Assembly: GCF_003056405.1 (NCBI RefSeq)
Contig: NZ_PYVZ01000012.1
Location: forward strand, 62,001-126,000
Direction of reading: 5' to 3'
Origin: Devosia indica
GTDB taxonomy: Bacteria; Pseudomonadota; Alphaproteobacteria; Rhizobiales; Devosiaceae
Length of the DNA: 64,000 bases
Shown: one piece after another, positions 1-64,000 of the stretch
Layout: each line of letters begins with the position of its first letter
Position numbering within the stretch: the first letter of the stretch is position 1
Notes under the pieces: generated by a model
What the model saw: the letters and a program-made list of their open reading frames with translations, nothing else
What the model was told of the DNA's origin: nothing
Databases searched by the model: none
Program-made: the position numbers and the translations under genes

Positions 1-414
1 GACATGGCGCGCATTCACGCGCTGAGCTTTTATCGCGGCTGGCCGAGCGCCGAGTTCGAGAGCTTTCTGGCCGATCGGGCCTGTCTCACCTATGTGGCCT
101 GTGATGCGCGGCGCAGGATGGCCGGCTTTGCGCTCATCCGGATCGCCGCCGACGAGGCCGAGCTGCTCACCATTGCTGTGGATCCCAAATGGCGCGGCAA
201 GCGCGTCGGGCGGGCCTTGATGGATGCGGCCTTCGCCGATCTCATGCTGTCGCCGGCCCGGCGCATGTTCCTCGAAGTCGATGAGCAGAATGTGCCCGCC
301 ATCCGGCTCTACAAGAGGCTGGGCTTTGAAGCCATTTCGACGCGCAAGGGATATTATCCCCGCCCTGATGGCAGTGCAGCCACCGCGCTTGTCATGGCAC
401 GCGATCTTGGGTAA
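1..414 (+). CDS. rimI: Ribosomal-protein-alanine N-acetyltransferase RimI (5' partial)
   Basis: GNAT-fold N-acetyltransferase; RimI acetylates the N-terminal alanine of ribosomal protein S18. The acetyl-CoA loop is visible as RGKRVGRAL, followed by the late motif EVDEQNVPAIRLYKRLGF, typical of RimI (Asn, Tyr and GF at the usual places). The reading frame is open to base 1, and the family normally has some residues before the first ATG at base 4, so the start is probably outside the window. It lies 36 bp upstream of the Fur-family gene on the same strand, a pairing I recall as common in Hyphomicrobiales. A generic GNAT enzyme is the alternative, but the neighbour supports RimI. Confidence 0.8.
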   Translation, partial: DMARIHALSFYRGWPSAEFESFLADRACLTYVACDARRRMAGFALIRIAADEAELLTIAVDPKWRGKRVGRALMDAAFADLMLSPARRMFLEVDEQNVPAIRLYKRLGFEAISTRKGYYPRPDGSAATALVMARDLG

Positions 415-450
415 CCGAACCTTCACGAACCAAGGGCAGGGAGCAACGGC

Positions 451-903
451 TTGAGCAGAAACCCGACCGACCCCACCCTTGAAGAGGCCTGCGTTGCGCG
501 CGGCATGCGCATGACCGACCAGCGGCGCACCATTGCCCGGGTCATCGAGGACGCTTCCGATCACCCCGATGTTGAAGAGCTTTACCGCCGCGCCTCGGCG
601 CTGGATCCGCGCATTTCGCTCTCCACGGTCTATCGTACTGTGAACCTGTTCGAAGAGGCGGGCCTGGTCACCAAGCACGACTTCAAGGACGGTCGCGCCC
701 GCTTCGAGCTGATCCCGGACGAGCACCACGACCATCTCATCGATATCCGCTCGGGCACGGTGATCGAATTCCGCAATGAGGAAATCGAGGCCATTCAGGA
801 GGTCATCGCCAAGCGCCTGGGCTACAAGCTGGTCGACCATCGCCTCGAACTCTATGCCGTTCCGCTCACCGACAAGACAAAAAAGGACGAGCCTGCCAAA
901 TGA
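451..903 (+). CDS. fur: Fur-family metalloregulator (Fur/Mur type)
   Basis: 150-residue ferric-uptake-regulator family repressor. The N-terminal winged helix (about residues 15-80, with STVYRTVNLFEEAGL) binds DNA; the metal-site motif HHDHL is at residues 92-96. There are no CxxC pairs, so the structural zinc site of E. coli Fur is absent, as in rhizobial Fur/Mur proteins that mainly sense manganese or iron. The start is TTG at 451, preceded by a GGGAG-like ribosome site; no in-frame ATG fits better. The stop overlaps the start of plsC (ATGA), so the two are probably co-transcribed. Whether it is a Mn-responsive Mur or an iron Fur cannot be told from the sequence alone. Confidence 0.85.
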   Translation: MSRNPTDPTLEEACVARGMRMTDQRRTIARVIEDASDHPDVEELYRRASALDPRISLSTVYRTVNLFEEAGLVTKHDFKDGRARFELIPDEHHDHLIDIRSGTVIEFRNEEIEAIQEVIAKRLGYKLVDHRLELYAVPLTDKTKKDEPAK

Positions 904-1700
904 TCTTCAGGATTGTTTTTTTCCTGTTTGTCTTCGTGCCGTTCATGCTGGTGGTCATTCCACTCCAGGCCCTGATCCTGTGGCTCAAGCTGCCCTTCTG
1001 GAACGTGCTGCCGCGCCTGTTTCACCGCCTGGGCTGCATCTTTCTCGGCCTTCGGGTCAATGTCATCGGCGCCCCTTCGCATGGCCGTCCGACCCTGCTG
1101 GTTTCCAACCACATCTCCTGGACCGATATCATCGCCATCGGCTCGGTGGCCGATGTCACTTTCGTCGCCAAACGCGAGGTGGGGAACTGGCCATTTGTGG
1201 GCATGATGGCCAATCTCCAGCGCACCATCTATGTCGACCGCACAAGGCGCTCCGATGCCGGGCGGACGGCCCGGGCCATGGGCCGGCATATGGCTGGCGG
1301 CAATGCCGTGCTGCTGTTTGCCGAGGGTCAGTCCGATATCGGCACCCATGTGCTGCCCTTCCGCTCGGCGCTGATCGGGGCGGCCCAGCACGCTATGCTG
1401 GAGGCCGGCGCCAGTGATGTGCTGATCCAGCCCCTGACCATTGCCTATACCAAACTTCAGGGCCTGCCGGTCAGCCGCAATGAGCGGTCCCTGATTGCCT
1501 GGATCAAGTCCAAATCGGTCAAGCAGAACATCGCCGAAATCCTCTCCGGCCCGGTCAAGGATGTCACGGTGGCCTTTGGCGCACCCCTGTCGCTCAGCCA
1601 GGACGATGACCGCAAAGCCGTCACCAAGGCGGCCGAAAACCAGGTGCGCGCCATGCTGGTGGCGCTCAATCGTGGCGGGGATCTGCCGGCGCCGGGCTGA
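900..1700 (+). CDS. plsC: 1-acyl-sn-glycerol-3-phosphate acyltransferase
   Basis: Membrane-bound acyltransferase that adds the second acyl chain to lysophosphatidic acid, giving phosphatidic acid for phospholipid synthesis. A hydrophobic N-terminus (about residues 3-28) should anchor it in the inner membrane. The catalytic HX4D motif is NHISWTD (His71, Asp76), and the substrate motif is FAEGQSD near residue 140, where most PlsC proteins have FPEGTRS. 266 residues, the usual length. The ATG overlaps the Fur-family stop by 4 bp, pointing to translational coupling; rimI, fur and plsC therefore look like one transcript. Confidence 0.88.
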   Translation: MIFRIVFFLFVFVPFMLVVIPLQALILWLKLPFWNVLPRLFHRLGCIFLGLRVNVIGAPSHGRPTLLVSNHISWTDIIAIGSVADVTFVAKREVGNWPFVGMMANLQRTIYVDRTRRSDAGRTARAMGRHMAGGNAVLLFAEGQSDIGTHVLPFRSALIGAAQHAMLEAGASDVLIQPLTIAYTKLQGLPVSRNERSLIAWIKSKSVKQNIAEILSGPVKDVTVAFGAPLSLSQDDDRKAVTKAAENQVRAMLVALNRGGDLPAPG

Positions 1701-1798
1701 TTGGGCGCAATTTTACCGGTTAAGCCTAACACCGGTTCCCGCTTCCCTGATTAACCTCCTGTTAGCTATGAAATCTCCGCACCGAGCAGGAGGAAGCC

Positions 1799-2038
1799 AT
1801 GGTTTGGGAACTGTTGGCCATCTGGGCCGTCGTCGCGGCGGCCTTTGTCTGGTTTTTTCACGATGAGCGCAAAGAGCAGCGCCAGAAATTGAACGCGCGC
1901 GCCCGCGCCCTCGCGACGACCCCGGCCTGGCACCAGACCCGGCCGGCTGCGCCCGCGCCGGTCACGCCGCGCGACCCGCAACGCCAGACAGAGATCCAGC
2001 GCAAGTTCCTCGAGGAAATGCAGCGCCAGCGGCAGTAA
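1799..2038 (+). CDS. Small membrane-anchored hypothetical protein
   Basis: 79 residues. One hydrophobic helix (about residues 2-18) is followed by a charged, alanine/proline-rich tail ending in an amphipathic Gln/Arg-rich stretch. A very strong ribosome site (AGGAGG, 6 bp before ATG) supports it as a real gene. I do not recognise a family. It ends 15 bp before the end of the convergent gene at 2054-2311. The likely topology is an N-terminal anchor with a cytoplasmic tail. Confidence 0.6.
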   Translation: MVWELLAIWAVVAAAFVWFFHDERKEQRQKLNARARALATTPAWHQTRPAAPAPVTPRDPQRQTEIQRKFLEEMQRQRQ

Positions 2039-2053
2039 CCCCGCGCTAGGCTG

Positions 2054-2311
2054 CTAGCCGGGCACGACCCCCATATGCTGCTTGAGGCGGCCCACAATAT
2101 CGGCCGCCTTGACCATCAGGCCCAGTTCGATGTCCTCATCGCTCATGCCTGCCTGCACATCGAGCCAAACCGGCACCATGATTTCGTGGCGGATTTCCCT
2201 TTCGCCGATCGTTTCGGTCAAGACGGCCCGGACCTTTCCGGTCATGCGTTCAGCCAGGGTTGGGTGGGGCTGGCGTTCGGCCAGGGCAATATCGATCAAT
2301 TCAAGACTCAT
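2054..2311 (-). CDS. Hypothetical protein, 85 residues
   Basis: Small soluble protein with mixed charge; the C-terminal half (SDEDIELGLMVKAADIVGRL) looks helical. The ATG at 2311 has a GGAG ribosome site about 8 bp upstream; the frame extends further upstream but only into unlikely sequence. No transmembrane segment, signal peptide or metal motif is visible, and I do not recognise a family. It converges with the small membrane protein at 1799-2038 and has no close same-strand partner. Confidence 0.5.
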   Translation of the reverse strand: MSLELIDIALAERQPHPTLAERMTGKVRAVLTETIGEREIRHEIMVPVWLDVQAGMSDEDIELGLMVKAADIVGRLKQHMGVVPG

Positions 2312-2512
2312 GTCTGGCTCCGTAGAGCCCCCAGTGGCCAGACTGGCCGCCGATGGTTCATCGAGCCTTAACGCGGCTGTCCCCCATGGAGTTCTCCACA
2401 AGGACAGCTATATTTGTGGTGGCGGTGGACCGGCGGGGGCCGGCTGGAGCGTGATCAGCAAAAGTTGCAGACTGTTGCGGTTCGATTACGCGACATTGCC
2501 AGGACGTGGGGT

Positions 2513-2545
2513 CTGATCCATTTCCATTCAATCGAAATGGATCAG
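2513..2545 (-). repeat. Perfect 12-bp inverted repeat next to the pncB stop
   Basis: Arms CTGATCCATTTC (2513-2524) and GAAATGGATCAG (2534-2545) are perfectly complementary around a 9-base loop. It lies 3 bp beyond the pncB stop codon. There is no T-run on either side, so it is not a classical intrinsic terminator. It could be a 3'-end stabilising hairpin or one copy of a dispersed palindromic element. Confidence 0.6.
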
Positions 2546-2548
2546 GTT

Positions 2549-3856
2549 CTAGACGCGGACGGCGTGTTCGACTCGGCCCGCATCACCGAAGACCCGCAAA
2601 TAGCGTGCAATCTCCTGGCTGTCACCCGTCGCCTTTGCCGGATTGTCCGAAAGCTTCACGGCAGGCCGTCCATTGGCCTGGCTCACCTTGGCGACAATGG
2701 AAATTGGCGTCAGGCCCGGATTGGGATCGGGCGCGCAGCCCTCGAAATCATTGGTCAGGTTGGTGCCCCAGCCAAAGCTCATGCGCACCTTGCCATCAAA
2801 ATGCAGATAGGCTTCCTCGATCATGTCGACATCGAGCCCATCGGAAAAGATCAGCAGCTTCTCTTGCGGATCGCGGCCCCGCGCCTTCCAGAAATCGATG
2901 ATCTTTTCGCCACCCGAGATGGCAGGGGCGCTGTCGGGCCGGAAGCCAGTCCAGTCGGCCACCCAGTCCGGAGCATCGCGGAGAAACGCGTCGGTTCCGA
3001 AAGCATCCGGGAGGACAATAAGAAGATTGCCGCCATAATAGCTCTTCCAGTCCTGCAACACCCGATAGGGGGCTTCGCGCAGTTCCTCGTCCGACCGGGC
3101 CAGCGCCGCCAGCACCATGGGCAGTTCATGGGCATTGGTGCCCAGCGCCTCAAGATCATTGTCCATGGCCAGCTTCACATTGGAGGTGCCGGTCATATTG
3201 GCGCCGATCCCTTCCTTGAGCGCCTCGACGCACCAGCGCTGCCAGAGGAAGGAGTGCCGCCGCCGCGTGCCAAAATCGGAAATCTTGAGGTCGGGGAGCT
3301 TTTGCAGCCGCTCCACCTTCTCCCACATCTTGGCCTTGGCGCGGGCATAGAGCACGTCCAGCGTGAACGGCCCATAGCGCTTCATGGCAGCCCGCCCGCG
3401 CAATTCATTGATGATCGCCAAAGCCGGAATTTCCCACATGGTGGTTTCAACCCACAGCCCCGGAAACTCCAGCACGAACTGGCCGTCGCGCTTTTCCAGC
3501 CGATATTCGGGAAGCTGGAAATTTTCCAGCCAGCGCAGAAAGCCCGGCTGGAAGATCTGGCGTGAACCGTAAAACGTGTTACCCGCCAGCCAGATCATCT
3601 CCTTTTTCGAAAAGCGCAGGCTGCGGCAATGGTCCAGTTGCGCGCGCAATTCGTCGATGTCGATCTCATCGGCCAGCCGCACCGAAGTGGTGCGGTTGAT
3701 CAGGCTGAATGTCGCCTCGACCTTGGGGTAGAGTCCCCACACCATCTGCAACATCAAAAGCTTGTAGAAATCGGTGTCCAGCAGGCTCCGCACGATCGGG
3801 TCGAGCTTGAAGGTGTGGTTGTAAACCCGGCGGGCAATATCGGTATAGGTGGCCAT
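2549..3856 (-). CDS. pncB: Nicotinate phosphoribosyltransferase
   Basis: 435 residues. Converts nicotinate and PRPP to nicotinate mononucleotide, the entry step of the Preiss-Handler NAD salvage route. Recognisable parts: N-terminal [13 protein letters not shown], the INRTTSVRL segment, FGTRRRHSF, and the conserved GTSNVKLA block near the active-site histidine region. The ATG at 3856 was chosen because the protein then starts shortly before the family's conserved LDTDFYK block, and a GGGGAC ribosome site precedes it. It follows the GH3 glycosidase on the same strand after a 145-bp gap holding a perfect 25-bp dyad, a candidate operator. Confidence 0.93.
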
Positions 3857-3907
3857 CAGTGTCCCCAAAACGCGCCGCGCTTTGTAGCTTCGCGCCGGGC
3901 CGAAGGC

Positions 3908-3932
3908 AAATTCGCTCCAGTGGAGCGAATTT
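3908..3932. promoter_or_regulatory. Perfect 25-bp dyad upstream of pncB (candidate operator)
   Basis: Two 12-base arms, AAATTCGCTCCA and TGGAGCGAATTT, are exact reverse complements around one central base (3920). It sits about 52 bp before the pncB ATG. Continuous symmetry with a one-base centre fits binding of a dimeric repressor. As RNA it would be an 11-bp stem with a 3-base loop, but no T-run follows, so a terminator is less likely. Confidence 0.55.
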
Positions 3933-4001
3933 AGGCAAGAAGGCCATGAGCGCCATGTGCGAATGGCGGTGCGTCGGAAACCGTTCGCTACGTGACGAGG
4001 C

Positions 4002-5675
4002 CTAGTACTTCCCCTGATCGCTGCCGCAGAACGGGTCGACCGGGTTCTTGCCGGCAAATGGCGTGCGGCCCATCAGGCATTCGACCACCGCCGCCTGCAT
4101 GTCCTCGTTCGAACCATAGGCGTTGACATAGGTGGGCACGCGCGGCGCATCGTGCAGATAATAGGGAAAGCCCAGCGAAACCATGAGCGTGGGCACATCG
4201 TGCCAATAGCGCTTCATGGCGCCAAACACATTGCCGGTCAGGGCCCGCCAGTTGAGGAAGATACGCTGCCGCGTGAGCAGTGTTTCCTCGGCCAGCAGAT
4301 AGAGCACCAGGTCGAAATCCTTGGGGTTGACCTGCATGTCCTCGCTGTACTCGGTAACGTCAAATCCCTCCTGCCGCAGCAGGTCCGGCAGCGACAGCGG
4401 CAAGGGCACCGGCGCAAAGGGCTGCACCGCCCCGGTCGAGAAAATCAGCACGCGCTTGTGGCGGGCCGGGGTCAGCGGCAACAGCTTTGCTGTATCCTTG
4501 ACCAGGGTCGGCACCTTGGCGGTCGCCGCGCCGGCAATCTGCTTGCTGGTCGAGCGCGCCATGATCATTTCGGCGGTGTTCAGCGCTGGCTCGGGCCGAT
4601 CGGCCTTATGCAGGCCCAGCGCCGCCTTGAGCCCCAGCACGCGCGTCACCGCCTCGTCCACCCGCTCCTGGCTCAACCGCCCATCGGCCACCGCCTTGAC
4701 CAGATACATCAGGTCCGCATTTGGATCGTCTGAGAACAGGATCACGTCGCAACCCGCGATCACGCATTGCGGAATTGTCTCTTCGCGTGGGCCCCAATCG
4801 CCAAACCCGGCCATGGGCGTGGCGTCCGAAACGATCAGGCCATTAAAGCCAAGCCTTTCGCGCAACAGCGTCTGGTTGAGCACTGTGCTCTGGGTTGCCG
4901 GCCGGTAGGCCTCGGCGCCGGCATCGGGGTCGAGTTCGCGCACAAAGGCTGGAAAGGCGATATGGGCGGACATCACGCTCATCACCCCGGCCTCGATGGC
5001 TGCACGATAGAGCCGCCCGAAGGTTTGTTCCCATTCGGCAAGGCTCAGCGGATTGACCGTGGTCACCAGATGCTGGTCGCGGTCGTCAAAGCCTTCGCCG
5101 GGCCAATGCTTCACCGTGGCAGCGACACCATGCTTCTGGAAGGCGGCAATCTGCGCCAGGGCGTGGCGCTCGATACGCTCGACATCGTCGCCATAGGAGC
5201 GCGTGCCCACAATGGCGCTCTGGAACGCCTTGTTGATGTCGATGACCGGGGTAAAGCTCCAATTGAGCCCCACGGCATGGGCTTCCTCGGCCATCAATGT
5301 CGATATGGCGGTGGTGGTCTGCACATCGTCGATCGCCGCCAACCCCAACGGATTGGGCACCTCGGTTCCGAAGGGCAGGCTCATCCGGCTGCCCTCGAGA
5401 TCGGCGCTGACCGTCATCGGCACCGGGCCGGCGCTGTCGATCTGCCGCATCAGCGCGATTTCGTCAGCCAGCTCGGGCGTGAAGATACGGGTGATGCCGC
5501 CGGGCTTGAAAGTCCGGATGGCCTCCAGCGCTTCCTCCGGTGCGCCGCGCGACAGCAGCACGAAAAGCTGCGCCAGCTTGTCACGCGGGGACAGGCTATC
5601 CCGCGTGGCGTGAACCCAGGCGGTCGCCGCCTCGTCTAGGTTGAACGGCGCAGCGGAAAGATCGATGGCTGCCAA
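4002..5675 (-). CDS. Glycoside hydrolase family 3, beta-N-acetylhexosaminidase-like
   Basis: 557 residues: an N-terminal GH3 TIM barrel (about 1-350) followed by a GH3 C-terminal alpha/beta domain. KHWPGEG followed by DDRDQH matches the NagZ signature KH(F/W)PG..D.D.H that carries the Asp-His acid/base pair; VSDATPM holds the nucleophile aspartate. The likely substrate is terminal N-acetylglucosamine, as in peptidoglycan turnover, but the second domain makes it longer than the roughly 340-residue NagZ of E. coli. No signal peptide is obvious, so it is probably cytoplasmic. The start is TTG at 5675, after a GGGGAG ribosome site. MurU, another peptidoglycan-recycling enzyme, is encoded nearby. 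Confidence 0.8.
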
Positions 5676-5803
5676 TTGGGGCTCCCCGACTTGTTCTGAT
5701 TATCGTTCCCACTGGCTTAGCAGCCGCGGCGGGCCCTGAACAGATTGGAGCAAGCTGCATCAGCGCGATTGTGTTGCGCGCTCTGGTCGGCCGGACCGCC
5801 CCA

Positions 5804-5837
5804 ACAAAAAACACCGCCGGATCGCTCCAGCGGTGTT
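5804..5837 (-). terminator. Intrinsic terminator of trxA
   Basis: On the minus strand an 8-bp stem (5830-5837 paired with 5810-5817) is followed by a run of six T. It lies 25 bp after the trxA stop. Confidence 0.85.
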
Positions 5838-5861
5838 GTCTTGTGCGTTGGACGTCGCGTC

Positions 5862-6185
5862 TCAGGCGGCGTGGCCTTCCAGCCATTTGGTCAGGCCTGC
5901 CTTGGGCGTGCCGGCGCCAATTTTCATGTCGGCGGCCTCACCGGCCTTGAACAGGATCATGGTCGGGATCGAACGCACGCCGTACTGGGCGGCAATGCCA
6001 GGATTTTCGTCAACATTGAGCTTGACGATCTTCACCTTGCCTTCGAGCTCGGAGGAAAGCTCGTCCAGCACCGGGGCAATGGCCCGGCACGGACCGCACC
6101 ACTCGGCCCAGAAATCGACAAGGACCGGTTCAGTCGAGCTCAGGACTTCCTGGCCAAAAGTGGCTTCGGAAACGGCTTTGGTCAT
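5862..6185 (-). CDS. trxA: Thioredoxin
   Basis: 107-residue cytoplasmic thioredoxin, the standard length. The redox site WCGPC gives Cys30 and Cys33; the cis-proline loop SIPTMILF and the buried Asp in VLVDFWA are present. It reduces protein disulfides using thioredoxin reductase. Two close ATGs exist (6194 and 6185); 6185 is preferred because AAGG lies about 10 bp upstream and the protein then has the usual length. It is downstream of addA in the same direction, an arrangement I recall in other Hyphomicrobiales, with a 168-bp gap that may hold its own promoter and its own terminator after it. Confidence 0.95.
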
Positions 6186-6353
6186 GGTTTTCATGCCTTT
6201 TGTACTTTGGCGGCTGACACGCAGGCCCCAGACCGGGACTTTGCGACGCGCTTTCGTATGTCCAATCCGGAGGGGCACCTTGGGCACCGGTCCGGAAGCG
6301 GCGGTCTGTTTGCCCCCAAAGCTGGTGAGAGTCCAGCCTTGCAACAAGCCCGA

Positions 6354-9300
6354 TCACCGCAGGGTGAAGTCCGCACAAGCGGCAACAAGCCGCTCGTTCG
6401 GCAATTTCATCAATGATTCCAACTCTGTCCACAGGATTGCCGCACGCACCGGTCGTCCGGGGAAAAGCTGACCTGCAACCAACGCATACAATCCTAGCTG
6501 GGTGAGATAGTTCCCCGGCACGCCGTCCGCTCCTTTGGGAACCGACGCGTCGGATTTGTAGTCCACCACCAGCACCCCTGAGTCGTCAACCACTACTCGA
6601 TCGATCCGGCCGCTCAGCCAGATCTCCTGCCCCGCCCGCAGGGCCGCCACGCGGAACGGCAGCTCGGCGCGGCTGTGCGGTCCGAACAGGTTGGCAAAGG
6701 CCCCATTGCCCAGAATACTGAGCGCCTTGCTAACGATCCGCGGATAATGCTCGGCCATATCAGGCAGCAGGGTTTCGAGCGCCCTGGGTGCCACGCTGTC
6801 CCTCTCGGCGGTTGGCACCCGGCCCAGATGCTGCAACAGGGCATGCAGCGCCAGGCCTTCCTTGCGGGCCGCCTCTGCGTCGCGCAATGCGTCGGCCTTG
6901 GTGGCCAGCACAGAGGTGCCGCCATTTGTTATGGCGGCATAGCTCGGCGCCACGACGGGGGTTTTCGTTGGTGCCGGCACGGCGGACAGCGCCAGTTCAG
7001 GCGCCGGGCTGATCGCTTTGCGCAAGGCCGGTTGGAAGATCGGCGCAGCAACCGCTGGAAAGACTTGCGCCACAGTCTCGCCATTTGCGTCCACCACTGG
7101 CTGCAACGCCTCGCCCAGGCCCATTTCTATGGCGTCATACCATGAGCCTGCCAGGCTGCCCTTCAGCCCCAGCGGCCCGGTGACATAGAGTTCGTCCTCG
7201 GCCCGGGTCATGCCCACATAGAGCAGACGCCAATATTCCCGCTCACGCACGGCGTCGATCTCCTGGCGCAGTTGTGCGGTCGGAGGAACATGCTGGCTTT
7301 TCGAGGCTGCATGCAAAAGCAGCGGGCCGGGGGCCTTGTCGATGGCATAGACGGCCTGTCCGGTCTGGCTGCCGCTGGGTTTGCCGGTGGCATCGGCCAG
7401 AATGACGATGGGAGCTTCCAGCCCCTTGGCGCCATGCACCGTCATCACCCGCACGCCACCGCCGCTTTCGGCCAGCTCGCGCTTGATGGTCACGGCCCGG
7501 CGCCGCATTTCGGCAGCAAAGCCCTGCAGCGAGGGCTGCGGCCCCTGCTCGTGGGCCAATGCAAGTTCGAGCAGTTCGGAGAGCACATCGTCCACTTCCG
7601 TGCCCAGCCGGGCATGGAAGCGCTTGAGCCCCCCTTGGGCATAGAGCACGCCGGCCAGGAACTCGAAGGGCCGCTCCATGTCGAGCGCAGCCCGCCAGCG
7701 GCCAAGTCGCCCCGCCGCAAGCCGGGCCACTTCGCCCTCGGCTGCAAACAGGGCCGACCACAAGGTCTGGCCCGCCGCGCGCGGCCCGGCGACGGCATAG
7801 AGATCGTCTTCGGTGAGGTCGAACAGGGGCGAGCGGAGCAGGGCCGCCAGTTGCAGATCGTCGGCCGGATTGAGCAGCACATCGATCAGCGCCAGCAAAT
7901 CGAACACCGCAATATGCACGGTCACCGCCAGCCTGTCGGCGCCCGGCGTGGGCAGGCCCTCGCTGCGCAGGGCGCGGATGATTTCCTTGAACAGCGGGCC
8001 GCGCTTCTGCACCAGGATCAGGACATCATCGGCGCGGATGGTGCGGCTCCGTTCGCCCAGCACCCGGCCCTTTTCGATCCAGCCCCGGATTTCTCCGGCA
8101 ATGCGCAGTGCCACCTGTCGGTTGGCGCTCTGTTCGGCCTCCACCGCCACGCGCGGCCAGGCGCTGGTGTCGCGTTCCGCCTTTTCTTCCTGCACCGGCG
8201 GCCACAACACCACCTGGCCGCCAGGCTGGCTCCGCGCCGGCTGGTGAATGATTTTCTCATCCGAAAGCAAGGCTTCCTGAATATCGGCGCGGTCACAGAC
8301 CCGGTCCACCGCCTCCAGAATGCCCTTGAGCGTGCGGAAACTGGTATGCAGGCGCACCTGCCGGAATGGCTTTTCTGCCTCACCGGCCCGGCGGGCCATC
8401 TGCCGCCCGGTTTGTCCGAACAGCACCGGCTGTGCGCCCTGGAAGGAATAGATCGACTGCTTCTGGTCGCCCACGGCGAACACCGAGCGCGGTCGGGTCA
8501 CCGCCCCGGCGCCGGAGAAGAACTCCTCGGCCAGCGCATTGACCACGCGCCATTGCTGCTCATTGGTGTCCTGGCTCTCATCGACCAGAATATGGTCGAT
8601 CCCGGCGTCGAGCTTGTATTGCACCCAGGGCCCCAGCGCCTGATTGGAAAACAGGTCCCCCAGCTTTTCCACCAGATCGTCGAAATCGAGCAACGCATGG
8701 CGGCGCTTCTCGGTCTCGTAGCGCGCCGCAATCGCCGCCACCACATCGAGCACGGCTTCGCTGCGCTCCACCAGCAGCGCCCCGGACAACTGGCTCTCGA
8801 GCGCAAAGACCCGCTCCCGCTCGTCTTCCAGCAGGGCCTGCAAGGCCGGCTTGGCCTTCGCCTGGGCCGCATTGAGCAGGCGCGCGCGGGGCTGCTTGAC
8901 CTTGTCCTTGTCCTCGGTGACGAAGAGCCCGCAAAGCTGGTGGGCGCTCATCCGGTCCGGGTCGAGCCGCGCCACCATGTCAATAAAGCGCCGTCCCGCC
9001 GGGTCGGCATCAAAGCTCGACATGATCTCCTGCCAGACCGGTTTGGTCAGTGCGCTGTCTGCAACGATCTCTTCGGCAATGTCCGACGCCGTGCCCGTCA
9101 CGCCCACCACATTGCGCAACCGCGCCTTGGCCCCGGCCAGGTCCGCCAGCACCGGCTTGAGCTTGGCCCCTTCTGCCAGCGCCGCCCCGATGGCTTCGGT
9201 AATGGCGCTGTCGCTGAGCAGGGTGAACAGGGTCTCCACCGCCTGCGCATGTTCGCCGCCCCGCAGCCCCTCGGCCAGCACGCTTTCGCGCGCCGCCAGC

Positions 9301-9785
9301 AGCATCTGCGCCCGGCGATCATCCTCGATCACGGCAAAATCGAACGGCACCCCCGCTTCGATCGGAAAGCGATGCAGCACTGCCTCGCAAAAGGCGTGAA
9401 TGGTCAGGATGCGCAGGCCCCCCGGCGTTTCCAGCGCCTTGGCAAACAGCGTCCGGGCATCTTCGAGCAACCGCGCTGTCGGTTCCCGCCCGGTCAGCTT
9501 TGTCAGCTCCTCGCGCAATGCCGCTTTATCCGCGACGGCCCAGGCGGCCAGCCTGGCGCCGACGCGCTTGCGCATTTCCGCCGCCGCCGCCTTGGTATAG
9601 GTGAGGCACAGGATCGATTGCGGGGTCACCCCGGCCAGTAGCAGGCGCAACACGCGGGTGGTGAGCACGAAGGTCTTGCCAGACCCGGCATTGGCCTCCA
9701 CCCAGATCGAGTAATCCGGGTTGCCGGCCAAGGCCTGGCTGGCGCTGGTATCGCTGGGCACGACCAGATCGCCGCGATCGCTCAT
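6354..9785 (-). CDS. addA: Double-strand break repair helicase-nuclease AddA
   Basis: 1143 residues. UvrD/Rep-type superfamily 1 helicase (Walker A AGSGKT near residue 35, QDTNEQQWR Walker B region, VMTVHGAKGLE motif) fused to a C-terminal RecB-like PD-(D/E)XK nuclease (VVDYKSD near residue 1075, then QLGLY). With AddB it processes double-strand DNA ends for RecA loading, the alphaproteobacterial counterpart of RecBCD. The start codon overlaps the addB stop (ATGA), so the two subunits are translationally coupled. Downstream trxA may be part of the same transcript. Confidence 0.95.
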   Translation of the reverse strand: MSDRGDLVVPSDTSASQALAGNPDYSIWVEANAGSGKTFVLTTRVLRLLLAGVTPQSILCLTYTKAAAAEMRKRVGARLAAWAVADKAALREELTKLTGREPTARLLEDARTLFAKALETPGGLRILTIHAFCEAVLHRFPIEAGVPFDFAVIEDDRRAQMLLAARESVLAEGLRGGEHAQAVETLFTLLSDSAITEAIGAALAEGAKLKPVLADLAGAKARLRNVVGVTGTASDIAEEIVADSALTKPVWQEIMSSFDADPAGRRFIDMVARLDPDRMSAHQLCGLFVTEDKDKVKQPRARLLNAAQAKAKPALQALLEDERERVFALESQLSGALLVERSEAVLDVVAAIAARYETEKRRHALLDFDDLVEKLGDLFSNQALGPWVQYKLDAGIDHILVDESQDTNEQQWRVVNALAEEFFSGAGAVTRPRSVFAVGDQKQSIYSFQGAQPVLFGQTGRQMARRAGEAEKPFRQVRLHTSFRTLKGILEAVDRVCDRADIQEALLSDEKIIHQPARSQPGGQVVLWPPVQEEKAERDTSAWPRVAVEAEQSANRQVALRIAGEIRGWIEKGRVLGERSRTIRADDVLILVQKRGPLFKEIIRALRSEGLPTPGADRLAVTVHIAVFDLLALIDVLLNPADDLQLAALLRSPLFDLTEDDLYAVAGPRAAGQTLWSALFAAEGEVARLAAGRLGRWRAALDMERPFEFLAGVLYAQGGLKRFHARLGTEVDDVLSELLELALAHEQGPQPSLQGFAAEMRRRAVTIKRELAESGGGVRVMTVHGAKGLEAPIVILADATGKPSGSQTGQAVYAIDKAPGPLLLHAASKSQHVPPTAQLRQEIDAVREREYWRLLYVGMTRAEDELYVTGPLGLKGSLAGSWYDAIEMGLGEALQPVVDANGETVAQVFPAVAAPIFQPALRKAISPAPELALSAVPAPTKTPVVAPSYAAITNGGTSVLATKADALRDAEAARKEGLALHALLQHLGRVPTAERDSVAPRALETLLPDMAEHYPRIVSKALSILGNGAFANLFGPHSRAELPFRVAALRAGQEIWLSGRIDRVVVDDSGVLVVDYKSDASVPKGADGVPGNYLTQLGLYALVAGQLFPGRPVRAAILWTELESLMKLPNERLVAACADFTLR

Positions 9786-12700
9786 GCCTCGTCCTCCCCG
9801 TCAACGGCCGTCCATTCATCGACCCGCGCCAGATGGTCATAGGCGCCGGCAAAGCGCTGGCTCTTGAGCGGCAGGAGCCGCGCGGGCAGGGCGGTCTGGT
9901 GAAACAGGAAGTGTTCGATATGGCGTTGCACGCGCGCGAACACCTCTTCGGCGGCCTCCATCACGCTCATCCCCTCGGCCGTGGCAAAGGCGCTCGGCTT
10001 GAAGGCATCGGGCCCCAGCCCGATCTTGATATAGGTCAGCGCGCTGGTATCGGCGGGTGGAATGTTCTTCAGGCCCGCATTGAGCGCCATCATCGCCTCG
10101 ACCGGCAATTGCGGTGCCTCGAACGCTTTCATGCTGGCGCTGCTGGGGGGCGAACCGGTCTTGAAATCGAGGATTTCCAGCGTGCCATCCCTGAGCAGAT
10201 CGACGCGATCGGCCTGTCCGGTAATGGCGAAGGGCTCGGCCAGCTTCAGCTCCCAGCGCCCCGAAATCTCGGCATGCCGCCTGGCCACCAGCGCCGAGCG
10301 TCCGCGCTCATAATCGAGAAATTGTTCGGCCGCCGTCGCAAAGCGCCGCAACCAGATGTCGCGCCGCTCGCCAATGGCTTCGAGCCCGGCAAACTCCTCG
10401 GTGGCAATCTCCATCAGCCGTGCCAGCGCATCGGGCGCCGCCGGATCGCGCTCCTCGAAGACGAAGCGGGCGAAAATGGCGTGAATGATCGTGCCACGCT
10501 CGCGCGCATCGGGGTCTTCGCCCAGCGCGTCGAGCGGCTTCAGCCGCAACACGTGCTTGGCATAAAGATCATAGGGCGATCGCATCAGCGTCTCGATCTC
10601 GGTGACCGATAGCTTGCGCGGCCTTTCGCCAATGGGCGGGTTGGGCGCCGGGCGCCGGGCCGGCGCCACTTGCGATACGGCGTCGAGCCGCCGGGCCTGG
10701 CCGGTCCAGACATCGCCACGGGCCCGCAACTGCGCCGCCATGCCCTCGCCGATAAAGGCGTCGAGCCGCTGGATCAGGCGCGAGGCCAGCGCCGGGCTCG
10801 CCCCGACGCGCTCGGCATAGGCCAGAACGACCTGCGCATTGCCCATGGCCTGGGCAAAGTCATGCGCGGCCAGGCCCTGTTGCCGCTCGGGCGGTTCGAG
10901 GCCCGCAGCCAGCCGCATGCCGCGGCTCAGCCAGGGGCCGGGATCAGCCGTGGCCGGCCATTTGTCTTCATTGAGCGCGCCCAGAATCAGCACATCCGGG
11001 CTCATCAGCCGCGCCTCGAGCTGCCCCCAGATCGCGATATCGTTGCGTCGCTCCTCAAGCCCGGCCTGGCGCACCTCGATCCCGGTCATCAGCGCCGCCA
11101 GCACGTCCTCCAGCCCGCGCGGCGCAAAACGATGCCCTTGGCCGGTCAAGCTTTGCATGTCGGCAACCCAGGTCTCGAATTCAGACCGGCCGGGCAGGGG
11201 CGCATCCGCGCTAACCGCTGCCATCGCCTGCCCCAGGGCTTCGGCCAGGGCCGATGCGGGCAGCTCATGCGCGCCCATCAGGGCAAAAAGTGGCGCCAGT
11301 GCCGTTTCGAGCCGGTCCAGCAGACCGGCAATGTCGTCACCGCGCTGTGGTGATAGCGTGCGGGCCGGGTATTTGAGCTTGCCGCCCAGATGCGCCGCCA
11401 GCATCGCCCGGATTCCGGCAATGCCCGGCCCGGGGCGCTGCCCGCGCAACAGCCCCAGATCGACATCATCCGCCAGCGCCACCACGGCGCCGCGCTCCAG
11501 CCCGAGCGTCGTGGCCCGATTGCGCAGCAGCGCCAACAAATCCACCGCGGCGCAATTGTTCTGCACCAGATTGAGCAATTGCCGCGCCAGCCGCCCCGCC
11601 GAGGCATGATAAAGCGGTGTCCCTGCCGCATCATCGACCACGATATCAAAGCGTTTGAGCTCGGCCGCAATGCGCCGCGCCAGATTGCTGTCCGGCGTCA
11701 CGATCCCCACGCTCTTGTCCCTGTCGAGGGCATCACGGGCAGCCAGCGCAATGGCTCTGGCCTCTTCGTCTTCATTGCGGGCACGCAGGATCGACACCCC
11801 GTCAAGCGCAGCCTCCAGCGCGGACTGCGGGAAACGCTGCTCAGGCCAAAGGGCGGTCTGGGCGGTCGGCGCCAGCGCCAGATTGACCAGCTCGGTGCGC
11901 GGATGCTCGGCCGCGCACAATTCTCGCACCTGCCCAAGATCAGCGCTGAAGCTGACCAGCAACTGGGCCAGCCCATATTGCGGATGCCCATGCGGATTGC
12001 TGTCCGGATCGGCAAAACCGGCCAGCATTTCCGGGCGCATTGCCTTGTCGAGCCCCGGTAGCACTACCGCGCCACGTGGCAGTTCCGCAATGGTCTTGAG
12101 CAGCCTTGCCGTGGCCGGGATCGAGCCGGTGGACCCCGCTGCAATCACCGGTCGGTCCGCAAACAGGAACGGCGCGGCCCTGGCTTGCCGGTCCAGCCTT
12201 TTGCGCCGGAGAGCTGCCGGGTCTGCCAGGTCCTGACTTGCCAGCATGGCCGGCCAGGCTTTGAGCGCAATGTCGAGAAATTTCAGCGTCTGCTGCCAGT
12301 AATTGCCCAGCTCCAGCGCCAAATCATCGCCCAGCGCGCGAATATCGGCCGCGTTGCGCTCCTCGATATGCAAGTCGTCGATCAGCCGCCCCAGCGATTC
12401 GGCCATCGAGAAGATTTCCGCGGCGGTCGGCGGGGTTGAAAAAGCCTCGCGCCCCTCGTCAGTCTTCGCCCATGCAGCAACGAGCTCGGAGAGAACCAGC
12501 CGCCTGCGCAGCGCGCTGGCAGGCTTGGGGGCCTTCTCTGTGTCAAAGGGCGGCAGGAAAGGCTCTTCATCCTTCACCTCGCCGCCAAAGGTGCGCATAT
12601 CCGGCAGCAGGCCGCCAAATGCGGGGTGGCGGGCAAAGGCCTCGGCCAGTTCATCCTGCGCCCGTCGGGTCGGCAGGATGATGGTCACGTCCGATAGCCA

Positions 12701-12805
12701 GAACGGCCCTGACTTGTCCCAGCCATTCAGCAGCCGCCCATCCATCACCGCATCAACCAGACAGGGCAGGAAGGGCGTATGCGGGGCGATGGTGAACAGG
12801 TTCAT
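9782..12805 (-). CDS. addB: Double-strand break repair protein AddB
   Basis: 1007 residues. Partner subunit of AddA. The N-terminal half is helicase-like but degenerate; the C-terminus has a second PD-(D/E)XK nuclease with LEILDFKTG (about residue 875). An iron-sulfur cysteine set as in Bacillus AddB is not evident, as expected for the alphaproteobacterial type. It overlaps murU upstream and addA downstream by 4 bp each (ATGA both times), giving a tight murU-addB-addA operon. Confidence 0.93.
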   Translation of the reverse strand: MNLFTIAPHTPFLPCLVDAVMDGRLLNGWDKSGPFWLSDVTIILPTRRAQDELAEAFARHPAFGGLLPDMRTFGGEVKDEEPFLPPFDTEKAPKPASALRRRLVLSELVAAWAKTDEGREAFSTPPTAAEIFSMAESLGRLIDDLHIEERNAADIRALGDDLALELGNYWQQTLKFLDIALKAWPAMLASQDLADPAALRRKRLDRQARAAPFLFADRPVIAAGSTGSIPATARLLKTIAELPRGAVVLPGLDKAMRPEMLAGFADPDSNPHGHPQYGLAQLLVSFSADLGQVRELCAAEHPRTELVNLALAPTAQTALWPEQRFPQSALEAALDGVSILRARNEDEEARAIALAARDALDRDKSVGIVTPDSNLARRIAAELKRFDIVVDDAAGTPLYHASAGRLARQLLNLVQNNCAAVDLLALLRNRATTLGLERGAVVALADDVDLGLLRGQRPGPGIAGIRAMLAAHLGGKLKYPARTLSPQRGDDIAGLLDRLETALAPLFALMGAHELPASALAEALGQAMAAVSADAPLPGRSEFETWVADMQSLTGQGHRFAPRGLEDVLAALMTGIEVRQAGLEERRNDIAIWGQLEARLMSPDVLILGALNEDKWPATADPGPWLSRGMRLAAGLEPPERQQGLAAHDFAQAMGNAQVVLAYAERVGASPALASRLIQRLDAFIGEGMAAQLRARGDVWTGQARRLDAVSQVAPARRPAPNPPIGERPRKLSVTEIETLMRSPYDLYAKHVLRLKPLDALGEDPDARERGTIIHAIFARFVFEERDPAAPDALARLMEIATEEFAGLEAIGERRDIWLRRFATAAEQFLDYERGRSALVARRHAEISGRWELKLAEPFAITGQADRVDLLRDGTLEILDFKTGSPPSSASMKAFEAPQLPVEAMMALNAGLKNIPPADTSALTYIKIGLGPDAFKPSAFATAEGMSVMEAAEEVFARVQRHIEHFLFHQTALPARLLPLKSQRFAGAYDHLARVDEWTAVDGEDEA

Positions 12806-13494
12806 CGGATAAGCGCCCGTTCCGCGGCCGCCAACCCCTCGGCATCGCCCACATGGAACCAGGGCGCGTCGAGCACCACGCCCTTGAGCCGCTCGTCCTC
12901 CAGCGCCGCCTCGAACAGCAGATTGAGCGAAAACGGGCCATCGGGCGTGTCGGCGAACAGGGATTTGCCCATCAGCGCCACCCCGGCATAAATCACCGGC
13001 GCGCCATAATCACGCGTGACCCGGCCCATCGGGTCGAGGCAGAAATCATGGCTGCGGGCAAAGCCGCTGGCGCGTGCGGGCTGGGCACACAGCAGCACGA
13101 TGTCCGCCGGATCTTCTAGGCGCGCGCGCATCCGCGCCAGTGGCGCATCGCTCCCCGCCGGCCAGAAAGCGTCAGTGTTCATCACGAAAAACGGGTCTGA
13201 GGCGAGCATCGGCAGTGCCGCCTTGACCCCGCCTCCGGTGTCGAGCAGCACCTCTTCGAAATTGACCTTCAACAGCCCGCCGAAATGGGCCAGCAACTGG
13301 TCGGCACGATAATGCGCATTGGCTGCGAACCGCTTGGCCCCCTCGGCCCGCGCATTGGCCATGATGCGCTCGATCAGCGGTACGCCGCCCACCGGCACCA
13401 GCGGCTTGGGCAGCGTATCGGTCAGGGGCTTCAGGCGCGTGCCCAGCCCGGCGGCGAGCAGCATCACATCGGGGAATCGGGCATCAGCACTCAT
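12802..13494 (-). CDS. murU: Nucleotidyltransferase, MurU-like (N-acetylmuramate-1-phosphate uridylyltransferase)
   Basis: 230 residues with the nucleotidyltransferase signature MLLAAGLGTRLKPLT followed by LPKPLVPV. MurU makes UDP-MurNAc from MurNAc-1-phosphate in peptidoglycan recycling. In many relatives I recall it following tsaE and an AmgK-like sugar kinase and preceding addB; here both are absent and accD lies directly upstream (57-bp gap). The specificity is therefore inferred from family and position, not from visible substrate residues. It overlaps addB by 4 bp. Confidence 0.75.
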   Translation of the reverse strand: MSADARFPDVMLLAAGLGTRLKPLTDTLPKPLVPVGGVPLIERIMANARAEGAKRFAANAHYRADQLLAHFGGLLKVNFEEVLLDTGGGVKAALPMLASDPFFVMNTDAFWPAGSDAPLARMRARLEDPADIVLLCAQPARASGFARSHDFCLDPMGRVTRDYGAPVIYAGVALMGKSLFADTPDGPFSLNLLFEAALEDERLKGVVLDAPWFHVGDAEGLAAAERALIR

Positions 13495-13551
13495 GCCCCG
13501 GATAGAACAGTTGCAGGCGGGACCTGTCCAGCCTGCAACTGCGCTCGACCG

Positions 13552-14532
13552 TTATTCGGCGTGGGCCGCGGCGGCTGGCGGATCGAGGTCGTCGTCGCCC
13601 TCGGCGGCCACCGCCGCATCGCGCAGGCTGGACTGGTCGGTCAGCGCCTTGGGGCTGTTCGCCGTGATCGCCTCATTGGGCGGCGCATTGGTCAGGATCG
13701 CCGCCAGCGACCCGATGGTGGAACGCAGATTGTGGCGATGCACCACCATGTCGACCATGCCGTGGCTATAGAGATATTCCGAGCGCTGGAAGCCCTTGGG
13801 CAGCTTTTCGCGAATGGTCTGCTCGATTACCCGCTGGCCAGCAAAGCCGATCAGGGCCCCCGGCTCGGCAATATGCACATCGCCGATCATGGCGTAGGAG
13901 GCGGTGACGCCGCCGGTGGTCGGATTGGTCAGCACCACGAAGAACGGCAGCCCGGCCTCGCGCAGGCGCAGCACGGCCACGGTGGTGCGGGCCATCTGCA
14001 TCAGGCTCAGAATGCCTTCCTGCATGCGGGCGCCGCCAGAGGACACGAACAGGATGAACGGGGTCTTGAGCCGCGCAGCGGTCTCAATGCCGGTGATGAT
14101 CCCCTGACCGGCCGCCATGCCAAGCGAACCGCCCATGAAGTCGAAGTCCTGGATGGCCACGGTCACGGCGCGCTCATAGAGCTTGCCGGTGGCTACCAGC
14201 ACGCTGTCCTCATGCCCGGTCTTGGCCCGGTTTTCCTTGAGGCGGTCAGTATAGCGCTTCTGGTCGCGGAATTTCAGCGGATCGACCGGCACCGATGCCA
14301 CCGGCACCAGATCGTACTTGCCCTCGTCAAGAAAGGTTGCCAGCCGGTCGGCCGGCTTGATCTTCATGTGGTAGCCCGAATTGGGCACCACCCACTGATT
14401 GGCTTCGAGATCGCGATAAAACACCATCTCGCCCGATTCCGGGTCTTTTACCCAAAGATTTTCCGGCGTCTCCCGCTTGTTCGAGAGGAAGGAGCGGATT
14501 TTGGGGCGGACGAAATTGTCGATCCAGTTCAT
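13552..14532 (-). CDS. accD: Acetyl-CoA carboxylase carboxyltransferase subunit beta
   Basis: 326 residues. Beta half of the carboxyltransferase that makes malonyl-CoA for fatty-acid synthesis. The crotonase-like core is intact ([29 protein letters not shown]). The N-terminal zinc ribbon of E. coli AccD (CxxC...CxxC) is present as a fold-like segment, but all four cysteines are replaced: KDPESGEM and VVPNSGYHM stand where KCPxCG and VCPxCG are expected. An AAGG ribosome site precedes the ATG. murU starts 57 bp after the accD stop, so read-through is possible. folC, which I recall as the usual next gene, is instead at 25.7 kb. Confidence 0.93.
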
Positions 14533-14907
14533 GGCGCGGCCTTTCGCGGTGATCCATTTGTGGGATCACGTAGTCGTCAATTGTGGCATTTCTTATCAGG
14601 TGGGGACGGGGAGGCAAAGCTGCCAGCCGCCAATGCGTTGGGCTGTGCATAATTTTCTCTCGGCGCTTCTCACGCAATCGTGCGGCCAAAGAAATCATAA
14701 GGAACGCGCCCTGCATCGCTCCAGCGGCGATGTCCAGAGATTTTCTGAATACTGACTTGGACAAATCAAAAATAAATCCGGCCGCCAATTCGCATTTATA
14801 TTTTGTAACAATTAAATCGGTCGCGTTTCATGCGCCGACGTGACACCATTTAGACACAGTTCATCGCGCGATCACCGACGCGTTGCAAAATATTGGAGAC
14901 GTGCCGC
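14533..14907. other. 375-bp divergent intergenic region
   Basis: Lies between accD (minus) and the small membrane protein (plus), so it should hold promoters for both. A 7-bp hairpin (GTGATCC / GGATCAC, 14549-14569) lies close to the accD start on the transcribed side. About 14740-14820 is markedly AT-rich compared with the rest of the window. I see no open reading frame with a ribosome site and no recognisable RNA. Confidence 0.5.
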
Positions 14908-15351
14908 ATGTCGATCTCAGAAAAGTTCAGCAATTTTCAGGCGAGCAAGGCGGTGTTGTTCTGGTCCTGCGCGGCCTGTGTGGTAGCCACCATGGTGGTG
15001 GGTTTCACCTGGGGTGGCTGGGTCACCGGCGGCGCCGCCCAGGAACGGGCCGAGGCCGCGTCCGTGCAGGCTGTGGCGCAACTGGCCGCTGATATCTGTT
15101 TCAGCCGCTATCTTGCCGCGCCCGATGCCCGCGCCAGCCTGGTCGCGCTGACCGAGGAAAGCAGCTTCCGCCGCAGTGGCGTGCTTGAGGATGGCGGCTG
15201 GGTCACCTTCGCAGGCCGCGAAAATCCCATCGATGGCGCCGCGAACCTTTGCGCCCGGCAGTTGGCCGAGGTCGATGCGACGACCCTGCCTCAAGCCTCC
15301 CCGGTGGCAGAAACAGCCGCGCCCCTGGCCGAGACGACGACCGCACAATAG
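14908..15351 (+). CDS. Hypothetical single-pass membrane protein
   Basis: 147 residues. A short N-terminus is followed by one transmembrane helix (about residues 13-35, with FWSCAACVVATMVVGF) and an alanine-rich domain with two conserved-looking cysteines, ending in a Pro/Thr/Ala-rich tail. The ATG at 14908 has GGAG 9 bp upstream; an in-frame TTG 15 bp earlier would bury that site. I do not recognise a named family. No same-strand neighbour is close; it converges with trpA. Confidence 0.6.
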   Translation: MSISEKFSNFQASKAVLFWSCAACVVATMVVGFTWGGWVTGGAAQERAEAASVQAVAQLAADICFSRYLAAPDARASLVALTEESSFRRSGVLEDGGWVTFAGRENPIDGAANLCARQLAEVDATTLPQASPVAETAAPLAETTTAQ

Positions 15352-15369
15352 ATGCCCAGTGTTTAGGAG

Positions 15370-15410
15370 CGGGCCGGATGGCAATTCCCGTCAGGGAGAC
15401 GTCCGGCCCG
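15370..15410. terminator. Hairpin between convergent genes
   Basis: A 9-bp stem (GGGCCGGA at 15371-15378 with TCCGGCCC at 15402-15409, plus one outer pair) and a 23-base loop, between the ends of the small membrane protein gene and trpA. There is no clear T-run, so terminator function is only suggested by position. Confidence 0.35.
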
Positions 15411-15427
15411 TTGCTTGCGAGTGGCCC

Positions 15428-16252
15428 CTAGACCCGGGCCCGCTTCAGCCCGCCGGCCAGCTCGGCCACCAGGTCCCGCACGGCGCCAACGGTCTTGTCG
15501 GTGGCCTTGCCGTCCTCAAGAGAGGTGGCCACGGCATTCACCAGCACCGTGCCCACGGCAATGCCGTCGGCGTGCTTGCCGATTTCGGCGGCGTCGTCGG
15601 CTGTCTTGATGCCGAACCCGACAATCACCGGCAGTTCGGTATGTGCCTTGATGCGCTGCACCGCCTCGCCCACCGCGCCGCGCGACTTGATCGCGCCGCC
15701 GGTAATCCCGGTCATCGAGACGTAATAGACAAAGCCCGACGTATTGGCCAACACGGTCGGCAGGCGCTTGTCATCGGTGGTCGGGGTGGTCAGGCGAATG
15801 AAATTGAGCCCCGCCTCGAGCGCCGGAATGCAAAGCTCGTCATCTTCCTCGGCCGGCAGATCAACAATGATCAGCCCGTCAATGCCCGCCTGCTTGGCGG
15901 CGGCGATGAAGCGTTCCACGCCGAAAATATAGATGGGGTTGTAGTAACCCATCAGAACGATTGGCGTCGTGTCGTCCTTGCGGCGGAATTCCTCGACCAT
16001 GCCGAGCACACCCGGCAGGGTCTGCCCGGCCTGCAACGCCCGCTGCGCCCCCATCTGGATCGCCACGCCATCGGCCATCGGGTCGGAAAAGGGCAGGCCC
16101 AGTTCGATGATGTCGGCGCCGGCCTCGGGCAGGGCGTTCAGGATAGCCTGGCTGGTGGCCAGGTCCGGGTCCCCACTCATCACATAGGCGGCCAGGGCCG
16201 GTCGGTTCTGCGCCTTGAGTTCGGCAAAGCGCCGGTCGATGCGAGTGTCCAT
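15428..16252 (-). CDS. trpA: Tryptophan synthase alpha chain
   Basis: 274 residues. TIM-barrel enzyme that cleaves indole-3-glycerol phosphate and passes indole to TrpB. Visible: [14 protein letters not shown] with the catalytic Glu/Asp region, LMGYYNPI, and GFGIKT phosphate-binding loop. The ATG overlaps the trpB stop by one base (TAATG), so the two subunits are translationally coupled; a longer frame upstream lies inside trpB and is not used. Last gene of a trpF-trpB-trpA run. Confidence 0.96.
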
Positions 16253-17466
16253 TATTTCAGCAGCCCCAGATACTTGCCGACGCTTTCTACGTCCTTGTCG
16301 CCACGACCCGAAAGGCACAGCACCACCGATTGATCCTTGTCCATGGAGGGCGCGAGCTTCATCACCTGGGCCAGACCATGCGCGCTTTCGAGCGCCGGGA
16401 TAATGCCTTCCATTCTGGTGCAGAGCTGGAAGGCTTCAAGCGCCTCATTGTCGGTGATTGGCGCATAGATGACGCGCCTGGTGTCGTGCAGGAACGAGTG
16501 CTCGGGACCAACACCCGGATAATCGAGCCCGGCCGAAATCGAGTGTCCCTCGATGATTTGTCCGTCGCGATCCTGCAGCAGATAGGTACGATTGCCATGC
16601 AGTACGCCAGGGCGGCCGCCGGTCATCGAGGCAGCATGGCCATTCTCGGTCTCGATGCCATGCCCACCCGCTTCGGCGCCATAAAGGGCGACGTCCGGGT
16701 CATCCAGGAAGGCGTGGAACGTGCCGATTGCATTGGAGCCACCACCCACGCAGGCCACCACCGCATCGGGCAATTTGCCCTCGGCCTCGCGGAACTGTTC
16801 CTTGAGTTCGGTTCCGATCACCGACTGGAAGTCCCGCACCATTTCCGGATAGGGGTGCGGACCGGCGGCGGTGCCGATCAGGTAATATGTCGAATCCACA
16901 TTGGTGACCCAGTCGCGCAGCGCCTCGTTCATGGCGTCTTTCAAGGTGCCGGCACCGGCGGTAACCGGTCGGACCTCGGCACCCAGCATCCTCATGCGCA
17001 GCACATTGGGCATTTGCCGCTCAACATCGGTCGCGCCCATGAAGATGGTGCAGGGCAGGTCGAACTTGGCGCAGACCGTGGCCGTGGCCACGCCATGCTG
17101 GCCGGCTCCCGTCTCGGCGATCACCCGTGTCTTGCCCATGCGCTTGGCGAGCAGGATCTGCCCCAGGCAATTATTGATCTTGTGGCTGCCGGTGTGGTTC
17201 AGCTCTTCGCGCTTGAACCACACCTTGGCGCCGCCCAGATGTTCGGTCAGCCGCTCGGCAAAATAGAGCGGGCTGGGGCGGCCGGTATAATGCGTCGCAA
17301 GGTGCTTGAGCTGGGCGGCATAGGCCGGGTCCTGCTTGGCGGCCCGGTATTCATGTTCCAGGTCCAGGATCAGCGGCATCAGCGTTTCGGCGACGAAACG
17401 TCCGCCGTAAATGCCGAAACGCCCATGCTCGTCCGGGCCATTGCGCAGGGAATTGGTGCGGTCCAT
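16252..17466 (-). CDS. trpB: Tryptophan synthase beta chain
   Basis: 404 residues. PLP enzyme joining indole and serine to tryptophan. The PLP lysine lies in HTGSHKIN, the phosphate-binding loop is GGGSNAIG, and the catalytic glutamate region AETGAGQHG is intact. It forms the alpha2-beta2 complex with TrpA, encoded immediately downstream with a one-base overlap. trpF ends 44 bp upstream. No trp leader peptide or attenuator is visible before this block. Confidence 0.97.
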
Positions 17467-17510
17467 TGGATCCTCTCGGCCAGTGCCGAGAACAACCCGG
17501 CTTCCTGGTA

Positions 17511-18158
17511 CTATACGGCTGCCCTGGCGTTGCGGATGAACGCTTCGATCAGCTTTGTGTTCTTAACGCCCGGTGCGGTCTCCAGACCAGACGAGGCATC
17601 GATCCCCATCGGCCCGACCTGGCGCACCGCCTCAGCCACATTTTCCGGCGTCAGGCCCCCGGAAAGCATGAAGGGGATGGACGGGTCAAGCGCTTCGAGC
17701 AGGCGCCAGTCAAAGCTTTCGCCCAGCCCACCGGGCCGATCGGCGCCTTTGGGCGGCTTGGCATCGAGCAATATGCGGTCGGCAACCTCGGCAAAAGCGG
17801 CCACCTGGGCAATATCCTCGGCCGAGCCGATGGGCAGCGCCTTGATGATCTCGACCCCGGCCTCGGCGCGGATGGCTTCGACGCGATGCGGCGTTTCCGG
17901 GCCATGGAGCTGGATCCAGTCCGGGCCCAAGGCGGCCACTTCGGCCACGCTGGAATTATCCGGATTGACCAGCACAACGCAGCTTTCGATGCGGCCGCGC
18001 GCGGCCGAGATCAGTCCGCCCAGCTCATCGATGGAAACGTGACGCGGCGAACGCGGAAAATGCATGAAGCCCACCATGTCCGCACCGGCCGCGATAGTCG
18101 CGTCGAGCAGGTCATGTGTCTTGATGCCGCAGATTTTGACGATCAGTGGATCGGCCAT
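17511..18158 (-). CDS. trpF: Phosphoribosylanthranilate isomerase
   Basis: 215 residues. Third step of tryptophan synthesis. The N-terminal KICGIKT carries the general-base cysteine; [15 protein letters not shown] and [10 protein letters not shown] (phosphate loop) are typical. It lies in the order lapA-trpF-trpB-trpA, all on the minus strand. Gaps of 44 bp (to trpB) and 57 bp (from lapA) allow one transcript. Confidence 0.95.
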
Positions 18159-18215
18159 AGTCGGTGGTGGCTCAAAGGGACGGGACTAAAAGGTTAAGCC
18201 GCACTGCGCCGTCCT

Positions 18216-18578
18216 TCATCGCAGTTCCAGCAGGTCATCGACTTCGGCCATGGGGCCCTTGCGGCTCTCGCCACTGCCTTTGCGCATGGCATCGAGCTCC
18301 TGGCTCAGATGCTGGGCCTCTCGGCGCCAGTGCCGTTCGCGGCGGCGATGCGCCCCTTGCGCGAACCAGCTCGCCGTGCCGCCCAGCAGCACGCCGATCA
18401 GCAGAACGACATAGAGAACCACGAAAAGCGGAATGCCGTAGCCGGCTGCGCTCGCATCGGCGGGGGCGGCAAAAGGATTGAGATTGACCGCCACAAGCTG
18501 GCGATTAGCCAGCGCAAAGGCAATCAGTACGGCGCAAAGGGGGACCAGGACGAGCCAGCCGACAATTTTGTTGACCAT
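18216..18578 (-). CDS. LapA-domain (DUF1049) inner-membrane protein
   Basis: 120 residues. Two transmembrane helices (about 6-25 and 48-70) separated by a short periplasmic loop, with the typical NRQLVAVNLNPF segment after the first helix, then a basic/coiled cytoplasmic tail. The E. coli relative LapA acts with LapB in control of LPS synthesis; here no lapB is adjacent. Its place between ihfB and trpF is, as I recall, conserved in Hyphomicrobiales. Confidence 0.8.
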   Translation of the reverse strand: MVNKIVGWLVLVPLCAVLIAFALANRQLVAVNLNPFAAPADASAAGYGIPLFVVLYVVLLIGVLLGGTASWFAQGAHRRRERHWRREAQHLSQELDAMRKGSGESRKGPMAEVDDLLELR

Positions 18579-18636
18579 TATTGGCTTCCACTGGAGCCAG
18601 CAGGCTCCGATCCTTTCTTGCGCCGTTTCGGAAAAA

Positions 18637-18918
18637 TCAGGAGCGGTTCAGCCGCTCGCGGATTTCCTTGCCGGCCTTGAACTGCGGCACATATTTTTCG
18701 CCCACATCGACCTGTTCGCCAGTGCGCGGATTGCGTCCCACCCGGGCCGGCCGGTTCTTGACCGAAAAGGCCCCGAAGCCGCGCAGCTCCACCCGGTCGC
18801 CCCGGGCCATCGCATCCCCGATTTCATCGAGGATCGCATTGACGATGTTCTCAATGTCACGCTGAAACAGATGCGGGTTCTCCGCGGCGAGCTTCTCGAC
18901 AAGTTCAGACTTGATCAT
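18637..18918 (-). CDS. ihfB: Integration host factor subunit beta
   Basis: 93 residues, the usual size. HU/IHF-family DNA-bending protein: [10 protein letters not shown], then the beta-arm RNPRTGEQV whose proline intercalates in DNA. It pairs with IhfA (not in this window). The ATG at 18918 has GGAG upstream; a TTG one codon earlier is less likely. It sits between sppA and lapA, near rpsA, as I recall for many alphaproteobacteria. Confidence 0.95.
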
Positions 18919-18957
18919 CAAAGGCTCCGGTGTCCACCCCTGCCCCTCGCTGGGGGT

Positions 18958-19887
18958 CTATTCAACCTGCCAAAGCGAGACCAAACCGTCAAGCATCACA
19001 GGAGTTTCGCTCGAAAGTCCGAACAGGCTGCGGGCCGAATTGCCCAGCAGGTCGCTGATCCAGGACAGCTCGTTCTGCTCGGTCGGCCAGACCGTAACGA
19101 TCGGGGTCTCCGGATCGATCCCATGTTCGGCCTCGAGCCAGTCGAGCGCCTCGTGCTGCGCGCCAATGGCATCAATCAGCCCGGCCTCGACCCCGACCCG
19201 CCCGGTGACGATGCGTCCATCGGCCAAGGCCAGCGTTTCGGCGCGGCTCAAGCCCCGCCGTTCGGCGACAATGTCGACGAACCAGGCAAAGCTGTCCTCG
19301 ACCAGTTCGGCAATCGAGGCCCGCGGCGCACCGCTCAGCGGTTCGTCAAAGTCCGGTTCGGCTTTCAAGGGCCCCGAGGCCACCTTGTCGAGATCCACCC
19401 CGATGGTGTCGAGCAATTTTCCGGCATTGACGTGCTGATAGAGCACGCCAATCGATCCCACGATGGACAGCCGCCGGGCAAAAATGCGATCGGTACCGAT
19501 CGCTGTCATATAGGCCGCCGAGGCGCCCAGCTCGTCGATGGTCGAGACCACCGGCTTGGCCGCCGACAGCCGCCGCAGGTCCTCATAGAGCTCTTCGCCA
19601 CCCGCCGTGGTGCCGCCGGGCGAATTGATCGCCACGATGACCGCCCGGACAGCATCGTCCTCGATCAAATCGTCAATGGCGCGGGACCGGGAGGCATCGG
19701 TGGCAATCGTGCCGCTGACGACAATGCGCGCGATCCGCTCGCCCGCAGCGAATTGCGGCAGTGCAAAGCGCCCGGCCACGGCCAGCACGGCGATGACGGC
19801 CGCCAAAAGGGCCAGCAGGCGCCAGAGCCCGCGCGAGCGGCGAAAACGATCGGCAGCAAGAACATCGTGATGCATCTGGTCGGACAC
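18958..19887 (-). CDS. sppA: Signal peptide peptidase SppA (family S49)
   Basis: 309 residues, the short SppA type. One N-terminal transmembrane helix (about 22-45), then a ClpP-like protease domain: INSPGG oxyanion loop, nucleophile serine in GASAAY, and general-base lysine in SGPLKAEPD, which together form the Ser-Lys dyad. It degrades leftover signal peptides in the membrane, active site on the periplasmic side. The GTG at 19887 was chosen because GGAG lies 8 bp upstream. Confidence 0.9.
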   Translation of the reverse strand: MSDQMHHDVLAADRFRRSRGLWRLLALLAAVIAVLAVAGRFALPQFAAGERIARIVVSGTIATDASRSRAIDDLIEDDAVRAVIVAINSPGGTTAGGEELYEDLRRLSAAKPVVSTIDELGASAAYMTAIGTDRIFARRLSIVGSIGVLYQHVNAGKLLDTIGVDLDKVASGPLKAEPDFDEPLSGAPRASIAELVEDSFAWFVDIVAERRGLSRAETLALADGRIVTGRVGVEAGLIDAIGAQHEALDWLEAEHGIDPETPIVTVWPTEQNELSWISDLLGNSARSLFGLSSETPVMLDGLVSLWQVE

Positions 19888-19949
19888 GGGCAGCTCTCCA
19901 ATCTGGCCTAGCAGGTAGCGGGACAACGCCAGGATGGCAAGCGGCCCTC

Positions 19950-20459
19950 TTAGGCCAGCACCTTGACCATATAGCGCGCCGTCTCTTCATAGGCGGCGAG
20001 TTTTTCTTTGAGATCCGGGCGCTCTTCGACCCCGAAACCCTGCTTTTCCCAGAACGGTACCGAGCCATTGACCGCGACCAGGCTCATAGTCTCAAAGCCC
20101 ATGGCATGGGCATGCTTGGTCAGTGCATTCACGATCTGCCTGGCCGCGCCCAGCCCGCGCGTCAGCGGCAGCAGCGCCAGGTCGTGAATGTAATAGCTGT
20201 CGGCATCGGCCGGAATTTCCCCCAGAAAGGTGTCCAGCGCTGGCAGGTCTCCTCGTTTCCAGGGGTGGCTCAGGACATAGCCGGCCGGCTTTTCCGAGAC
20301 TTCGAGCAGATAGCAGCCATTGCGATAGAGGTCGAACTTCTCCGCCAGTACGGCTTCAGCTTCAAAAAAACCGGGGTGCACCCGGTTGGCGATCTCGAAC
20401 ACGGCCGCGAAATCATAGCCCGTCAGGGCACGCCAGGCGACGTCACGAAACTGGATCAT
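19950..20459 (-). CDS. GNAT family N-acetyltransferase
   Basis: 169 residues. The acetyl-CoA loop is TRGLGAARQI (about 98-108) and the late beta-bulge region is MSLVAVNGSVPFWEKQGF, both typical of GNAT enzymes. Substrate unknown. It lies between rpsA and sppA on the same strand; I do not recall it as part of the conserved block, so it may be an accessory insertion. Confidence 0.8.
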   Translation of the reverse strand: MIQFRDVAWRALTGYDFAAVFEIANRVHPGFFEAEAVLAEKFDLYRNGCYLLEVSEKPAGYVLSHPWKRGDLPALDTFLGEIPADADSYYIHDLALLPLTRGLGAARQIVNALTKHAHAMGFETMSLVAVNGSVPFWEKQGFGVEERPDLKEKLAAYEETARYMVKVLA

Positions 20460-20481
20460 CGTCCAAACCCTTTACACGAAA

Positions 20482-20507
20482 CGACCCGCACCGTTTGGCG
20501 CGGGTCG
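20482..20507 (-). terminator. Probable rpsA terminator
   Basis: 8-bp GC-rich stem (CGACCCGC / GCGGGTCG) starting 27 bp after the rpsA stop, followed on the minus strand by a weak T-rich stretch (GTTTCGTG). Confidence 0.6.
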
Positions 20508-20533
20508 AAAGCTTTAATGCAAAGCGATAGCGC

Positions 20534-22240
20534 TTACTTGTCGTCGCGGCCCTTGAGGGCTGCGCCCAGGATGTCACCGAGCGAAGCGCCCGAATCCGAG
20601 GAACCGAAGTTCGCAACGGCTTCACGTTCTTCAGCGATTTCGAGCGCCTTGATCGAGAGCTGGATGCGGCCGGTCTTGCGGTCGTACTGGGTGATGCGCG
20701 CATCGACCTTTTCGCCCTTGGAGAAACGCTCCGGACGCTGGTCGTTGCGGTCACGGCTGAGGTCGGCGCGGCGGATAAAGGCCGTCACTTCGCTGTCAGC
20801 GATACGGACTTCAATGCCCCCGTCGTTGACTTCGATAACCTCGGTGGTGACCACGGCATTCTTGCGCAGGCCGGTGCCATCGGAGGCGCCGCTATCGGCC
20901 AGGCCGTCAGCAGCAAGCTGCTTGATGCCGAGCGAGATGCGTTCCTTGTCGACATCGACGTCGAGCACCTTGGCCTGCACCATGTCGCCACGGTTGTAGT
21001 CGTCAAGCGCGATTTCGCCCGACTTCTGCCAATCCAGGTCCGAGAGGTGAACCATGCCGTCCACATCGCCTTCGAGGCCGATGAACAGGCCGAATTCGGT
21101 CTTGTTCTTGACTTCGCCTTCGATGGTGGAACCAACCGGGTTCTTTTCGGCGAAAGCTTCCCACGGGTTCTGCAGGGTCTGCTTGAGACCCAGCGAGATG
21201 CGGCGCTTGTCCGGATCGACCTCGAGCACGACCACTTCGACTTCCTGGGAGGTCGAGACGATCTTGCCGGGGTGCACGTTCTTCTTGGTCCAGCTCATCT
21301 CCGAGACGTGGATCAGGCCTTCAATGCCCGGCTCGAGCTCAACAAAGGCACCGTAGTCGGTGATGTTGGTCACGCGGCCAGTGAACTTGGCCTGGATCGG
21401 ATACTTCGCCTCGATGCCTTCCCAAGGATCGGCCTGAAGCTGCTTCATGCCCAGCGAGATGCGGTGGCTCTCGTGGTTGATGCGCACGATCTGGACCTTG
21501 ATGGTCTCGCCGATGGTGAGCACTTCGGACGGGTGGTTGACGCGGCGCCATGCAATGTCGGTGACATGCAGCAGGCCGTCAATGCCGCCCAGGTCCACGA
21601 ACGCACCGTAATCGGTGATGTTCTTGACCACGCCATCGACCACCTGGCCCTCTTCGAGCTGCTGGACGATTTCCGAACGCTGTTCAGCGCGCGATTCTTC
21701 GAGAATGGCGCGGCGCGACACCACGATATTGCCGCGGCGCTTGTCCATCTTGAGGATCTGGAAGGGCTGCGGCACGTTCATCAGCGGCGCGATGTCGCGG
21801 ATCGGACGGATGTCGACCTGCGAACGCGGCAGGAAGGCCACGGCGCCTTCGAGATCAACGGTGAAGCCACCCTTGACCTGGTTGAAGATGGTGCCTTCAA
21901 CGCGCTCATTGGCGTTGTACTTCTCTTCGAGCTTGACCCAGCTCTCTTCGCGGCGGGCCTTTTCGCGGCTCAGCACGGCTTCGCCGACGGCGTTCTCGAC
22001 GCGGTCGACATAGACCTCGACTTCCGAACCCACGGTGATGGTGCCGTCACGGCCGGCCTGGCCGAATTCCTTCAGCGGGACGCGGCCTTCGGTCTTCAGA
22101 CCAACGTCAACAATGGCCAGGTCCTTTTCGATCGCCACGACCCGACCTTTGACGACGGTGCCTTCAGCGGCATCGTTGTCGACAAAGGAATCGAGCAGCA
22201 TCGATTCAAAATCTTCTTTCGTCACAGTCTGCTGTGCCAA
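20534..22240 (-). CDS. rpsA: 30S ribosomal protein S1
   Basis: 568 residues with six S1 (OB-fold) repeats; the strongest are seen as GAFVDLGGIDGLLHVTDIAW and GAFVELEPGIEGLIHVSEMSW. S1 binds mRNA and helps the 30S subunit dock on structured leaders. The start is TTG at 22240 with GGAG 7 bp before it; no ATG gives the expected N-terminus (MAQQTVTKEDF). It follows cmk as I recall for many proteobacteria, with a 182-bp leader between them that may carry S1 autoregulation. Confidence 0.95.
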   Translation of the reverse strand: MAQQTVTKEDFESMLLDSFVDNDAAEGTVVKGRVVAIEKDLAIVDVGLKTEGRVPLKEFGQAGRDGTITVGSEVEVYVDRVENAVGEAVLSREKARREESWVKLEEKYNANERVEGTIFNQVKGGFTVDLEGAVAFLPRSQVDIRPIRDIAPLMNVPQPFQILKMDKRRGNIVVSRRAILEESRAEQRSEIVQQLEEGQVVDGVVKNITDYGAFVDLGGIDGLLHVTDIAWRRVNHPSEVLTIGETIKVQIVRINHESHRISLGMKQLQADPWEGIEAKYPIQAKFTGRVTNITDYGAFVELEPGIEGLIHVSEMSWTKKNVHPGKIVSTSQEVEVVVLEVDPDKRRISLGLKQTLQNPWEAFAEKNPVGSTIEGEVKNKTEFGLFIGLEGDVDGMVHLSDLDWQKSGEIALDDYNRGDMVQAKVLDVDVDKERISLGIKQLAADGLADSGASDGTGLRKNAVVTTEVIEVNDGGIEVRIADSEVTAFIRRADLSRDRNDQRPERFSKGEKVDARITQYDRKTGRIQLSIKALEIAEEREAVANFGSSDSGASLGDILGAALKGRDDK

Positions 22241-22422
22241 ATCTTTTCTCCGGTGCGCCGGTCGTTGAGGGTTGCAAACCTGAGCCCGAAGACGGGTCCG
22301 CTTCGGCAAATGCCAAAGCCGGCGCACGGAGCACCGCTTCAAGGAACAGGTTGATTGGGTATTTCATGGATCCGGGCCAGCGCCTGGGTGATCGCTCGAA
22401 AGGAACGGGCCCAAGGAGGAAA

Positions 22423-23076
22423 TTAGGAGGGCTTTTGCCCCCCTGCCTTGAGCGCCATGGCCTTCTCGACAATCGCGATGGCAGCGCGGAGTGCGGCTTC
22501 TATATCGAGTTGTGTCGTATCGAGCAAGTGCGCGTCGTCCGCCTGGTAAAAGCCTCCATGCGGATTGAGCATGTCGCGCGCGTCGCGCTCCTCGATCTGG
22601 TGGAACAGGGCATAGCGATCAACCGCCACGCCCCGCGCTTCCAATTGCCGGGCGCGGCGCTCCATGCGCGCCTTGCTGTCGGCCTGGATGAACAGTTTCA
22701 CATCGGCATCGGGGCAGATTCGTGTTCCGATATCACGCCCGTCCAGCACGGCGCCATCGGGCCCGGTGGCAAAATTGCGCTGGAAGTCGAACAGCGCCGC
22801 GCGCACCCCGGCGATCACCGCGACCTTGGAGGCCAGCACCCCGGCTTCGGCCGCCGTCAGCGCCGCCAGATCATCCAGATGTCCGGCATCGAGCGCCTGT
22901 GCCGCCGCAATGGCCGCGCTTTCAAAGGCCGGGCCATCCACCTTGTCGGCCACCGCCAGGCCCACCGCGCGATAGAGCAGGCCGGTGTCCAGATGAGGCA
23001 GTCCGTAGTGGCGCGCGAGGCCCGCGGCCAGCGTCCCCTTGCCCGAGGCGGCAGGTCCATCCACGGCAATAATCAT
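22423..23076 (-). CDS. cmk: Cytidylate kinase
   Basis: 217 residues. Phosphorylates CMP and dCMP. P-loop GPAASGKGT at the N-terminus, and the CMP-binding segment GRDIGTRICPDADVKLFI are clear. The ATG at 23076 gives MIIAVDGPAASGKGT, the standard start, with AGGAC upstream. aroA, which I recall preceding cmk in many alphaproteobacteria, is not here; upstream is a divergent promoter region shared with the FYDLN protein. Confidence 0.94.
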   Translation of the reverse strand: MIIAVDGPAASGKGTLAAGLARHYGLPHLDTGLLYRAVGLAVADKVDGPAFESAAIAAAQALDAGHLDDLAALTAAEAGVLASKVAVIAGVRAALFDFQRNFATGPDGAVLDGRDIGTRICPDADVKLFIQADSKARMERRARQLEARGVAVDRYALFHQIEERDARDMLNPHGGFYQADDAHLLDTTQLDIEAALRAAIAIVEKAMALKAGGQKPS

Positions 23077-23307
23077 GTCCTGTCCCCCAGAAGTGATCGG
23101 CTGATTCAAGCCGATAACGGTGCCGGTGGCGAAGGGCAAGAGGCGGTCCGGACACTGTTCGGAGCCTGCTCGAAGCGCGGGGGAGTCCGGCAATCGCGCA
23201 TTTTGCGTTTGACAGGGCAGGGCTTTGCCCATAACCGGACGAACCGAAATGGGCGTTCGCGGCTACTGAAGCGCCCGCAATTCTCCTTATTCGACGAGGC
23301 ATGAGAG

Positions 23308-23700
23308 ATGGCCACTGAACGCGGTACCAAGCGGACCGACCCCGATACCGGCAAGAAGTTCTACGACCTGAACCAGGACCCGATCGTCTCGCCTTATACC
23401 GGCAAGAGCTATCCGCGGTCCTTCTTCGAAACCCTGCCCGGCAAGCCCAGCCCGGTCACCGCCCGCAAGGTGGATGACGAAGAGCAGATCGAAGAAGAAG
23501 AAGTCGAGGATACTGCAGCGCCCGAGATCGTCAGCCTTGAAGAGGCCGACGCCGAGGAAAGCGGCGACGATATCCCTGATGTCGAAGATGTCGAGGTCGA
23601 CGAAGACCTGGGCGATGACGATGAAGACACCTTCCTCGAAGAAGACGAGGACGAAGACGACAGCCTCGGTTTCGACGTTGGCGACGACGAAGACCGTTGA
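23308..23700 (+). CDS. FYDLN-acid family protein (TIGR02300)
   Basis: 130 residues: a short conserved N-terminal domain (about 1-48, with GTKR, KKFYDLNQDPIVSPYTGKSYP) followed by a very acidic low-complexity tail (most of residues 55-130 is Asp/Glu). The family is widespread in alphaproteobacteria and its role is unknown. Some relatives carry cysteine pairs like a zinc ribbon in the N-terminal domain; here KRTDPDTG has none. The acidic tail suggests contact with basic proteins or RNA-binding partners, which is only a guess. Confidence 0.8.
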   Translation: MATERGTKRTDPDTGKKFYDLNQDPIVSPYTGKSYPRSFFETLPGKPSPVTARKVDDEEQIEEEEVEDTAAPEIVSLEEADAEESGDDIPDVEDVEVDEDLGDDDEDTFLEEDEDEDDSLGFDVGDDEDR

Positions 23701-23716
23701 TTTAATTTATCTTTTT

Positions 23717-23743
23717 CCGCCGGGGTCGGGTTTTCCCCGGCGG
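23717..23743. other. Strong hairpin after the FYDLN gene
   Basis: 9-bp GC stem (CCGCCGGGG / CCCCGGCGG), with T5 before and A-rich sequence after it, so the outer bases could extend the stem. It lacks a T-run on the 3' side in either direction, so it is not a standard intrinsic terminator, but it probably marks the 3' end of the upstream transcript. Confidence 0.4.
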
Positions 23744-23874
23744 GATAAAAAAGTGTCATTTAGGCACTTGCATGTGGCGGATTGTTCCAATAGGTTCCGC
23801 CTCGCTTCGGACGGGCAACGCCCCGACGAACCCAATTCTACCGCAAGGGCGCGCCACGCGCCGCTTGTTCGGAT

Positions 23875-23950
<76 letters not shown>

Positions 23951-23968
23951 GCCTTCGCTGCTATGCAG

Positions 23969-24011
23969 CTTCGGCTTGGCAGGCCCGTGAGGCCTGCACG
24001 AAGTTTTTTTT
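23969..24011 (+). terminator. Intrinsic terminator after tRNA-Ala
   Basis: Two-part stem: GCAGGCC/GGCCTGC (23979-23997) extended by CTTCG/CGAAG, then eight T (24004-24011). It ends the tRNA transcript 50-60 bp downstream of its 3' end. Confidence 0.85.
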
Positions 24012-24162
24012 GCTGAACACTGCGAAGGCTGTCGCGTCGTAGTTGCCGCAGGCGACGAAGACGGACCCGTCCCTGACCCGTATTCCAAACGATCTGAACT
24101 TCCTGCTGTCTTGCCCGCCCAAGAGAGCTAGAGTTTGGTCATTCCTGATTTGGGGGATGACC

Positions 24163-24444
24163 ATGCAATATGTCTACATCCTGCGCAGTCAAAGTGAACC
24201 GGGCCGACATTATGTCGGCACAACGCATGACCTTGGCGCGCGTCTGGCTCGGCACAATTCTGGGCTTGTTAGTCATACCGCAAAGTATGGACCATGGCAG
24301 ATTCAGACTTATCTTGGCTTCAATGACAGGGAGCGGGCCCTCGCATTCGAAAAATACCTCAAATCTGCCTCAGGGCGGCCTTCTCCAGGAAGCGACTCTG
24401 AGAGCTCAAGGGCGTCCAAACACCTCCCTCCTGCCTTCATTTGA
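24163..24444 (+). CDS. GIY-YIG endonuclease-like protein (frameshifted C-terminus)
   Basis: The N-terminal GIY-YIG core is intact: YVYILRS (the GIY strand), then HYVGTT (the YIG strand), then the conserved Arg/His region ARLARHNSG and a glutamate in FEKYLKS. Members are small nucleases of uncertain role (YhbQ/UPF0213-like). After KYLKSASGR the frame turns to unrelated Ser/Pro-rich sequence; the neighbouring frame reads AFSRKRL then TGA (24399-24401), the ending expected of the family. One missing base near 24375-24380 explains this. ATG 24163 has GGGGG 6 bp upstream. The catalytic part may still work, or the base change may be a sequencing error. Confidence 0.7.
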   Translation: MQYVYILRSQSEPGRHYVGTTHDLGARLARHNSGLVSHTAKYGPWQIQTYLGFNDRERALAFEKYLKSASGRPSPGSDSESSRASKHLPPAFI

Positions 24445-24492
24445 CACGCTGACCTGATCTGACATCGTTTCCGTCCCAATCAGGAATCACTT

Positions 24493-25638
24493 GTGCCCAA
24501 AAAGCCTGTTACCCTCACCCCCGCCCAGGCCCGCGCCATCTGGATGAGGGCGCAAAGGCTCGATGAAACCGAACCCTTCGGTGCCGGGCCGGCGGCGACG
24601 CGTGCCGCGATCGAACATCTGGGCTATGTGCAGATCGACACCATCAATGTCATCGAACGCTGCCACCATCATATTCTTTATGCCCGCATTCCGGCCTATC
24701 AGCGCAGCGACCTCGCCAGCCAGCAATCGGCAGAAAAGTCGGTCTTTGAGTATTGGACGCACGCCCTGAGCTACGTCCCCACCGCCGACCTGCCCTTTTT
24801 CATACCCGCCATGAAGGCCTATCGCGATAACCCCAGCGCCTGGTTCGGCTCGGTGACCAGGGCCGAAGTCAGCGCCATGACCCGGCGCCTGAAAAATGAG
24901 GGGCCGCTGTCGATCCGCGACATCGATGATGACGAACTGGTCGACAAGACCCATCCCTGGGCCAGCCGCAAGCCCTCCAAGCGCGTGCTGCAATTGATGT
25001 TCTACCAGGGCCTCGTCGCCATTGCCGAACGCCAGGGCATGCTCAAGACCTATGATCTGATCGGGCGCCATTTCGGCTGGGAAAAGGCCCCGCGCCCCGC
25101 CACCGAGCGGCAGGTCACCGCCTATCTGCTCGATCGGGCCCTGCGCAGCCAGGGCATTGTGAGCCTGGATTCGATCTGCCACCTCAACGCCCCGGCCAAA
25201 AAGGCGGTGCGCGAGCTGATCGAGAGCCGCGTGCGCAGGCGCCTGCTTGTGCCGGTCAGCATCGAAGGCGCCGAAAAGAACCCGCACTGGACCACCAGCC
25301 AGGCGCTGGAACAGGTGGCCCCGCCACCGGCCAATCGGGTGCATGTTCTTTCGCCCTTCGATCCGCTGATTATCCAGCGCAAGCGACTCAAGCTGATGTT
25401 CGGCTATGACCATATCTTCGAGGCCTATGTGCCGGCGGCCAAGCGGCAATATGGCTATTTTGCCTTGCCGGTACTGGTTGATGACCGCGTTGTGGCCGCC
25501 ATCGATCTCAAGACTGATAGGGCAAACCAGTCCCTCTTGGTGCAGCAATGGACCTGGCTGGAGGATGTCGGTGCCGAGGCCAAGGCGGCCATCGACACAG
25601 AGCTGGGCCGTTTTGAGCGCTTCCAGCTCACGCCATAG
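24493..25638 (+). CDS. YcaQ/AlkX-like winged-helix DNA glycosylase (HTH_42)
   Basis: 381 residues, the full family length. The family is made of tandem winged helices; E. coli YcaQ (AlkX) unhooks interstrand crosslinks and other alkylated bases. The catalytic QxD motif is visible as VQIDTI (about residue 47), followed by RCHHHILYARIP, and the C-terminal FGYDHIFEAYVPAAKRQYGYFALPVL block (split here: FGYDHIFEAYVP and KRQYGYFALP) is characteristic. GTG start with AGGA upstream. Single gene, 48 bp after the GIY-YIG protein. Confidence 0.82.
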   Translation: MPKKPVTLTPAQARAIWMRAQRLDETEPFGAGPAATRAAIEHLGYVQIDTINVIERCHHHILYARIPAYQRSDLASQQSAEKSVFEYWTHALSYVPTADLPFFIPAMKAYRDNPSAWFGSVTRAEVSAMTRRLKNEGPLSIRDIDDDELVDKTHPWASRKPSKRVLQLMFYQGLVAIAERQGMLKTYDLIGRHFGWEKAPRPATERQVTAYLLDRALRSQGIVSLDSICHLNAPAKKAVRELIESRVRRRLLVPVSIEGAEKNPHWTTSQALEQVAPPPANRVHVLSPFDPLIIQRKRLKLMFGYDHIFEAYVPAAKRQYGYFALPVLVDDRVVAAIDLKTDRANQSLLVQQWTWLEDVGAEAKAAIDTELGRFERFQLTP

Positions 25639-25653
25639 CGCGGGGATGTCCGC

Positions 25654-26943
25654 TCAGTCTGGGATGGTGCCGTTCTTGGCCAGCACATCGCCCGCCAGAT
25701 AAAGCGAGCCACAAATCAGCACTCTTGCGCCTTCGAAGCCTGCGGCCGCCTTGAGTGCGCTGGTGATCGAGCGCATGGCCTTGGCGGGGAAGCGCTGCGC
25801 CCGCGCCCGGGCGGCAATCTCTTCGGACTTGTGGGCGTTCTCCTCGCCCGGAATGGTCAGGGTCAGCACCTGGGCCGGATGCAGGTCGCGAAACACCTCG
25901 AGAAAATCTTCCGGCGCGCGATTGTTCATCATCCCCATGATCAGCACCAGCGGCTTTTCCGGCATGCCGGCAATGGTGCGGGCCAGAGCCGCTGCGCCAT
26001 GTGGATTGTGCCCGCCATCGAGCCACAATTCATGGCCTTCCGGCAGCAGGTCGCGCAGCTTGCCTGCGCGAATCGGTTGCATGCGCGCCGGCCAGGTGAC
26101 CCGCCGCAGCCCCTCGGCAAAACCGGCCGCGTCAATCGGCAGGCCAAACTGGCGGGCCGCGGCAATGGCCAGCCCGGCATTGTCGAACTGGTGCGGGCCG
26201 GGCAGGGCCGGAGGCGGCAGGTCGAGCAACCCGTCCTCGTCGGAATAGACCAGCCGCCCATCCTGTTCGGTGCCGTGGAAATCCTCATTCTGCCAGACCG
26301 GCGTCACGCCCAGCCGTCGCGCGGCCCGCTCAAGCACCGCACGGGCCTCTTCGTGCTGGATCCCCATCACCGCCTTTGATCCGCGCTTGAGGATACCGGC
26401 CTTGTTCGAGGCAATTTCAGCCAGCGAATTGCCCAGGAACCCCTGATGGTCATAATCGATCGGCGTGATGATCGTGCCGAGCGGATGGCGCACCACATTG
26501 GTCGTGTCATAAGTCCCGCCCATGCCCGTTTCGAGCAGCAGGAAATCGGCCGGCGTGTCGGCAAACAGCTTGAAGGCGGTCACCGTCGTCACCTCGAAAA
26601 AGGTGATCGGATCCCCATTGTTGACCTGCTCGACCTCTTCGAGCGCCGCATTGAGTTTTCGCGTGCCCACCAGCGTGCCGGCAAGGCGGATACGCTCGTT
26701 GAACCGCACCAGATGCGGAGAATTATAGACATGCACCGTCTTGCCGGCCGCCTCGAGAAAGGCGCGCAGATAGGCAATGGTCGACCCCTTGGCATTGGTG
26801 CCCGCAACATGAATCGTGGGCGGCAGGTGGTCCTGCGGATTGCCCAGCTTTTCCAATAGCGGGATCATGCGATCCAGGCTGAGATCGATCAGCCTGGGAT
26901 GCAGCTTGCTCAAGCGGGCGAGAATGGCGTCGGTGCGGGACAA
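25654..26943 (-). CDS. folC: Bifunctional folylpolyglutamate / dihydrofolate synthase
   Basis: 429 residues. Mur-ligase family: adds glutamate to dihydropteroate and to folates. P-loop HVAGTNAKGST, then SPHLVRFNERIR and the LLETGMGG segment (carbamate/Mg region), then LDGGHNPHGA in the C-terminal domain. The start was set at TTG 26943, which has GGAG 6 bp upstream and yields MSRTDAILARL, a typical start; a TTG 24 bp earlier is possible. I recall folC following accD in relatives; here it stands alone, convergent with the YcaQ-like gene and next to a repeat region. Confidence 0.92.
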   Translation of the reverse strand: MSRTDAILARLSKLHPRLIDLSLDRMIPLLEKLGNPQDHLPPTIHVAGTNAKGSTIAYLRAFLEAAGKTVHVYNSPHLVRFNERIRLAGTLVGTRKLNAALEEVEQVNNGDPITFFEVTTVTAFKLFADTPADFLLLETGMGGTYDTTNVVRHPLGTIITPIDYDHQGFLGNSLAEIASNKAGILKRGSKAVMGIQHEEARAVLERAARRLGVTPVWQNEDFHGTEQDGRLVYSDEDGLLDLPPPALPGPHQFDNAGLAIAAARQFGLPIDAAGFAEGLRRVTWPARMQPIRAGKLRDLLPEGHELWLDGGHNPHGAAALARTIAGMPEKPLVLIMGMMNNRAPEDFLEVFRDLHPAQVLTLTIPGEENAHKSEEIAARARAQRFPAKAMRSITSALKAAAGFEGARVLICGSLYLAGDVLAKNGTIPD

Positions 26944-26992
26944 GAGAGTCTCCGAATTTGGACACAATGCCGGTCATGCCACCGGCCCGGCA

Positions 26993-27121
26993 CCTCCCCC
27001 TTGACGGGGGAGGCTGGGAGGGGGTGCTTCAAGCGCATGGCGCCAGACAACCTCCTCCCCAGCGTTGCTATGGCCTTCGGCCTGGCGCCGCCTCCCGCCC
27101 CGCAAGGGGGAGGGGCGAGAA
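26993..27121. repeat. GC-rich intergenic repeat region
   Basis: Starts with an 8-bp hairpin, CCTCCCCC / GGGGGAGG around TTGAC (26993-27013), followed by further C- and G-tracts (AGGGGG, CCTCCTCCCC, AAGGGGGAGG). This is the style of dispersed palindromic elements found between genes in alphaproteobacteria. It lies between folC and the end of pheT. Confidence 0.55.
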
Positions 27122-27124
27122 GAG

Positions 27125-29545
27125 CTACTTCCTCAATTCGCCGCCCGTCGTCTTGGTCACCGCCGCCACCACGGCCGAGGAAACCTTGTCGATTTCCTCA
27201 TCGGTCAGCGTCCGCTCGCGCGGTTGCAGCGTCACCTCGATAGCCACCGATTTCTTGCCCTCACCCACATGGCTGCCCTCGAAGACGTCGAAAATGCCCA
27301 CGTCCTTGATCAGCGCCTTGTCGGCGCCCCGGGCGGCCTTGAGGATGGCGGCAGCAGTCACGCCACGATCCATCACGAATGCAAAGTCCCTGGAGACCGG
27401 CTGGAACGGGCTGAGCGCAAGCGCCGGCTTGGTCCTGGTGGCCTTCTTGCGCGGTTCTGGAATGGCATCGAGATCGATCTCGAACGCCGCCACGGGGCCC
27501 TCTATGTCGAGCTCGGCACTCAGCGCCGGATGCAGTTCACCAAACCAGCCCAAGGTCACCTTGGGACCAAGGGCAATGCGCCCGCCGCGCCCCGGATGGC
27601 TCCAGTCCGCCGCTTCGGGCAGCACCTGCACCTTCTCGATATCGACCCCCAGCGCATCAAGCACGGCGGCCAGGTCCGCCTTGGCATCCCACACGCCAAC
27701 CGCTTCGGCTTTGCCCGACCAGTGGCGGCCGGCGCCGTCCAGCGTTGCCGTGCCGGTGCGAATACCGGACGCATAGGTGTGCTGGCCTTCGGGCTGGTCC
27801 GACAGGAAAATCTGCCCGACCTCGAACAGCGCCACATCGGCAAAGCCGCGATTGGCATTGCGGCGCGCCCCGGCGATCAAGCCCGGCAACAGCGAGGGGC
27901 GCATATCGGTCATGTCCGAGGCAATGGCATTGGCCAATTGCCGGTCTTCGGTGCCCCCGCCGAAGCGGGCCGCCTCGTCGTGACTGATGAAGCTCCAGGT
28001 CACCGCCTCGTCCAGCCCGCGTGCCGCCAGCGCTCTGCGGGCGATACGACGGCGGTTCTGGATGGTGGTCAGCATGCGTGGCGCGACATGGGTCAGCCGC
28101 GGCAGCGGTTCGACCGGCACATTGTCCACGCCCACCATGCGCATCACTTCCTCGACCAGGTCCGCCTTCTGCGTCACGTCCGGGCGCCAGCTCGGCACCT
28201 TGACGTTGCGCACCGGGCCAGTGCCCTCCATGGCAAAGCCGAGCCTGCCCAGGATCGCCTCGATCTCGTCTGCCGAAACATCAAGACCGGTCAGGCGGTT
28301 GACCTCGGCCAGCGGGAAGTCGACGCGCGTATCAGGAAACACATCCTCGCCCGATATCGCCGGCTCCATCGGCTCGCCGCCACACAGCTCCAGCACCAGC
28401 CGCGTCGCCAGCTCCATGCCCGGTTCGGTCAGCGCCGGATCGACACTGCGCTCAAGCCGATAGCGCGCGTCTGAGACTATGCCGGTCTTGCGGCCGGACT
28501 GGGCGATCAGATCAGGGTCCCAGCTCGCGCATTCCATGAACACATTCGTGGTCTCCTCGGTGACGCCCGAGCGGATCCCGCCCATGATCCCGCCCAGGCA
28601 GAGCGGGCCCTTGTCGTCGGCGATGACGGTCATGCTCTCGTCGAGCGTATAGACCTTGTTGTCGAGCGCGTCGAACGCCTCGCCACGCGCATTGCGCAGC
28701 ACCATCGTGCCTTCAACCTTGTCGGCGTCATAGGCGTGCAGCGGCCGGCCCCAGCCGAGCGAGACCAGATTGGTGATGTCGACCACCGCGTTGATGGGCC
28801 GCAACCCAACGGCTCGCAACCGCTGCTGCAGCCAGTCGGGCGAAGGGCCGTTCTTGATGTTCTTCAGGTACCGCCCGGCAAACTTTCGGATCGCCTTGGG
28901 CTCATCCGCATCGAACTGGTGCGGCAGCGGCGCAATCGGGCTCGGGCCTGTGGAAGGGATGGGTGTGAAATCATTGGCTTTCAACGTGCCCAGGCCAAAG
29001 GCGGCGAGATCCCGCGCCACGCCATAAACGCCGGTCGCATCGCCCCGATTGGGGGTGATGGAAATGTCGAAGACCACGCCATCCATGCCGGCATAATCGA
29101 CATATTTCACGCCCACCGGCGCATCCTCAGGCAGTTCGATAATGCCGTCATGGTCCTCGCTCAGTTCCAGTTCGGCATTGGAGCACAGCATGCCGTTGGA
29201 CACCTGCCCGCGAATATTGCCCTTGCCGATGGTCATGTCCTTGCCTGGGATATAGGTGCCGGGGAAAGCGAAGACGGATTTGAGGCCCGTGCGGGCATTG
29301 GGTGCGCCACAGACCACGTCGATCAGCTCGCCGGTGCCCGCGTCAACTTTACATACACGCAGCTTGTCGGCGTTTGGGTGTTGCTCGGCCGAAACGATAT
29401 GGGCGGTCACGAAGGCTTCCAGCGCCTTGCCCTGGCTTTCAATCGCCTCCACCTCGAGACCGATCATGGTCAGCGCCTTGCCGATCTCGTCGGCGGAGGC
29501 CTCGGTGTCCAGATGTTCCTTGAGCCAGTCGAGGGTGAATTTCAT
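27125..29545 (-). CDS. pheT: Phenylalanine-tRNA ligase subunit beta
   Basis: 806 residues, the full bacterial length. Domains in order: N-terminal tRNA-binding OB fold (about 40-150), B3/B4 editing domain, B5, catalytic-like core, and C-terminal FDX-ACB anticodon-binding domain (from about 710, with SPFQPVSRDFAF). Works as alpha2-beta2 with PheS. In most bacteria pheT follows pheS directly; here a 346-codon gene separates them, with 12 bp to pheT, so all three are probably one transcript. Confidence 0.96.
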   Translation of the reverse strand: MKFTLDWLKEHLDTEASADEIGKALTMIGLEVEAIESQGKALEAFVTAHIVSAEQHPNADKLRVCKVDAGTGELIDVVCGAPNARTGLKSVFAFPGTYIPGKDMTIGKGNIRGQVSNGMLCSNAELELSEDHDGIIELPEDAPVGVKYVDYAGMDGVVFDISITPNRGDATGVYGVARDLAAFGLGTLKANDFTPIPSTGPSPIAPLPHQFDADEPKAIRKFAGRYLKNIKNGPSPDWLQQRLRAVGLRPINAVVDITNLVSLGWGRPLHAYDADKVEGTMVLRNARGEAFDALDNKVYTLDESMTVIADDKGPLCLGGIMGGIRSGVTEETTNVFMECASWDPDLIAQSGRKTGIVSDARYRLERSVDPALTEPGMELATRLVLELCGGEPMEPAISGEDVFPDTRVDFPLAEVNRLTGLDVSADEIEAILGRLGFAMEGTGPVRNVKVPSWRPDVTQKADLVEEVMRMVGVDNVPVEPLPRLTHVAPRMLTTIQNRRRIARRALAARGLDEAVTWSFISHDEAARFGGGTEDRQLANAIASDMTDMRPSLLPGLIAGARRNANRGFADVALFEVGQIFLSDQPEGQHTYASGIRTGTATLDGAGRHWSGKAEAVGVWDAKADLAAVLDALGVDIEKVQVLPEAADWSHPGRGGRIALGPKVTLGWFGELHPALSAELDIEGPVAAFEIDLDAIPEPRKKATRTKPALALSPFQPVSRDFAFVMDRGVTAAAILKAARGADKALIKDVGIFDVFEGSHVGEGKKSVAIEVTLQPRERTLTDEEIDKVSSAVVAAVTKTTGGELRK

Positions 29546-29557
29546 CTTTTCAGGTCC

Positions 29558-30598
29558 TTAGCGGAAGTCGCTGACGCTGCCGGTGATCGGGGGCAGCGCC
29601 GAAGAAAGTTGCAAGAGTTCGACCAGCACATTGGCAAAGCCGCGGGCATCATCGATTGCCCTGTGGGTGTGCGGAATATGGCCGTAGAACTCGGCCGGCA
29701 GCTTGCTCATGCCCCAGTCGAGATAGGGCGCGCCGCGCAGCGTGCCGGCCATGGTGTAAAGGCAGATGCCGCCGCCGCGGAAAATCTGCCGCCCCTTGAA
29801 CGGGCCCGAAAGCGCCCGCGTGCCGGCATATTCATCCAGATAATGGTCCATCCAGAGGCCATCAAAGATCATCGGCGCGGCCACGAACACTTTCGGGCCG
29901 GGCAGGCTCTCCACCCAGTCGGCATAGCGCGGCATGACAATTGCCGGGTCCTCGGCATTGTACGTCGCCGCCGCCCAGGCTTCGGGCTGGGTCGCCCACC
30001 ACGCCATGGTGGTTTCGTTCTGCTTCCGGTCCGGGCGCGGGGTCAGCACGGCTTCGAATTCACCATGGCGCGCGCCATCTGCTGTCACCGCCACCGAGGC
30101 AAAGCTCAGCATGGAATTGTGCAGCGGCGTCGGCCCGTCGCTCTCGATATCGGTCACAATGAAGATCGGCGTCGCCACGCGATGATAGACTGCGCGCCCC
30201 GCCGGCAGCACGGTCACGAGCCGGAAGGTCTCACAGACAACCTGCATGTCAGGCGAAAACCCGCCATTGCGGGCAAAGAAGGCCTCGTGCCCCGCCCGCC
30301 ATTCGGCATAAGGGCCTTCGCCTTCAAGATCGGTGAAGCTGGGGTCAATATCGTCGAAGCGCTTGGTCTCGACGGAGATGGTCTCGATGACGCAGGCCTC
30401 TTCGCCTTTGCCATTAAGCACCACGTCGCGGCGGCCGACCTCCGGCATGGGCTCGCCGCCCTGGCCATAGTCGCGCAACGCCCCGCAGGTCGCGGTCTTT
30501 TTTCCCGCCAGCACCAAAGCGAGCAAATCGTCAGCCAACTCCGGCGTGTCGCCAAAGCTGAACCGGATCGGCTCTCGTGTGGTGAGGGCGTTGGCCAT
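29558..30598 (-). CDS. ASCH domain - DEDDh 3'-5' exonuclease fusion
   Basis: 346 residues in two parts. Residues about 10-130 look like an ASCH domain, a PUA-like RNA-binding fold (FGDTPELADDLLALVLAGKKTATC, seen as its first part, then VVCETFRLV). Residues about 145-335 look like a DEDDh exonuclease: VTDIESDG (ExoI Asp/Glu pair), APMIFDGLWMDHYL (ExoII Asp), and HTHRAIDDARG (ExoIII His...Asp). Such a pairing suggests an RNA-directed 3' nuclease. It starts 6 bp after the pheS stop and ends 12 bp before pheT, so it is made together with phenylalanyl-tRNA synthetase. Function unknown; tRNA 3'-end trimming or quality control is a guess. Both halves could also be two domains with separate activities. 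Confidence 0.75.
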   Translation of the reverse strand: MANALTTREPIRFSFGDTPELADDLLALVLAGKKTATCGALRDYGQGGEPMPEVGRRDVVLNGKGEEACVIETISVETKRFDDIDPSFTDLEGEGPYAEWRAGHEAFFARNGGFSPDMQVVCETFRLVTVLPAGRAVYHRVATPIFIVTDIESDGPTPLHNSMLSFASVAVTADGARHGEFEAVLTPRPDRKQNETTMAWWATQPEAWAAATYNAEDPAIVMPRYADWVESLPGPKVFVAAPMIFDGLWMDHYLDEYAGTRALSGPFKGRQIFRGGGICLYTMAGTLRGAPYLDWGMSKLPAEFYGHIPHTHRAIDDARGFANVLVELLQLSSALPPITGSVSDFR

Positions 30599-30604
30599 CG
30601 GTGC

Positions 30605-31735
30605 TTAGCTCGAAAGCCCCCCGAACAGCGTCGGCAGGTCCAGCGGCCGGAACCCGTAATGCTCGAGCCAGCGCTGGTCGGCGTCGAAGAACGCCCGCAG
30701 GTCCGGCATGCCATATTTCAGCATGGCGATGCGGTCGATACCGATGCCCCAGGCGAAGCCCTGATAGACATCGGGATCGAGCCCGGCATTGCGGATGACG
30801 TTCGGGTGCACCATGCCGCAGCCGAGGATTTCGAGCCAGTCATTGCCCTCGCCGATCTTCACCTCGGACCCCGAGCGGTCGCACTGCACGTCGACCTCCA
30901 TCGAGGGTTCGGTGAACGGGAAAAAGCTCGGGCGGAAGCGCAGCGTGACACTGGGCACTTCGAAAAAGGCCTTCAGGAATTCTTTCAGCACCCAGCGCAA
31001 CTGGCCGATATGGCTCGACTTGTCGATGACAAGGCCCTCCACCTGGTGGAACATCGGCGTGTGCGTCTGGTCACTATCGTTGCGATAGGTGCGGCCGGGC
31101 ATAACCACGCGGATCGGCGGGTCCATGGCGGGGGTGATATAGCTCGCCGCCGGCTTTTCATTGGTTTTCTGCATCACGCGCATCTGCACCGGCGAGGTGT
31201 GGGTGCGCAGCACCTTCTTCACCCCGTCGGGCCCCGGCTTCATGAAGAAAGTGTCGTGCATTTCGCGCGCCGGGTGGCCTTCGGGGAAGTTCAGCGCCGT
31301 GAAATTGAAATAGTCGGTCTCGATATCGGGCCCTTCGGCAATGGAAAAACCCATGTCCGAAAAGATCGCGGTGATCTCGTCAATGGTCTGGGAAATCGGA
31401 TGTATCCGGCCGCGCGCGGTGGGTGCGGGCTTGAGCGGCAGGGTGACATCGACCGTCTCGGCCGCCAGGCGCGCTTCCAGGGCGGCGGCCTTGAGCTCGG
31501 CGCTGCGCGTTTCAATCAGCCCGGCAATCTCGCCCTTGAGCCCATTGATCGCCGGCCCGGCGGTCTTGCGCTCGTCGGGTGCCATTGATCCCAGTGTCGC
31601 AAGCAGGGCCGACACACTGCCTTTCTTGCCCAGCGCCGAAACGCGCACAGTCTCGAGCGCTGCCTCACTGTCCGCGCCGGCTATGGCGCTGGACAATTCG
31701 CTGCGCAGGGTTTCGATTTGTGTTTGCAGGGACAT
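30605..31735 (-). CDS. pheS: Phenylalanine-tRNA ligase subunit alpha
   Basis: 376 residues. Class II synthetase catalytic subunit: N-terminal coiled coil, then [10 protein letters not shown], the motif 2 region HTSPVQMR with nearby Arg, and GWGIGIDR-like motif 3 seen as [14 protein letters not shown]. Joins phenylalanine to tRNA-Phe with PheT. The ATG at 31735 starts the standard coiled coil; the frame remains open upstream only because it crosses a palindromic intergenic repeat. It follows rplT after that repeat and the rplT terminator, so it likely has its own promoter. Confidence 0.95.
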
Positions 31736-31750
31736 GCTGAACTCTCGCAA

Positions 31751-31834
31751 GACCTCATCCTGAGCCTGTCGAAGGGGGAGGTCGGTAACCGGGGTGCCCG
31801 CGACCTCGTGGCTCGACGGGCCCACCATGAGGTC
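31751..31834. repeat. REP-like palindromic element between rplT and pheS
   Basis: An 84-bp imperfect inverted repeat: ends GACCTCAT / ATGAGGTC, inner arms CCTGAGCCTGTCGAAGG and GGCTCGACGGGCCCACC (imperfect complements), and GAGGTCG / CGACCTC around the centre. The unit resembles the 'CTGAGCCTGTCGAAG' palindromes I recall as dispersed between genes in many alphaproteobacteria. If translated it gives the spurious peptide [12 protein letters not shown]. Confidence 0.75.
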
Positions 31835-31860
31835 TATGAAAAATCAGTGGTGGTTAGACC

Positions 31861-31905
31861 AAAACAAAACGCCCTGCGCCAGCCCTTCCGGGCGGCGCAA
31901 GGCGC
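31861..31905 (-). terminator. Intrinsic terminator of rpmI-rplT
   Basis: A long GC stem (31870-31905, one mismatch, GGAA loop) followed on the minus strand by TTTTGTTTT. It lies about 30 bp after the rplT stop and separates it from pheS. Confidence 0.85.
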
Positions 31906-31935
31906 AATTTTCAGCCTCAGCAGAGCTGGGAGAAT

Positions 31936-32337
31936 TTAAGCGGTGACGCGGGCGTGGGTCACGGAGTCCACGCTTTCCAGATATGCCAGCGCTTCCTTGG
32001 CCTTGACGACCAGGGCTGCGAACGCTTCGGGCTGGGTGATCGCGAGATCGGACAGCACCTTGCGGTCAACAGCAATCTCGGCCTTGCTGAGGCCGTCGAT
32101 AAATCGGCCATAGGTCAGGCCGTGATCGCGCACAGCGGCGTTGATGCGCTGGATCCAGAGAGCCCGGAAGTTGCGCTTTTTGACGCGACGATCGCGATAG
32201 GCGTACTGGCCGGCCTTTTCGACGGCCTGCTTGGCAATACGGATCGTGGATTTACGACGGCCATAATAGCCCTCGGCGGCCTTCAAGACCTTCTTGTGAC
32301 GAGCGTGGGCGGTTACGCCCCTTTTTACGCGTGCCAT
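31936..32337 (-). CDS. rplT: 50S ribosomal protein L20
   Basis: 133 residues. Early-assembly 23S rRNA-binding protein; N-terminal basic helix ([20 protein letters not shown], split in the family signature) and the [15 protein letters not shown] segment are standard. AGGA ribosome site before ATG 32337. Directly downstream of rpmI. infC, which I recall at the head of this operon in many bacteria, is not in the window, and no L20 autoregulatory leader of the E. coli type is evident. Confidence 0.97.
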
Positions 32338-32356
32338 TTTCTAGTGTCCTTCCAGC

Positions 32357-32557
32357 TTAGCGGTTGTACGGCATGTACCACTTCACCAGACCCTCGTCGC
32401 CCTTGGACAGGATCTTGGTGCCGCGGTTGGTGCGGATGTACTTTGCGTTGTGGCTGATCAGGCGGTGGCGCTTGCCGGCAACGCCGGACTTCACCTTGCC
32501 CGTGGCGGTGAAGCTGAACCGCTTCTTGGCGCCGGACTTGGTCTTCATTTTGGGCAT
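32357..32557 (-). CDS. rpmI: 50S ribosomal protein L35
   Basis: 66 residues. The full family signature [14 protein letters not shown] is at the N-terminus and [15 protein letters not shown] toward the end. AAAGGA ribosome site about 9 bp before the ATG; the frame's upstream extension has no support. Head of the rpmI-rplT pair; 19 bp separate the two genes. Confidence 0.97.
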
Positions 32558-32695
32558 TTTGCTTGGTCCTTTAGAGTATTTTGGATGGATTTGAGGCCCA
32601 TCGCATTCAAAGACCGCCACGGCATGCCTTTTGGCCGGGCGGTCCGGAGATGGCGCTTCATAAGGGGAAAAGGCGGGAGTGGCAAGGCCTCTGCG

Positions 32696-33277
32696 CTATT
32701 TCCGCTTCGGCTCATAAACCAGGTTGATACCCTGACCCACTCGACCGGAATGAATGAGCGTCAGATCGACCGGCCGCTCGCCAGTGTCGGCAAAGATCTT
32801 TACGCCCGCGCCGACCATCACCGGAGCAACCTGCAGGAAGATCTGGTCGACCAGGCCCGCCCGCAGCATGGCTGATCCCAAGGTCGGCCCGAGTATGACC
32901 ACCATTCTGCCATTGGCCTTTGCCTTCGCCTTGGCCACGGCGCCCGGCAGGTCATGGCCATCGGCCCAGAAGAAGCGCGGATCGTCCGGAAAGGGTCGTC
33001 GCGTCACCACATATTCGGGAATGTCGTCAAGCCCATAAGCCTTGGGAATCTCGTCCCAGCCCTGGCAGAGATCATAGCCACGCCGCCCGCCCAGCGTACA
33101 ACCAACATTGGCCATGACCATGTCGACCAGTGGATTGTCCGGCGGCGGGCCGGCCTCTTCGCCTTCACCCATCATGAACATCAGGCTGTCATTCGCATCG
33201 GCGGCAAAGCCATCAAGGCTGATTGCCGTATGCCAGATGATGCCATCGGTCCTGAGAATATCGGTCTGCGTATCCAT
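32696..33277 (-). CDS. Dihydrofolate reductase family protein (RibD C-terminal domain)
   Basis: 193 residues. RibD_C/DHFR-like Rossmann fold: ISLDGFAA near the N-terminus, GGRRGYDL, VVTRRPF, and GPTLGSAMLRAGLVDQIFLQVAPVMVG split by the nucleotide-binding GPTLG loop. Stand-alone proteins of this type are annotated as putative NADPH-dependent reductases with unknown substrate; not the true folate enzyme. 80 bp separate it from the glycosyltransferase gene upstream on the same strand. Confidence 0.8.
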   Translation of the reverse strand: MDTQTDILRTDGIIWHTAISLDGFAADANDSLMFMMGEGEEAGPPPDNPLVDMVMANVGCTLGGRRGYDLCQGWDEIPKAYGLDDIPEYVVTRRPFPDDPRFFWADGHDLPGAVAKAKAKANGRMVVILGPTLGSAMLRAGLVDQIFLQVAPVMVGAGVKIFADTGERPVDLTLIHSGRVGQGINLVYEPKRK

Positions 33278-33357
33278 CCGTATCTCCCTTGCTGTCCGTT
33301 CATCGACGAAGGAGCATTACCGGCTTCGACACGGTTGCTCTTTGTTCGGCCTGGTTG

Positions 33358-34203
33358 TCAGCCCCGTGCTGCGCTCAGCATTGGCTCGATGTGATCCTCA
33401 AACAGCAGCCCCGGCCGCGCCGCCATGGCCGCACCATAGGTGGCCTCGGCCAGGATCGAGATATTGAGAAACCCGACCAGTCCGGCAACATCCGCTTCGC
33501 TCAAGCCATAGCGCCCCGCCTCCAGCCGGGTGATGATTTCGCGCTTGGACGCGATCATCCCCGCGGTAACGTCCCTGGCATTGCTCATCGAGCCATCGCG
33601 CTTGATATAGTCATGCAGCGGCGTGCCCAGATGATAACTCTGCGGAGTGGTCGAATAGAGCTGCAGCAAGAATTCGAGATCGGTCATATTGCTCATCTCC
33701 GGGTCGAACCGCCCGTCGCCGCGCCGCCGGTCCCACACCACCATGGCGTCCATCGAAAGGCTCACCCATTTGTGCTCGCCGGGGCTCAGCACCCGGTCGG
33801 GCCCCGCGCCGACATGGCGCAAATGCCGGAAATCCTCGCTCATCACGTCAAGCGCCGTGGTGACGATGCCATGCCGGTCGAGCATTTCCATCGCCTGTTC
33901 GAGCTTGCCCGGCTTCAGCCGGTCATCGGCGTCCAGAATAGCGGCAAACGGGGTGTCGATCTTCTCAAGCGCTACATTGCGGGTCACCGATGCGCCTCGG
34001 CTCACCCCGCCGCTCGTCAGAAACACCTGGCGGGGATCATTCAGCCCCTGTTCATCGAGAAACGCGCCATAATCGAAACCGTCATCGGCCACGATCCAGT
34101 GTTGCCAGTCGGCATGGGTTTGCTCGATGACACTCCTGACCGTGGTGGTCAGGGTGGACTGCGCCTTGTAGGCCGGCGTGATGATGGCGACGGTCTGGGA
34201 CAT
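33358..34203 (-). CDS. Glycosyltransferase family 2 protein
   Basis: 281 residues. GT-A fold: VAIITPAYKAQST at the N-terminus, VADDG (first Asp pair) and ILDADDR (the DxD metal site). No transmembrane helix, so cytoplasmic. Donor and acceptor are unknown; surface polysaccharide work is likely for the family. AGG ribosome site before ATG 34203. It is divergent from hsp20 over a 104-bp gap. Confidence 0.82.
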   Translation of the reverse strand: MSQTVAIITPAYKAQSTLTTTVRSVIEQTHADWQHWIVADDGFDYGAFLDEQGLNDPRQVFLTSGGVSRGASVTRNVALEKIDTPFAAILDADDRLKPGKLEQAMEMLDRHGIVTTALDVMSEDFRHLRHVGAGPDRVLSPGEHKWVSLSMDAMVVWDRRRGDGRFDPEMSNMTDLEFLLQLYSTTPQSYHLGTPLHDYIKRDGSMSNARDVTAGMIASKREIITRLEAGRYGLSEADVAGLVGFLNISILAEATYGAAMAARPGLLFEDHIEPMLSAARG

Positions 34204-34234
34204 GACTTGAACCTTTTGCTCGTCTGACCCATAT

Positions 34235-34307
34235 CTCTGGCAGGTTCGCGATGCCAGAGTTTACGGGTCGCGCACCAGACGTTGCTTGATGCTCAAGGAC
34301 GCTTTTG
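34235..34307 (+). ncRNA. ROSE-like RNA thermometer in the hsp20 leader
   Basis: Two hairpins precede the hsp20 ATG. The first is an 8-bp stem CTCTGGCA / TGCCAGAG (34235-34259). The last pairs CGTTGCTTG (34280-34288) with CAAGGACG (34294-34301), trapping the ribosome site AAGGA; pairing is complete apart from one unpaired G inside TTGCT. A U(U/C)GCU strand opposite the ribosome site with an extra G is the hallmark of ROSE thermometers found before small heat-shock genes in rhizobia. At high temperature the last hairpin would open and allow translation. Confidence 0.8.
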
Positions 34308-34727
34308 ATGTCGCGTATCTCGGTGTTTTCCGCCCCCTTTCTCCTCGGCTTCGACAGTTTCGAGGAGCGTATCGACCGGCTGGCCCGGTCAGCGGAGGGC
34401 TATCCTCCCTATAATATCGAACGCACCACGGGCGAGGATGGCGCCGAAAGGTTCCACATCTCCATCGCCGTGGCCGGATTTGCTCAATCCGACCTCGAGG
34501 TGAGCGTGGAGGACAACCAGTTGCAGGTGCGCGGCCGCCAGAAGGACGAACCCGGCCGTGATTTCCTGCATCGCGGGATCGCGACCCGCCAGTTCCAGCG
34601 CACCTTTCTTCTTGCCGATGGCATGAATGTGAAGGATGCAACTCTGGGGCATGGTATGCTCGTTATTATGCTTGAGCGCCCACCGGCGCCCAAGATCGCC
34701 CGACAGATCGACATTCGCTCAGTTTGA
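34308..34727 (+). CDS. Small heat-shock protein, Hsp20 family
   Basis: 139 residues. Alpha-crystallin domain (about 35-125): YNIERT, FHISIAVAGFAQSDLEVSVED, LQVRGRQ, and the late GMLVIMLER strand; the short tail has a variant of the IxI anchor. ATP-independent holdase that forms large oligomers. ATG 34308 has AAGGA 8 bp upstream, inside a ROSE-like hairpin, so expression should rise with temperature. It is followed 25 bp later by DUF1150, an association I recall across Hyphomicrobiales. Confidence 0.92.
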   Translation: MSRISVFSAPFLLGFDSFEERIDRLARSAEGYPPYNIERTTGEDGAERFHISIAVAGFAQSDLEVSVEDNQLQVRGRQKDEPGRDFLHRGIATRQFQRTFLLADGMNVKDATLGHGMLVIMLERPPAPKIARQIDIRSV

Positions 34728-34752
34728 GGAAACAGAAGAAAGGGCCGACACA

Positions 34753-35037
34753 ATGATGGACAAGCGCAATTCCGAAGCGGCCATGGATGCCGCCAACCCG
34801 CTCAAGGACCTGACGCGCGCGCAATTCGCTGCGCTGGGCGGGGATGCCGTCGCTTATGTCAAACCGGTTTCCGGCCTCTTGCTTGCGGGCCTGATCGAGG
34901 ACGCCGAGTTCGATGGTGCGACCCAATATCAATTGGTGATGTCAGCCGATGGCACACCGCTGATGGTGGCTGACACCACAGAAGCCGTCGCCGAATGGCT
35001 CGGCGACCAGAATATCGGCGTCGCCACCCTGCACTAG
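34753..35037 (+). CDS. DUF1150 family protein
   Basis: 94 residues, soluble. Conserved-looking core GDAVAYVKPVSG and a C-terminal NIGVATLH. The family is known mostly from its position after small heat-shock genes in alphaproteobacteria; its role is unknown. Two adjacent ATGs (34753, 34756); the first has AAGGG upstream at good spacing. A terminator follows at 35067. Confidence 0.85.
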   Translation: MMDKRNSEAAMDAANPLKDLTRAQFAALGGDAVAYVKPVSGLLLAGLIEDAEFDGATQYQLVMSADGTPLMVADTTEAVAEWLGDQNIGVATLH

Positions 35038-35066
35038 CCGGCGGACCAACACCCGTCCGGACAAAG

Positions 35067-35100
35067 CAAAACCCCCACAGCCAGGCTGTTGGGGGTTTTA
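35067..35100. terminator. Bidirectional intrinsic terminator
   Basis: Stem AAAACCCCCACAGCC / GGCTGTTGGGGGTTTT with one bulged base, ending in TTTT on both strands. It serves DUF1150 (plus) and ptsN (minus), whose 3' ends face each other. Confidence 0.9.
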
Positions 35101-35120
35101 TTGTCTTTTCTGCGCCCGGC

Positions 35121-35588
35121 TCAGGCCGCGTAGGTGTCTTCCAGCGGCGCCGTCAGGATCGCATGCAACTGCGCCGGATCGGTTTCGCGGCGCAATTGAT
35201 CGGTGACGCTTTCGGTCCGCAGCAGGCGGGCAAAGCGCGACAGGGCCTTCAGATGATCCGCACCGGCGCCGACCGGGGCCAGCAGCATCACCACCAGATC
35301 CACCGGCTCGTCATCCACCGAATCGAAATCGATCGGTTGGTCGAGCCGCGCAAAAACCGCGGTCACGCCTTTCAGGCCCTGGATCTTGCCATGGGGAATG
35401 GCAATGCCATTGCCCAGGCCCGTCGAGCCAAGCTCCTCCCGGCCCACCAGGGTCGAAAGGATCTGGCTGGCAGGGAAAGCAGTCAGTTCTGCGGCCTTTT
35501 GTGCAAGAATATCAAAGATCTGGCGCTTGTCAGACACGCCGGTGCAAGTCAGCACGGCGTGCTTTGCCAGAATATCGGCCAATTCCAT
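35121..35588 (-). CDS. ptsN: Nitrogen-regulatory PTS protein EIIA-Ntr
   Basis: 155 residues. Phosphoacceptor His66 lies in GIAIPHGK; the rest matches the EIIA type-2 fold (LVGREELGSTGLGNG, PVDLVVMLLAP). It receives phosphate from NPr and acts as a regulator of potassium, carbon and nitrogen balance rather than in sugar uptake. It lies downstream of hpf and rpoN, as in most proteobacteria. Confidence 0.95.
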   Translation of the reverse strand: MELADILAKHAVLTCTGVSDKRQIFDILAQKAAELTAFPASQILSTLVGREELGSTGLGNGIAIPHGKIQGLKGVTAVFARLDQPIDFDSVDDEPVDLVVMLLAPVGAGADHLKALSRFARLLRTESVTDQLRRETDPAQLHAILTAPLEDTYAA

Positions 35589-35635
35589 AAATCTGCCTTA
35601 GGATCTACCAAGCGTTCGGGCTTTGGGAGCGCCAG

Positions 35636-36214
35636 TCAATTTGCGCTCAGGGCCGGATCGACCCAGCCAATATTGCCATCTGCGCGGCGGTAAACCACAT
35701 TCAGCCCGCCATGTCCAGCATGGCGGAACATCACGACCTGTTGTCCAGAGAAATCGAGCTCCATCACCGCTTCCTCCACGCTCATTTCGCGCAAATTCTT
35801 GGTGGCTTCCGCGATGACGGCGGGGGCGAAATCCTCGTCGAGCTCGTCATATTCGTCGGTCGAGCCGAACACGGTGTATTGCGCGGTGAGCCCGTCAATG
35901 CCATTGGCGCCATTGCCGCGGCGATGCTGCTTGAGCTTGCGGTTATAGCGCCTGAGGCGCTTTTCGATATTGAGCGCCATGACTTCAAAGGCGCTGGTGG
36001 CGTCGCCTGCCTGGGCACTGGCCTGCAGCGTTGCGCCCGAATCCAGGTGCACAACGCAATCGGCGCGAAAACCGATACCGTCCGGTGTGAGGGTGAGATG
36101 GCCGTCATAGCCGCCGTCGAAATACTTTCCGACGACAGAGGCGAAATGCTCCTCCGCCTTGCCCCGGAGGGCATCGCCAACATCCATGTTCTTTCCCGAA
36201 ACGCGTAGGGTCAT
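35636..36214 (-). CDS. hpf: Ribosome hibernation promoting factor (long form)
   Basis: 192 residues. N-terminal RaiA/YfiA domain (about 1-100) that binds the 30S decoding centre, a linker, and a C-terminal dimerisation domain (about 135-190, EAVMELDFSGQQVVMFRH, then NVVYRRADGNIGWVDP). This is the long type that pairs ribosomes into 100S dimers. ATG 36214 with AGGA upstream; the longer frame is unlikely. Between rpoN and ptsN. Confidence 0.94.
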   Translation of the reverse strand: MTLRVSGKNMDVGDALRGKAEEHFASVVGKYFDGGYDGHLTLTPDGIGFRADCVVHLDSGATLQASAQAGDATSAFEVMALNIEKRLRRYNRKLKQHRRGNGANGIDGLTAQYTVFGSTDEYDELDEDFAPAVIAEATKNLREMSVEEAVMELDFSGQQVVMFRHAGHGGLNVVYRRADGNIGWVDPALSAN

Positions 36215-36445
36215 GGCTCTTGTTCCTTTCGGTCGTTTGGCTCGACACGAGAGTTCCGAAAAGCCGCTCCCGGCTTGACGGGACCTGCGTCTGCCGACTT
36301 CCCAGACATGGGGTGCCGACAGCAAGGATGCTAGACCCGGCCAATCATGCTGTCCATGCGCAACAACCGGCACAAATGGCAACAAAAGGCGTGACAGCCA
36401 TGAACCTGCCACTTACCGTTCCGCTCGAATGATTTGAGGCGCCGG

Positions 36446-37945
36446 TCAGGCGATGCGCGCCAGTTCCTTTTTCTGCCGGCGCCGGATCACCGAGGAGGGA
36501 ATGTTCATCCCCTCGCGATATTTGGCGACCGTGCGGCGCGCCACGTCGATCCCCTGTTCCTTGCGCAGCATCTCGGCAATTGTATCGTCAGAGAGAATGG
36601 CGCTGGCTGGCTCGGCATCAATGAGCTGTTTGATCCGGTGACGCACGGCCTCGGCGGAATGGTCGCCCCCACCGTCGGCCGAGGCAATCGCCGTGGTGAA
36701 GAAATATTTCATTTCATAGAGGCCCCGTGGCGTGGCCATATATTTGTTGGAGGTTACCCGGCTGACCGTGGATTCATGCATGTCGATGGTTTCGGCCACC
36801 ATCTTGAGTGTCATGGGTTTGAGATGCGCCACCCCATGGGTCAGGAACCCGTCCTGCTGGCGCACGATTTCCGCTGCCACCTTGGTAATGGTCTGCGCCC
36901 GCTGGTCCAGGCTCTTGGTCAGCCAGTTGGCTGTGCTCAGGCAATCGGCCAGGAAGGTCTTTTCGGCCGCATCGCGGGTCTTTTTCGAGACCGTGGCATA
37001 ATAGACCCGGTTGACCAGCACGCGCGGCAACACCTCGCTGTTGAGCTCGATCTGCCAGCCCCCATCGGGTCCGGGACGCACGAACACATCGGGCACCACC
37101 GTTTCGACCGGCCCGCTGTCAAAGGCCAGCCCGGGTCTGGGATCAAGCAGCCTGATCTCGGCCAGCATGTCGGCCAGGTCTTCACGGTCGCACCCCACTG
37201 CTTTGAGCAGGCCGGCCATGTTGTGTTCGGCCAGCAGCGGCAGGTTGTCGATCAGCTTTTGCATAATCGGGTCGAGCCGGTCGCGTTCGCGCAACTGGAT
37301 CGAGAGGCATTCGGCGACATCGCGGGCAAACACCCCCACCGGGTCGCAGCCCTGCAGCGCCTCAAGCACCGCTTCCACATCCGCCAGCTCGGCCCCCAGC
37401 AAGTCGGCAATGGCATCGAGCTCCACCACCAGATAGCCGGCCTCGTTGATCCCGTCGATCAGATGCTGGGCGATCAGCCGGTCGGCCGGGGTGCGCAGCA
37501 CCATATTCGCCTGGGCCTCGAGATGGTCGGACAGGCGCGGCCGACTGGCCACATATTGGTCTAGGTCAGGCGCCTCGCCGCCTTCGAAGCTGCCATTGCG
37601 GTCTGGCCCGGCAATCCGGCCCAGGTCCTGTCCGGCATCGGGAAACACATTGTCCACCGAGGTGTCATAGCCCTCGGCAATCTGGTCGGCGTCCTTGATG
37701 CGGTCGCCCTGGGCCACCGTGTCCTCATAGGCACTCATCTCGGTGCGCTTTTCGGGTGCCTCGGCCGGCTCGGCATCGTCCCCGCCCTCTTCGCGCTCCA
37801 GGATCGGATTGCGCAAAAGTTCGGCATCGATGAAGTCATTGAGTTCGAGATGGCTCAATTGCAGCAGCCTGATCGACTGCATCAATTGTGGCGTCAGGGT
37901 CAGGCTTTGAGACTGACGAAACTCCAGCCGTGGCGAAAGCGCCAT
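36446..37945 (-). CDS. rpoN: RNA polymerase sigma-54 factor
   Basis: 499 residues. Region I Gln-rich N-terminus (MALSPRLEFRQSQSLTLTPQLMQSI, in part), acidic region II (about 50-110), core-binding region III, then the helix-turn-helix (HESTVSRVTSNKY) and the RpoN box ARRTVAKYRE near the end, which reads the -24 element. Needs enhancer-binding ATPases to start transcription. Downstream of the lpt genes after a 130-bp gap and followed by hpf and ptsN. Confidence 0.96.
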   Translation of the reverse strand: MALSPRLEFRQSQSLTLTPQLMQSIRLLQLSHLELNDFIDAELLRNPILEREEGGDDAEPAEAPEKRTEMSAYEDTVAQGDRIKDADQIAEGYDTSVDNVFPDAGQDLGRIAGPDRNGSFEGGEAPDLDQYVASRPRLSDHLEAQANMVLRTPADRLIAQHLIDGINEAGYLVVELDAIADLLGAELADVEAVLEALQGCDPVGVFARDVAECLSIQLRERDRLDPIMQKLIDNLPLLAEHNMAGLLKAVGCDREDLADMLAEIRLLDPRPGLAFDSGPVETVVPDVFVRPGPDGGWQIELNSEVLPRVLVNRVYYATVSKKTRDAAEKTFLADCLSTANWLTKSLDQRAQTITKVAAEIVRQQDGFLTHGVAHLKPMTLKMVAETIDMHESTVSRVTSNKYMATPRGLYEMKYFFTTAIASADGGGDHSAEAVRHRIKQLIDAEPASAILSDDTIAEMLRKEQGIDVARRTVAKYREGMNIPSSVIRRRQKKELARIA

Positions 37946-38075
37946 GCGTTACGGGCCCTTGCGTGCAAAAATTCTCCAGCCGCTTGCGGCTGCTTCCCGC
38001 CCGGACCATGACTCAAATCTGTCATCTCGGCAAGTTTCGTGCCAGATGCCGGCTCTGTGACGCTTTCGTGAGCCG

Positions 38076-38831
38076 CTAGATCGAGAAACTCTCGCCCAGA
38101 TAGACCCGCCGCGCTTCGGGGTCGGCCGAAATGGTTTCCGGCTTGCCCTGGATCATCACCTTGCCACCGTGAATAAGATAGGCCCGGTCGACCAGCCCCA
38201 GCGTTTCGCGCACCGCATGGTCGGTAATCAACACGCCAATGCCGCGCTGCGTCAATTGCCGCACCAGCCCTTTGACTTCGGCCACCGCAATGGGGTCGAC
38301 CCCGGCAAAGGGCTCGTCGAGCAGCATGAAGCCGGGGTCTGCGGCCAGGGCCCGGGCAATCTCCACGCGCCGCCGTTCGCCGCCCGACAGCGCCAGCGCA
38401 TTGGACTTGGCGATATGGGTGATGGAGAACTCGTCCAGCAGCGCCTCCAGCCGGCGCTTGCGCTCGGCCTTGTCGCGCACCGTGTTTTCCAGCACCGCCA
38501 TGATATTGCCGGTCACCGTCAGTCCGCGAAAGATCGAGGGTTCCTGGGGCAGATAGCCGATGCCGAGCTGGCCGCGCTGGAACAGGGGCAGCCGGGTAAT
38601 GTCCAGCCCGTCGAGCAGGATCTTGCCCGCATTGGGTTTGACCAGCCCCATGATCATGGTGAAAACCGTGGTCTTGCCCGCCCCATTGGGGCCCAGCAGT
38701 CCGACCGCCTCGCCCCGGCGCACCGCCAGCGAAACGTCGCGCACCACTTCGCGCTTGCCAAAGCTCTTGGCCAGGCCATGGGCCACCAGCCAGCCGGTCT
38801 GGTCGATGCGGGGGCGGGACGGCGCACTCAT
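38076..38831 (-). CDS. lptB: LPS export ABC transporter ATP-binding protein LptB
   Basis: 251 residues. Walker A GPNGAGKTT, Q-loop YLPQEPSIF, signature LSGGERRR, Walker B FMLLDEP, and H-loop TDHAVRE are all intact. Drives extraction of LPS from the inner membrane with LptF, LptG and LptC. ATGA overlap with the lptA stop indicates translational coupling. lptF/lptG are not in the window. Confidence 0.96.
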   Translation of the reverse strand: MSAPSRPRIDQTGWLVAHGLAKSFGKREVVRDVSLAVRRGEAVGLLGPNGAGKTTVFTMIMGLVKPNAGKILLDGLDITRLPLFQRGQLGIGYLPQEPSIFRGLTVTGNIMAVLENTVRDKAERKRRLEALLDEFSITHIAKSNALALSGGERRRVEIARALAADPGFMLLDEPFAGVDPIAVAEVKGLVRQLTQRGIGVLITDHAVRETLGLVDRAYLIHGGKVMIQGKPETISADPEARRVYLGESFSI

Positions 38832-39298
38832 TGCGAGGTGAACACCCCGGTCACGCGCCCGCCGCCGCCGCTGGTAAAGGTCGATACATTGGTGGCCAGG
38901 TTCACCACCAGTTCGGTGGCATTGACCGTGCCGCTGGCATTGTTGACCACCACATTGCCGGTCAGGCGCAGCAATTGGTCGCCCGGCGTATAGACGGCAT
39001 GTTCGCCCGTGGCGTCTTGTTCGTCTGTCTTGAGCCGTACATTGCCGCCCGTGGCTACGAAGGTCTTGATATCGGTGGTGCCGCCCTCGCCATAACTGGC
39101 CACCACCTTGGGCGCCCAGACCGTCACATTGGGATGGATCACGATCACATCGCCGGTAAAGGTCACCTCGCGCGCGCTGTCATTCATCACCGTCTGGTCG
39201 GCGGTGATTTCGACACGGTTCTGCGCCAGCGCCAGCGCCGGCGACGCCAGCAGTAATGTGGTCAGGGCAATCAGGCGGGCCTGCTTCATGGCCTTCAT
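38828..39298 (-). CDS. lptA: LPS transport periplasmic protein LptA
   Basis: 156 residues. Cleavable signal peptide (about 1-25, ending ALALA-Q), then an OstA-type beta-jellyroll (VEITADQTVMND, TFTGDVIV, LRLTGNVVV). Forms the periplasmic bridge between LptC and LptD. It overlaps both lptB and lptC by 4 bp (ATGA), in the order lptC-lptA-lptB. Confidence 0.93.
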   Translation of the reverse strand: MKAMKQARLIALTTLLLASPALALAQNRVEITADQTVMNDSAREVTFTGDVIVIHPNVTVWAPKVVASYGEGGTTDIKTFVATGGNVRLKTDEQDATGEHAVYTPGDQLLRLTGNVVVNNASGTVNATELVVNLATNVSTFTSGGGGRVTGVFTSQ

Positions 39299-39939
39299 TC
39301 TCCACTGGCTCCGGAATCGGCCTCGCCGGGCGTCGAGGGCAGGGTGACGGTCGACCCGGTGAACGTCCAGATAATGGTGCTCGCATCATAGACCAGGCCA
39401 TCGGCCCTTATGGTCGAGCCATCCGCATAGTCGATGGCCACGGCGCCCCGGCTGGTCAGCATCTGGTTCTGCCAGTCAAACACCGAATCGTTGAGCGTGC
39501 CGGTGGTTCCCGTGCTGTCGGCAACATCGGCCTGCCCCGGCACCAGGGTCAACTGGGCGGCGGTATCGAGCTGCGCCACTGCCGCTTCCATGGTCAATTG
39601 CACCCCATCGATCCGGTTCAGCACCAGCCTGGCATTGCTCAGATCCACCAGATTGCTCTGTTCCACCCGCGCTCGCGCCGTTTCCGCCCGGACCCGATAG
39701 GACGATCCGTCGGTCAGCGTGCCCACATATTCGGGCGCATCGATGACCACGGCATCGGGGGTCACGCTGATCTGCTCGATGTTGAACCGCCCGGTAAAAC
39801 TCGAAACATAGATCTGCACCAGCAGCCCGGCCAGCACGATGCCGCCCAACAGCGGCACGCCCAGGCGCAGGATCGCCACGATGCGGTTGCGCCGCCCCAG
39901 GCGATCATACATCCGGCGTGGCGCAGTTGCGGCAGGCAT
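39295..39939 (-). CDS. lptC: LPS export inner-membrane protein LptC
   Basis: 214 residues. One N-terminal transmembrane helix (about 22-45) and a periplasmic jellyroll domain (EQISVTPDAVVIDAPEYVG on). Receives LPS from LptB2FG and hands it to LptA. The ATG at 39939 lies 16 bp after the rnd stop with GGGAG just before it; a TTG at 39969 overlapping rnd is an alternative. Confidence 0.88.
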   Translation of the reverse strand: MPAATAPRRMYDRLGRRNRIVAILRLGVPLLGGIVLAGLLVQIYVSSFTGRFNIEQISVTPDAVVIDAPEYVGTLTDGSSYRVRAETARARVEQSNLVDLSNARLVLNRIDGVQLTMEAAVAQLDTAAQLTLVPGQADVADSTGTTGTLNDSVFDWQNQMLTSRGAVAIDYADGSTIRADGLVYDASTIIWTFTGSTVTLPSTPGEADSGASGE

Positions 39940-39955
39940 GGCTCCCGACCCGGCC

Positions 39956-40570
39956 TCAGCTATGGGCAAAAATGTCGGTTTCTTCCCACCCCAGCAGATC
40001 TAGGGCACAGCGCGTGGGCAGGAACTCGAAGCAGGATTTGGCGATCTCGCTGCGGCCCTCGCGCGCCAGCATGCGATCCAGATGCCGTTTCAGGTCGTGC
40101 AGATAGAGCACGTCCGAGGCTGCATAATCGAGCTGGGCGTCGCTCAGCTTCTCCCCGCCCCAGTCCGAGCTTTGCTGCTGCTTGGAAAGGTCCACGCTCA
40201 ACAATTCACGCACCAGATCCTTCAGCCCGTGCCGGTCGGTATAGGTGCGCACCAGCTTGGAGGCGATCTTGGTGCAATAGACCGGCCCGGTCACCACCCC
40301 GAAACGGTTCTGCAGCACCGCCACGTCGAACCGCGCATAGTGGAAGATCTTGGTCACGCCGGGGTCGGACAACAGCTTGACCAGGTTCGGCGCTTCGCTC
40401 GCATCCTGCGGAATCTGCACCACATCGGCGCTGCCATCGCCCGGGGAGAGCTGCACCACACAGAGCCGGTCGCGATGCGGGTTGAGCCCCATGGTCTCGG
40501 TATCGATCGCAACTTCGCGGCCATAATTGGAAAGATTGGGCAAATCGCCGCGATGCACTCTGATGGCCAT
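39956..40570 (-). CDS. rnd: Ribonuclease D-like 3'-5' exonuclease
   Basis: 204 residues. DEDDy exonuclease core only: [10 protein letters not shown] (Asp/Glu), [10 protein letters not shown] (Asp), and [10 protein letters not shown] (Tyr...Asp). The HRDC domains of E. coli RNase D are missing, as in the short alphaproteobacterial form. Likely trims stable-RNA 3' ends. ATG 40570 ([10 protein letters not shown]) was chosen over an upstream ATG. Its end overlaps the possible upstream start of lptC. Confidence 0.85.
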
Positions 40571-40690
40571 ATTGTCATCCGCTTGTCTGTAACCAATCCT
40601 TCCTTGGCACAGAGCGGTGGCCAAGAAAAGGCATCACGCTGGGAAGGCTTGCCCGTCGCAAGGCAAGAATTGCTGCCCGGAGCAGTCCTT

Positions 40691-40714
40691 CCATATAAAG
40701 CTTTCTTTATATGG
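40691..40714. promoter_or_regulatory. AT-rich perfect inverted repeat upstream of metK
   Basis: CCATATAAAG (40691-40700) and CTTTATATGG (40705-40714), exact complements around CTTT. It is AT-rich in a GC-rich region and lies about 110 bp before the metK start, so it may be an operator or part of the promoter rather than an RNA hairpin. Confidence 0.45.
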
Positions 40715-40757
40715 CTCTTGCTTTCCCGGCCCGGACCTGCGAAGAACGAGGCTGAAA

Positions 40758-40825
40758 GTGTCCGGCATAACGGCCGGACACGCGCACTCCCGCGTGCGCC
40801 CTCGCCACTTGCAAAGAGGTTTAAC
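40758..40825 (+). ncRNA. Structured leader of metK with hairpin over the ribosome site
   Basis: Three hairpins abut with no spacer: GTGTCCGGC / GCCGGACAC (40758-40781), GCGCAC / GTGCGC (40782-40799), and CCTC / GAGG (40800-40819), where GAGG is the metK ribosome site. Further upstream are CTTGCC / GGCAAG (40648-40667) and CTTGGC / GCCAAG pairs. Such a leader could control translation of SAM synthetase. It does not show the SAM-II core that I know from alphaproteobacterial met genes. Confidence 0.5.
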
Positions 40826-42082
40826 GTGGCCCGTTCCAACTATCTTTTCACCTCGGAATCCGTTTCCGAGGGGCATCCTGACAAGGTATGCGACCGTATT
40901 TCCGACGAAATCGTCGATCTGGTGTTCAGGGAGGCCAAAAAGGCCGGCATGGACCCTTCCCAGGTCCGCATTGCCTGCGAAACCCTGGCCACCACCAACC
41001 GCGTGGTTATCGCCGGTGAAGTGCGCGTCCCGCAAACCCTGCTGAAAAAGGGCAAGGACGGCCAGATCGTTACCGATGCATCCGGCGCCCCGGTGGTCAA
41101 TCCGTCCCGCTTCAAGTCGGCCGCCCGCAAGGCCATCCGCGCCATTGGCTATGAGCAGTCCGGCTTCCACTGGAAGACCTGCCGCATCGATGTGCTGCTC
41201 CATGGCCAGTCCGCCGACATCGCCGTCGGCGTGGACGAGGCCGGCAACAAGGATGTTGGCGCCGGCGACCAGGGCATCATGTTCGGCTATGCGGCGCGTG
41301 AAACCCCCGAGCTGCTGCCCGCCCCGATCTATTATGCGCACAAGATCCTGTCCTCGCTCACCGAGGCCCGCAAGGCCAATCACGGTCCTGCCGGCAAGCT
41401 TGGTCCCGACGCCAAGAGCCAGGTGACGGTGCAGTATCGCGACGGCAAGCCGGTCGGCGTCACCCAGATCGTGCTTTCGACCCAGCACCTGGACGAGACC
41501 CTGACCTCCGAGGATGTGCGCAACATCGTCGAGCCGATTGTCCGCGCCGCCCTGCCCGAAGGCTGGATCAGCGACGAGACGGTCTGGCACGTCAATCCGA
41601 CCGGCAAGTTCGTTGTTGGCGGTCCCGATGGCGATGCGGGCCTGACCGGCCGCAAGATCATTGTCGATACCTATGGCGGCGCTGCCCCCCATGGTGGCGG
41701 TGCCTTCTCGGGCAAGGATCCCACCAAGGTGGATCGGTCCGCGGCCTATGCGGCGCGCTATCTCGCCAAGAACGTGGTGGCTGCGGGCCTGGCCGATCGT
41801 GCCACCATCCAGCTCTCCTATGCCATCGGTGTGGCCAAGCCGCTCTCGATCTATGTCGACCTGCATGGCACCGGCAAGGTGGACGAGGCGGTGCTGGAAA
41901 AGGCGCTGGCCGAGGTGATGGACCTGACCCCGCGCGGCATCCGCACCCATCTCGATCTCAACAAGCCCATCTATGCCAAGACCGCCGCCTATGGCCATTT
42001 CGGCCGCAAGGCCGGCCGAGACGGCAGCTTCTCCTGGGAGAAGACCGACCTGGTCAAGGCGCTCAAGGCCGCAGTGGCGTAA
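40826..42082 (+). CDS. metK: S-adenosylmethionine synthetase
   Basis: 418 residues, the longer alphaproteobacterial form. Makes SAM from methionine and ATP. Signatures: [14 protein letters not shown] (ATP), [12 protein letters not shown], and [16 protein letters not shown] (the P-loop-like segment, shown in part). The start is GTG at 40826, with AGAGG 6 bp before it. The 255-bp region upstream is rich in hairpins. trmB, which I recall next to metK in Hyphomicrobiales, is separated from it by a toxin-antitoxin pair. Confidence 0.96.
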
Positions 42083-42091
42083 GGAGCAAAT

Positions 42092-42112
42092 GGCCCGGCT
42101 CTGCGCCGGGCC
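42092..42112 (+). terminator. Hairpin after metK
   Basis: 8-bp stem GGCCCGGC / GCCGGGCC with a 5-base loop, 9 bp after the metK stop, followed by GATTTACC. The T-run is weak, so termination may be partial. Confidence 0.45.
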
Positions 42113-42139
42113 GATTTACCTCCACAGATGGTCGCGGTA

Positions 42140-42156
42140 CAATCCGGCAAGGATTG
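42140..42156. promoter_or_regulatory. Inverted repeat before the DUF433 antitoxin gene
   Basis: CAATCC-GGCAA-GGATTG, perfect 6-bp arms ending at the first G of the GGAG ribosome site. Could be an autoregulatory operator or a small RNA hairpin touching the ribosome site. Confidence 0.35.
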
Positions 42157-42165
42157 GAGCCTGAC

Positions 42166-42399
42166 ATGTCGGAAGAACCACGCGAGCCAAAGATTGTCTC
42201 GACCCCGGGTATTGTCGGTGGGCGGCCTCGCTTGTTGGGGACGCGCATAACGGTTCAGGACATCCTTGGCGCCCTTGCGGCCGGCGACACGATTGATGAA
42301 TTGCTCGAAGATTTCCCCTATCTCGAACGGGAAGATTTCGCTGCCGTGCTTCGCTATGCGGCCGACCACCTCGACCACAAGGGCGTCGCCGCCGAATAA
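42166..42399 (+). CDS. DUF433 antitoxin
   Basis: 77 residues. DUF433 winged-helix-like fold: GRPRLLGTRITVQDILGAL and the helical part DTIDELLEDFPYLEREDF. Such proteins are found just before DUF5615 PIN-like toxins and should neutralise them and repress the operon. ATG 42166 with GGAG 6 bp upstream. The stop overlaps the toxin start (TAATG). Confidence 0.85.
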   Translation: MSEEPREPKIVSTPGIVGGRPRLLGTRITVQDILGALAAGDTIDELLEDFPYLEREDFAAVLRYAADHLDHKGVAAE

Positions 42400-42728
42400 T
42401 GAAGTTTCTCCTCGACGCCAATCTTCCGGGGAAACTGGTCGGCGTGTTCATTTCGGCCGGGTATGAATGTGTGCATATGGAATCGCTGATGCCACGCTAC
42501 GCTGCGGACACAACAATTTCCCGAATTGCGAATGAAACAGGTGCCGTTGTGGTCAGCCGCGACGCGGATTTTGCGCAACTGGTCCGAACAGGTGCTCTCA
42601 AGGTACCGCTGGTTTGGGTGCGGCTGGGCAATATGAGGCGAGCCGCAATCGCGGCAACCATCGAAGATCGACTCCCCGCAATCGTCAAGGCGATCGAGGC
42701 GGGCCAACAGATTGTTACATTACGTTGA
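42399..42728 (+). CDS. DUF5615 PIN-like toxin
   Basis: 109 residues. Mut7-C/PIN-like nuclease fold: FLLDANLPGKL (first Asp), DTTISRIA (second), and VVSRDADFAQL (Asp pair), giving the acidic metal site expected of an RNase. Partner of the DUF433 protein, with a one-base overlap. It sits between metK and trmB and its stop codon overlaps the trmB start. Confidence 0.85.
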   Translation: MKFLLDANLPGKLVGVFISAGYECVHMESLMPRYAADTTISRIANETGAVVVSRDADFAQLVRTGALKVPLVWVRLGNMRRAAIAATIEDRLPAIVKAIEAGQQIVTLR

Positions 42729-43435
42729 CCGAACACGAACTGCCCAAGACCCGCTCCGGCGAACCGCGCGCCTTTTTTGGCCGCCGCTCAGGCAAGAAAC
42801 TGCACGGCGGCCAGAAGGCGCAGGTCGCCGAGATATTGCCCCGCTTTGAAATCGCGCTGGCCGAACAGCTCGATCCGCGGGCCCTGTTCCCGGAAGCGGA
42901 TCGGATCGTCATCGAGATCGGCTATGGCGGCGGCGAGCATCTGGCCCGCAAGGCCGCCGAGCAGCCCGGCACCGGCTTTATCGGCTGCGAGGTCTTCACC
43001 GGCGGCATCGGCAAGATGGTGCAGGCCATCGAAGCCAATGACCTCGAAAATGTGCGCCTCTATACCGACGACGCGCTCAAGCTGCTGATGACCCTGCCCG
43101 AGGCCTCGGTCGACGAGGTCTATCTGCTCTATCCCGATCCCTGGCCCAAGACCCGGCACCACAAGCGCCGCTTTGTTTCGCCCACCACGCTCGATCAACT
43201 GGCGCGGGTGATCCGCCCTGGCGGTGTGTTCAATTTCGCCACCGATATCGAGGACTATGCCGATTGGACCCTGGCCCATATCCTGCGCCAGCCTTCGTTC
43301 ATCTTTGCCCCCCAGGCCCCGGGAAGCTGGCACACGCCCTATCCCGGCTGGCAGCCGACGCGCTACGAGAGAAAAGCCAGGCGCGAGGGGCGCATGCTCT
43401 CGTTCTATTTCAGTTTTCCGCGCCAGGCGGTGTAA
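42725..43435 (+). CDS. trmB: tRNA (guanine(46)-N7)-methyltransferase
   Basis: 236 residues. SAM-dependent methyltransferase making m7G46 in tRNA variable loops. SAM motif IEIGYGGGEHL and the characteristic LYPDPWPKTRHHKRRFV block (catalytic Asp, tRNA contacts) are intact. The best start is TTG at 42725, overlapping the toxin stop as TTGA; there is no evident ribosome site, so translation probably depends on coupling to the toxin gene. The frame is open upstream but runs antisense-like through the toxin. Confidence 0.9.
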   Translation: MTEHELPKTRSGEPRAFFGRRSGKKLHGGQKAQVAEILPRFEIALAEQLDPRALFPEADRIVIEIGYGGGEHLARKAAEQPGTGFIGCEVFTGGIGKMVQAIEANDLENVRLYTDDALKLLMTLPEASVDEVYLLYPDPWPKTRHHKRRFVSPTTLDQLARVIRPGGVFNFATDIEDYADWTLAHILRQPSFIFAPQAPGSWHTPYPGWQPTRYERKARREGRMLSFYFSFPRQAV

Positions 43436-43531
43436 CCGGTCGGCAACCCTGATCGGCTTTATGGCCTGCCGGCTCTGGACCTTGGCGCGTCACAACCCAT
43501 ATCGGGTGCGCAAGCGTCACGGAGTTGAACC

Positions 43532-43900
43532 ATGTCCGATCCCCAAGATCCCGCTACTGCCGATGCGGACCTATTGGTCGTGCGGCCGGGCAAGTGGACC
43601 CTTGTGGTGATCGTGCAACTGCGTGAGGGAACGAAGCGGTTCAATGAGTTGCGCCGCAATATGGGCGGCGTGCCGCAAAAATCGCTCAGCGTCACCCTGC
43701 GCGAACTCGAGCGGGACGGCTTCATCACCCGCAAGGCCTATGCGACCATTCCGCCGCGGGTGGAATATGATCTCACCGATCTCGGGCGCGAATTGCTGCA
43801 CCTGGCCGATGATTTCAAGCGGTTTGCCCAGCGCAATCGTGATGCGGTGGAACGGGCGCGGCGCCTGTTTGACGCCGCCGATGACCGCGCACCTCTTTGA
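43532..43900 (+). CDS. HxlR-family winged-helix transcriptional regulator
   Basis: 122 residues. HxlR/DUF24 winged helix: GKWTLVVIVQLREGTKRFNELRR in part, then KSLSVTLRELERDGFI (recognition helix and wing). The N-terminal cysteine that many members use for redox or aldehyde sensing is absent. GGAG ribosome site. Target unknown; the nearest downstream same-strand gene, a flavin reductase at 44466, could be regulated. Confidence 0.85.
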   Translation: MSDPQDPATADADLLVVRPGKWTLVVIVQLREGTKRFNELRRNMGGVPQKSLSVTLRELERDGFITRKAYATIPPRVEYDLTDLGRELLHLADDFKRFAQRNRDAVERARRLFDAADDRAPL

Positions 43901-43915
43901 GGGCCAAGGCCTACG

Positions 43916-43940
43916 GGCGCCGCCAGAGATTGGCGGCGCC
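43916..43940. terminator. Hairpin between convergent genes
   Basis: Perfect 10-bp stem GGCGCCGCCA / TGGCGGCGCC with loop GAGAT, between the end of the hxlR-type gene and the end of the secreted protein gene. Only TTT nearby, so it is a weak terminator candidate for both. Confidence 0.45.
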
Positions 43941-43955
43941 GGGCTTTGCGATCAA

Positions 43956-44222
43956 TTAGAGATTGACCACATCGAGGGTGACCGGGGTCAGATAGACCAG
44001 GGTCTGCTTGCCGTTTGCATCGGTTACCGAGGCGACGATATAGTCGCCCCATTCCTCGACGGTGCTGGCATTGATGCCCTTGTCCTGCACCTGGGTCAGC
44101 ACATAGGCTGCATCGAAGTCGTTGTCCGAGGTATCGGTCAACGAGGTGCCGGCCATGGCGGGGGCGGCGATGCCGGCAAGGGCGGCGGCGGTAACCAGGG
44201 CAATTACACTGTTCTTGATCAT
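43956..44222 (-). CDS. Small secreted protein of unknown function
   Basis: 88 residues. Clear signal peptide (MIKNSVIALVTAAALAG..AMA, cleavage near residue 24), then about 64 residues with a beta-strand pattern (YVLTQVQDKGI, VEEWGDYIVASVTD, KQTLVYLTPVTLDVV) that recalls a PepSY-like half domain. AGGA ribosome site about 10 bp before the ATG. Function unknown; probably periplasmic. Confidence 0.7.
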   Translation of the reverse strand: MIKNSVIALVTAAALAGIAAPAMAGTSLTDTSDNDFDAAYVLTQVQDKGINASTVEEWGDYIVASVTDANGKQTLVYLTPVTLDVVNL

Positions 44223-44363
44223 GACAGGATGTTCCTTTCTGTTGTGAACGAACAGGAAATGCGCACCCGGCCCGGCCCCCACAAGCAGCCGATTGCAGGT
44301 TTTTTGCACTTGAATTTGCCGCCCGCCATCCGACGGTTTAGCAAGGGAAATCAAGGGCTTTGA

Positions 44364-44409
44364 GGGAAACCCGGTATCCAGGGGGAAACCGGGTTCCCGC
44401 CCTGATACC
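44364..44409 (+). other. Possible pseudoknot in the flavin reductase leader
   Basis: Stem A: GGGAAACCCGGT (44364-44375) with ACCGGGTTCCC (44388-44398), one bulge. Stem B: GGTATCCAGGG (44373-44383) with CCCTGATACC (44400-44409), one bulge. B starts in the loop of A and closes beyond A, so the two either exclude each other at GGT or form an H-type pseudoknot. It ends 57 bp before the reductase ATG. Confidence 0.3.
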
Positions 44410-44465
44410 CGCTGATGCAACCTCTGACGCGCCCGGCAATTGTGAAGGTAAAGGAGACCCCGGAA

Positions 44466-45131
44466 ATGGAAACCAGCGTCCGCATCCTCGATGCCATCCC
44501 CGTTACCCACAATGTCCGGCACTATCGTCTCGAACGGCCCAAAGGCTATGGTTTCACGCCTGGCCAGGCGACCGAGGTCAGCATTGACCGCGATGATTGG
44601 CGTGACAGGAAGCGTCCGTTCACCTTCACCAGCCTGCCCGACGCGGACACGCTTGAATTGACCATCAAGAGCTATTTCGACCATACCGGAGTGACCAATG
44701 AACTCTGGTCATTGGGAGCGGGCGACCATCTGATCCTGCGCGATGTCTGGGGCACCATTCAATATAAGGGGCCAGGCACATTCATTGCTGGCGGTGCTGG
44801 CGTCACCCCCTTCATCGCCATCCTGCGGCACCTGAATGCCACAGGAAAGCTCGCCGGCAACCGCCTGATCGCGTCTTACCGCACCGAACAGGACATCATC
44901 CTGCGCGAAGAGTTCGAGGCCATGGAGGGGCTTGAAGTGCTCTGGACGCTGACCGACGATCCCAAATCGTCCCTTATGCAGGAGCGGATCGATGCCGGCT
45001 TCCTCAAAAGCCATGTCCCGCACCTCAACCAGAATTTCTACCTCTGCGGGCCGGATCCCATGGTCAAGGATCTGCGCGGCCTGCTCGACGAAGCCGGCGC
45101 CGATGTCGGCAATGTCACCTGGGAGAAGTAA
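44466..45131 (+). CDS. FAD/NAD(P)-binding oxidoreductase (ferredoxin reductase-like)
   Basis: 221 residues. FNR-type fold: FAD motif RKRPFTFTS (the RxYS/T equivalent), the NAD(P) loop GGAGVTPFIAI, and the C-terminal YLCGPDPMVKDL. There is no 2Fe-2S domain, so it must pass electrons to or from a separate partner such as a flavodoxin or ferredoxin. ATG 44466 with AAAGGAG upstream. Partner unknown; leader has unusual pairing (see 44364). Confidence 0.82.
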   Translation: METSVRILDAIPVTHNVRHYRLERPKGYGFTPGQATEVSIDRDDWRDRKRPFTFTSLPDADTLELTIKSYFDHTGVTNELWSLGAGDHLILRDVWGTIQYKGPGTFIAGGAGVTPFIAILRHLNATGKLAGNRLIASYRTEQDIILREEFEAMEGLEVLWTLTDDPKSSLMQERIDAGFLKSHVPHLNQNFYLCGPDPMVKDLRGLLDEAGADVGNVTWEK

Positions 45132-45172
45132 TGCGCCCGGCGCCTTGCCTTTCGGCTTCTTGAGGTCTATAG

Positions 45173-45234
45173 GAGAGCCAACATCATTGCTCTCTGTTCG
45201 AGGGTGGGTGCCCTGACCGGCCCCCGCTCTTTTT
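45173..45234 (+). promoter_or_regulatory. rimP leader with terminator (attenuator type)
   Basis: A 6-bp hairpin GAGAGC / GCTCTC (45173-45194) is followed by an imperfect GC stem (about 45200-45213 with 45217-45229) and TTTTT, all just before rimP. An attenuator-type rimP leader is described in alphaproteobacteria (the rimP-leader family in Rfam); this matches in layout. It would allow premature termination to tune the rimP-nusA-infB operon. Confidence 0.6.
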
Positions 45235-45261
45235 GTTTATCTGCGGGCGGTGTGCCCTTGC

Positions 45262-45912
45262 ATGCACGGCCACCCAGACTGGACTGATACCCAATTGGCT
45301 TTCGATCTGACCGAAAAGCGCTACATCAAGGAAACGGGCCTGGAAGCCCGTGTCTCCCGCATTGTCGAGCCGGTCGCCAATGATCTGGGCTTTGCACTGG
45401 TCCGGGTGAAGATCACCCCGGAAAACGGCTGCACGCTGCAGATCATGGCCGAGGACGAGAACGGGCGCTTCAACATCAATGACTGCGAGGCGCTCTCCAG
45501 GGACCTCTCGCCGGTGCTGGACGTGGAAGACCCGATCGACCGCGAATATCACCTCGAAGTGTCCTCGCCCGGGATCGACCGGCCGCTGGTGCGTAAGCGC
45601 GATTATGAGCGCTTCATCGGCCACGAAGCCAAGGTCGAACTCATGGACATGATCAATGGCCGCAAGCGCTTCCGCGGGGAAATCGGCCCGGTCGATGATG
45701 ATGGCGTCACCATCATTCTGCCCGATGCGCCAGGGGGCACCGACCCCAACCACAAGCTGGCATTCTCGACCATTGCCGAAGCCAAGCTGGTGATGACAGA
45801 CAAGCTCATGGATATGGCCCGCGCCGACCAGGAGCTGCACCCTATCGACGACGACGAGACCGAGACGGTCGAGTACGCCGACACTGAAGAAGTCTCTGAG
45901 GAGAAGAACTGA
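45262..45912 (+). CDS. rimP: Ribosome maturation factor RimP
   Basis: 216 residues. Helps 30S maturation. N-terminal domain (KETGLEARVSRIVEPVANDLG) and the SPGIDRPLVR segment in the middle are standard, followed by an Sm-like domain and an acidic tail. The start is uncertain: ATG 45262 is the first good codon, but no strong ribosome site is seen. The stop is 2 bp before the nusA ATG, so they are coupled. First gene of rimP-nusA-ylxR-infB. Confidence 0.9.
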   Translation: MHGHPDWTDTQLAFDLTEKRYIKETGLEARVSRIVEPVANDLGFALVRVKITPENGCTLQIMAEDENGRFNINDCEALSRDLSPVLDVEDPIDREYHLEVSSPGIDRPLVRKRDYERFIGHEAKVELMDMINGRKRFRGEIGPVDDDGVTIILPDAPGGTDPNHKLAFSTIAEAKLVMTDKLMDMARADQELHPIDDDETETVEYADTEEVSEEKN

Positions 45913-45913
45913 A

Positions 45914-47515
45914 ATGGCCGTTAGCGCGAATCGCCTTGAGCTGTTGCAGATTGCCGATGCGGTTGCCCGCGAAAAATCCATCGACCGCATGGTGGTGATC
46001 GAGGCGATGCAGGATGCCATGGAAAAGGCCGCCAAGGGCCGCTATGGCGCCGAGACCGAAATCAAGGTCGAGATCAATCCGCGCTCGGGCGAGACCCGCA
46101 TGTGGCGCCTGCTCGAAATCGTCGATGAGGTCGAGGAGCCGTCCCGCCAGGTCACGCTCAAATTCGCCCAGGTGAAAAATCCGACCGCCAAGGTTGGCGA
46201 TTTCCTCACCGAACCGCTCCCGCCCATGGAATTCGGGCGTATCGCCGCCCAGTCGGCCAAGCAGGTCATCGTGCAGAAAGTGCGCGACGCCGAGCGCGAC
46301 CGGATGTTCGAGGAATATACCAATCGCGTCGGCGAAGTGGTCAATGGCTCGGTCAAGCGCGTCGAATACGGCAATGTGATCGTCGACCTTGGGCGCGGCG
46401 AAGCCATCATCCGTCGCGACGAATTGATCCCGCGCGAAATGTTCCGCTATGGCGACCGCGTGCGCGCCTATATTTACGACGTCCGCCGCGAACAGCGCGG
46501 CCCGCAGATTTTCCTCTCGCGCACCCATCCCCAGTTCATGGCCAAGCTGTTCATGCAGGAAGTGCCGGAAATCTATGATGGTGTCATCACCATCCGCTCG
46601 ATTGCCCGTGACCCGGGTTCGCGCGCCAAGATTGCCGTGACCTCCAATGACAGCTCGATTGATCCGGTCGGCGCTTGCGTGGGTATGCGCGGCTCCCGCG
46701 TGCAGGCGGTTGTCGCCGAACTGCAGGGCGAAAAGATCGACATCATCCCCTGGACCGATTCGATTGCCGATCTGGTGGTGTCCGCGCTGCAGCCGGCTGA
46801 AGTGGCCAAGGTGGTGCTGGACGAGCAGGCCGAGCGCATCGAAGTTGTGGTGCCTGACGAACAGCTCTCGCTGGCCATCGGCCGGCGCGGCCAGAATGTG
46901 CGCCTGGCCTCCCAGCTCATCGGCTGGGATATCGACATCCTGACCGAGCAGGAAGAAAGCGAACGGCGCCAGAAGGAATTTACCGAACGCTCGACCCTGT
47001 TCATGCAGGCCCTTGACGTTGACGAGATGGTTGCCCAACTTCTGGCTTCCGAAGGCTTCTCCTCCGTTGAGGAACTGGCCTATATCGAACCCGAGGAAAT
47101 CGCCTCGATTGAGGGGTTTGACGAGGAAACCGCCTCCGAGATCCAGAACCGCGCCGCCGAATATCTGGCCGAGATCGAGGCGAAATTCGATGCCGAGCGC
47201 AAGGCGCTGGGTGTCGAGGACGAACTTTACGAGATCGCCGGTCTCAATGCTGCCATGCTGGTGGCCTTGGGTCAGGAAGAGATCAAGACGATCGAGGACT
47301 TCGCCGGCTGTGCCGCCGACGACCTGATCGGCTGGACCGAACGCAAGGATGGTGAAACCAAGCGCTTTGAAGGCACCTTCAAGGACTTCCCCGTATCGCG
47401 GGAGGAAGCCGAGGACATGATCATGCAGGCCCGCGTCAAGGCCGGCTGGATCACTGAAGAAGACCTCGCTGTCGAAGGTGACGGCGAAGGCTATTCCGAG
47501 GAGGCGGCGGTCTGA
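45914..47515 (+). CDS. nusA: Transcription termination/antitermination protein NusA
   Basis: 533 residues. N-terminal RNA polymerase-binding domain (1-125), S1 domain (about 135-200), two KH domains (about 205-345, [14 protein letters not shown] and [13 protein letters not shown]), and two C-terminal acidic helix-hairpin-helix repeats (about 365-480). It affects pausing, termination and rRNA antitermination. The ATG follows the rimP stop by 1-2 bases. Confidence 0.96.
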
Positions 47516-47560
47516 CGACCGCCCCTTTGGGAGCACCCGGCCTTGGCCCGGAGCGCAGAA

Positions 47561-48232
47561 ATGGTTAGAACCTGTGCCTTGACCCGGGCAGAAATGCCGG
47601 TCGAGGCGCTGGTGCGTTTTGTTCTCAGCCCCGACGGGGAGATCGTGCCCGATGTCGAGGCGCGCGCCGAAGGTCGTGGTGTGTGGATCACGCTGTCGCA
47701 TGCGGCAGTGGCCGAAGCCGTCAGAAAAAAGGCCTTCTCACGCAGCCTCAAGGCGCAGGTCAGCGTGGCCGACGATCTGGCCGATCTGACCCGGCTGCGG
47801 CTCGAACAGCGTTTGCTTTCGGCTCTGGGCATGGCCCGCAAGGCCGGCCAGTTCGTCACGGGAGCAACCAAGGTCAAGGGCGTCCTGCAATCGGGCGAGG
47901 CCATTGCGCTGCTGACCGCCAGCGACGCCGCCGAGGATGGCCGCAACAAGATGCTGGGGACCCTCAGGGCCCTCAACCATGCGAAGCGCGAGGCCGGACT
48001 GACCGGTCCGGACGTGCCGCATTTCGAATCGCTCTCAAGTGCGCAAATGGGTTTGGCACTTGGGCTCGAAAATGTGATACATGCTGCCCTCACAAGAGGG
48101 GCGGCAGCCCAATCGGCGGTGGACAAGGCCAATAGACTGGCCCGCTACATCGCCCCAACGCTGGAAGAACACACCGACCGCATCGCGTCGTCCGGTGTGC
48201 TTTTGCCCGCGGAACAGGACGAAAGACGATAG
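47561..48232 (+). CDS. YlxR-L7Ae fusion RNA-binding protein
   Basis: 223 residues. N-terminal YlxR (DUF448) domain starting MVRTCALTR, and a C-terminal L7Ae/L30e-like RNA-binding domain (about 85-185, [21 protein letters not shown] in part). In alphaproteobacteria these two are usually fused and placed between nusA and infB, as here. ATG 47561 has GGAG 7 bp upstream; a TTG at 47543 with its own GGGAG is the alternative. Only 5 bp separate its stop from infB. Confidence 0.85.
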
Positions 48233-48237
48233 GTAGT

Positions 48238-51015
<2,778 letters not shown>

Positions 51016-51042
51016 ACTTTTCGTCAGTCGGGAAATTGACAG

Positions 51043-51069
51043 GGGCGCGGAGCAATCCGCGCCCTTTTT
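51043..51069 (+). terminator. Intrinsic terminator of the rimP-infB operon
   Basis: Perfect 9-bp stem GGGCGCGGA / TCCGCGCCC with GCAA tetraloop and TTTTT, 28 bp after the infB stop. Confidence 0.92.
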
Positions 51070-51102
51070 GTTGCGCTGGCCAGGCCGTCGATGATGCACC
51101 CT

Positions 51103-51633
51103 CTATCGACCGATAAGTGCCAGAACGTCGGCAATGATCTGCTTCCGCGACCCTGTTGCATCCGCCCTCGCGCCAAAGGCCGGGTCGGCATGGGCTGAAC
51201 TGCACTCAGCCGAGCGCCGCCGTTCGAACGCGGTCAGGCCCGCTCTGCCCTCGGCACTGGCGCGATGCTCGAGCCGGGCGTGGATCACCTCCAACGGCGC
51301 CACCAGGCAGATACGCTTGACCGGCGCCGTCTGACCCAGCGCGCTTGCAAAGCCATCGAGATAGTCGAGATTGGTGAAGGTCATCGGCACGATGACGGTT
51401 CTGGCGCGCAAATGAACCAATCGCGCCTGATAGACCATCAGCCGCCGCCACAGGGCCAAATCCTGATAGTCGTCCGGCTGCTGGCGCAGGCCAAGCATCC
51501 AGGCCGGTAGGCGGCGCAGCACATAGCCGACATCCTCCGGATCAGAGATCGCAGCACCCTGGAGTGCCCGTACCAGCGCCTTGGCCGTCGTGGTCTTGCC
51601 GATCCCGAAGGACCCGTTGAGCAGAACGAACAC
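51103..51633 (-). CDS. AAA/kinase-like P-loop ATPase
   Basis: 176 residues. Walker A LNGSFGIGKTTTAK at the N-terminus, a middle helical part (DDYQDLALWRRLMVYQ), and VIVPMTFTN; the whole resembles small nucleotide/sugar kinases or the shikimate-kinase-like P-loop proteins. Substrate unknown. GTG 51633 with GGGGGA upstream is the likely start; the frame goes further upstream but would include the terminator hairpin of the transpeptidase gene at 51684. Confidence 0.7.
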   Translation of the reverse strand: MFVLLNGSFGIGKTTTAKALVRALQGAAISDPEDVGYVLRRLPAWMLGLRQQPDDYQDLALWRRLMVYQARLVHLRARTVIVPMTFTNLDYLDGFASALGQTAPVKRICLVAPLEVIHARLEHRASAEGRAGLTAFERRRSAECSSAHADPAFGARADATGSRKQIIADVLALIGR

Positions 51634-51683
51634 GCTTTCCCCCACGCCCGATGTCAAACTCAGCCTAGCCGTCTTTGCGGCAA

Positions 51684-51720
51684 GCAAAAGGCCCGCCTCC
51701 ATTACTGGAGAGCGGGCCTT
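51684..51720 (-). terminator. Intrinsic terminator of the L,D-transpeptidase gene
   Basis: AAGGCCCGC / GCGGGCCTT with inner CTCC / GGAG, then TTTT on the minus strand side. It lies about 67 bp after the transpeptidase stop. Confidence 0.75.
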
Positions 51721-51786
51721 GGTGTTGCCGGAAGCGGGTGACTACGGTGGGGGTCCGCCGCCGGCAATTCCTGAAACTGGGGTCGG

Positions 51787-52485
51787 TCACACCACGGGGA
51801 TGAAACCCGGCGTGGCGACCGGGCCAGCGCCGGCTGGCGCATTGATCACGGTCACGCGGGCGCCGACCGGCACACGCGCGTAGAGATCGATAATGTCCTG
51901 GTTCATCAGCCGGATGCAGCCCGAGGAGACATTGGTGCCGATGGTATAGGGCTCGGTGGTGCCGTGGATACGGAACAAGGTGTCGCGGCCATTCTTGTAC
52001 AGATAAAGCGCACGCGGCCCCAGCGGGTTTTCCGGGCCGGGCTCCATGCCATTGGCATAGGGCCCGTAGCGGTCGGGTTCACGGGCAATCATCGATTTGG
52101 TCGGCGTCCAGCGCGGCCATTGCGCCTTGCGGCCAATCGTGGCCTCGCCGCGGAACACCAGGGCCTCGTCCTTGCCCACACCGATGCCGTAGCGCAGGGC
52201 GCGGTTGTTTTCCATCACGAGGTAGAGGTAATGCGCCGGGGTATCCACCACCAGCGTGCCGGGTCGCTCAGAGGTGTAATAGGGCACTTCCTGACGCCAC
52301 CATTTGGGGTCGACGCGGCGCAGATCCATGGCGGCCACCATATAGGGCTCGCCCATGACGGGGCCATACATGCGCTGGTAATAGGGATCGATCACCGGCT
52401 CCTGCACCACAGGCTGGCGGGTGGTGGAACAGGCCGAAAGGGCAGTGGCCGAAAGGCCGAGCAGGAACAGGCGGCGGGAAATCAA
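51787..52485 (-). CDS. L,D-transpeptidase (YkuD family), lipoprotein
   Basis: 232 residues. Lipoprotein signal peptide with lipobox LSAC (Cys19). The YkuD domain (about 75-220) ends with the active-site IHGT (His174) and SSGCIRL (nucleophile Cys190). Such enzymes make 3-3 peptidoglycan crosslinks or attach proteins to peptidoglycan in the periplasm; both are common in Hyphomicrobiales. Single gene, between the ATPase and pnp. Confidence 0.92.
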   Translation of the reverse strand: MISRRLFLLGLSATALSACSTTRQPVVQEPVIDPYYQRMYGPVMGEPYMVAAMDLRRVDPKWWRQEVPYYTSERPGTLVVDTPAHYLYLVMENNRALRYGIGVGKDEALVFRGEATIGRKAQWPRWTPTKSMIAREPDRYGPYANGMEPGPENPLGPRALYLYKNGRDTLFRIHGTTEPYTIGTNVSSGCIRLMNQDIIDLYARVPVGARVTVINAPAGAGPVATPGFIPVV

Positions 52486-52645
52486 AACAACTACCTCGGA
52501 GCAGACGGGGACAAGCGGACGTCATGCGCGTCACGCTTATGAGTAACGCTTGATGGCCTTAACGTGGCGCCAATACGGCAGTTCCTCGCTGCAATGTGAT
52601 GGAGGGGCCGATGTTGCAGGAATGCCACGACATCGTTGAGCCAAA

Positions 52646-52674
52646 CGAAAAGGCCGGGCACATGCCCGGCCTTT
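52646..52674 (-). terminator. Intrinsic terminator of pnp
   Basis: AAAGGCCGGGCA / TGCCCGGCCTTT, a perfect 12-base palindromic stem, followed by TTTTC on the minus strand, 28 bp after the pnp stop. Confidence 0.88.
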
Positions 52675-52701
52675 CCTGCTTTCGCTTCCTGGAAACGCGC
52701 C

Positions 52702-54837
<2,136 letters not shown>

Positions 54838-55146
54838 GTCTGTATCGTCTTTCCATTCTGCCGGAGCGCGGGAACGCGGAACTGGGCAAGATTCCACGAA
54901 CGCTGCCGGTGTGCCCGCACCGATGTCGCACCCCATGTGCGCCACCGGCTCAAAATCAGGCACGGTTTCATCTCTGGCGCGGACAGAACATGGACAAGAC
55001 AATGAGCTTCTCCAACAGCGGAAGAAGCTGATAATCCTGCCATGCCCCGGCGGCGCCGGCCCATGGCGCCAGATGCAAACATCCGGCATGCCCCGCAAAA
55101 AGGGCAAACCGGCGCGGAAGGCCTCTCCCGCGCCGGTCAGTCGTTC
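54838..55146. other. 309-bp rpsO-pnp intergenic leader
   Basis: No gene seen. It holds the rpsO terminator (55095-55136) and, on the pnp side, a 9-bp stem with one bulge (AGCTTCTCC at 55005-55013 with GGAAGAAGCT at 55020-55029) that could be an RNase III site like the one used for PNPase autoregulation in E. coli, plus shorter GC hairpins (GGCGCC / GGCGCC near 55050). Confidence 0.45.
55095..55136 (-). terminator. rpsO terminator (read-through type)
   Basis: CCGGCGCGG / CCGCGCCGG stem 11 bp after the rpsO stop; on the minus strand TTTGCCC then TTTTT follow. The interrupted T-run fits partial read-through into pnp. Confidence 0.75.
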
Positions 55147-55416
55147 TTAGCGACGCAGGCCGAGCTTTTCGATCAGCGTCTTGTAACGGTTTTCGTCGAT
55201 CCGCTTGAGATAGTCGAGCAGCGAGCGACGGGTCGAAACCAGCTTGAGCAGACCACGACGGGAATGGTTATCCTTGTTGTGGCCCTTGAAGTGCTCGGTC
55301 AGGTTCGAGATACGCTCGGACAGGATCGCAACCTGAACCTCCGGCGAGCCGGTATCATTGGCCTTGGTGGCGTATTCCTGAATGAGCTGGGTCTTGCGTT
55401 CAGCAGTAATCGACAT
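55147..55416 (-). CDS. rpsO: 30S ribosomal protein S15
   Basis: 89 residues, the universal size. Family signature [14 protein letters not shown] and [14 protein letters not shown] present. Binds 16S rRNA central domain. ATG 55416 starts [12 protein letters not shown]. Upstream of pnp; truB, which I recall before rpsO in relatives, is not here, and a histidine kinase gene ends 200 bp upstream. Confidence 0.97.
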
Positions 55417-55615
55417 CGGGCATATCCTTTCAAAACGTGAGGATGTTGGTCGCCCCGGCCGGGATGTCGTCCAGGAGGGGCCGTGTTCATGCAGGGCCCG
55501 GGCCGCAAGGCCCAGGATTCCGGCTGGCGCTGCTATAGGGCAATCGGGGGGCAAAAGCCAGAATTTATTGGCGCCTGCCCGCCGCGTCGCCCGGCCGGCC
55601 AATCGGCATCCCGGT

Positions 55616-57322
55616 TCAGCCGGTCGAGGCCGGCTCGTCCGGCCGCTCGGCCGCAAAATCGGGGTCCAGCGCACTCAGGGGCACTTCAAAGATCCACTCG
55701 ACGCCATCGTGGTGAATTTCGCGCTCCACCTGTGCGCCCAGGGCGCCACCCACCATGGTGCGCAACACCACGGTGCCAAAGCCCGTCCCCTCGCCCAGCA
55801 CCAGTTCCCGGCCCAGATATTCACGCCAGCGCATGCTCAGCGTCTCGCCATTGGTCTTCCAGTGCAGTTCCAGCCGGCCATCGGGCTCGGTAAAGGCACC
55901 ATGGCGCGTGGCATTGGTGGCCAGCTCATGCAGCGCCATGCCCAGAATCTGCGCGCCCTGCGGATTGATCCTGATATCGGGCCCCCCAAGCGTGAGCCGG
56001 CTCGCCTCGGGCGGCCGGAACGGCGCCAATTGCTGGTCGGCCAGATCCGACAGCATCACGCCGGCCCGGCCATGGGCCAGCAGCAGGTCAGTGGACCGTG
56101 CCAGTCCCATGATGCGCCGCTCCAGCGCGGCTACATAGCTTGGAATGTCGCTTGCCCCGCGCGCGGTTTGCTTGGCCATGGCCGCTATCACCGCCATCTG
56201 GTTCTTGGAGCGATGCGCCAATTCGCGCATCAGGAAGCGGATATCCCGGTCCGCGGTCTGGCGCTGTTCGGACGCCGTGGCCAGCGCCTGCGAAACCTCG
56301 GCAATTTCGGCGATCGGATAGCTGCGCGGATAGACCGCCTCGCCCCGTCCCAGCCTTGCCGCATCAAGCCGCAGTCCCTGCACGGACCCGCCGATACGCC
56401 GGGCAATCAATGCGGCAACACCCGACGCCAGCATCGCGATCATCACGCCCCAGAACCCAAGCTGAAGGATCGAATCCTGCAAGGGTTTTTGCACCTGCGC
56501 GGCCGAGGCCCAGGCGATGATACGCCAGCCGGTATAGCCCGAGCGCCACTCTGCGGTGACCACGCGCTCGTCATTCCATTGTTCCTGGGCCCAGCCACCT
56601 TCGGGCACATCGTCCAGATTCTGGCGAATGGGCAGGATGGAGCCGATTTCCAGCCCCGACTCTGCCGTCGCGGCAATCACCGCATTATTGGTATCCACCA
56701 GCGCCGCGTGCCACCCCTCTGGCATCTGCCGCGATTGCAGCGCCGGCACCAGATTGCGGGCGTTCTGCGTCATGGTCACCAGCCGCACCGGCTCGACGTC
56801 ACTCACCGGCAGCCAGACGTTGAACACGTAGGTTTGTGCGGTCTGTCCGAAAAACAAAGGGGAAATCGTTGCTACCCCGCGCTCGATGGCACTTCGCGCG
56901 GTCTGCGCGTCAGAACTGCCGCCCAGTTCCGCCCCGTATTCGACCCGCGTATTGAGCAATTGCTGGAAACTGTCATCGACCGCAATCAGATAGGAGCCAG
57001 TGCCGGCCAGGGCACTCAGTGCCCGGTCGTGAAAGCCCTCCAGATCACCCTGTTCCAGCGACTGGCTGGTTGAAAGCACCCGCAGCGTTGTCGCCATGCC
57101 ATTGACCTCGCGGTCAATCGACTGGCCCATGGCCTGAACGGTGGTATTGGTCAGCGCAGCCAGAACCCGCTGCTGGGCGTCATGGGTGCTGTTGAGCAGC
57201 ACCAGCGCCGCGACCAGCGCCGGGATCAGGATCGCCAGCACCAGTGCAATCAGATAGGCCGCAATCGGCCATCCGCGCCGATGCGTCGCCTCCGCCCCCT
57301 GTTGGACGCTTCTGTCCTTCAT
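55616..57322 (-). CDS. Membrane sensor histidine kinase, HWE/HisKA_2 type
   Basis: 568 residues. Transmembrane helix 1 (about 20-45), a periplasmic sensor region of roughly 240 residues (dCACHE-like), transmembrane helix 2 (about 285-305), a HAMP-like segment, then the kinase: phospho-His in [13 protein letters not shown]-box [13 protein letters not shown], and GFGTVVL. HWE kinases in Hyphomicrobiales often feed the general stress response (PhyR/NepR), but neither gene is nearby. ATG 57322 preferred; a TTG at 57376 overlaps the stop of the small upstream gene (TTGA) and would couple them. Confidence 0.85.
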
Positions 57323-57372
57323 CTGCCCCAGCTTTCCTTGCCTGCGTCGCAGTTCTAACTGCGTCGGGTTAC

Positions 57373-57567
57373 TCAATACTTGGCGCTTGCATCGCTGGCT
57401 GGAAAACTCTCGTCCACCGCCTCGTCGGTCTCGTCCCAGTCTCCGGGTTTGTCGGCCATGTTCTCGGGTCCGGCATTGCGCACCTGCACCGGTGAAGCCG
57501 AGGGCCCGGGCTTGTGCCCGTCGCGCAGGGCGGCGGCATCCTCGGACCTATGCGTGTCGTCAGCCAT
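57373..57567 (-). CDS. Small acidic protein with SFPASD motif
   Basis: 64 residues, soluble and acidic, ending [17 protein letters not shown]. The 'ESFPASD' tail is a motif I recall in many unrelated short bacterial proteins of unknown role. AAGG ribosome site 7 bp before ATG 57567. Its stop overlaps a possible TTG start of the histidine kinase, so they may be co-translated; a role with the kinase is speculative. Divergent from miaB. Confidence 0.65.
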
Positions 57568-57661
57568 GTCTTTGCCTTCCTCTGAACTCGTACAACACGC
57601 GAAAGACACGCTGGTTGCAGGGGCATGGCATCTCCATTGCGGCTCTGGTAAACAGCGCGCC

Positions 57662-59071
57662 ATGAGCGAGATTGAAACCATGCCCCAGAACGCGTCCAAG
57701 CGCGTCTTCATCAAGACCTATGGCTGTCAGATGAATGTCTATGACAGCGACCGCATGGCCGATGCCCTGGCCCCGCACGGCTATATGCCGACCCAGGAAA
57801 TCGGCGAGGCCGATCTGGTACTGCTCAACACCTGCCATATTCGCGAAAAGGCCAGCGAGAAGGTGTTCTCCGAGCTGGGCCGTCTCAAGGAATTGCAGGG
57901 CGAAAAGCGCGCAGCCGGTGGTGACATGATGATCGGCGTGGCCGGTTGCGTGGCGCAGGCCGAGGGCGAGGAGATCGCCCGCCGCGCCCCGGTCGTCGAT
58001 CTGGTCTTCGGCCCACAGGCCTATCACCGCCTGCCCGACATGTTGGCCAGGGCGCAAAGCCAGCGCCACATGCATCCGGCGCTCAAAAAAGCCGTCATCG
58101 ACACCGATTTCCCCGAGGAAGACAAGTTTGCCCACCTGCCGGCGGCCAGAAAGGAAGCCACCATTGCCCGCGGGCTGACGGCCTTCCTCACCGTGCAGGA
58201 AGGCTGCGACAAATTCTGCTCCTTCTGCGTCGTGCCCTATACCCGCGGCGCCGAAGTCAGCCGCCCGGTGTCCCAGGTGCTCGACGAAGCGCGGCTCCTG
58301 GTCGACGCCGGAGTCAAGGAAATCACCCTCCTGGGTCAGAATGTGAACGCTTATCATGGCACTGATGGCGCCGGCCGCGATATCGGCCTGGGCGAGCTGT
58401 GCTATCTGCTGGCCGAAATTCCCGGGCTGGAGCGCCTGCGCTACACCACCAGCCATCCCCGCGACATGGATGATGGCCTGATCGCCGCCCATCGCGACCT
58501 GCCGCTTCTGATGCCTTATCTGCACCTGCCCGTGCAGTCCGGTTCGGACCGCATCTTGAAGGCCATGAACCGCAAGCACACCGCAGCCGAATATCTCTCC
58601 CTGATCGAACGCATCAAGGCCGCCCGTCCCGATATGGCGCTCTCGGGCGATTTCATCGTCGGCTTCCCTGGCGAAACCGACCAGGACTTTGAGGACACGC
58701 TGACCATCATCCGCGATACCGGTTATGCCTCGGCCTATTCCTTCAAATATTCGACCCGTCCCGGCACGCCGGGCGCCAATCTGGGCGACCAGGTGCCCGA
58801 GGAGATCAAGACCGAGCGGCTCTATCGCCTGCAGGAACTGGTCAACCAGCAAACCACCGCCTTCCACGCCTCCATGGTCGGCAAGACCCTGCCGGTGCTG
58901 GTCGAGCGGGTCGGTCGCATGCCCGGCCAGGTCGGCGGGCGCTCGCCCTATCTGCAGGCCGTGCATCTGGAAGGCGCCACCGATCTCATCGGCGCCATCC
59001 GCCAGGTCGAAATCATCGGGACGAGTACCAATTCGCTGGTCGGGCGGCTGGTTCGGGCCTCTGCGGCCTGA
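57662..59071 (+). CDS. miaB: tRNA-2-methylthio-N6-dimethylallyladenosine synthase
   Basis: 469 residues. Radical-SAM methylthiotransferase modifying A37 of tRNAs reading UNN codons. N-terminal UPF0004 domain with cluster cysteines ([25 protein letters not shown]), radical-SAM motif CDKFCSFC (the CxxxCxxC set), and a C-terminal TRAM domain. ATG 57662 has only a weak ribosome site. As I recall, in relatives miaB follows fur/rimI and precedes phoH; here fur is 57 kb away and phoH comes after an inserted toxin-antitoxin pair. Confidence 0.95.
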
Positions 59072-59079
59072 CGATTGGT

Positions 59080-59523
59080 ATGAGACCCCATCCTGCGTTC
59101 AAGGGCCGGGCAATTCCCACCTCTCACGTGCTGGGCGCGGTCACGCTTAAGGCATTATCGGTCAGCGATCTGGACCGAGACTTCAGCGCGGTTATCGACA
59201 GTGCGGCTGAAATCAAGGCCGCCAATCCCGGATCGAACTGGCCCGATGGGCTGACCCGGGAGAAAAACCTTATCGATCTGGCCTGACACCAGCGCGAGTT
59301 TGAGGCGCGTCGCAGTTTCGCCTGGGTTATCGAGAATGCGGCCGGGGACTACCTTGGCTGTCTCTACATCTATCCCTCGATCACTGGCGATCCCACTGCC
59401 GAAGTGACTTGGTGGTGGCGCAAAGGCGCGCAGGTGTCCCGGCAGGACTTTCGGGCGAATGTGATCGAATGGTTGGCGAGCGACGGATGGCCGCAACTGA
59501 CCTACAAGGTGCAAGAAAGTTGA
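59080..59523 (+). pseudogene. GNAT-like acetyltransferase broken by an in-frame TGA
   Basis: 147 codons in one frame with a single stop, TGA at 59284-59286. Before it: LKALSVSDLDRDFSAVI and WPDGLTREKNLIDLA; after it: HQREFEARRSFAWVIE, then GDYLGCLYIYPS and a WWWRKG strand. Both halves fit one GNAT-like protein where the stop probably replaces tryptophan (TGG to TGA). It lacks a good start and ribosome site. Most likely a recent pseudogene next to the toxin-antitoxin insertion. Confidence 0.75.
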
Positions 59524-59535
59524 CCCAGGTGTCCG

Positions 59536-59814
59536 CTACGCCACGGTCTTGGCCACCATATCGGGATGTTGCCCAATCACTTTTACATAGGCAACGGCAA
59601 AGTCCGGTGCGGTCGCCCGCGCTTGCTCCCAATCCCGCAAAGTACCGACCGGCACGCGGAAGCGGGCGGCAAATTCGGCCTGGGACAGACCAAGGCTCGT
59701 GCGTGTCATGCGGATCAGGCGTGCGCGCTGACCGCGCTCCAGGCCCTGGGCCGTGACGTCGAAGTCTTCGGGATCATTGGGATCAGCCGGCAGCACTATA
59801 GTTTCGCTCTTCAT
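59536..59814 (-). CDS. XRE-type antitoxin partner of BrnT
   Basis: 92 residues. Helix-turn-helix: LGLSQAEFAARFRVPVGTLRDWEQ, typical of the XRE family antitoxins paired with BrnT toxins. It should bind the toxin and repress the operon. ATG 59814 lies inside the 3' end of brnT (32-bp overlap), with AGGAGC upstream, so toxin and antitoxin are coupled. Confidence 0.85.
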   Translation of the reverse strand: MKSETIVLPADPNDPEDFDVTAQGLERGQRARLIRMTRTSLGLSQAEFAARFRVPVGTLRDWEQARATAPDFAVAYVKVIGQHPDMVAKTVA

Positions 59815-60058
59815 TCCTATTGCTCCTTCGCACTGACATGAAGCGGGGCAGTTCGCCTCTCCAGACGAAGACCCCGCTAAACAATTTGCCGCCGACCAGG
59901 CCCACCACTTTGAACCGCTCTTCGCCGTCTATTTCGCGGATCGAGGGAATAATCTGGTGGTTCTCGTCCTCGAAAATTCGATCGCCGAAGGTCAGGGACA
60001 CGCCATGCTTGGCAAGGTTGATCGTGTCCTTGGCGGGGTCGAACCTGTCTGACGTCAT
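59783..60058 (-). CDS. brnT: BrnT-family toxin
   Basis: 91 residues. BrnT RelE-like fold: FDPAKDTINLAKHGVSLTFG (split family start), GEERFKVVGLV, and the basic end SVRRSNRNEERNY. BrnT proteins are ribonucleases that slow growth when free. ATG 60058 was chosen as the family start; a 19-bp dyad lies 9 bp upstream. Inserted between miaB and phoH. Confidence 0.88.
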   Translation of the reverse strand: MTSDRFDPAKDTINLAKHGVSLTFGDRIFEDENHQIIPSIREIDGEERFKVVGLVGGKLFSGVFVWRGELPRFMSVRRSNRNEERNYSAAG

Positions 60059-60066
60059 TGCAGATA

Positions 60067-60085
60067 TATACGGGATTTCCGTATA
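60067..60085. promoter_or_regulatory. Dyad operator candidate of the brnT operon
   Basis: TATACGG-GATTT-CCGTATA, perfect 7-bp arms with a 5-bp centre, 9 bp before the brnT ATG. Placement suits autoregulation by the toxin-antitoxin complex. Confidence 0.55.
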
Positions 60086-60214
60086 AACCGCAATCGTCTT
60101 GCGATCCTTCGCAAGCGTCACAATATTGCTACAGACAACGCACCCAAATCAGCCTAGCCTCGTCTTCGTCAGGGCGACGCGCTCCGCGGCGCCCCTTTCG
60201 GGAGCCGAGAAAGT

Positions 60215-61288
60215 TTGAGCAGGCACTTGCCACCCACAGCCGATAACGCCCTCGCATCGCAACTCGAACTCGCCTTTGAAGACAATCGCCTGGCTGCTCA
60301 GCTTTATGGCGATTTCGACCAGAACCTCGCTTTGATCGAACAGCGTCTGACCGTGTCGGCAACCCCGCGCGGCAACCATGTTCTGCTCAAGGGCGCGGCC
60401 TCCAAGGTCGACCAGGCGCGCCGGGTGCTTGAATCGCTCTATGCCGGGCTCGAAGAGGGCCGCAGCATGGATATCGCCGATGTCGATGCGGTCATCCGCA
60501 TGATCGAGACCGAGGACAGCCAGTTGACGCTGCCAACGCTGGAGCGCAAGGGCAAGGTGCGCATGGCCCAGATCGCCACGCGCAAATCCACCATTGTCGC
60601 CCGCACCCCGGCCCAGGACGCCTATATGCGCGCCATGGAACGCGCCGAGCTGGTTTTTGGCACCGGCCCCGCCGGTACCGGCAAGACCTATCTGGCCGTG
60701 GCCCATGCCGCCTCGCTGCTCGAACGGGGCGATATCAACCGCATCATCCTTTCCCGCCCGGCCGTCGAAGCCGGCGAGCGCCTGGGGTTCCTGCCCGGCG
60801 ACATGAAGGAAAAGGTCGACCCCTATCTGCGCCCGCTTTACGATGCGCTTTACGACATGATGAAGCCCGAAAATGTCGAGCGTTGCATCACCTCGGGCAT
60901 CATTGAAGTGGCCCCGCTCGCCTTCATGCGCGGCCGGACCCTCTCCAACGCCGTGGTCATTCTCGACGAGGCGCAGAACACCACCTCGATGCAGATGAAG
61001 ATGTTCCTGACCCGTCTGGGTGAGAACTCGAAAATGATCGTCACCGGCGACCCCTCACAGGTCGATCTGCCGCGCGGCGAAAAATCGGGTCTGGTGGAAG
61101 CGGTCAAGCTGCTCGACGGGGTGGAAGGCGTGCATGTCTCCCGCTTTGGCGACAAGGACGTGGTGCGCCACGCGCTTGTCGGGCGCATCGTTCGGGCCTA
61201 TGAGGCTGACACCGCGCGCCGCCTCGCCGAAAAGGACGGGGACCGCGAGGGTCTGGCGCGGACATTGGGCGCCGCGCCCCGGAGCTGA
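60215..61288 (+). CDS. phoH: PhoH family ATPase
   Basis: 357 residues. N-terminal KH-like part, then a P-loop ATPase: GPAGTGKTYLA (Walker A) and VVILDEAQNTT (Walker B), GDPSQVDLP, and RFGDKDVVRHALV. Linked to RNA metabolism together with YbeY. Start is TTG 60215 with GGGAG/GAGAAAG upstream. It is followed by ybeY (11 bp) and corC, the conserved order. Confidence 0.92.
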   Translation: MSRHLPPTADNALASQLELAFEDNRLAAQLYGDFDQNLALIEQRLTVSATPRGNHVLLKGAASKVDQARRVLESLYAGLEEGRSMDIADVDAVIRMIETEDSQLTLPTLERKGKVRMAQIATRKSTIVARTPAQDAYMRAMERAELVFGTGPAGTGKTYLAVAHAASLLERGDINRIILSRPAVEAGERLGFLPGDMKEKVDPYLRPLYDALYDMMKPENVERCITSGIIEVAPLAFMRGRTLSNAVVILDEAQNTTSMQMKMFLTRLGENSKMIVTGDPSQVDLPRGEKSGLVEAVKLLDGVEGVHVSRFGDKDVVRHALVGRIVRAYEADTARRLAEKDGDREGLARTLGAAPRS

Positions 61289-61299
61289 ACCCCACGCCG

Positions 61300-61776
61300 A
61301 TGACCGCCTCGCCACCGCTTGAAATCGCCGTCATCCGCAATGCGGATGGCTGGCCCGATCATTTTGATGCCATCGCCGAAAAGGCGGTGCTGGCAGCCCT
61401 TGCCGGCGCCAGGCCGAAAATAAAAGGTGCCGCCGAGATCTCGGTCCTGCTCACCGATGATGCCGAACAACGCCAGCTCAATGCCCAATGGCGCGGAAAA
61501 GACAGTGCCACCAATGTCTTGAGCTTCCCCCAGATTGACCCGTTTGCGCCCGTCATGGGCCTATTGGGGGACATCACCCTGGCGCGCGAAACCCTTGAGC
61601 GTGAGGCGGCCGAGCTGGACAAGAGCCTTGAGGATCACTTCACCCACCTTATGGTGCATGGATTTCTCCACATTTTGGGGTATGATCATATTTCTGAGGC
61701 CGAGGCTCTTCAAATGGAGGGGCTGGAAACCAAGATATTGGCAGGGCTTGGGATCGACGATCCCTATGCTGAATAG
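61300..61776 (+). CDS. ybeY: Endoribonuclease YbeY
   Basis: 158 residues. Metal-dependent single-strand endoribonuclease in 16S rRNA maturation and ribosome quality control. The zinc motif HGFLHILGYDH (HxxxHxxxxxH) is complete and is followed by EAEALQMEGLE. Between phoH and corC. Confidence 0.95.
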   Translation: MTASPPLEIAVIRNADGWPDHFDAIAEKAVLAALAGARPKIKGAAEISVLLTDDAEQRQLNAQWRGKDSATNVLSFPQIDPFAPVMGLLGDITLARETLEREAAELDKSLEDHFTHLMVHGFLHILGYDHISEAEALQMEGLETKILAGLGIDDPYAE

Positions 61777-61860
61777 GCTTGTGCCAGGAACCCCGGATCG
61801 TCTGGGGCATTTCCGGTCTCTTAGGACAGTCAATGAGCCGCCTTGTGCGGCGCGAGATGC

Positions 61861-62895
61861 ATGAACGATAGCGACAGTAGGGCCCTACGGGTGGCCGAAA
61901 ACCCCGAACCTCCTTCTAGTCCCGCCCCCGCCGCGTCGCGGGGGCCGAGCCTGTGGAGCCGTATCAAGGGCCTGATGGCCCGGACCACGGTTTCGCTGCG
62001 CGACGACCTGCAGGAAGCCCTCGACGATACCGGTGGCGCCGAAACCGGCGACTTCTCGGAGAGCGAGCGGCTGATCCTGCAAAACGTCCTCAAGCTTTCC
62101 AAGGTGTCGATCGACGACGTCATGGTGGAGCGCTCGGACATTCAGGCGGTACCCTCGGATATCAATCTGGGCACGCTGCTCGCCCGCTTCCGCCAGGTCG
62201 GCCATTCGCGCCTGCCGGTCTATGAGGATGGGCTCGACAATATTGTCGGCTTTATCCACATCAAGGACGCCCTGCGCAAGATCACCGAACCGGTCACCGA
62301 TCCGGAAAAGGATGTGCCGGTCAAACTGCTTTCGACCGCCCTTCGCCAGAAGATCGGCAAGCTGGGCATTTTGCGCAAGGCCATGTTCGTGCCCACTTTC
62401 ATGCCGGCGGCCGACCTCCTGCAATCCATGCGCGCCAGCCGTACCCATATGGCCATTGTGGTCGACGAATATGGTGGCACCGACGGGCTTGTGACCATTG
62501 AAGACCTGCTCGAAGCCGTGGTGGGCGAGATCGAGGACGAACACGACGTCACCGAAGCCGCATTGATCCGCAAGGTTGGTGAGGATGTCTTTGTCGCCAA
62601 TGCCCGCGCCGAACTCGAAGACGTGCAGGCCATGATTGGCCCCGATTTCGATCCCGGCGATCACGCCGAGGATGTCGATACCATTGGCGGCCTGGTCTTC
62701 GATCTGGCTGGCCATGTGCCCAAGCGGGGTGAGCGGATCAACGGCATCAAGGGTTTCGAGTTCGAAGTCCTCGCCGCCGACAGCCGACGCGTCAAACGCC
62801 TGCGCATCCACCGCAAGCGCGACCAGATCGTGGCCGTCGAACCCCTGGCCATCACCGACCAGCGCTCGGTCCTCGAAAAACAGGCGGCGGAGTGA
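61861..62895 (+). CDS. CorC/TlyC-type CBS-domain protein
   Basis: 344 residues. Short Pro/Ser-rich N-terminus without transmembrane helices, two CBS domains (about 90-215, [14 protein letters not shown] and [18 protein letters not shown]) and a C-terminal CorC_HlyC domain (about 245-335). Bacterial relatives are linked to Mg/Co efflux or membrane maintenance. ATG 61861 has a weak ribosome site. lnt, which I recall next in relatives, is absent; a repeat region follows. Confidence 0.88.
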
Positions 62896-62916
62896 CGTCG
62901 CGCTGCCCCGCTGCGT

Positions 62917-63050
62917 CCCCTTGCCCCTTCAGGGGAGAGGGTAGCGGAGCCGGGAGCGAAGCGACCTGGCAAGGCTGGAGTGAGTGGAGAAAGCCCCTCA
63001 TTCTTGTCTGACCTTGCGCTTCCCTCCCCACCAGGGGAGAGAATGAGGGT
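62917..63050. repeat. GC-rich intergenic palindromic repeats
   Basis: Two units: CCCC-TTCA-GGGG near 62930 (with GAGAGGG after it), and a nested hairpin, outer CCCTCATTCT / AGAATGAGGG (62995-63004 with 63040-63049) enclosing CTCCCC-ACCA-GGGGAG (63024-63039). Same style as the repeat at 26993-27121. Not a clean terminator for corC. Confidence 0.6.
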
Positions 63051-63077
63051 GGGGTGACTTTGGCCGTATCCAGCGTC

Positions 63078-64000
63078 CTACCGGCTCGCCCATTCCAGCA
63101 GGCTCGCCAGGCTCACAAACGGCACGCCGGCCCGCTCGCTCAGCCCCGATGCACAGGTCGACACTGTCGAGACGCCCAGCTCGCACCCCTGTGGAATGTC
63201 ATTGCCCACCCGCCGGGTCGCATGCGCGTTGAGCTCGGGCAGGAACAGCCCCTTGTCCCCCGCATAGCCGCAGCAGGTGATCGATGAGAGCACGGCGACG
63301 GTTTCCGCACAGGCCGCCGCCACCGCCTCGGTTGATGACTGCTCGAACAGCCGCTGGGCCGAACAATTGTGATGCACGGCAAGGCTCGACAGCCTTTGGG
63401 TGATTGTCAGTTTTGGCAGCACATGCTGGGCCAGGAACTGTGCCGAATCCGCCACCGTCGAATCGCCCGGAAATTCCTTCAAATGCTTGGCGCAGGTCGA
63501 GGCGTCCGTCACCACCTGCAGCCGCCCGGCATCCGACAGGGCCGACAATTCACTCCTGAGCGCCCCGCCCACCTCGGCGGCCTGCTCGGGAAACCCCTTG
63601 GATTGAAACGGCTGGCCGCAGCATTGGCCATTGAGCTTTTCCGGCACGATCACGTCATAACCGGCCCGCTCCAGCAGCGCGATCATCGCCGCCGGCGTAT
63701 CGAGCAGCCCATGTTGGGTCTTGGGTGCGCCGAACATGCGGCTGGGGCAGGCGGGGAAATAGACCACGCTCGGCCGCCCGCTCTGGGCAATCGGCACCGG
63801 AAAGCCGCTCGTGCGCGGGTCCTGCCGGCTGTCCCGCGCCTTGGGTGCGCCGGGGCCGCGATGCAATGCACGGGACACGCGGGGCACGCGTTTTCCGCTC
63901 AGCCGCCGTGCCGTGTCGGTCACTGCCTCCACCGCCGGCGCGGGAATGACCGCGCGGGCCATGTCGGCCACCGCCACTCCGCCCCGCATCATGGTTTCCA
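63078..64000 (-). CDS. D-lactate dehydrogenase-like iron-sulfur (CCG-domain) part, 5' partial
   Basis: C-terminal 300 or so residues of a gene that continues past base 64000; the frame stays open to the edge. Two cysteine-rich CCG domains: CCGQPFQSKGF and CCGYAGDKGLF, plus FPACPSRMFG, as in the C-terminal half of fused FAD-linked D-lactate dehydrogenases and GlpC-type subunits. In full-length members the N-terminal half carries the FAD oxidase and a 4Fe-4S pair. Likely membrane-associated D-lactate oxidation feeding quinones. Not yet separable from glycolate oxidase subunit F. Confidence 0.75.
   Translation of the reverse strand, partial: ETMMRGGVAVADMARAVIPAPAVEAVTDTARRLSGKRVPRVSRALHRGPGAPKARDSRQDPRTSGFPVPIAQSGRPSVVYFPACPSRMFGAPKTQHGLLDTPAAMIALLERAGYDVIVPEKLNGQCCGQPFQSKGFPEQAAEVGGALRSELSALSDAGRLQVVTDASTCAKHLKEFPGDSTVADSAQFLAQHVLPKLTITQRLSSLAVHHNCSAQRLFEQSSTEAVAAACAETVAVLSSITCCGYAGDKGLFLPELNAHATRRVGNDIPQGCELGVSTVSTCASGLSERAGVPFVSLASLLEWASR

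Follow-up and report, generated by a model that had tools for sequence, protein, structure and literature searches.

Between the genes for the two subunits of phenylalanyl-tRNA synthetase (PheRS) of Devosia indica lies a third gene, here called gene X, whose sequence and predicted structure show a true fusion, with an ASCH domain of the EF3133 type joined to an intact DEDDh 3'-5' exonuclease. We analyzed it in its window, i.e., the whole stretch of 64,000 nucleotides of DNA under study, and compared it across genomes of the same genus, family, order, and class. The reading we favor, at a confidence slightly above even, is that X is an accessory, bifunctional nucleic-acid- or nucleotide-processing enzyme that is made together with the L35-L20-PheRS cluster and is dispensable. 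A literature search, mainly of titles and abstracts, returned no description of an ASCH-exonuclease fusion at pheS-pheT.

Table 1 Features of gene X and its surroundings, in window coordinates.
Feature	Coordinates	Strand	Evidence or remarks
rpmI (L35)	32357..32620	-	TIGR00001, E 2.8e-17; called from GTG; L35 match from residue 23
rplT (L20)	31936..32337	-	TIGR01032, E 2.4e-47
pheS, PheRS alpha (ORF as called)	30605..31828	-	TIGR00468, E 6.7e-96
Gene X, ASCH-DEDDh exonuclease fusion, 346 aa	29558..30598	-	
ASCH domain, residues 12-130 (EF3133/DUF984 type)	30209..30565	-	PF04266; 1t62/3s9x by sequence and fold
K34 codon	30497-30499	-	ASCH half
T37 codon	30488-30490	-	ASCH half
E92 codon	30323-30325	-	ASCH half
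Linker helix, residues 132-141	30176..30205	-	Predicted structure
Predicted DEDDh 3'-5' exonuclease domain, residues 143-338	29585..30172	-	D150, E152, D246, H312, D317
AAGGA, Shine-Dalgarno-like, for pheT	29555..29559	-	Overlaps X stop TAA 29558-29560
pheT, PheRS beta	27125..29545	-	TIGR00472, E 1e-218

On the minus strand the genes follow one another in the order rpmI-rplT-pheS-X-pheT-folC. The gaps of 6 bp (pheS to X) and 12 bp (X to pheT) given by a first-pass annotation of the sequence were confirmed, and TIGR00468 and TIGR00472 name the flanking genes. That annotation also took the placement to force co-expression with the synthetase; co-expression stands in a somewhat different form, in that the AAGGA motif overlapping the X stop codon is well placed as the ribosome-binding site of pheT and X is probably co-translated with PheRS. 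Most X-bearing loci of the window's genus have a stop codon and a following or overlapping AGG ahead of pheT. The stop codon of the exonuclease gene even overlaps the start of pheT, or comes very close to it, in several other genera. A promoter scan of positions 26900-33300 found 0 sites against a mean of 1.0 expected, a result that is little informative for an alphaproteobacterial promoter, while terminator-like sites in the same interval numbered 9 against 4.6 expected, with none in the two short gaps.

The assignment of X as a true ASCH-exonuclease fusion follows from domain matches, fold, and conserved active-site residues taken together. Its N-terminal half matches the Pfam ASCH family PF04266 over residues 23-128 (E 7.3e-20, 72 bits against a cut-off of 21.2), and the corresponding profile matches EF3133-type ASCH proteins in the PDB at E 8.5e-32. 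In single-sequence Pfam searches the C-terminal half gave sub-threshold matches only (Rv2179c-like, E 3.5e-4; RNase_T, E 0.12), with X falling short of the PF16473 (Rv2179c-like) gathering cut-off at 20.8-22.9 bits against 27; its identity became clear once it was aligned and modelled. PF16473 matches 19 of 20 aligned members and PF00929 16 of 20 at E<=1 (best values 1.3e-7 and 1.5e-6, respectively). An AlphaFold2 model of X based on a 70-row alignment (mean pLDDT 92.9, pTM 0.81) places the ASCH half in the expected beta-barrel fold, matching 3s9x (VIA Z 17.7) and 1t62 (VIA Z 17.4), and the exonuclease half among DEDDh enzymes. All five catalytic residues are present, and across 103 distinct homologous sequences they are retained in nearly every member (D150 in 101, E152 in 100, D246 in 102, H312 in 99, and D317 in 101); K34, T37, E92, W100, and H104 form the conserved residue set of the ASCH half. 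The reading frame of X contains no internal stop and the fusion recurs as a single frame in 46 of the 75 genomes of the window's genus, which rules out two separate genes or an assembly artefact and agrees with the first-pass description of X as one gene joining these two domains. Finally, median pairwise dN/dS across 24 genomes was 0.148 for the ASCH half and 0.114 for the exonuclease half, compared with 0.168 for PheT and 0.091 for PheS (only pairs with dS of 0.2-1.5 used, i.e., 238-275 of 276 pairs). These low values, similar to those of the synthetase subunits, show purifying selection on both halves, and hence that X is kept functional.

The best solved relative of the exonuclease half is Cap18, recovered from the PDB at E 9e-6 with a profile of the 20-member alignment, and matched by the model at VIA Z 19.4 and 23% identity. 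Cap18 is a 3'-5' exonuclease of a CBASS operon (PDB 7t2s; PMC9122588), whereas X lies among the housekeeping genes rpmI, rplT, pheS, pheT, and folC. None of these flanking genes encodes a CD-NTase, and the housekeeping context rules out a defence island, while PADLOC nuclease profiles match X as an 'Effector' exonuclease (E 7.2e-8) and a DEDDh nuclease (E 4.4e-4). RNase T, which like other DEDDh enzymes shares the fold with X at 13-17% identity, reaches VIA Z up to 18.4 and the Pol III epsilon subunit 16.2; after Cap18 and RNase T, the entries for DinG, DnaQ/epsilon, oligoribonuclease, and TREX1-like proteins rank close together. Since Cap18 is barely ahead of RNase T and the others are close, the fold cannot separate DNA from RNA as a substrate.

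For the ASCH half, the nearest structures are the EF3133/DUF984-type proteins 1t62 and 3s9x (32-34% identity by Foldseek), single-domain structural-genomics proteins titled without a function; X differs from them by its added exonuclease. A tested precedent for an ASCH domain is E. coli YqfB, an N4-acetylcytidine amidohydrolase of the ASCH superfamily (PMC6972931, PMC9599836), which shares the superfamily with X but lacks a nuclease domain. YqfB is reported to hydrolyse N4-acylcytidines; a Lys21-Thr24-Glu74 triad has been proposed, a Thr24Ser variant is active, and Arg26, which belongs to the oxyanion hole, is essential (PMC6972931). This triad aligns to K34-T37-E92 of X, with a weak local profile alignment (hhalign probability 5 and 12 percent) that fails in global mode. 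All 70 pheT-linked ASCH rows have K at the K34 place and E at the E92 place, and 69 of the 70 have T or S at the T37 place; the underlying split into 70 linked and 28 free rows includes the mislabelled L054 and L073 (see below). An equivalent of Arg26 is not strictly kept, the candidates being G39 by motif spacing and, by gapped alignment, R42, which is present in 50 of the 70 linked rows. YqfB (1te7) is absent among the structure matches listed, which is no evidence against the likeness. The conserved Lys-Thr-Glu set thus indicates that the ASCH half may be catalytic, with the caveat that the alignment behind the triad is weak. Consequently, the first-pass label of an "RNA-binding-type" ASCH domain holds for the domain itself through PF04266, and its RNA-binding part is unsure, with a possible hydrolase triad being kept. 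ZmASCH of Zymomonas mobilis is described as binding nucleic acid and weakly cutting single-stranded RNA (PMC5615036); it shares the ASCH fold with X, but its motif is GxKxxxxR whereas X has G39 at the Arg place, and it was not recovered in a PDB profile search with the ASCH half at E<=1. The ASCH passages of an EVE/ASCH survey (PMC7641849) concern toxin-antitoxin-like and restriction contexts, and a search of it by term did not return 'pheS', 'phenylalanyl', or 'DEDD'. A paper published in Structure in 2025 that deals with ASCH proteins and nucleotide processing, and is cited in PMC13160076, may also bear on function.

Across the family of the window, parts of X were matched in 102 of 136 genomes, in several arrangements. 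Beyond the 46 in-frame fusions, and as read from a match table (as are all genus and family counts), the 75 genomes of the window's genus comprise 12 with the exonuclease alone, 2 with ASCH alone, 11 with nothing, 2 with a broken exonuclease, 1 with a fusion seemingly split by a contig end, and 1 with a remote relative only. Among the other 61 family genomes, 11 encode ASCH and exonuclease as separate neighbours, 6 (genus g37) a fusion in the reverse order EXO-ASCH, 16 an exonuclease that has no ASCH next to it, 5 only ASCH, and 23 neither part. The closest relatives of X in named genomes belong to Devosia species (identity up to 90%). Wherever main-match family loci were fetched, the part or parts lay between pheS and pheT (38 of 38), as they did in every locus with both flanks available (52 fused and 14 exonuclease-only, excluding L058, whose contig starts inside the gene, and L068); these 52 and 14 loci are not independent because the source locus sets overlap in strains. 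Two secondary ASCH copies (L097 and L107) sit elsewhere. Conversely, in 13 genomes searched for pheT (10 of the 11 X-less genomes of the genus, 2 of another genus, and G086, which has the remote relative only), pheS adjoins pheT in every case, with gaps of up to 542 bp, and in the ten X-less genomes of the genus both ASCH and exonuclease are absent from this pair. One locus (L073) contains ASCH and two different exonuclease copies in a single pheS-pheT gap, and in another (L067:4764-5384, with L098 from the same genome) a Devosia exonuclease carries a different in-frame N-terminal stretch and both exonuclease and pheT are frameshifted.

The gap between pheS and pheT is an insertion site for accessory genes in the window's order. 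Pfam identified in it a BrnT toxin with a BrnA antitoxin (L051), DUF421 (L085), DUF559 (L142), and a DUF4160/DUF2442 pair in both L038 and L115, the latter being the 542-bp gap (DUF2442 assigned from the L115 copy, DUF4160 from the L038 copy). Proteins from four further gaps tested (L032, L069, L086, and L105) had no Pfam match at E<=0.001, and L144 has a long ORF in this position. Such unrelated genes in the same gap weaken any argument from position. They are also compatible with X being a passenger in a permissive slot, an account in which ASCH and exonuclease have no relation to PheRS or to each other and the fusions are accidental losses of a stop codon. Rapid turnover speaks for this, with the six arrangements requiring at least 41 changes on a 106-row PheT tree (up to 495 residues, a short tree search, and sequences interrupted by a stop within PheT left out), as does the short distance separating most unfused pairs. 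We nevertheless consider it somewhat unlikely, given that both active-site sets and low dN/dS are retained after fusion, that there are two fusions, one in each order, whose ASCH halves stem from separate branches, and that the ASCH gene of one other family, f43, follows pheT and thereby occupies a different slot.

The history of the two fusions bears on the same point. Gene trees were computed after dropping near-identical rows (ASCH from 98 to 90, exonuclease from 103 to 79) and leaving out the frameshifted L067 and L098. The six genomes with the g37 EXO-ASCH fusion are grouped in a single clade by the PheT tree (support 100). The predicted structure of this fusion is as confident as that of X (pLDDT 93.5, pTM 0.88), its ASCH half groups with the ASCH proteins of f43 (98/85), and its exonuclease half branches outside most of the family. 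These trees suggest that the two parts were joined on two independent occasions, once as ASCH-EXO and once as EXO-ASCH. Genes for the exonuclease alone or for ASCH alone are nested among the fused genes of the window's genus, so that fused genes there seem to have lost one half or the other. The pheT-linked ASCH genes, as labelled, do not form one clade; two rows labelled 'free' are in fact in a pheS-pheT gap (L054, with PheT cut by a contig end, and L073, more than 1.2 kb away), and the 8 changes of the 'free' label therefore overstate ASCH mobility. PheT itself may have recombined, and L021 sits far from its genus.

Outside the family, the link to pheST persists and is not limited to one genome. 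Of 249 genomes sampled evenly across the order, 14 contain the exonuclease family, namely 7 beside pheT (5 from the window's family, plus G050 of f15 and G329 of f26), 6 away from it, and 1 without a PheT match. The ASCH family occurred in 33 of these genomes and beside pheT in 18 of the 33, i.e., 5 from the window's family and 13 of the 28 others. These 13 come from five families, with ASCH upstream of pheT in f19, f23, f28, and part of f34, and downstream in f43; in the latter (L133-L137), the ASCH gene lies about 100 bp after pheT rather than ahead of it. Its presence beside pheT in five families besides that of the window makes the link to pheST a recurrent one. Among 387 genomes of the class searched at E<=1e-20, the exonuclease was found in 12 and the ASCH family in 21; outside the order, none of the 11 exonucleases lay beside pheT, and of the 19 ASCH genes 1 did (G572, where the contig starts). 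The order and class counts together indicate that the link is strong inside the order and almost absent outside it, bearing in mind that many of these genomes are drafts in which 'not linked' can reflect a contig break.

This recurrence could point to a functional partnership between X and the synthetase flanking it, in which X would act in PheRS-linked tRNA quality control, for instance by trimming or decaying uncharged or damaged tRNA-Phe 3' ends. RNase T trims tRNA 3' ends, and it is among the close fold matches of the exonuclease half; ASCH genes beside pheT on either side in several families and in G572, as well as exonucleases between pheS and pheT in f15 and f26, would fit such a partnership. 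The pheT-linked exonucleases, however, group as a single clade (99/88), pointing to a single, subsequently inherited insertion rather than repeated recruitment, X is missing from 11 of the 75 genomes of its genus, its halves occur singly elsewhere, and toxin-antitoxin and other unrelated genes use the same gap. The role on tRNA that the first-pass annotation read from the location is possible but unsupported as it was stated, because position alone is weak evidence on substrate, and we regard the tRNA account as unlikely. Because many relatives lack one or both parts, X looks accessory and outside the tRNA-charging machine.

Under the favored reading of an accessory processing enzyme, the exonuclease half would shorten strands from the 3' end, using the two-metal mechanism of DEDDh enzymes, and release 5'-NMPs. 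Given its fold and residues, 3'-5' cleavage of single-stranded nucleic acid is naturally expected, and its substrate may be RNA or a short single-stranded nucleic acid. With the triad being suggestive, its alignment weak, and the Arg not strict, the ASCH half is best viewed as either a substrate holder or a hydrolase: it could hold the single strand or a modified base, or alternatively could act like YqfB and deacylate, by hydrolysis, a modified cytosine of the product that is released. The frequent occurrence of the halves as single genes argues against an obligate two-step enzyme. The operon position would provide steady, growth-coupled expression, with X presumably dispensable for the function of PheRS. 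Few of the widespread ASCH domains have been assigned a tested function, and two fusions that join ASCH to one kind of nuclease, one in each order, provide a direct hint to the working partner of one ASCH subgroup. Each half of X is amenable to separate testing. More generally, the pheS-pheT insertion site is a warning against inferring function from operon position alone.

Copies of either part away from pheT were found in varied surroundings. A scan of 20 neighbours of unlinked ASCH or exonuclease copies displayed no consistent theme and no steady nucleic-acid context; the unlinked ASCH genes L146 and L185, from two unrelated families, are close to acyl-CoA carboxyltransferase-type genes. 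The exonuclease family has distant relatives in the jumbo phages Atu_ph07 and Phosso (26-28%), relatives in 4 viral contigs, and plasmid-borne relatives of up to 50% (Paenarthrobacter). X was therefore considered as a mobile-element gene, a candidate that was rejected since the pheT-linked copies form a single clade despite these phage and plasmid relatives. A further exonuclease relative (L148) is located on a 97478-base contig of G283, equal in length to an Acuticoccus plasmid record in which it carries the label DNA polymerase III subunit epsilon.

Follow-up and report, generated by a model that had tools for sequence, protein, structure and literature searches.

A Conserved Candidate SAM-Responsive RNA Element Occupies the Predicted 5′ Untranslated Region of metK in Two Genera of One Alphaproteobacterial Family

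The predicted 5′ untranslated region (UTR) of metK in the window, the 64,000-nt stretch of DNA analyzed as a whole, together with metK codons 1 and 2 (40754–40831, + strand), makes up a conserved structured RNA element. A covariance model recovers 32 copies of this element, every one of them at metK, and Rfam has no match to it. With confidence somewhat better than even, we propose that it represents an undescribed class of cis-regulatory RNA, most likely a small translational SAM riboswitch and less likely one that responds to SAH or methionine. A first-pass annotation had suggested an undescribed SAM- or methionine-responsive RNA or another translational control element at this site. The covarying, Rfam-less, metK-restricted structure and its ability to mask the ribosome site bear out that suggestion, whereas SAM as the ligand is what we infer. 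The gene itself (40826–42082, + strand) starts with GTG and encodes a methionine adenosyltransferase, as assigned by the TIGR01034 equivalog model (466 bits versus a cut-off of 309). Just 3′ of metK (42154–42728), the window encodes a DUF433 protein and then a DUF5615 PIN-like protein, a toxin–antitoxin-like pair.

Three stems that follow each other without a spacer, the last pairing CCTC with the GAGG ribosome site of metK, had been described in the first-pass annotation, and both features are present exactly as described. P1 (40758–40781, + strand) joins GTGTCCGGC (40758–40766) to GCCGGACAC (40773–40781) with 9/9 pairs, P2 (40782–40799, + strand) joins GCGCAC (40782–40787) to GTGCGC (40794–40799) with 6/6 pairs, and P3 (40800–40819, + strand) joins CCTC (40800–40803) to GAGG (40816–40819), with zero bases between successive stems. 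The fold energy of the leader (40744–40840) lies 4.5 SD below that of dinucleotide shuffles, none of which (0/200) is as low. Three other interpretations of the leader were rejected. An outer stem in the single-sequence fold, GAACGAGGCC...GGCCCGTTC, is not conserved in relatives and lies upstream of the predicted transcript start; an alternative stem, CACGCG:CGCGUG, shows no covariation and is disrupted in several sequences; and a leader peptide is at odds with out-of-frame length variation in P1.

Across 32 metK leaders of one family, probably Devosiaceae, the common element is 69–79 nt long and has a fixed order: a 5′-terminal GAAAGU, the covarying P1, the invariant P2, the CCUC that pairs with GAGG in P3, UUUAAC, and GUG-GCC. 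The GAAAGU (40754–40759, + strand), which coincides with the predicted transcript start, is invariant in 32/32 copies; its GAAA (40754–40757) is unpaired and its GU opens P1. P1, at 9 bp, varies in sequence while 97.7% of its cells remain paired. P2 (GCGCAC/GUGCGC) is nearly invariant, with 98.9% of cells paired and little variation. The leaders contain a conserved, covarying structured RNA in the 5′ UTR of a pathway gene, a general trait of metabolite riboswitches, and masking of the ribosome site by CCUC–GAGG pairing is possible in every copy, in one of them through a C-G to U-G change. A possible further helix, P4 (40804–40830, + strand), would pair GCCAC (40804–40808) with GUGGC (40826–40830) and span the start codon. 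In P4, 94.4% of cells are paired, with three compatible one-sided changes and no double changes, and the helix is mostly lost in one leader (L258). P3 and P4 cross each other in pseudoknot fashion, and P4 could form a pseudoknot with P3 or be an alternative to it.

Comparative evidence for the structure is concentrated in P1. In an alignment of the 32 copies (29 distinct rows) that was fitted to the P1–P3 model, and whose counts therefore lean towards the P1–P3 helices, the whole structure contains 55 doubly changed cells versus 19.4 in shuffles, and its covariation score of 0.232, versus 0.104 in shuffles, is reached by 0/500. An initial MAFFT alignment made from sequence alone agrees with this. 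Sliding the partner strand abolishes the covariation signal, and the top pairs in a structure-blind mutual-information scan (9–24, 10–23, and 13–20) all belong to P1. Judged from these comparisons, P1 is a real RNA structure, because its pairing persists through double-sided changes at 6/9 pairs. Conservation and complementarity support P2 and P3; the covariation support lies in P1 only. Covariation and conservation of the stems in relatives, the test that had been named for the original observation, is strong across the 32 leaders.

The distribution of the element was examined in metK leaders gathered from the window's genus, its family, and 80 named genomes. The same element was apparent straightaway in 23 leaders, and the covariance model was built from these. 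Scanning 136 genomes of the family with this model gave the 32 strong copies, 19 of them in the window's genus; the other 13 come from a second genus, with one copy in each of its 13 genomes. No other gene in the 136 genomes carries the element. No copy was found at E 0.01 outside the family in non-exhaustive, strictly filtered samples of the order (397 genomes), class (385), and phylum (398), and rescanning the order sample with a second model again gave none outside the family. The 80 other named metK loci, the viral contigs and plasmids that were scanned, and 92 other leaders of the same family likewise contain no copy, and no diverged copy was seen in the family's RNA-less leaders. Weak model matches (E 0.007–0.08) were taken as chance; all that were examined fall within or next to other reading frames.

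The RNA-less leaders of the family have features of their own. RNAalifold gave no common fold for them. The last 55 nt before the start often contain a small hairpin, GCTC-GTTTT-GAGC or GTGCGA-TTT-TCGCAC (e.g., L152, L166, L174, and L175), with a T-rich stretch 3′ of it, and these hairpin-bearing leaders are possibly a second leader type. In some RNA-less leaders, a CCCCT near the predicted start could pair with the AGGGG of the ribosome site.

The first-pass annotation had also placed further stems upstream of the three hairpins. A strong stem does exist at 40691–40714, but it is not part of the RNA; it is a DNA operator upstream of the predicted promoter. This 24-bp palindrome, CCATATAAAG-CTTT-CTTTATATGG (no strand assigned), ends 3 bp before a –35-like hexamer and recurs before methionine-cycle genes. 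A genome scan allowing ≤3 mismatches finds it at four places only, metK, sahR-metF, metE, and metH, with 0 matches for the reversed control, and a variant stands before ahcY. The sahR gene, beside metF, encodes a protein with an ArsR helix-turn-helix and a methyltransferase domain. With a shared palindrome and an ArsR-type regulator present, the palindrome is a SahR operator and metK a member of the SahR regulon, whose core was described by Leyn et al. as sahR, ahcY, metH, metF, and metK (PMC4239095). The regulon resembles that SAH-responsive, ArsR-family system in covering sahR-metF, metH, metE, ahcY, and metK here (PMC4239095). SahR works on promoter DNA, however, whereas the metK leader RNA lies downstream and is separate. 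Besides metK, the five-box regulon comprises loci L018 (1000–2885), L019 (3117–3138), L020 (4001–4022), and L261 (before ahcY). At metE (L019, 2889–3138), the SahR box is stacked with a cobalamin riboswitch (RF00174, 117 bits), which parallels the layering of DNA and RNA control at metK.

Between operator and element lies a predicted promoter (40718–40746, + strand) that consists of TTGCTT (40718–40723), 14 nt, TGC (40738–40740), and GAAGAA (40741–40746). The same arrangement, at constant spacing, was parsed in 30 RNA-bearing leaders as a –35-like TTG(C/A)NN, 14 nt, TG(C/T), and a hexamer such as GARAAG, with GAAAG following the –10-like hexamer at a distance of 7 nt (8 nt in one copy). RNA-less leaders have TTGACC-14-TGn-CACAAA equally far from the same upstream palindrome. 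A scan for the plain sigma-70 consensus did not score the predicted promoter. Because RNA-less leaders keep the same spacing from the same palindrome, the conserved hexamer pair very probably constitutes the promoter, with transcription beginning at GAAAG. With the start predicted at GAAAG, the element would constitute the complete 5′ UTR plus two codons. Transcription starting downstream of the hairpins, which had been named as evidence that would count against an RNA element, is not indicated by the sequence, since the predicted start falls at the element's 5′ edge.

These arrangements bear on whether the inverted repeats act solely in DNA, as protein operators, and form no RNA structure. 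The palindrome at 40691–40714 is such an operator, and its position is constant upstream of almost all of the family's metK genes, RNA or not, most of which lack the RNA. P1, however, changes in sequence and stays paired, which is the reverse of how a DNA site behaves, and it lies downstream of the predicted transcript start. We regard a purely DNA-level role as extremely unlikely.

The element is constrained well beyond its helices. Identity between the two genera is 93% in the core versus 47% in the P1 arms and loop. The unpaired GAAA and UU.AAC lie within this extremely conserved core, a pattern that would be expected of a binding pocket plus switch. GUG-GCC forms the start and second codon in every RNA-bearing copy of both genera, whereas RNA-less leaders of the family vary both (alanine codons: GCA 22, GCG 20, GCC 16, GCT 9). 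Fixation of GUG-GCC is limited to RNA-bearing leaders, so the RNA seems to restrict which codons begin the gene; the sequences behind this pattern are related and nonindependent, though both genera show it. The invariance of the core speaks against a constitutive 5′ structure that affects mRNA stability or serves as a ribosome standby site, RNA thermometer, or small-RNA target with no metabolite sensing. A hairpin chain that ends on the ribosome site does resemble thermometer layouts, and P1 and P2, being stable, could shield the 5′ end. However, neither stability nor melting needs an invariant primary sequence in the core, whether paired or unpaired, the G+C content of P1 and P2 is too high for melting, and neither ROSE nor any other Rfam family matches. 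A constitutive role is thus very improbable.

In the second genus, MetK groups with that of Parvibaculum, far from the window's type; the two types are ∼67% identical. The gene upstream of metK is lnt-like in the second genus (named from its translated sequence) versus rnd in the window's genus. Operator, promoter spacing, and RNA core are nevertheless identical in layout before both MetK types at these nonsyntenic loci. Because the same cassette precedes two diverged MetK types at different loci, the leader was either retained or transferred as a whole, with the gene or locus changing behind it. This points to a function that does not depend on the coding sequence. One genome of the window's genus (G072, loci L168 and L169) has two metK genes, one per diverged type, and is possibly an intermediate in metK exchange behind the leader.

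The cassette also informs the possibility that the element is a translational operator for a protein, in which MetK or an RNA-binding regulator recognizes GAAAGU-P1-P2 and hinders or promotes ribosome loading independently of any small-molecule ligand. A protein site would explain the strong conservation of the core and the masking of the ribosome site equally well, and confinement to two genera, which is unusually narrow for a metabolite riboswitch, suits a lineage-specific protein. Binding by MetK itself is made less likely by the occurrence of the same RNA before both MetK types, and no other gene carries the element. We consider a protein operator unlikely.

Metabolite-binding RNA of a known class does not account for the leader. 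The Rfam search that had been recommended finds no family that matches the window's metK leader, even at permissive thresholds (E up to 10), and ten homologous loci give no match at E up to 1. Searches of open-licence papers found no report of a metK riboswitch in Devosia or of a further SAM class. The SAM/SAH riboswitch (RF01727) is known from Rhodobacterales. Like the metK leader as proposed here, it is alphaproteobacterial, almost always at metK, and translational, and one strand of its pseudoknot contains the ribosome site (PMC7367207; PMC4239095). It consists, however, of one hairpin plus a pseudoknot, as opposed to three abutting stems with a 5′-terminal GAAAGU, and the leader does not match its covariance model in sequence or structure. 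SAM-VI and SAM-III (SMK) also reside in metK leaders and hold the ribosome site within their structures, SAM-VI including the start codon as well (PMC6914780). Both are three-way junctions closed by an outer stem, whereas the metK leader has no conserved enclosing stem and no Rfam match. SAM-II (SAM-alpha, RF00521) is likewise a SAM-sensing RNA of alphaproteobacteria, but the leader does not match its model, in agreement with the earlier remark that the SAM-II core is absent. The only genome-wide SAM-II match (C5:32857; L260, 1501–1576; 56.5 bits) stands before a metZ-like gene, not metK. Because of this riboswitch, SAM-sensing RNAs are probably in use in the window's genome, with the metK leader being something else.

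Our analysis allows a mechanism for the proposed SAM riboswitch to be outlined. P1 and P2 would form a stacked scaffold beside the conserved 5′ tail GAAA, and SAM bound near GAAA, P1, and P2 would stabilize P3 and perhaps P4. CCUC would then capture the ribosome site GAGG, GCCA(C) would probably capture the GUG start codon, and metK translation would be shut off. Without ligand, the weak P3 would open and ribosomes would load. P3 alone amounts to about –3 to –4 kcal/mol, so ligand help is plausible, and no intrinsic terminator lies inside the element, making translation the likely level of control. In ligand-free energy calculations, P4 competes with P3; because it is favored in most copies, the resting state may already be partly closed. 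SAM is proposed as the ligand because it is the product of MetK and because the SAM/SAH and SAM-VI riboswitches, which stand before metK and sense SAM, cover the ribosome site upon ligand binding (PMC7367207, PMC6914780). A riboswitch of the same architecture for methionine, SAH, MTA, ATP, or a metal ion is quite improbable. MetK links SAM, methionine, and ATP, and the SahR boxes indicate that this regulon monitors SAH (PMC4239095); on the other hand, the precedent among RNAs restricted to metK is product feedback by SAM, and SahR already reads SAH at this promoter.

A more specific proposal, to which we give an even chance, is that the element is a new SAM-sensing riboswitch class with its own fold, defined by end-to-end P1-P2-P3, a 5′-terminal GAAAGU, and a knot of ribosome site and start codon, which is limited to two genera within a single alphaproteobacterial family and forms a cassette there with a SahR-controlled promoter. 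Several unrelated riboswitch folds for SAM are known, and another independent fold would speak directly to the frequency with which RNA evolves binding pockets for one cofactor. At about 78 nt for an entire 5′ UTR, the candidate is very small; it has an obvious first ligand and comes with natural variants that aid design. If the proposal of a new class is true, product feedback by SAM would act on top of SahR-controlled transcription from the adjacent upstream operator, leaving metK responsive to SAH through DNA and to SAM through RNA. This gene would then exemplify layered control by a SAH-responsive promoter repressor and a translational RNA, in a cassette kept or moved between two unrelated metK loci.
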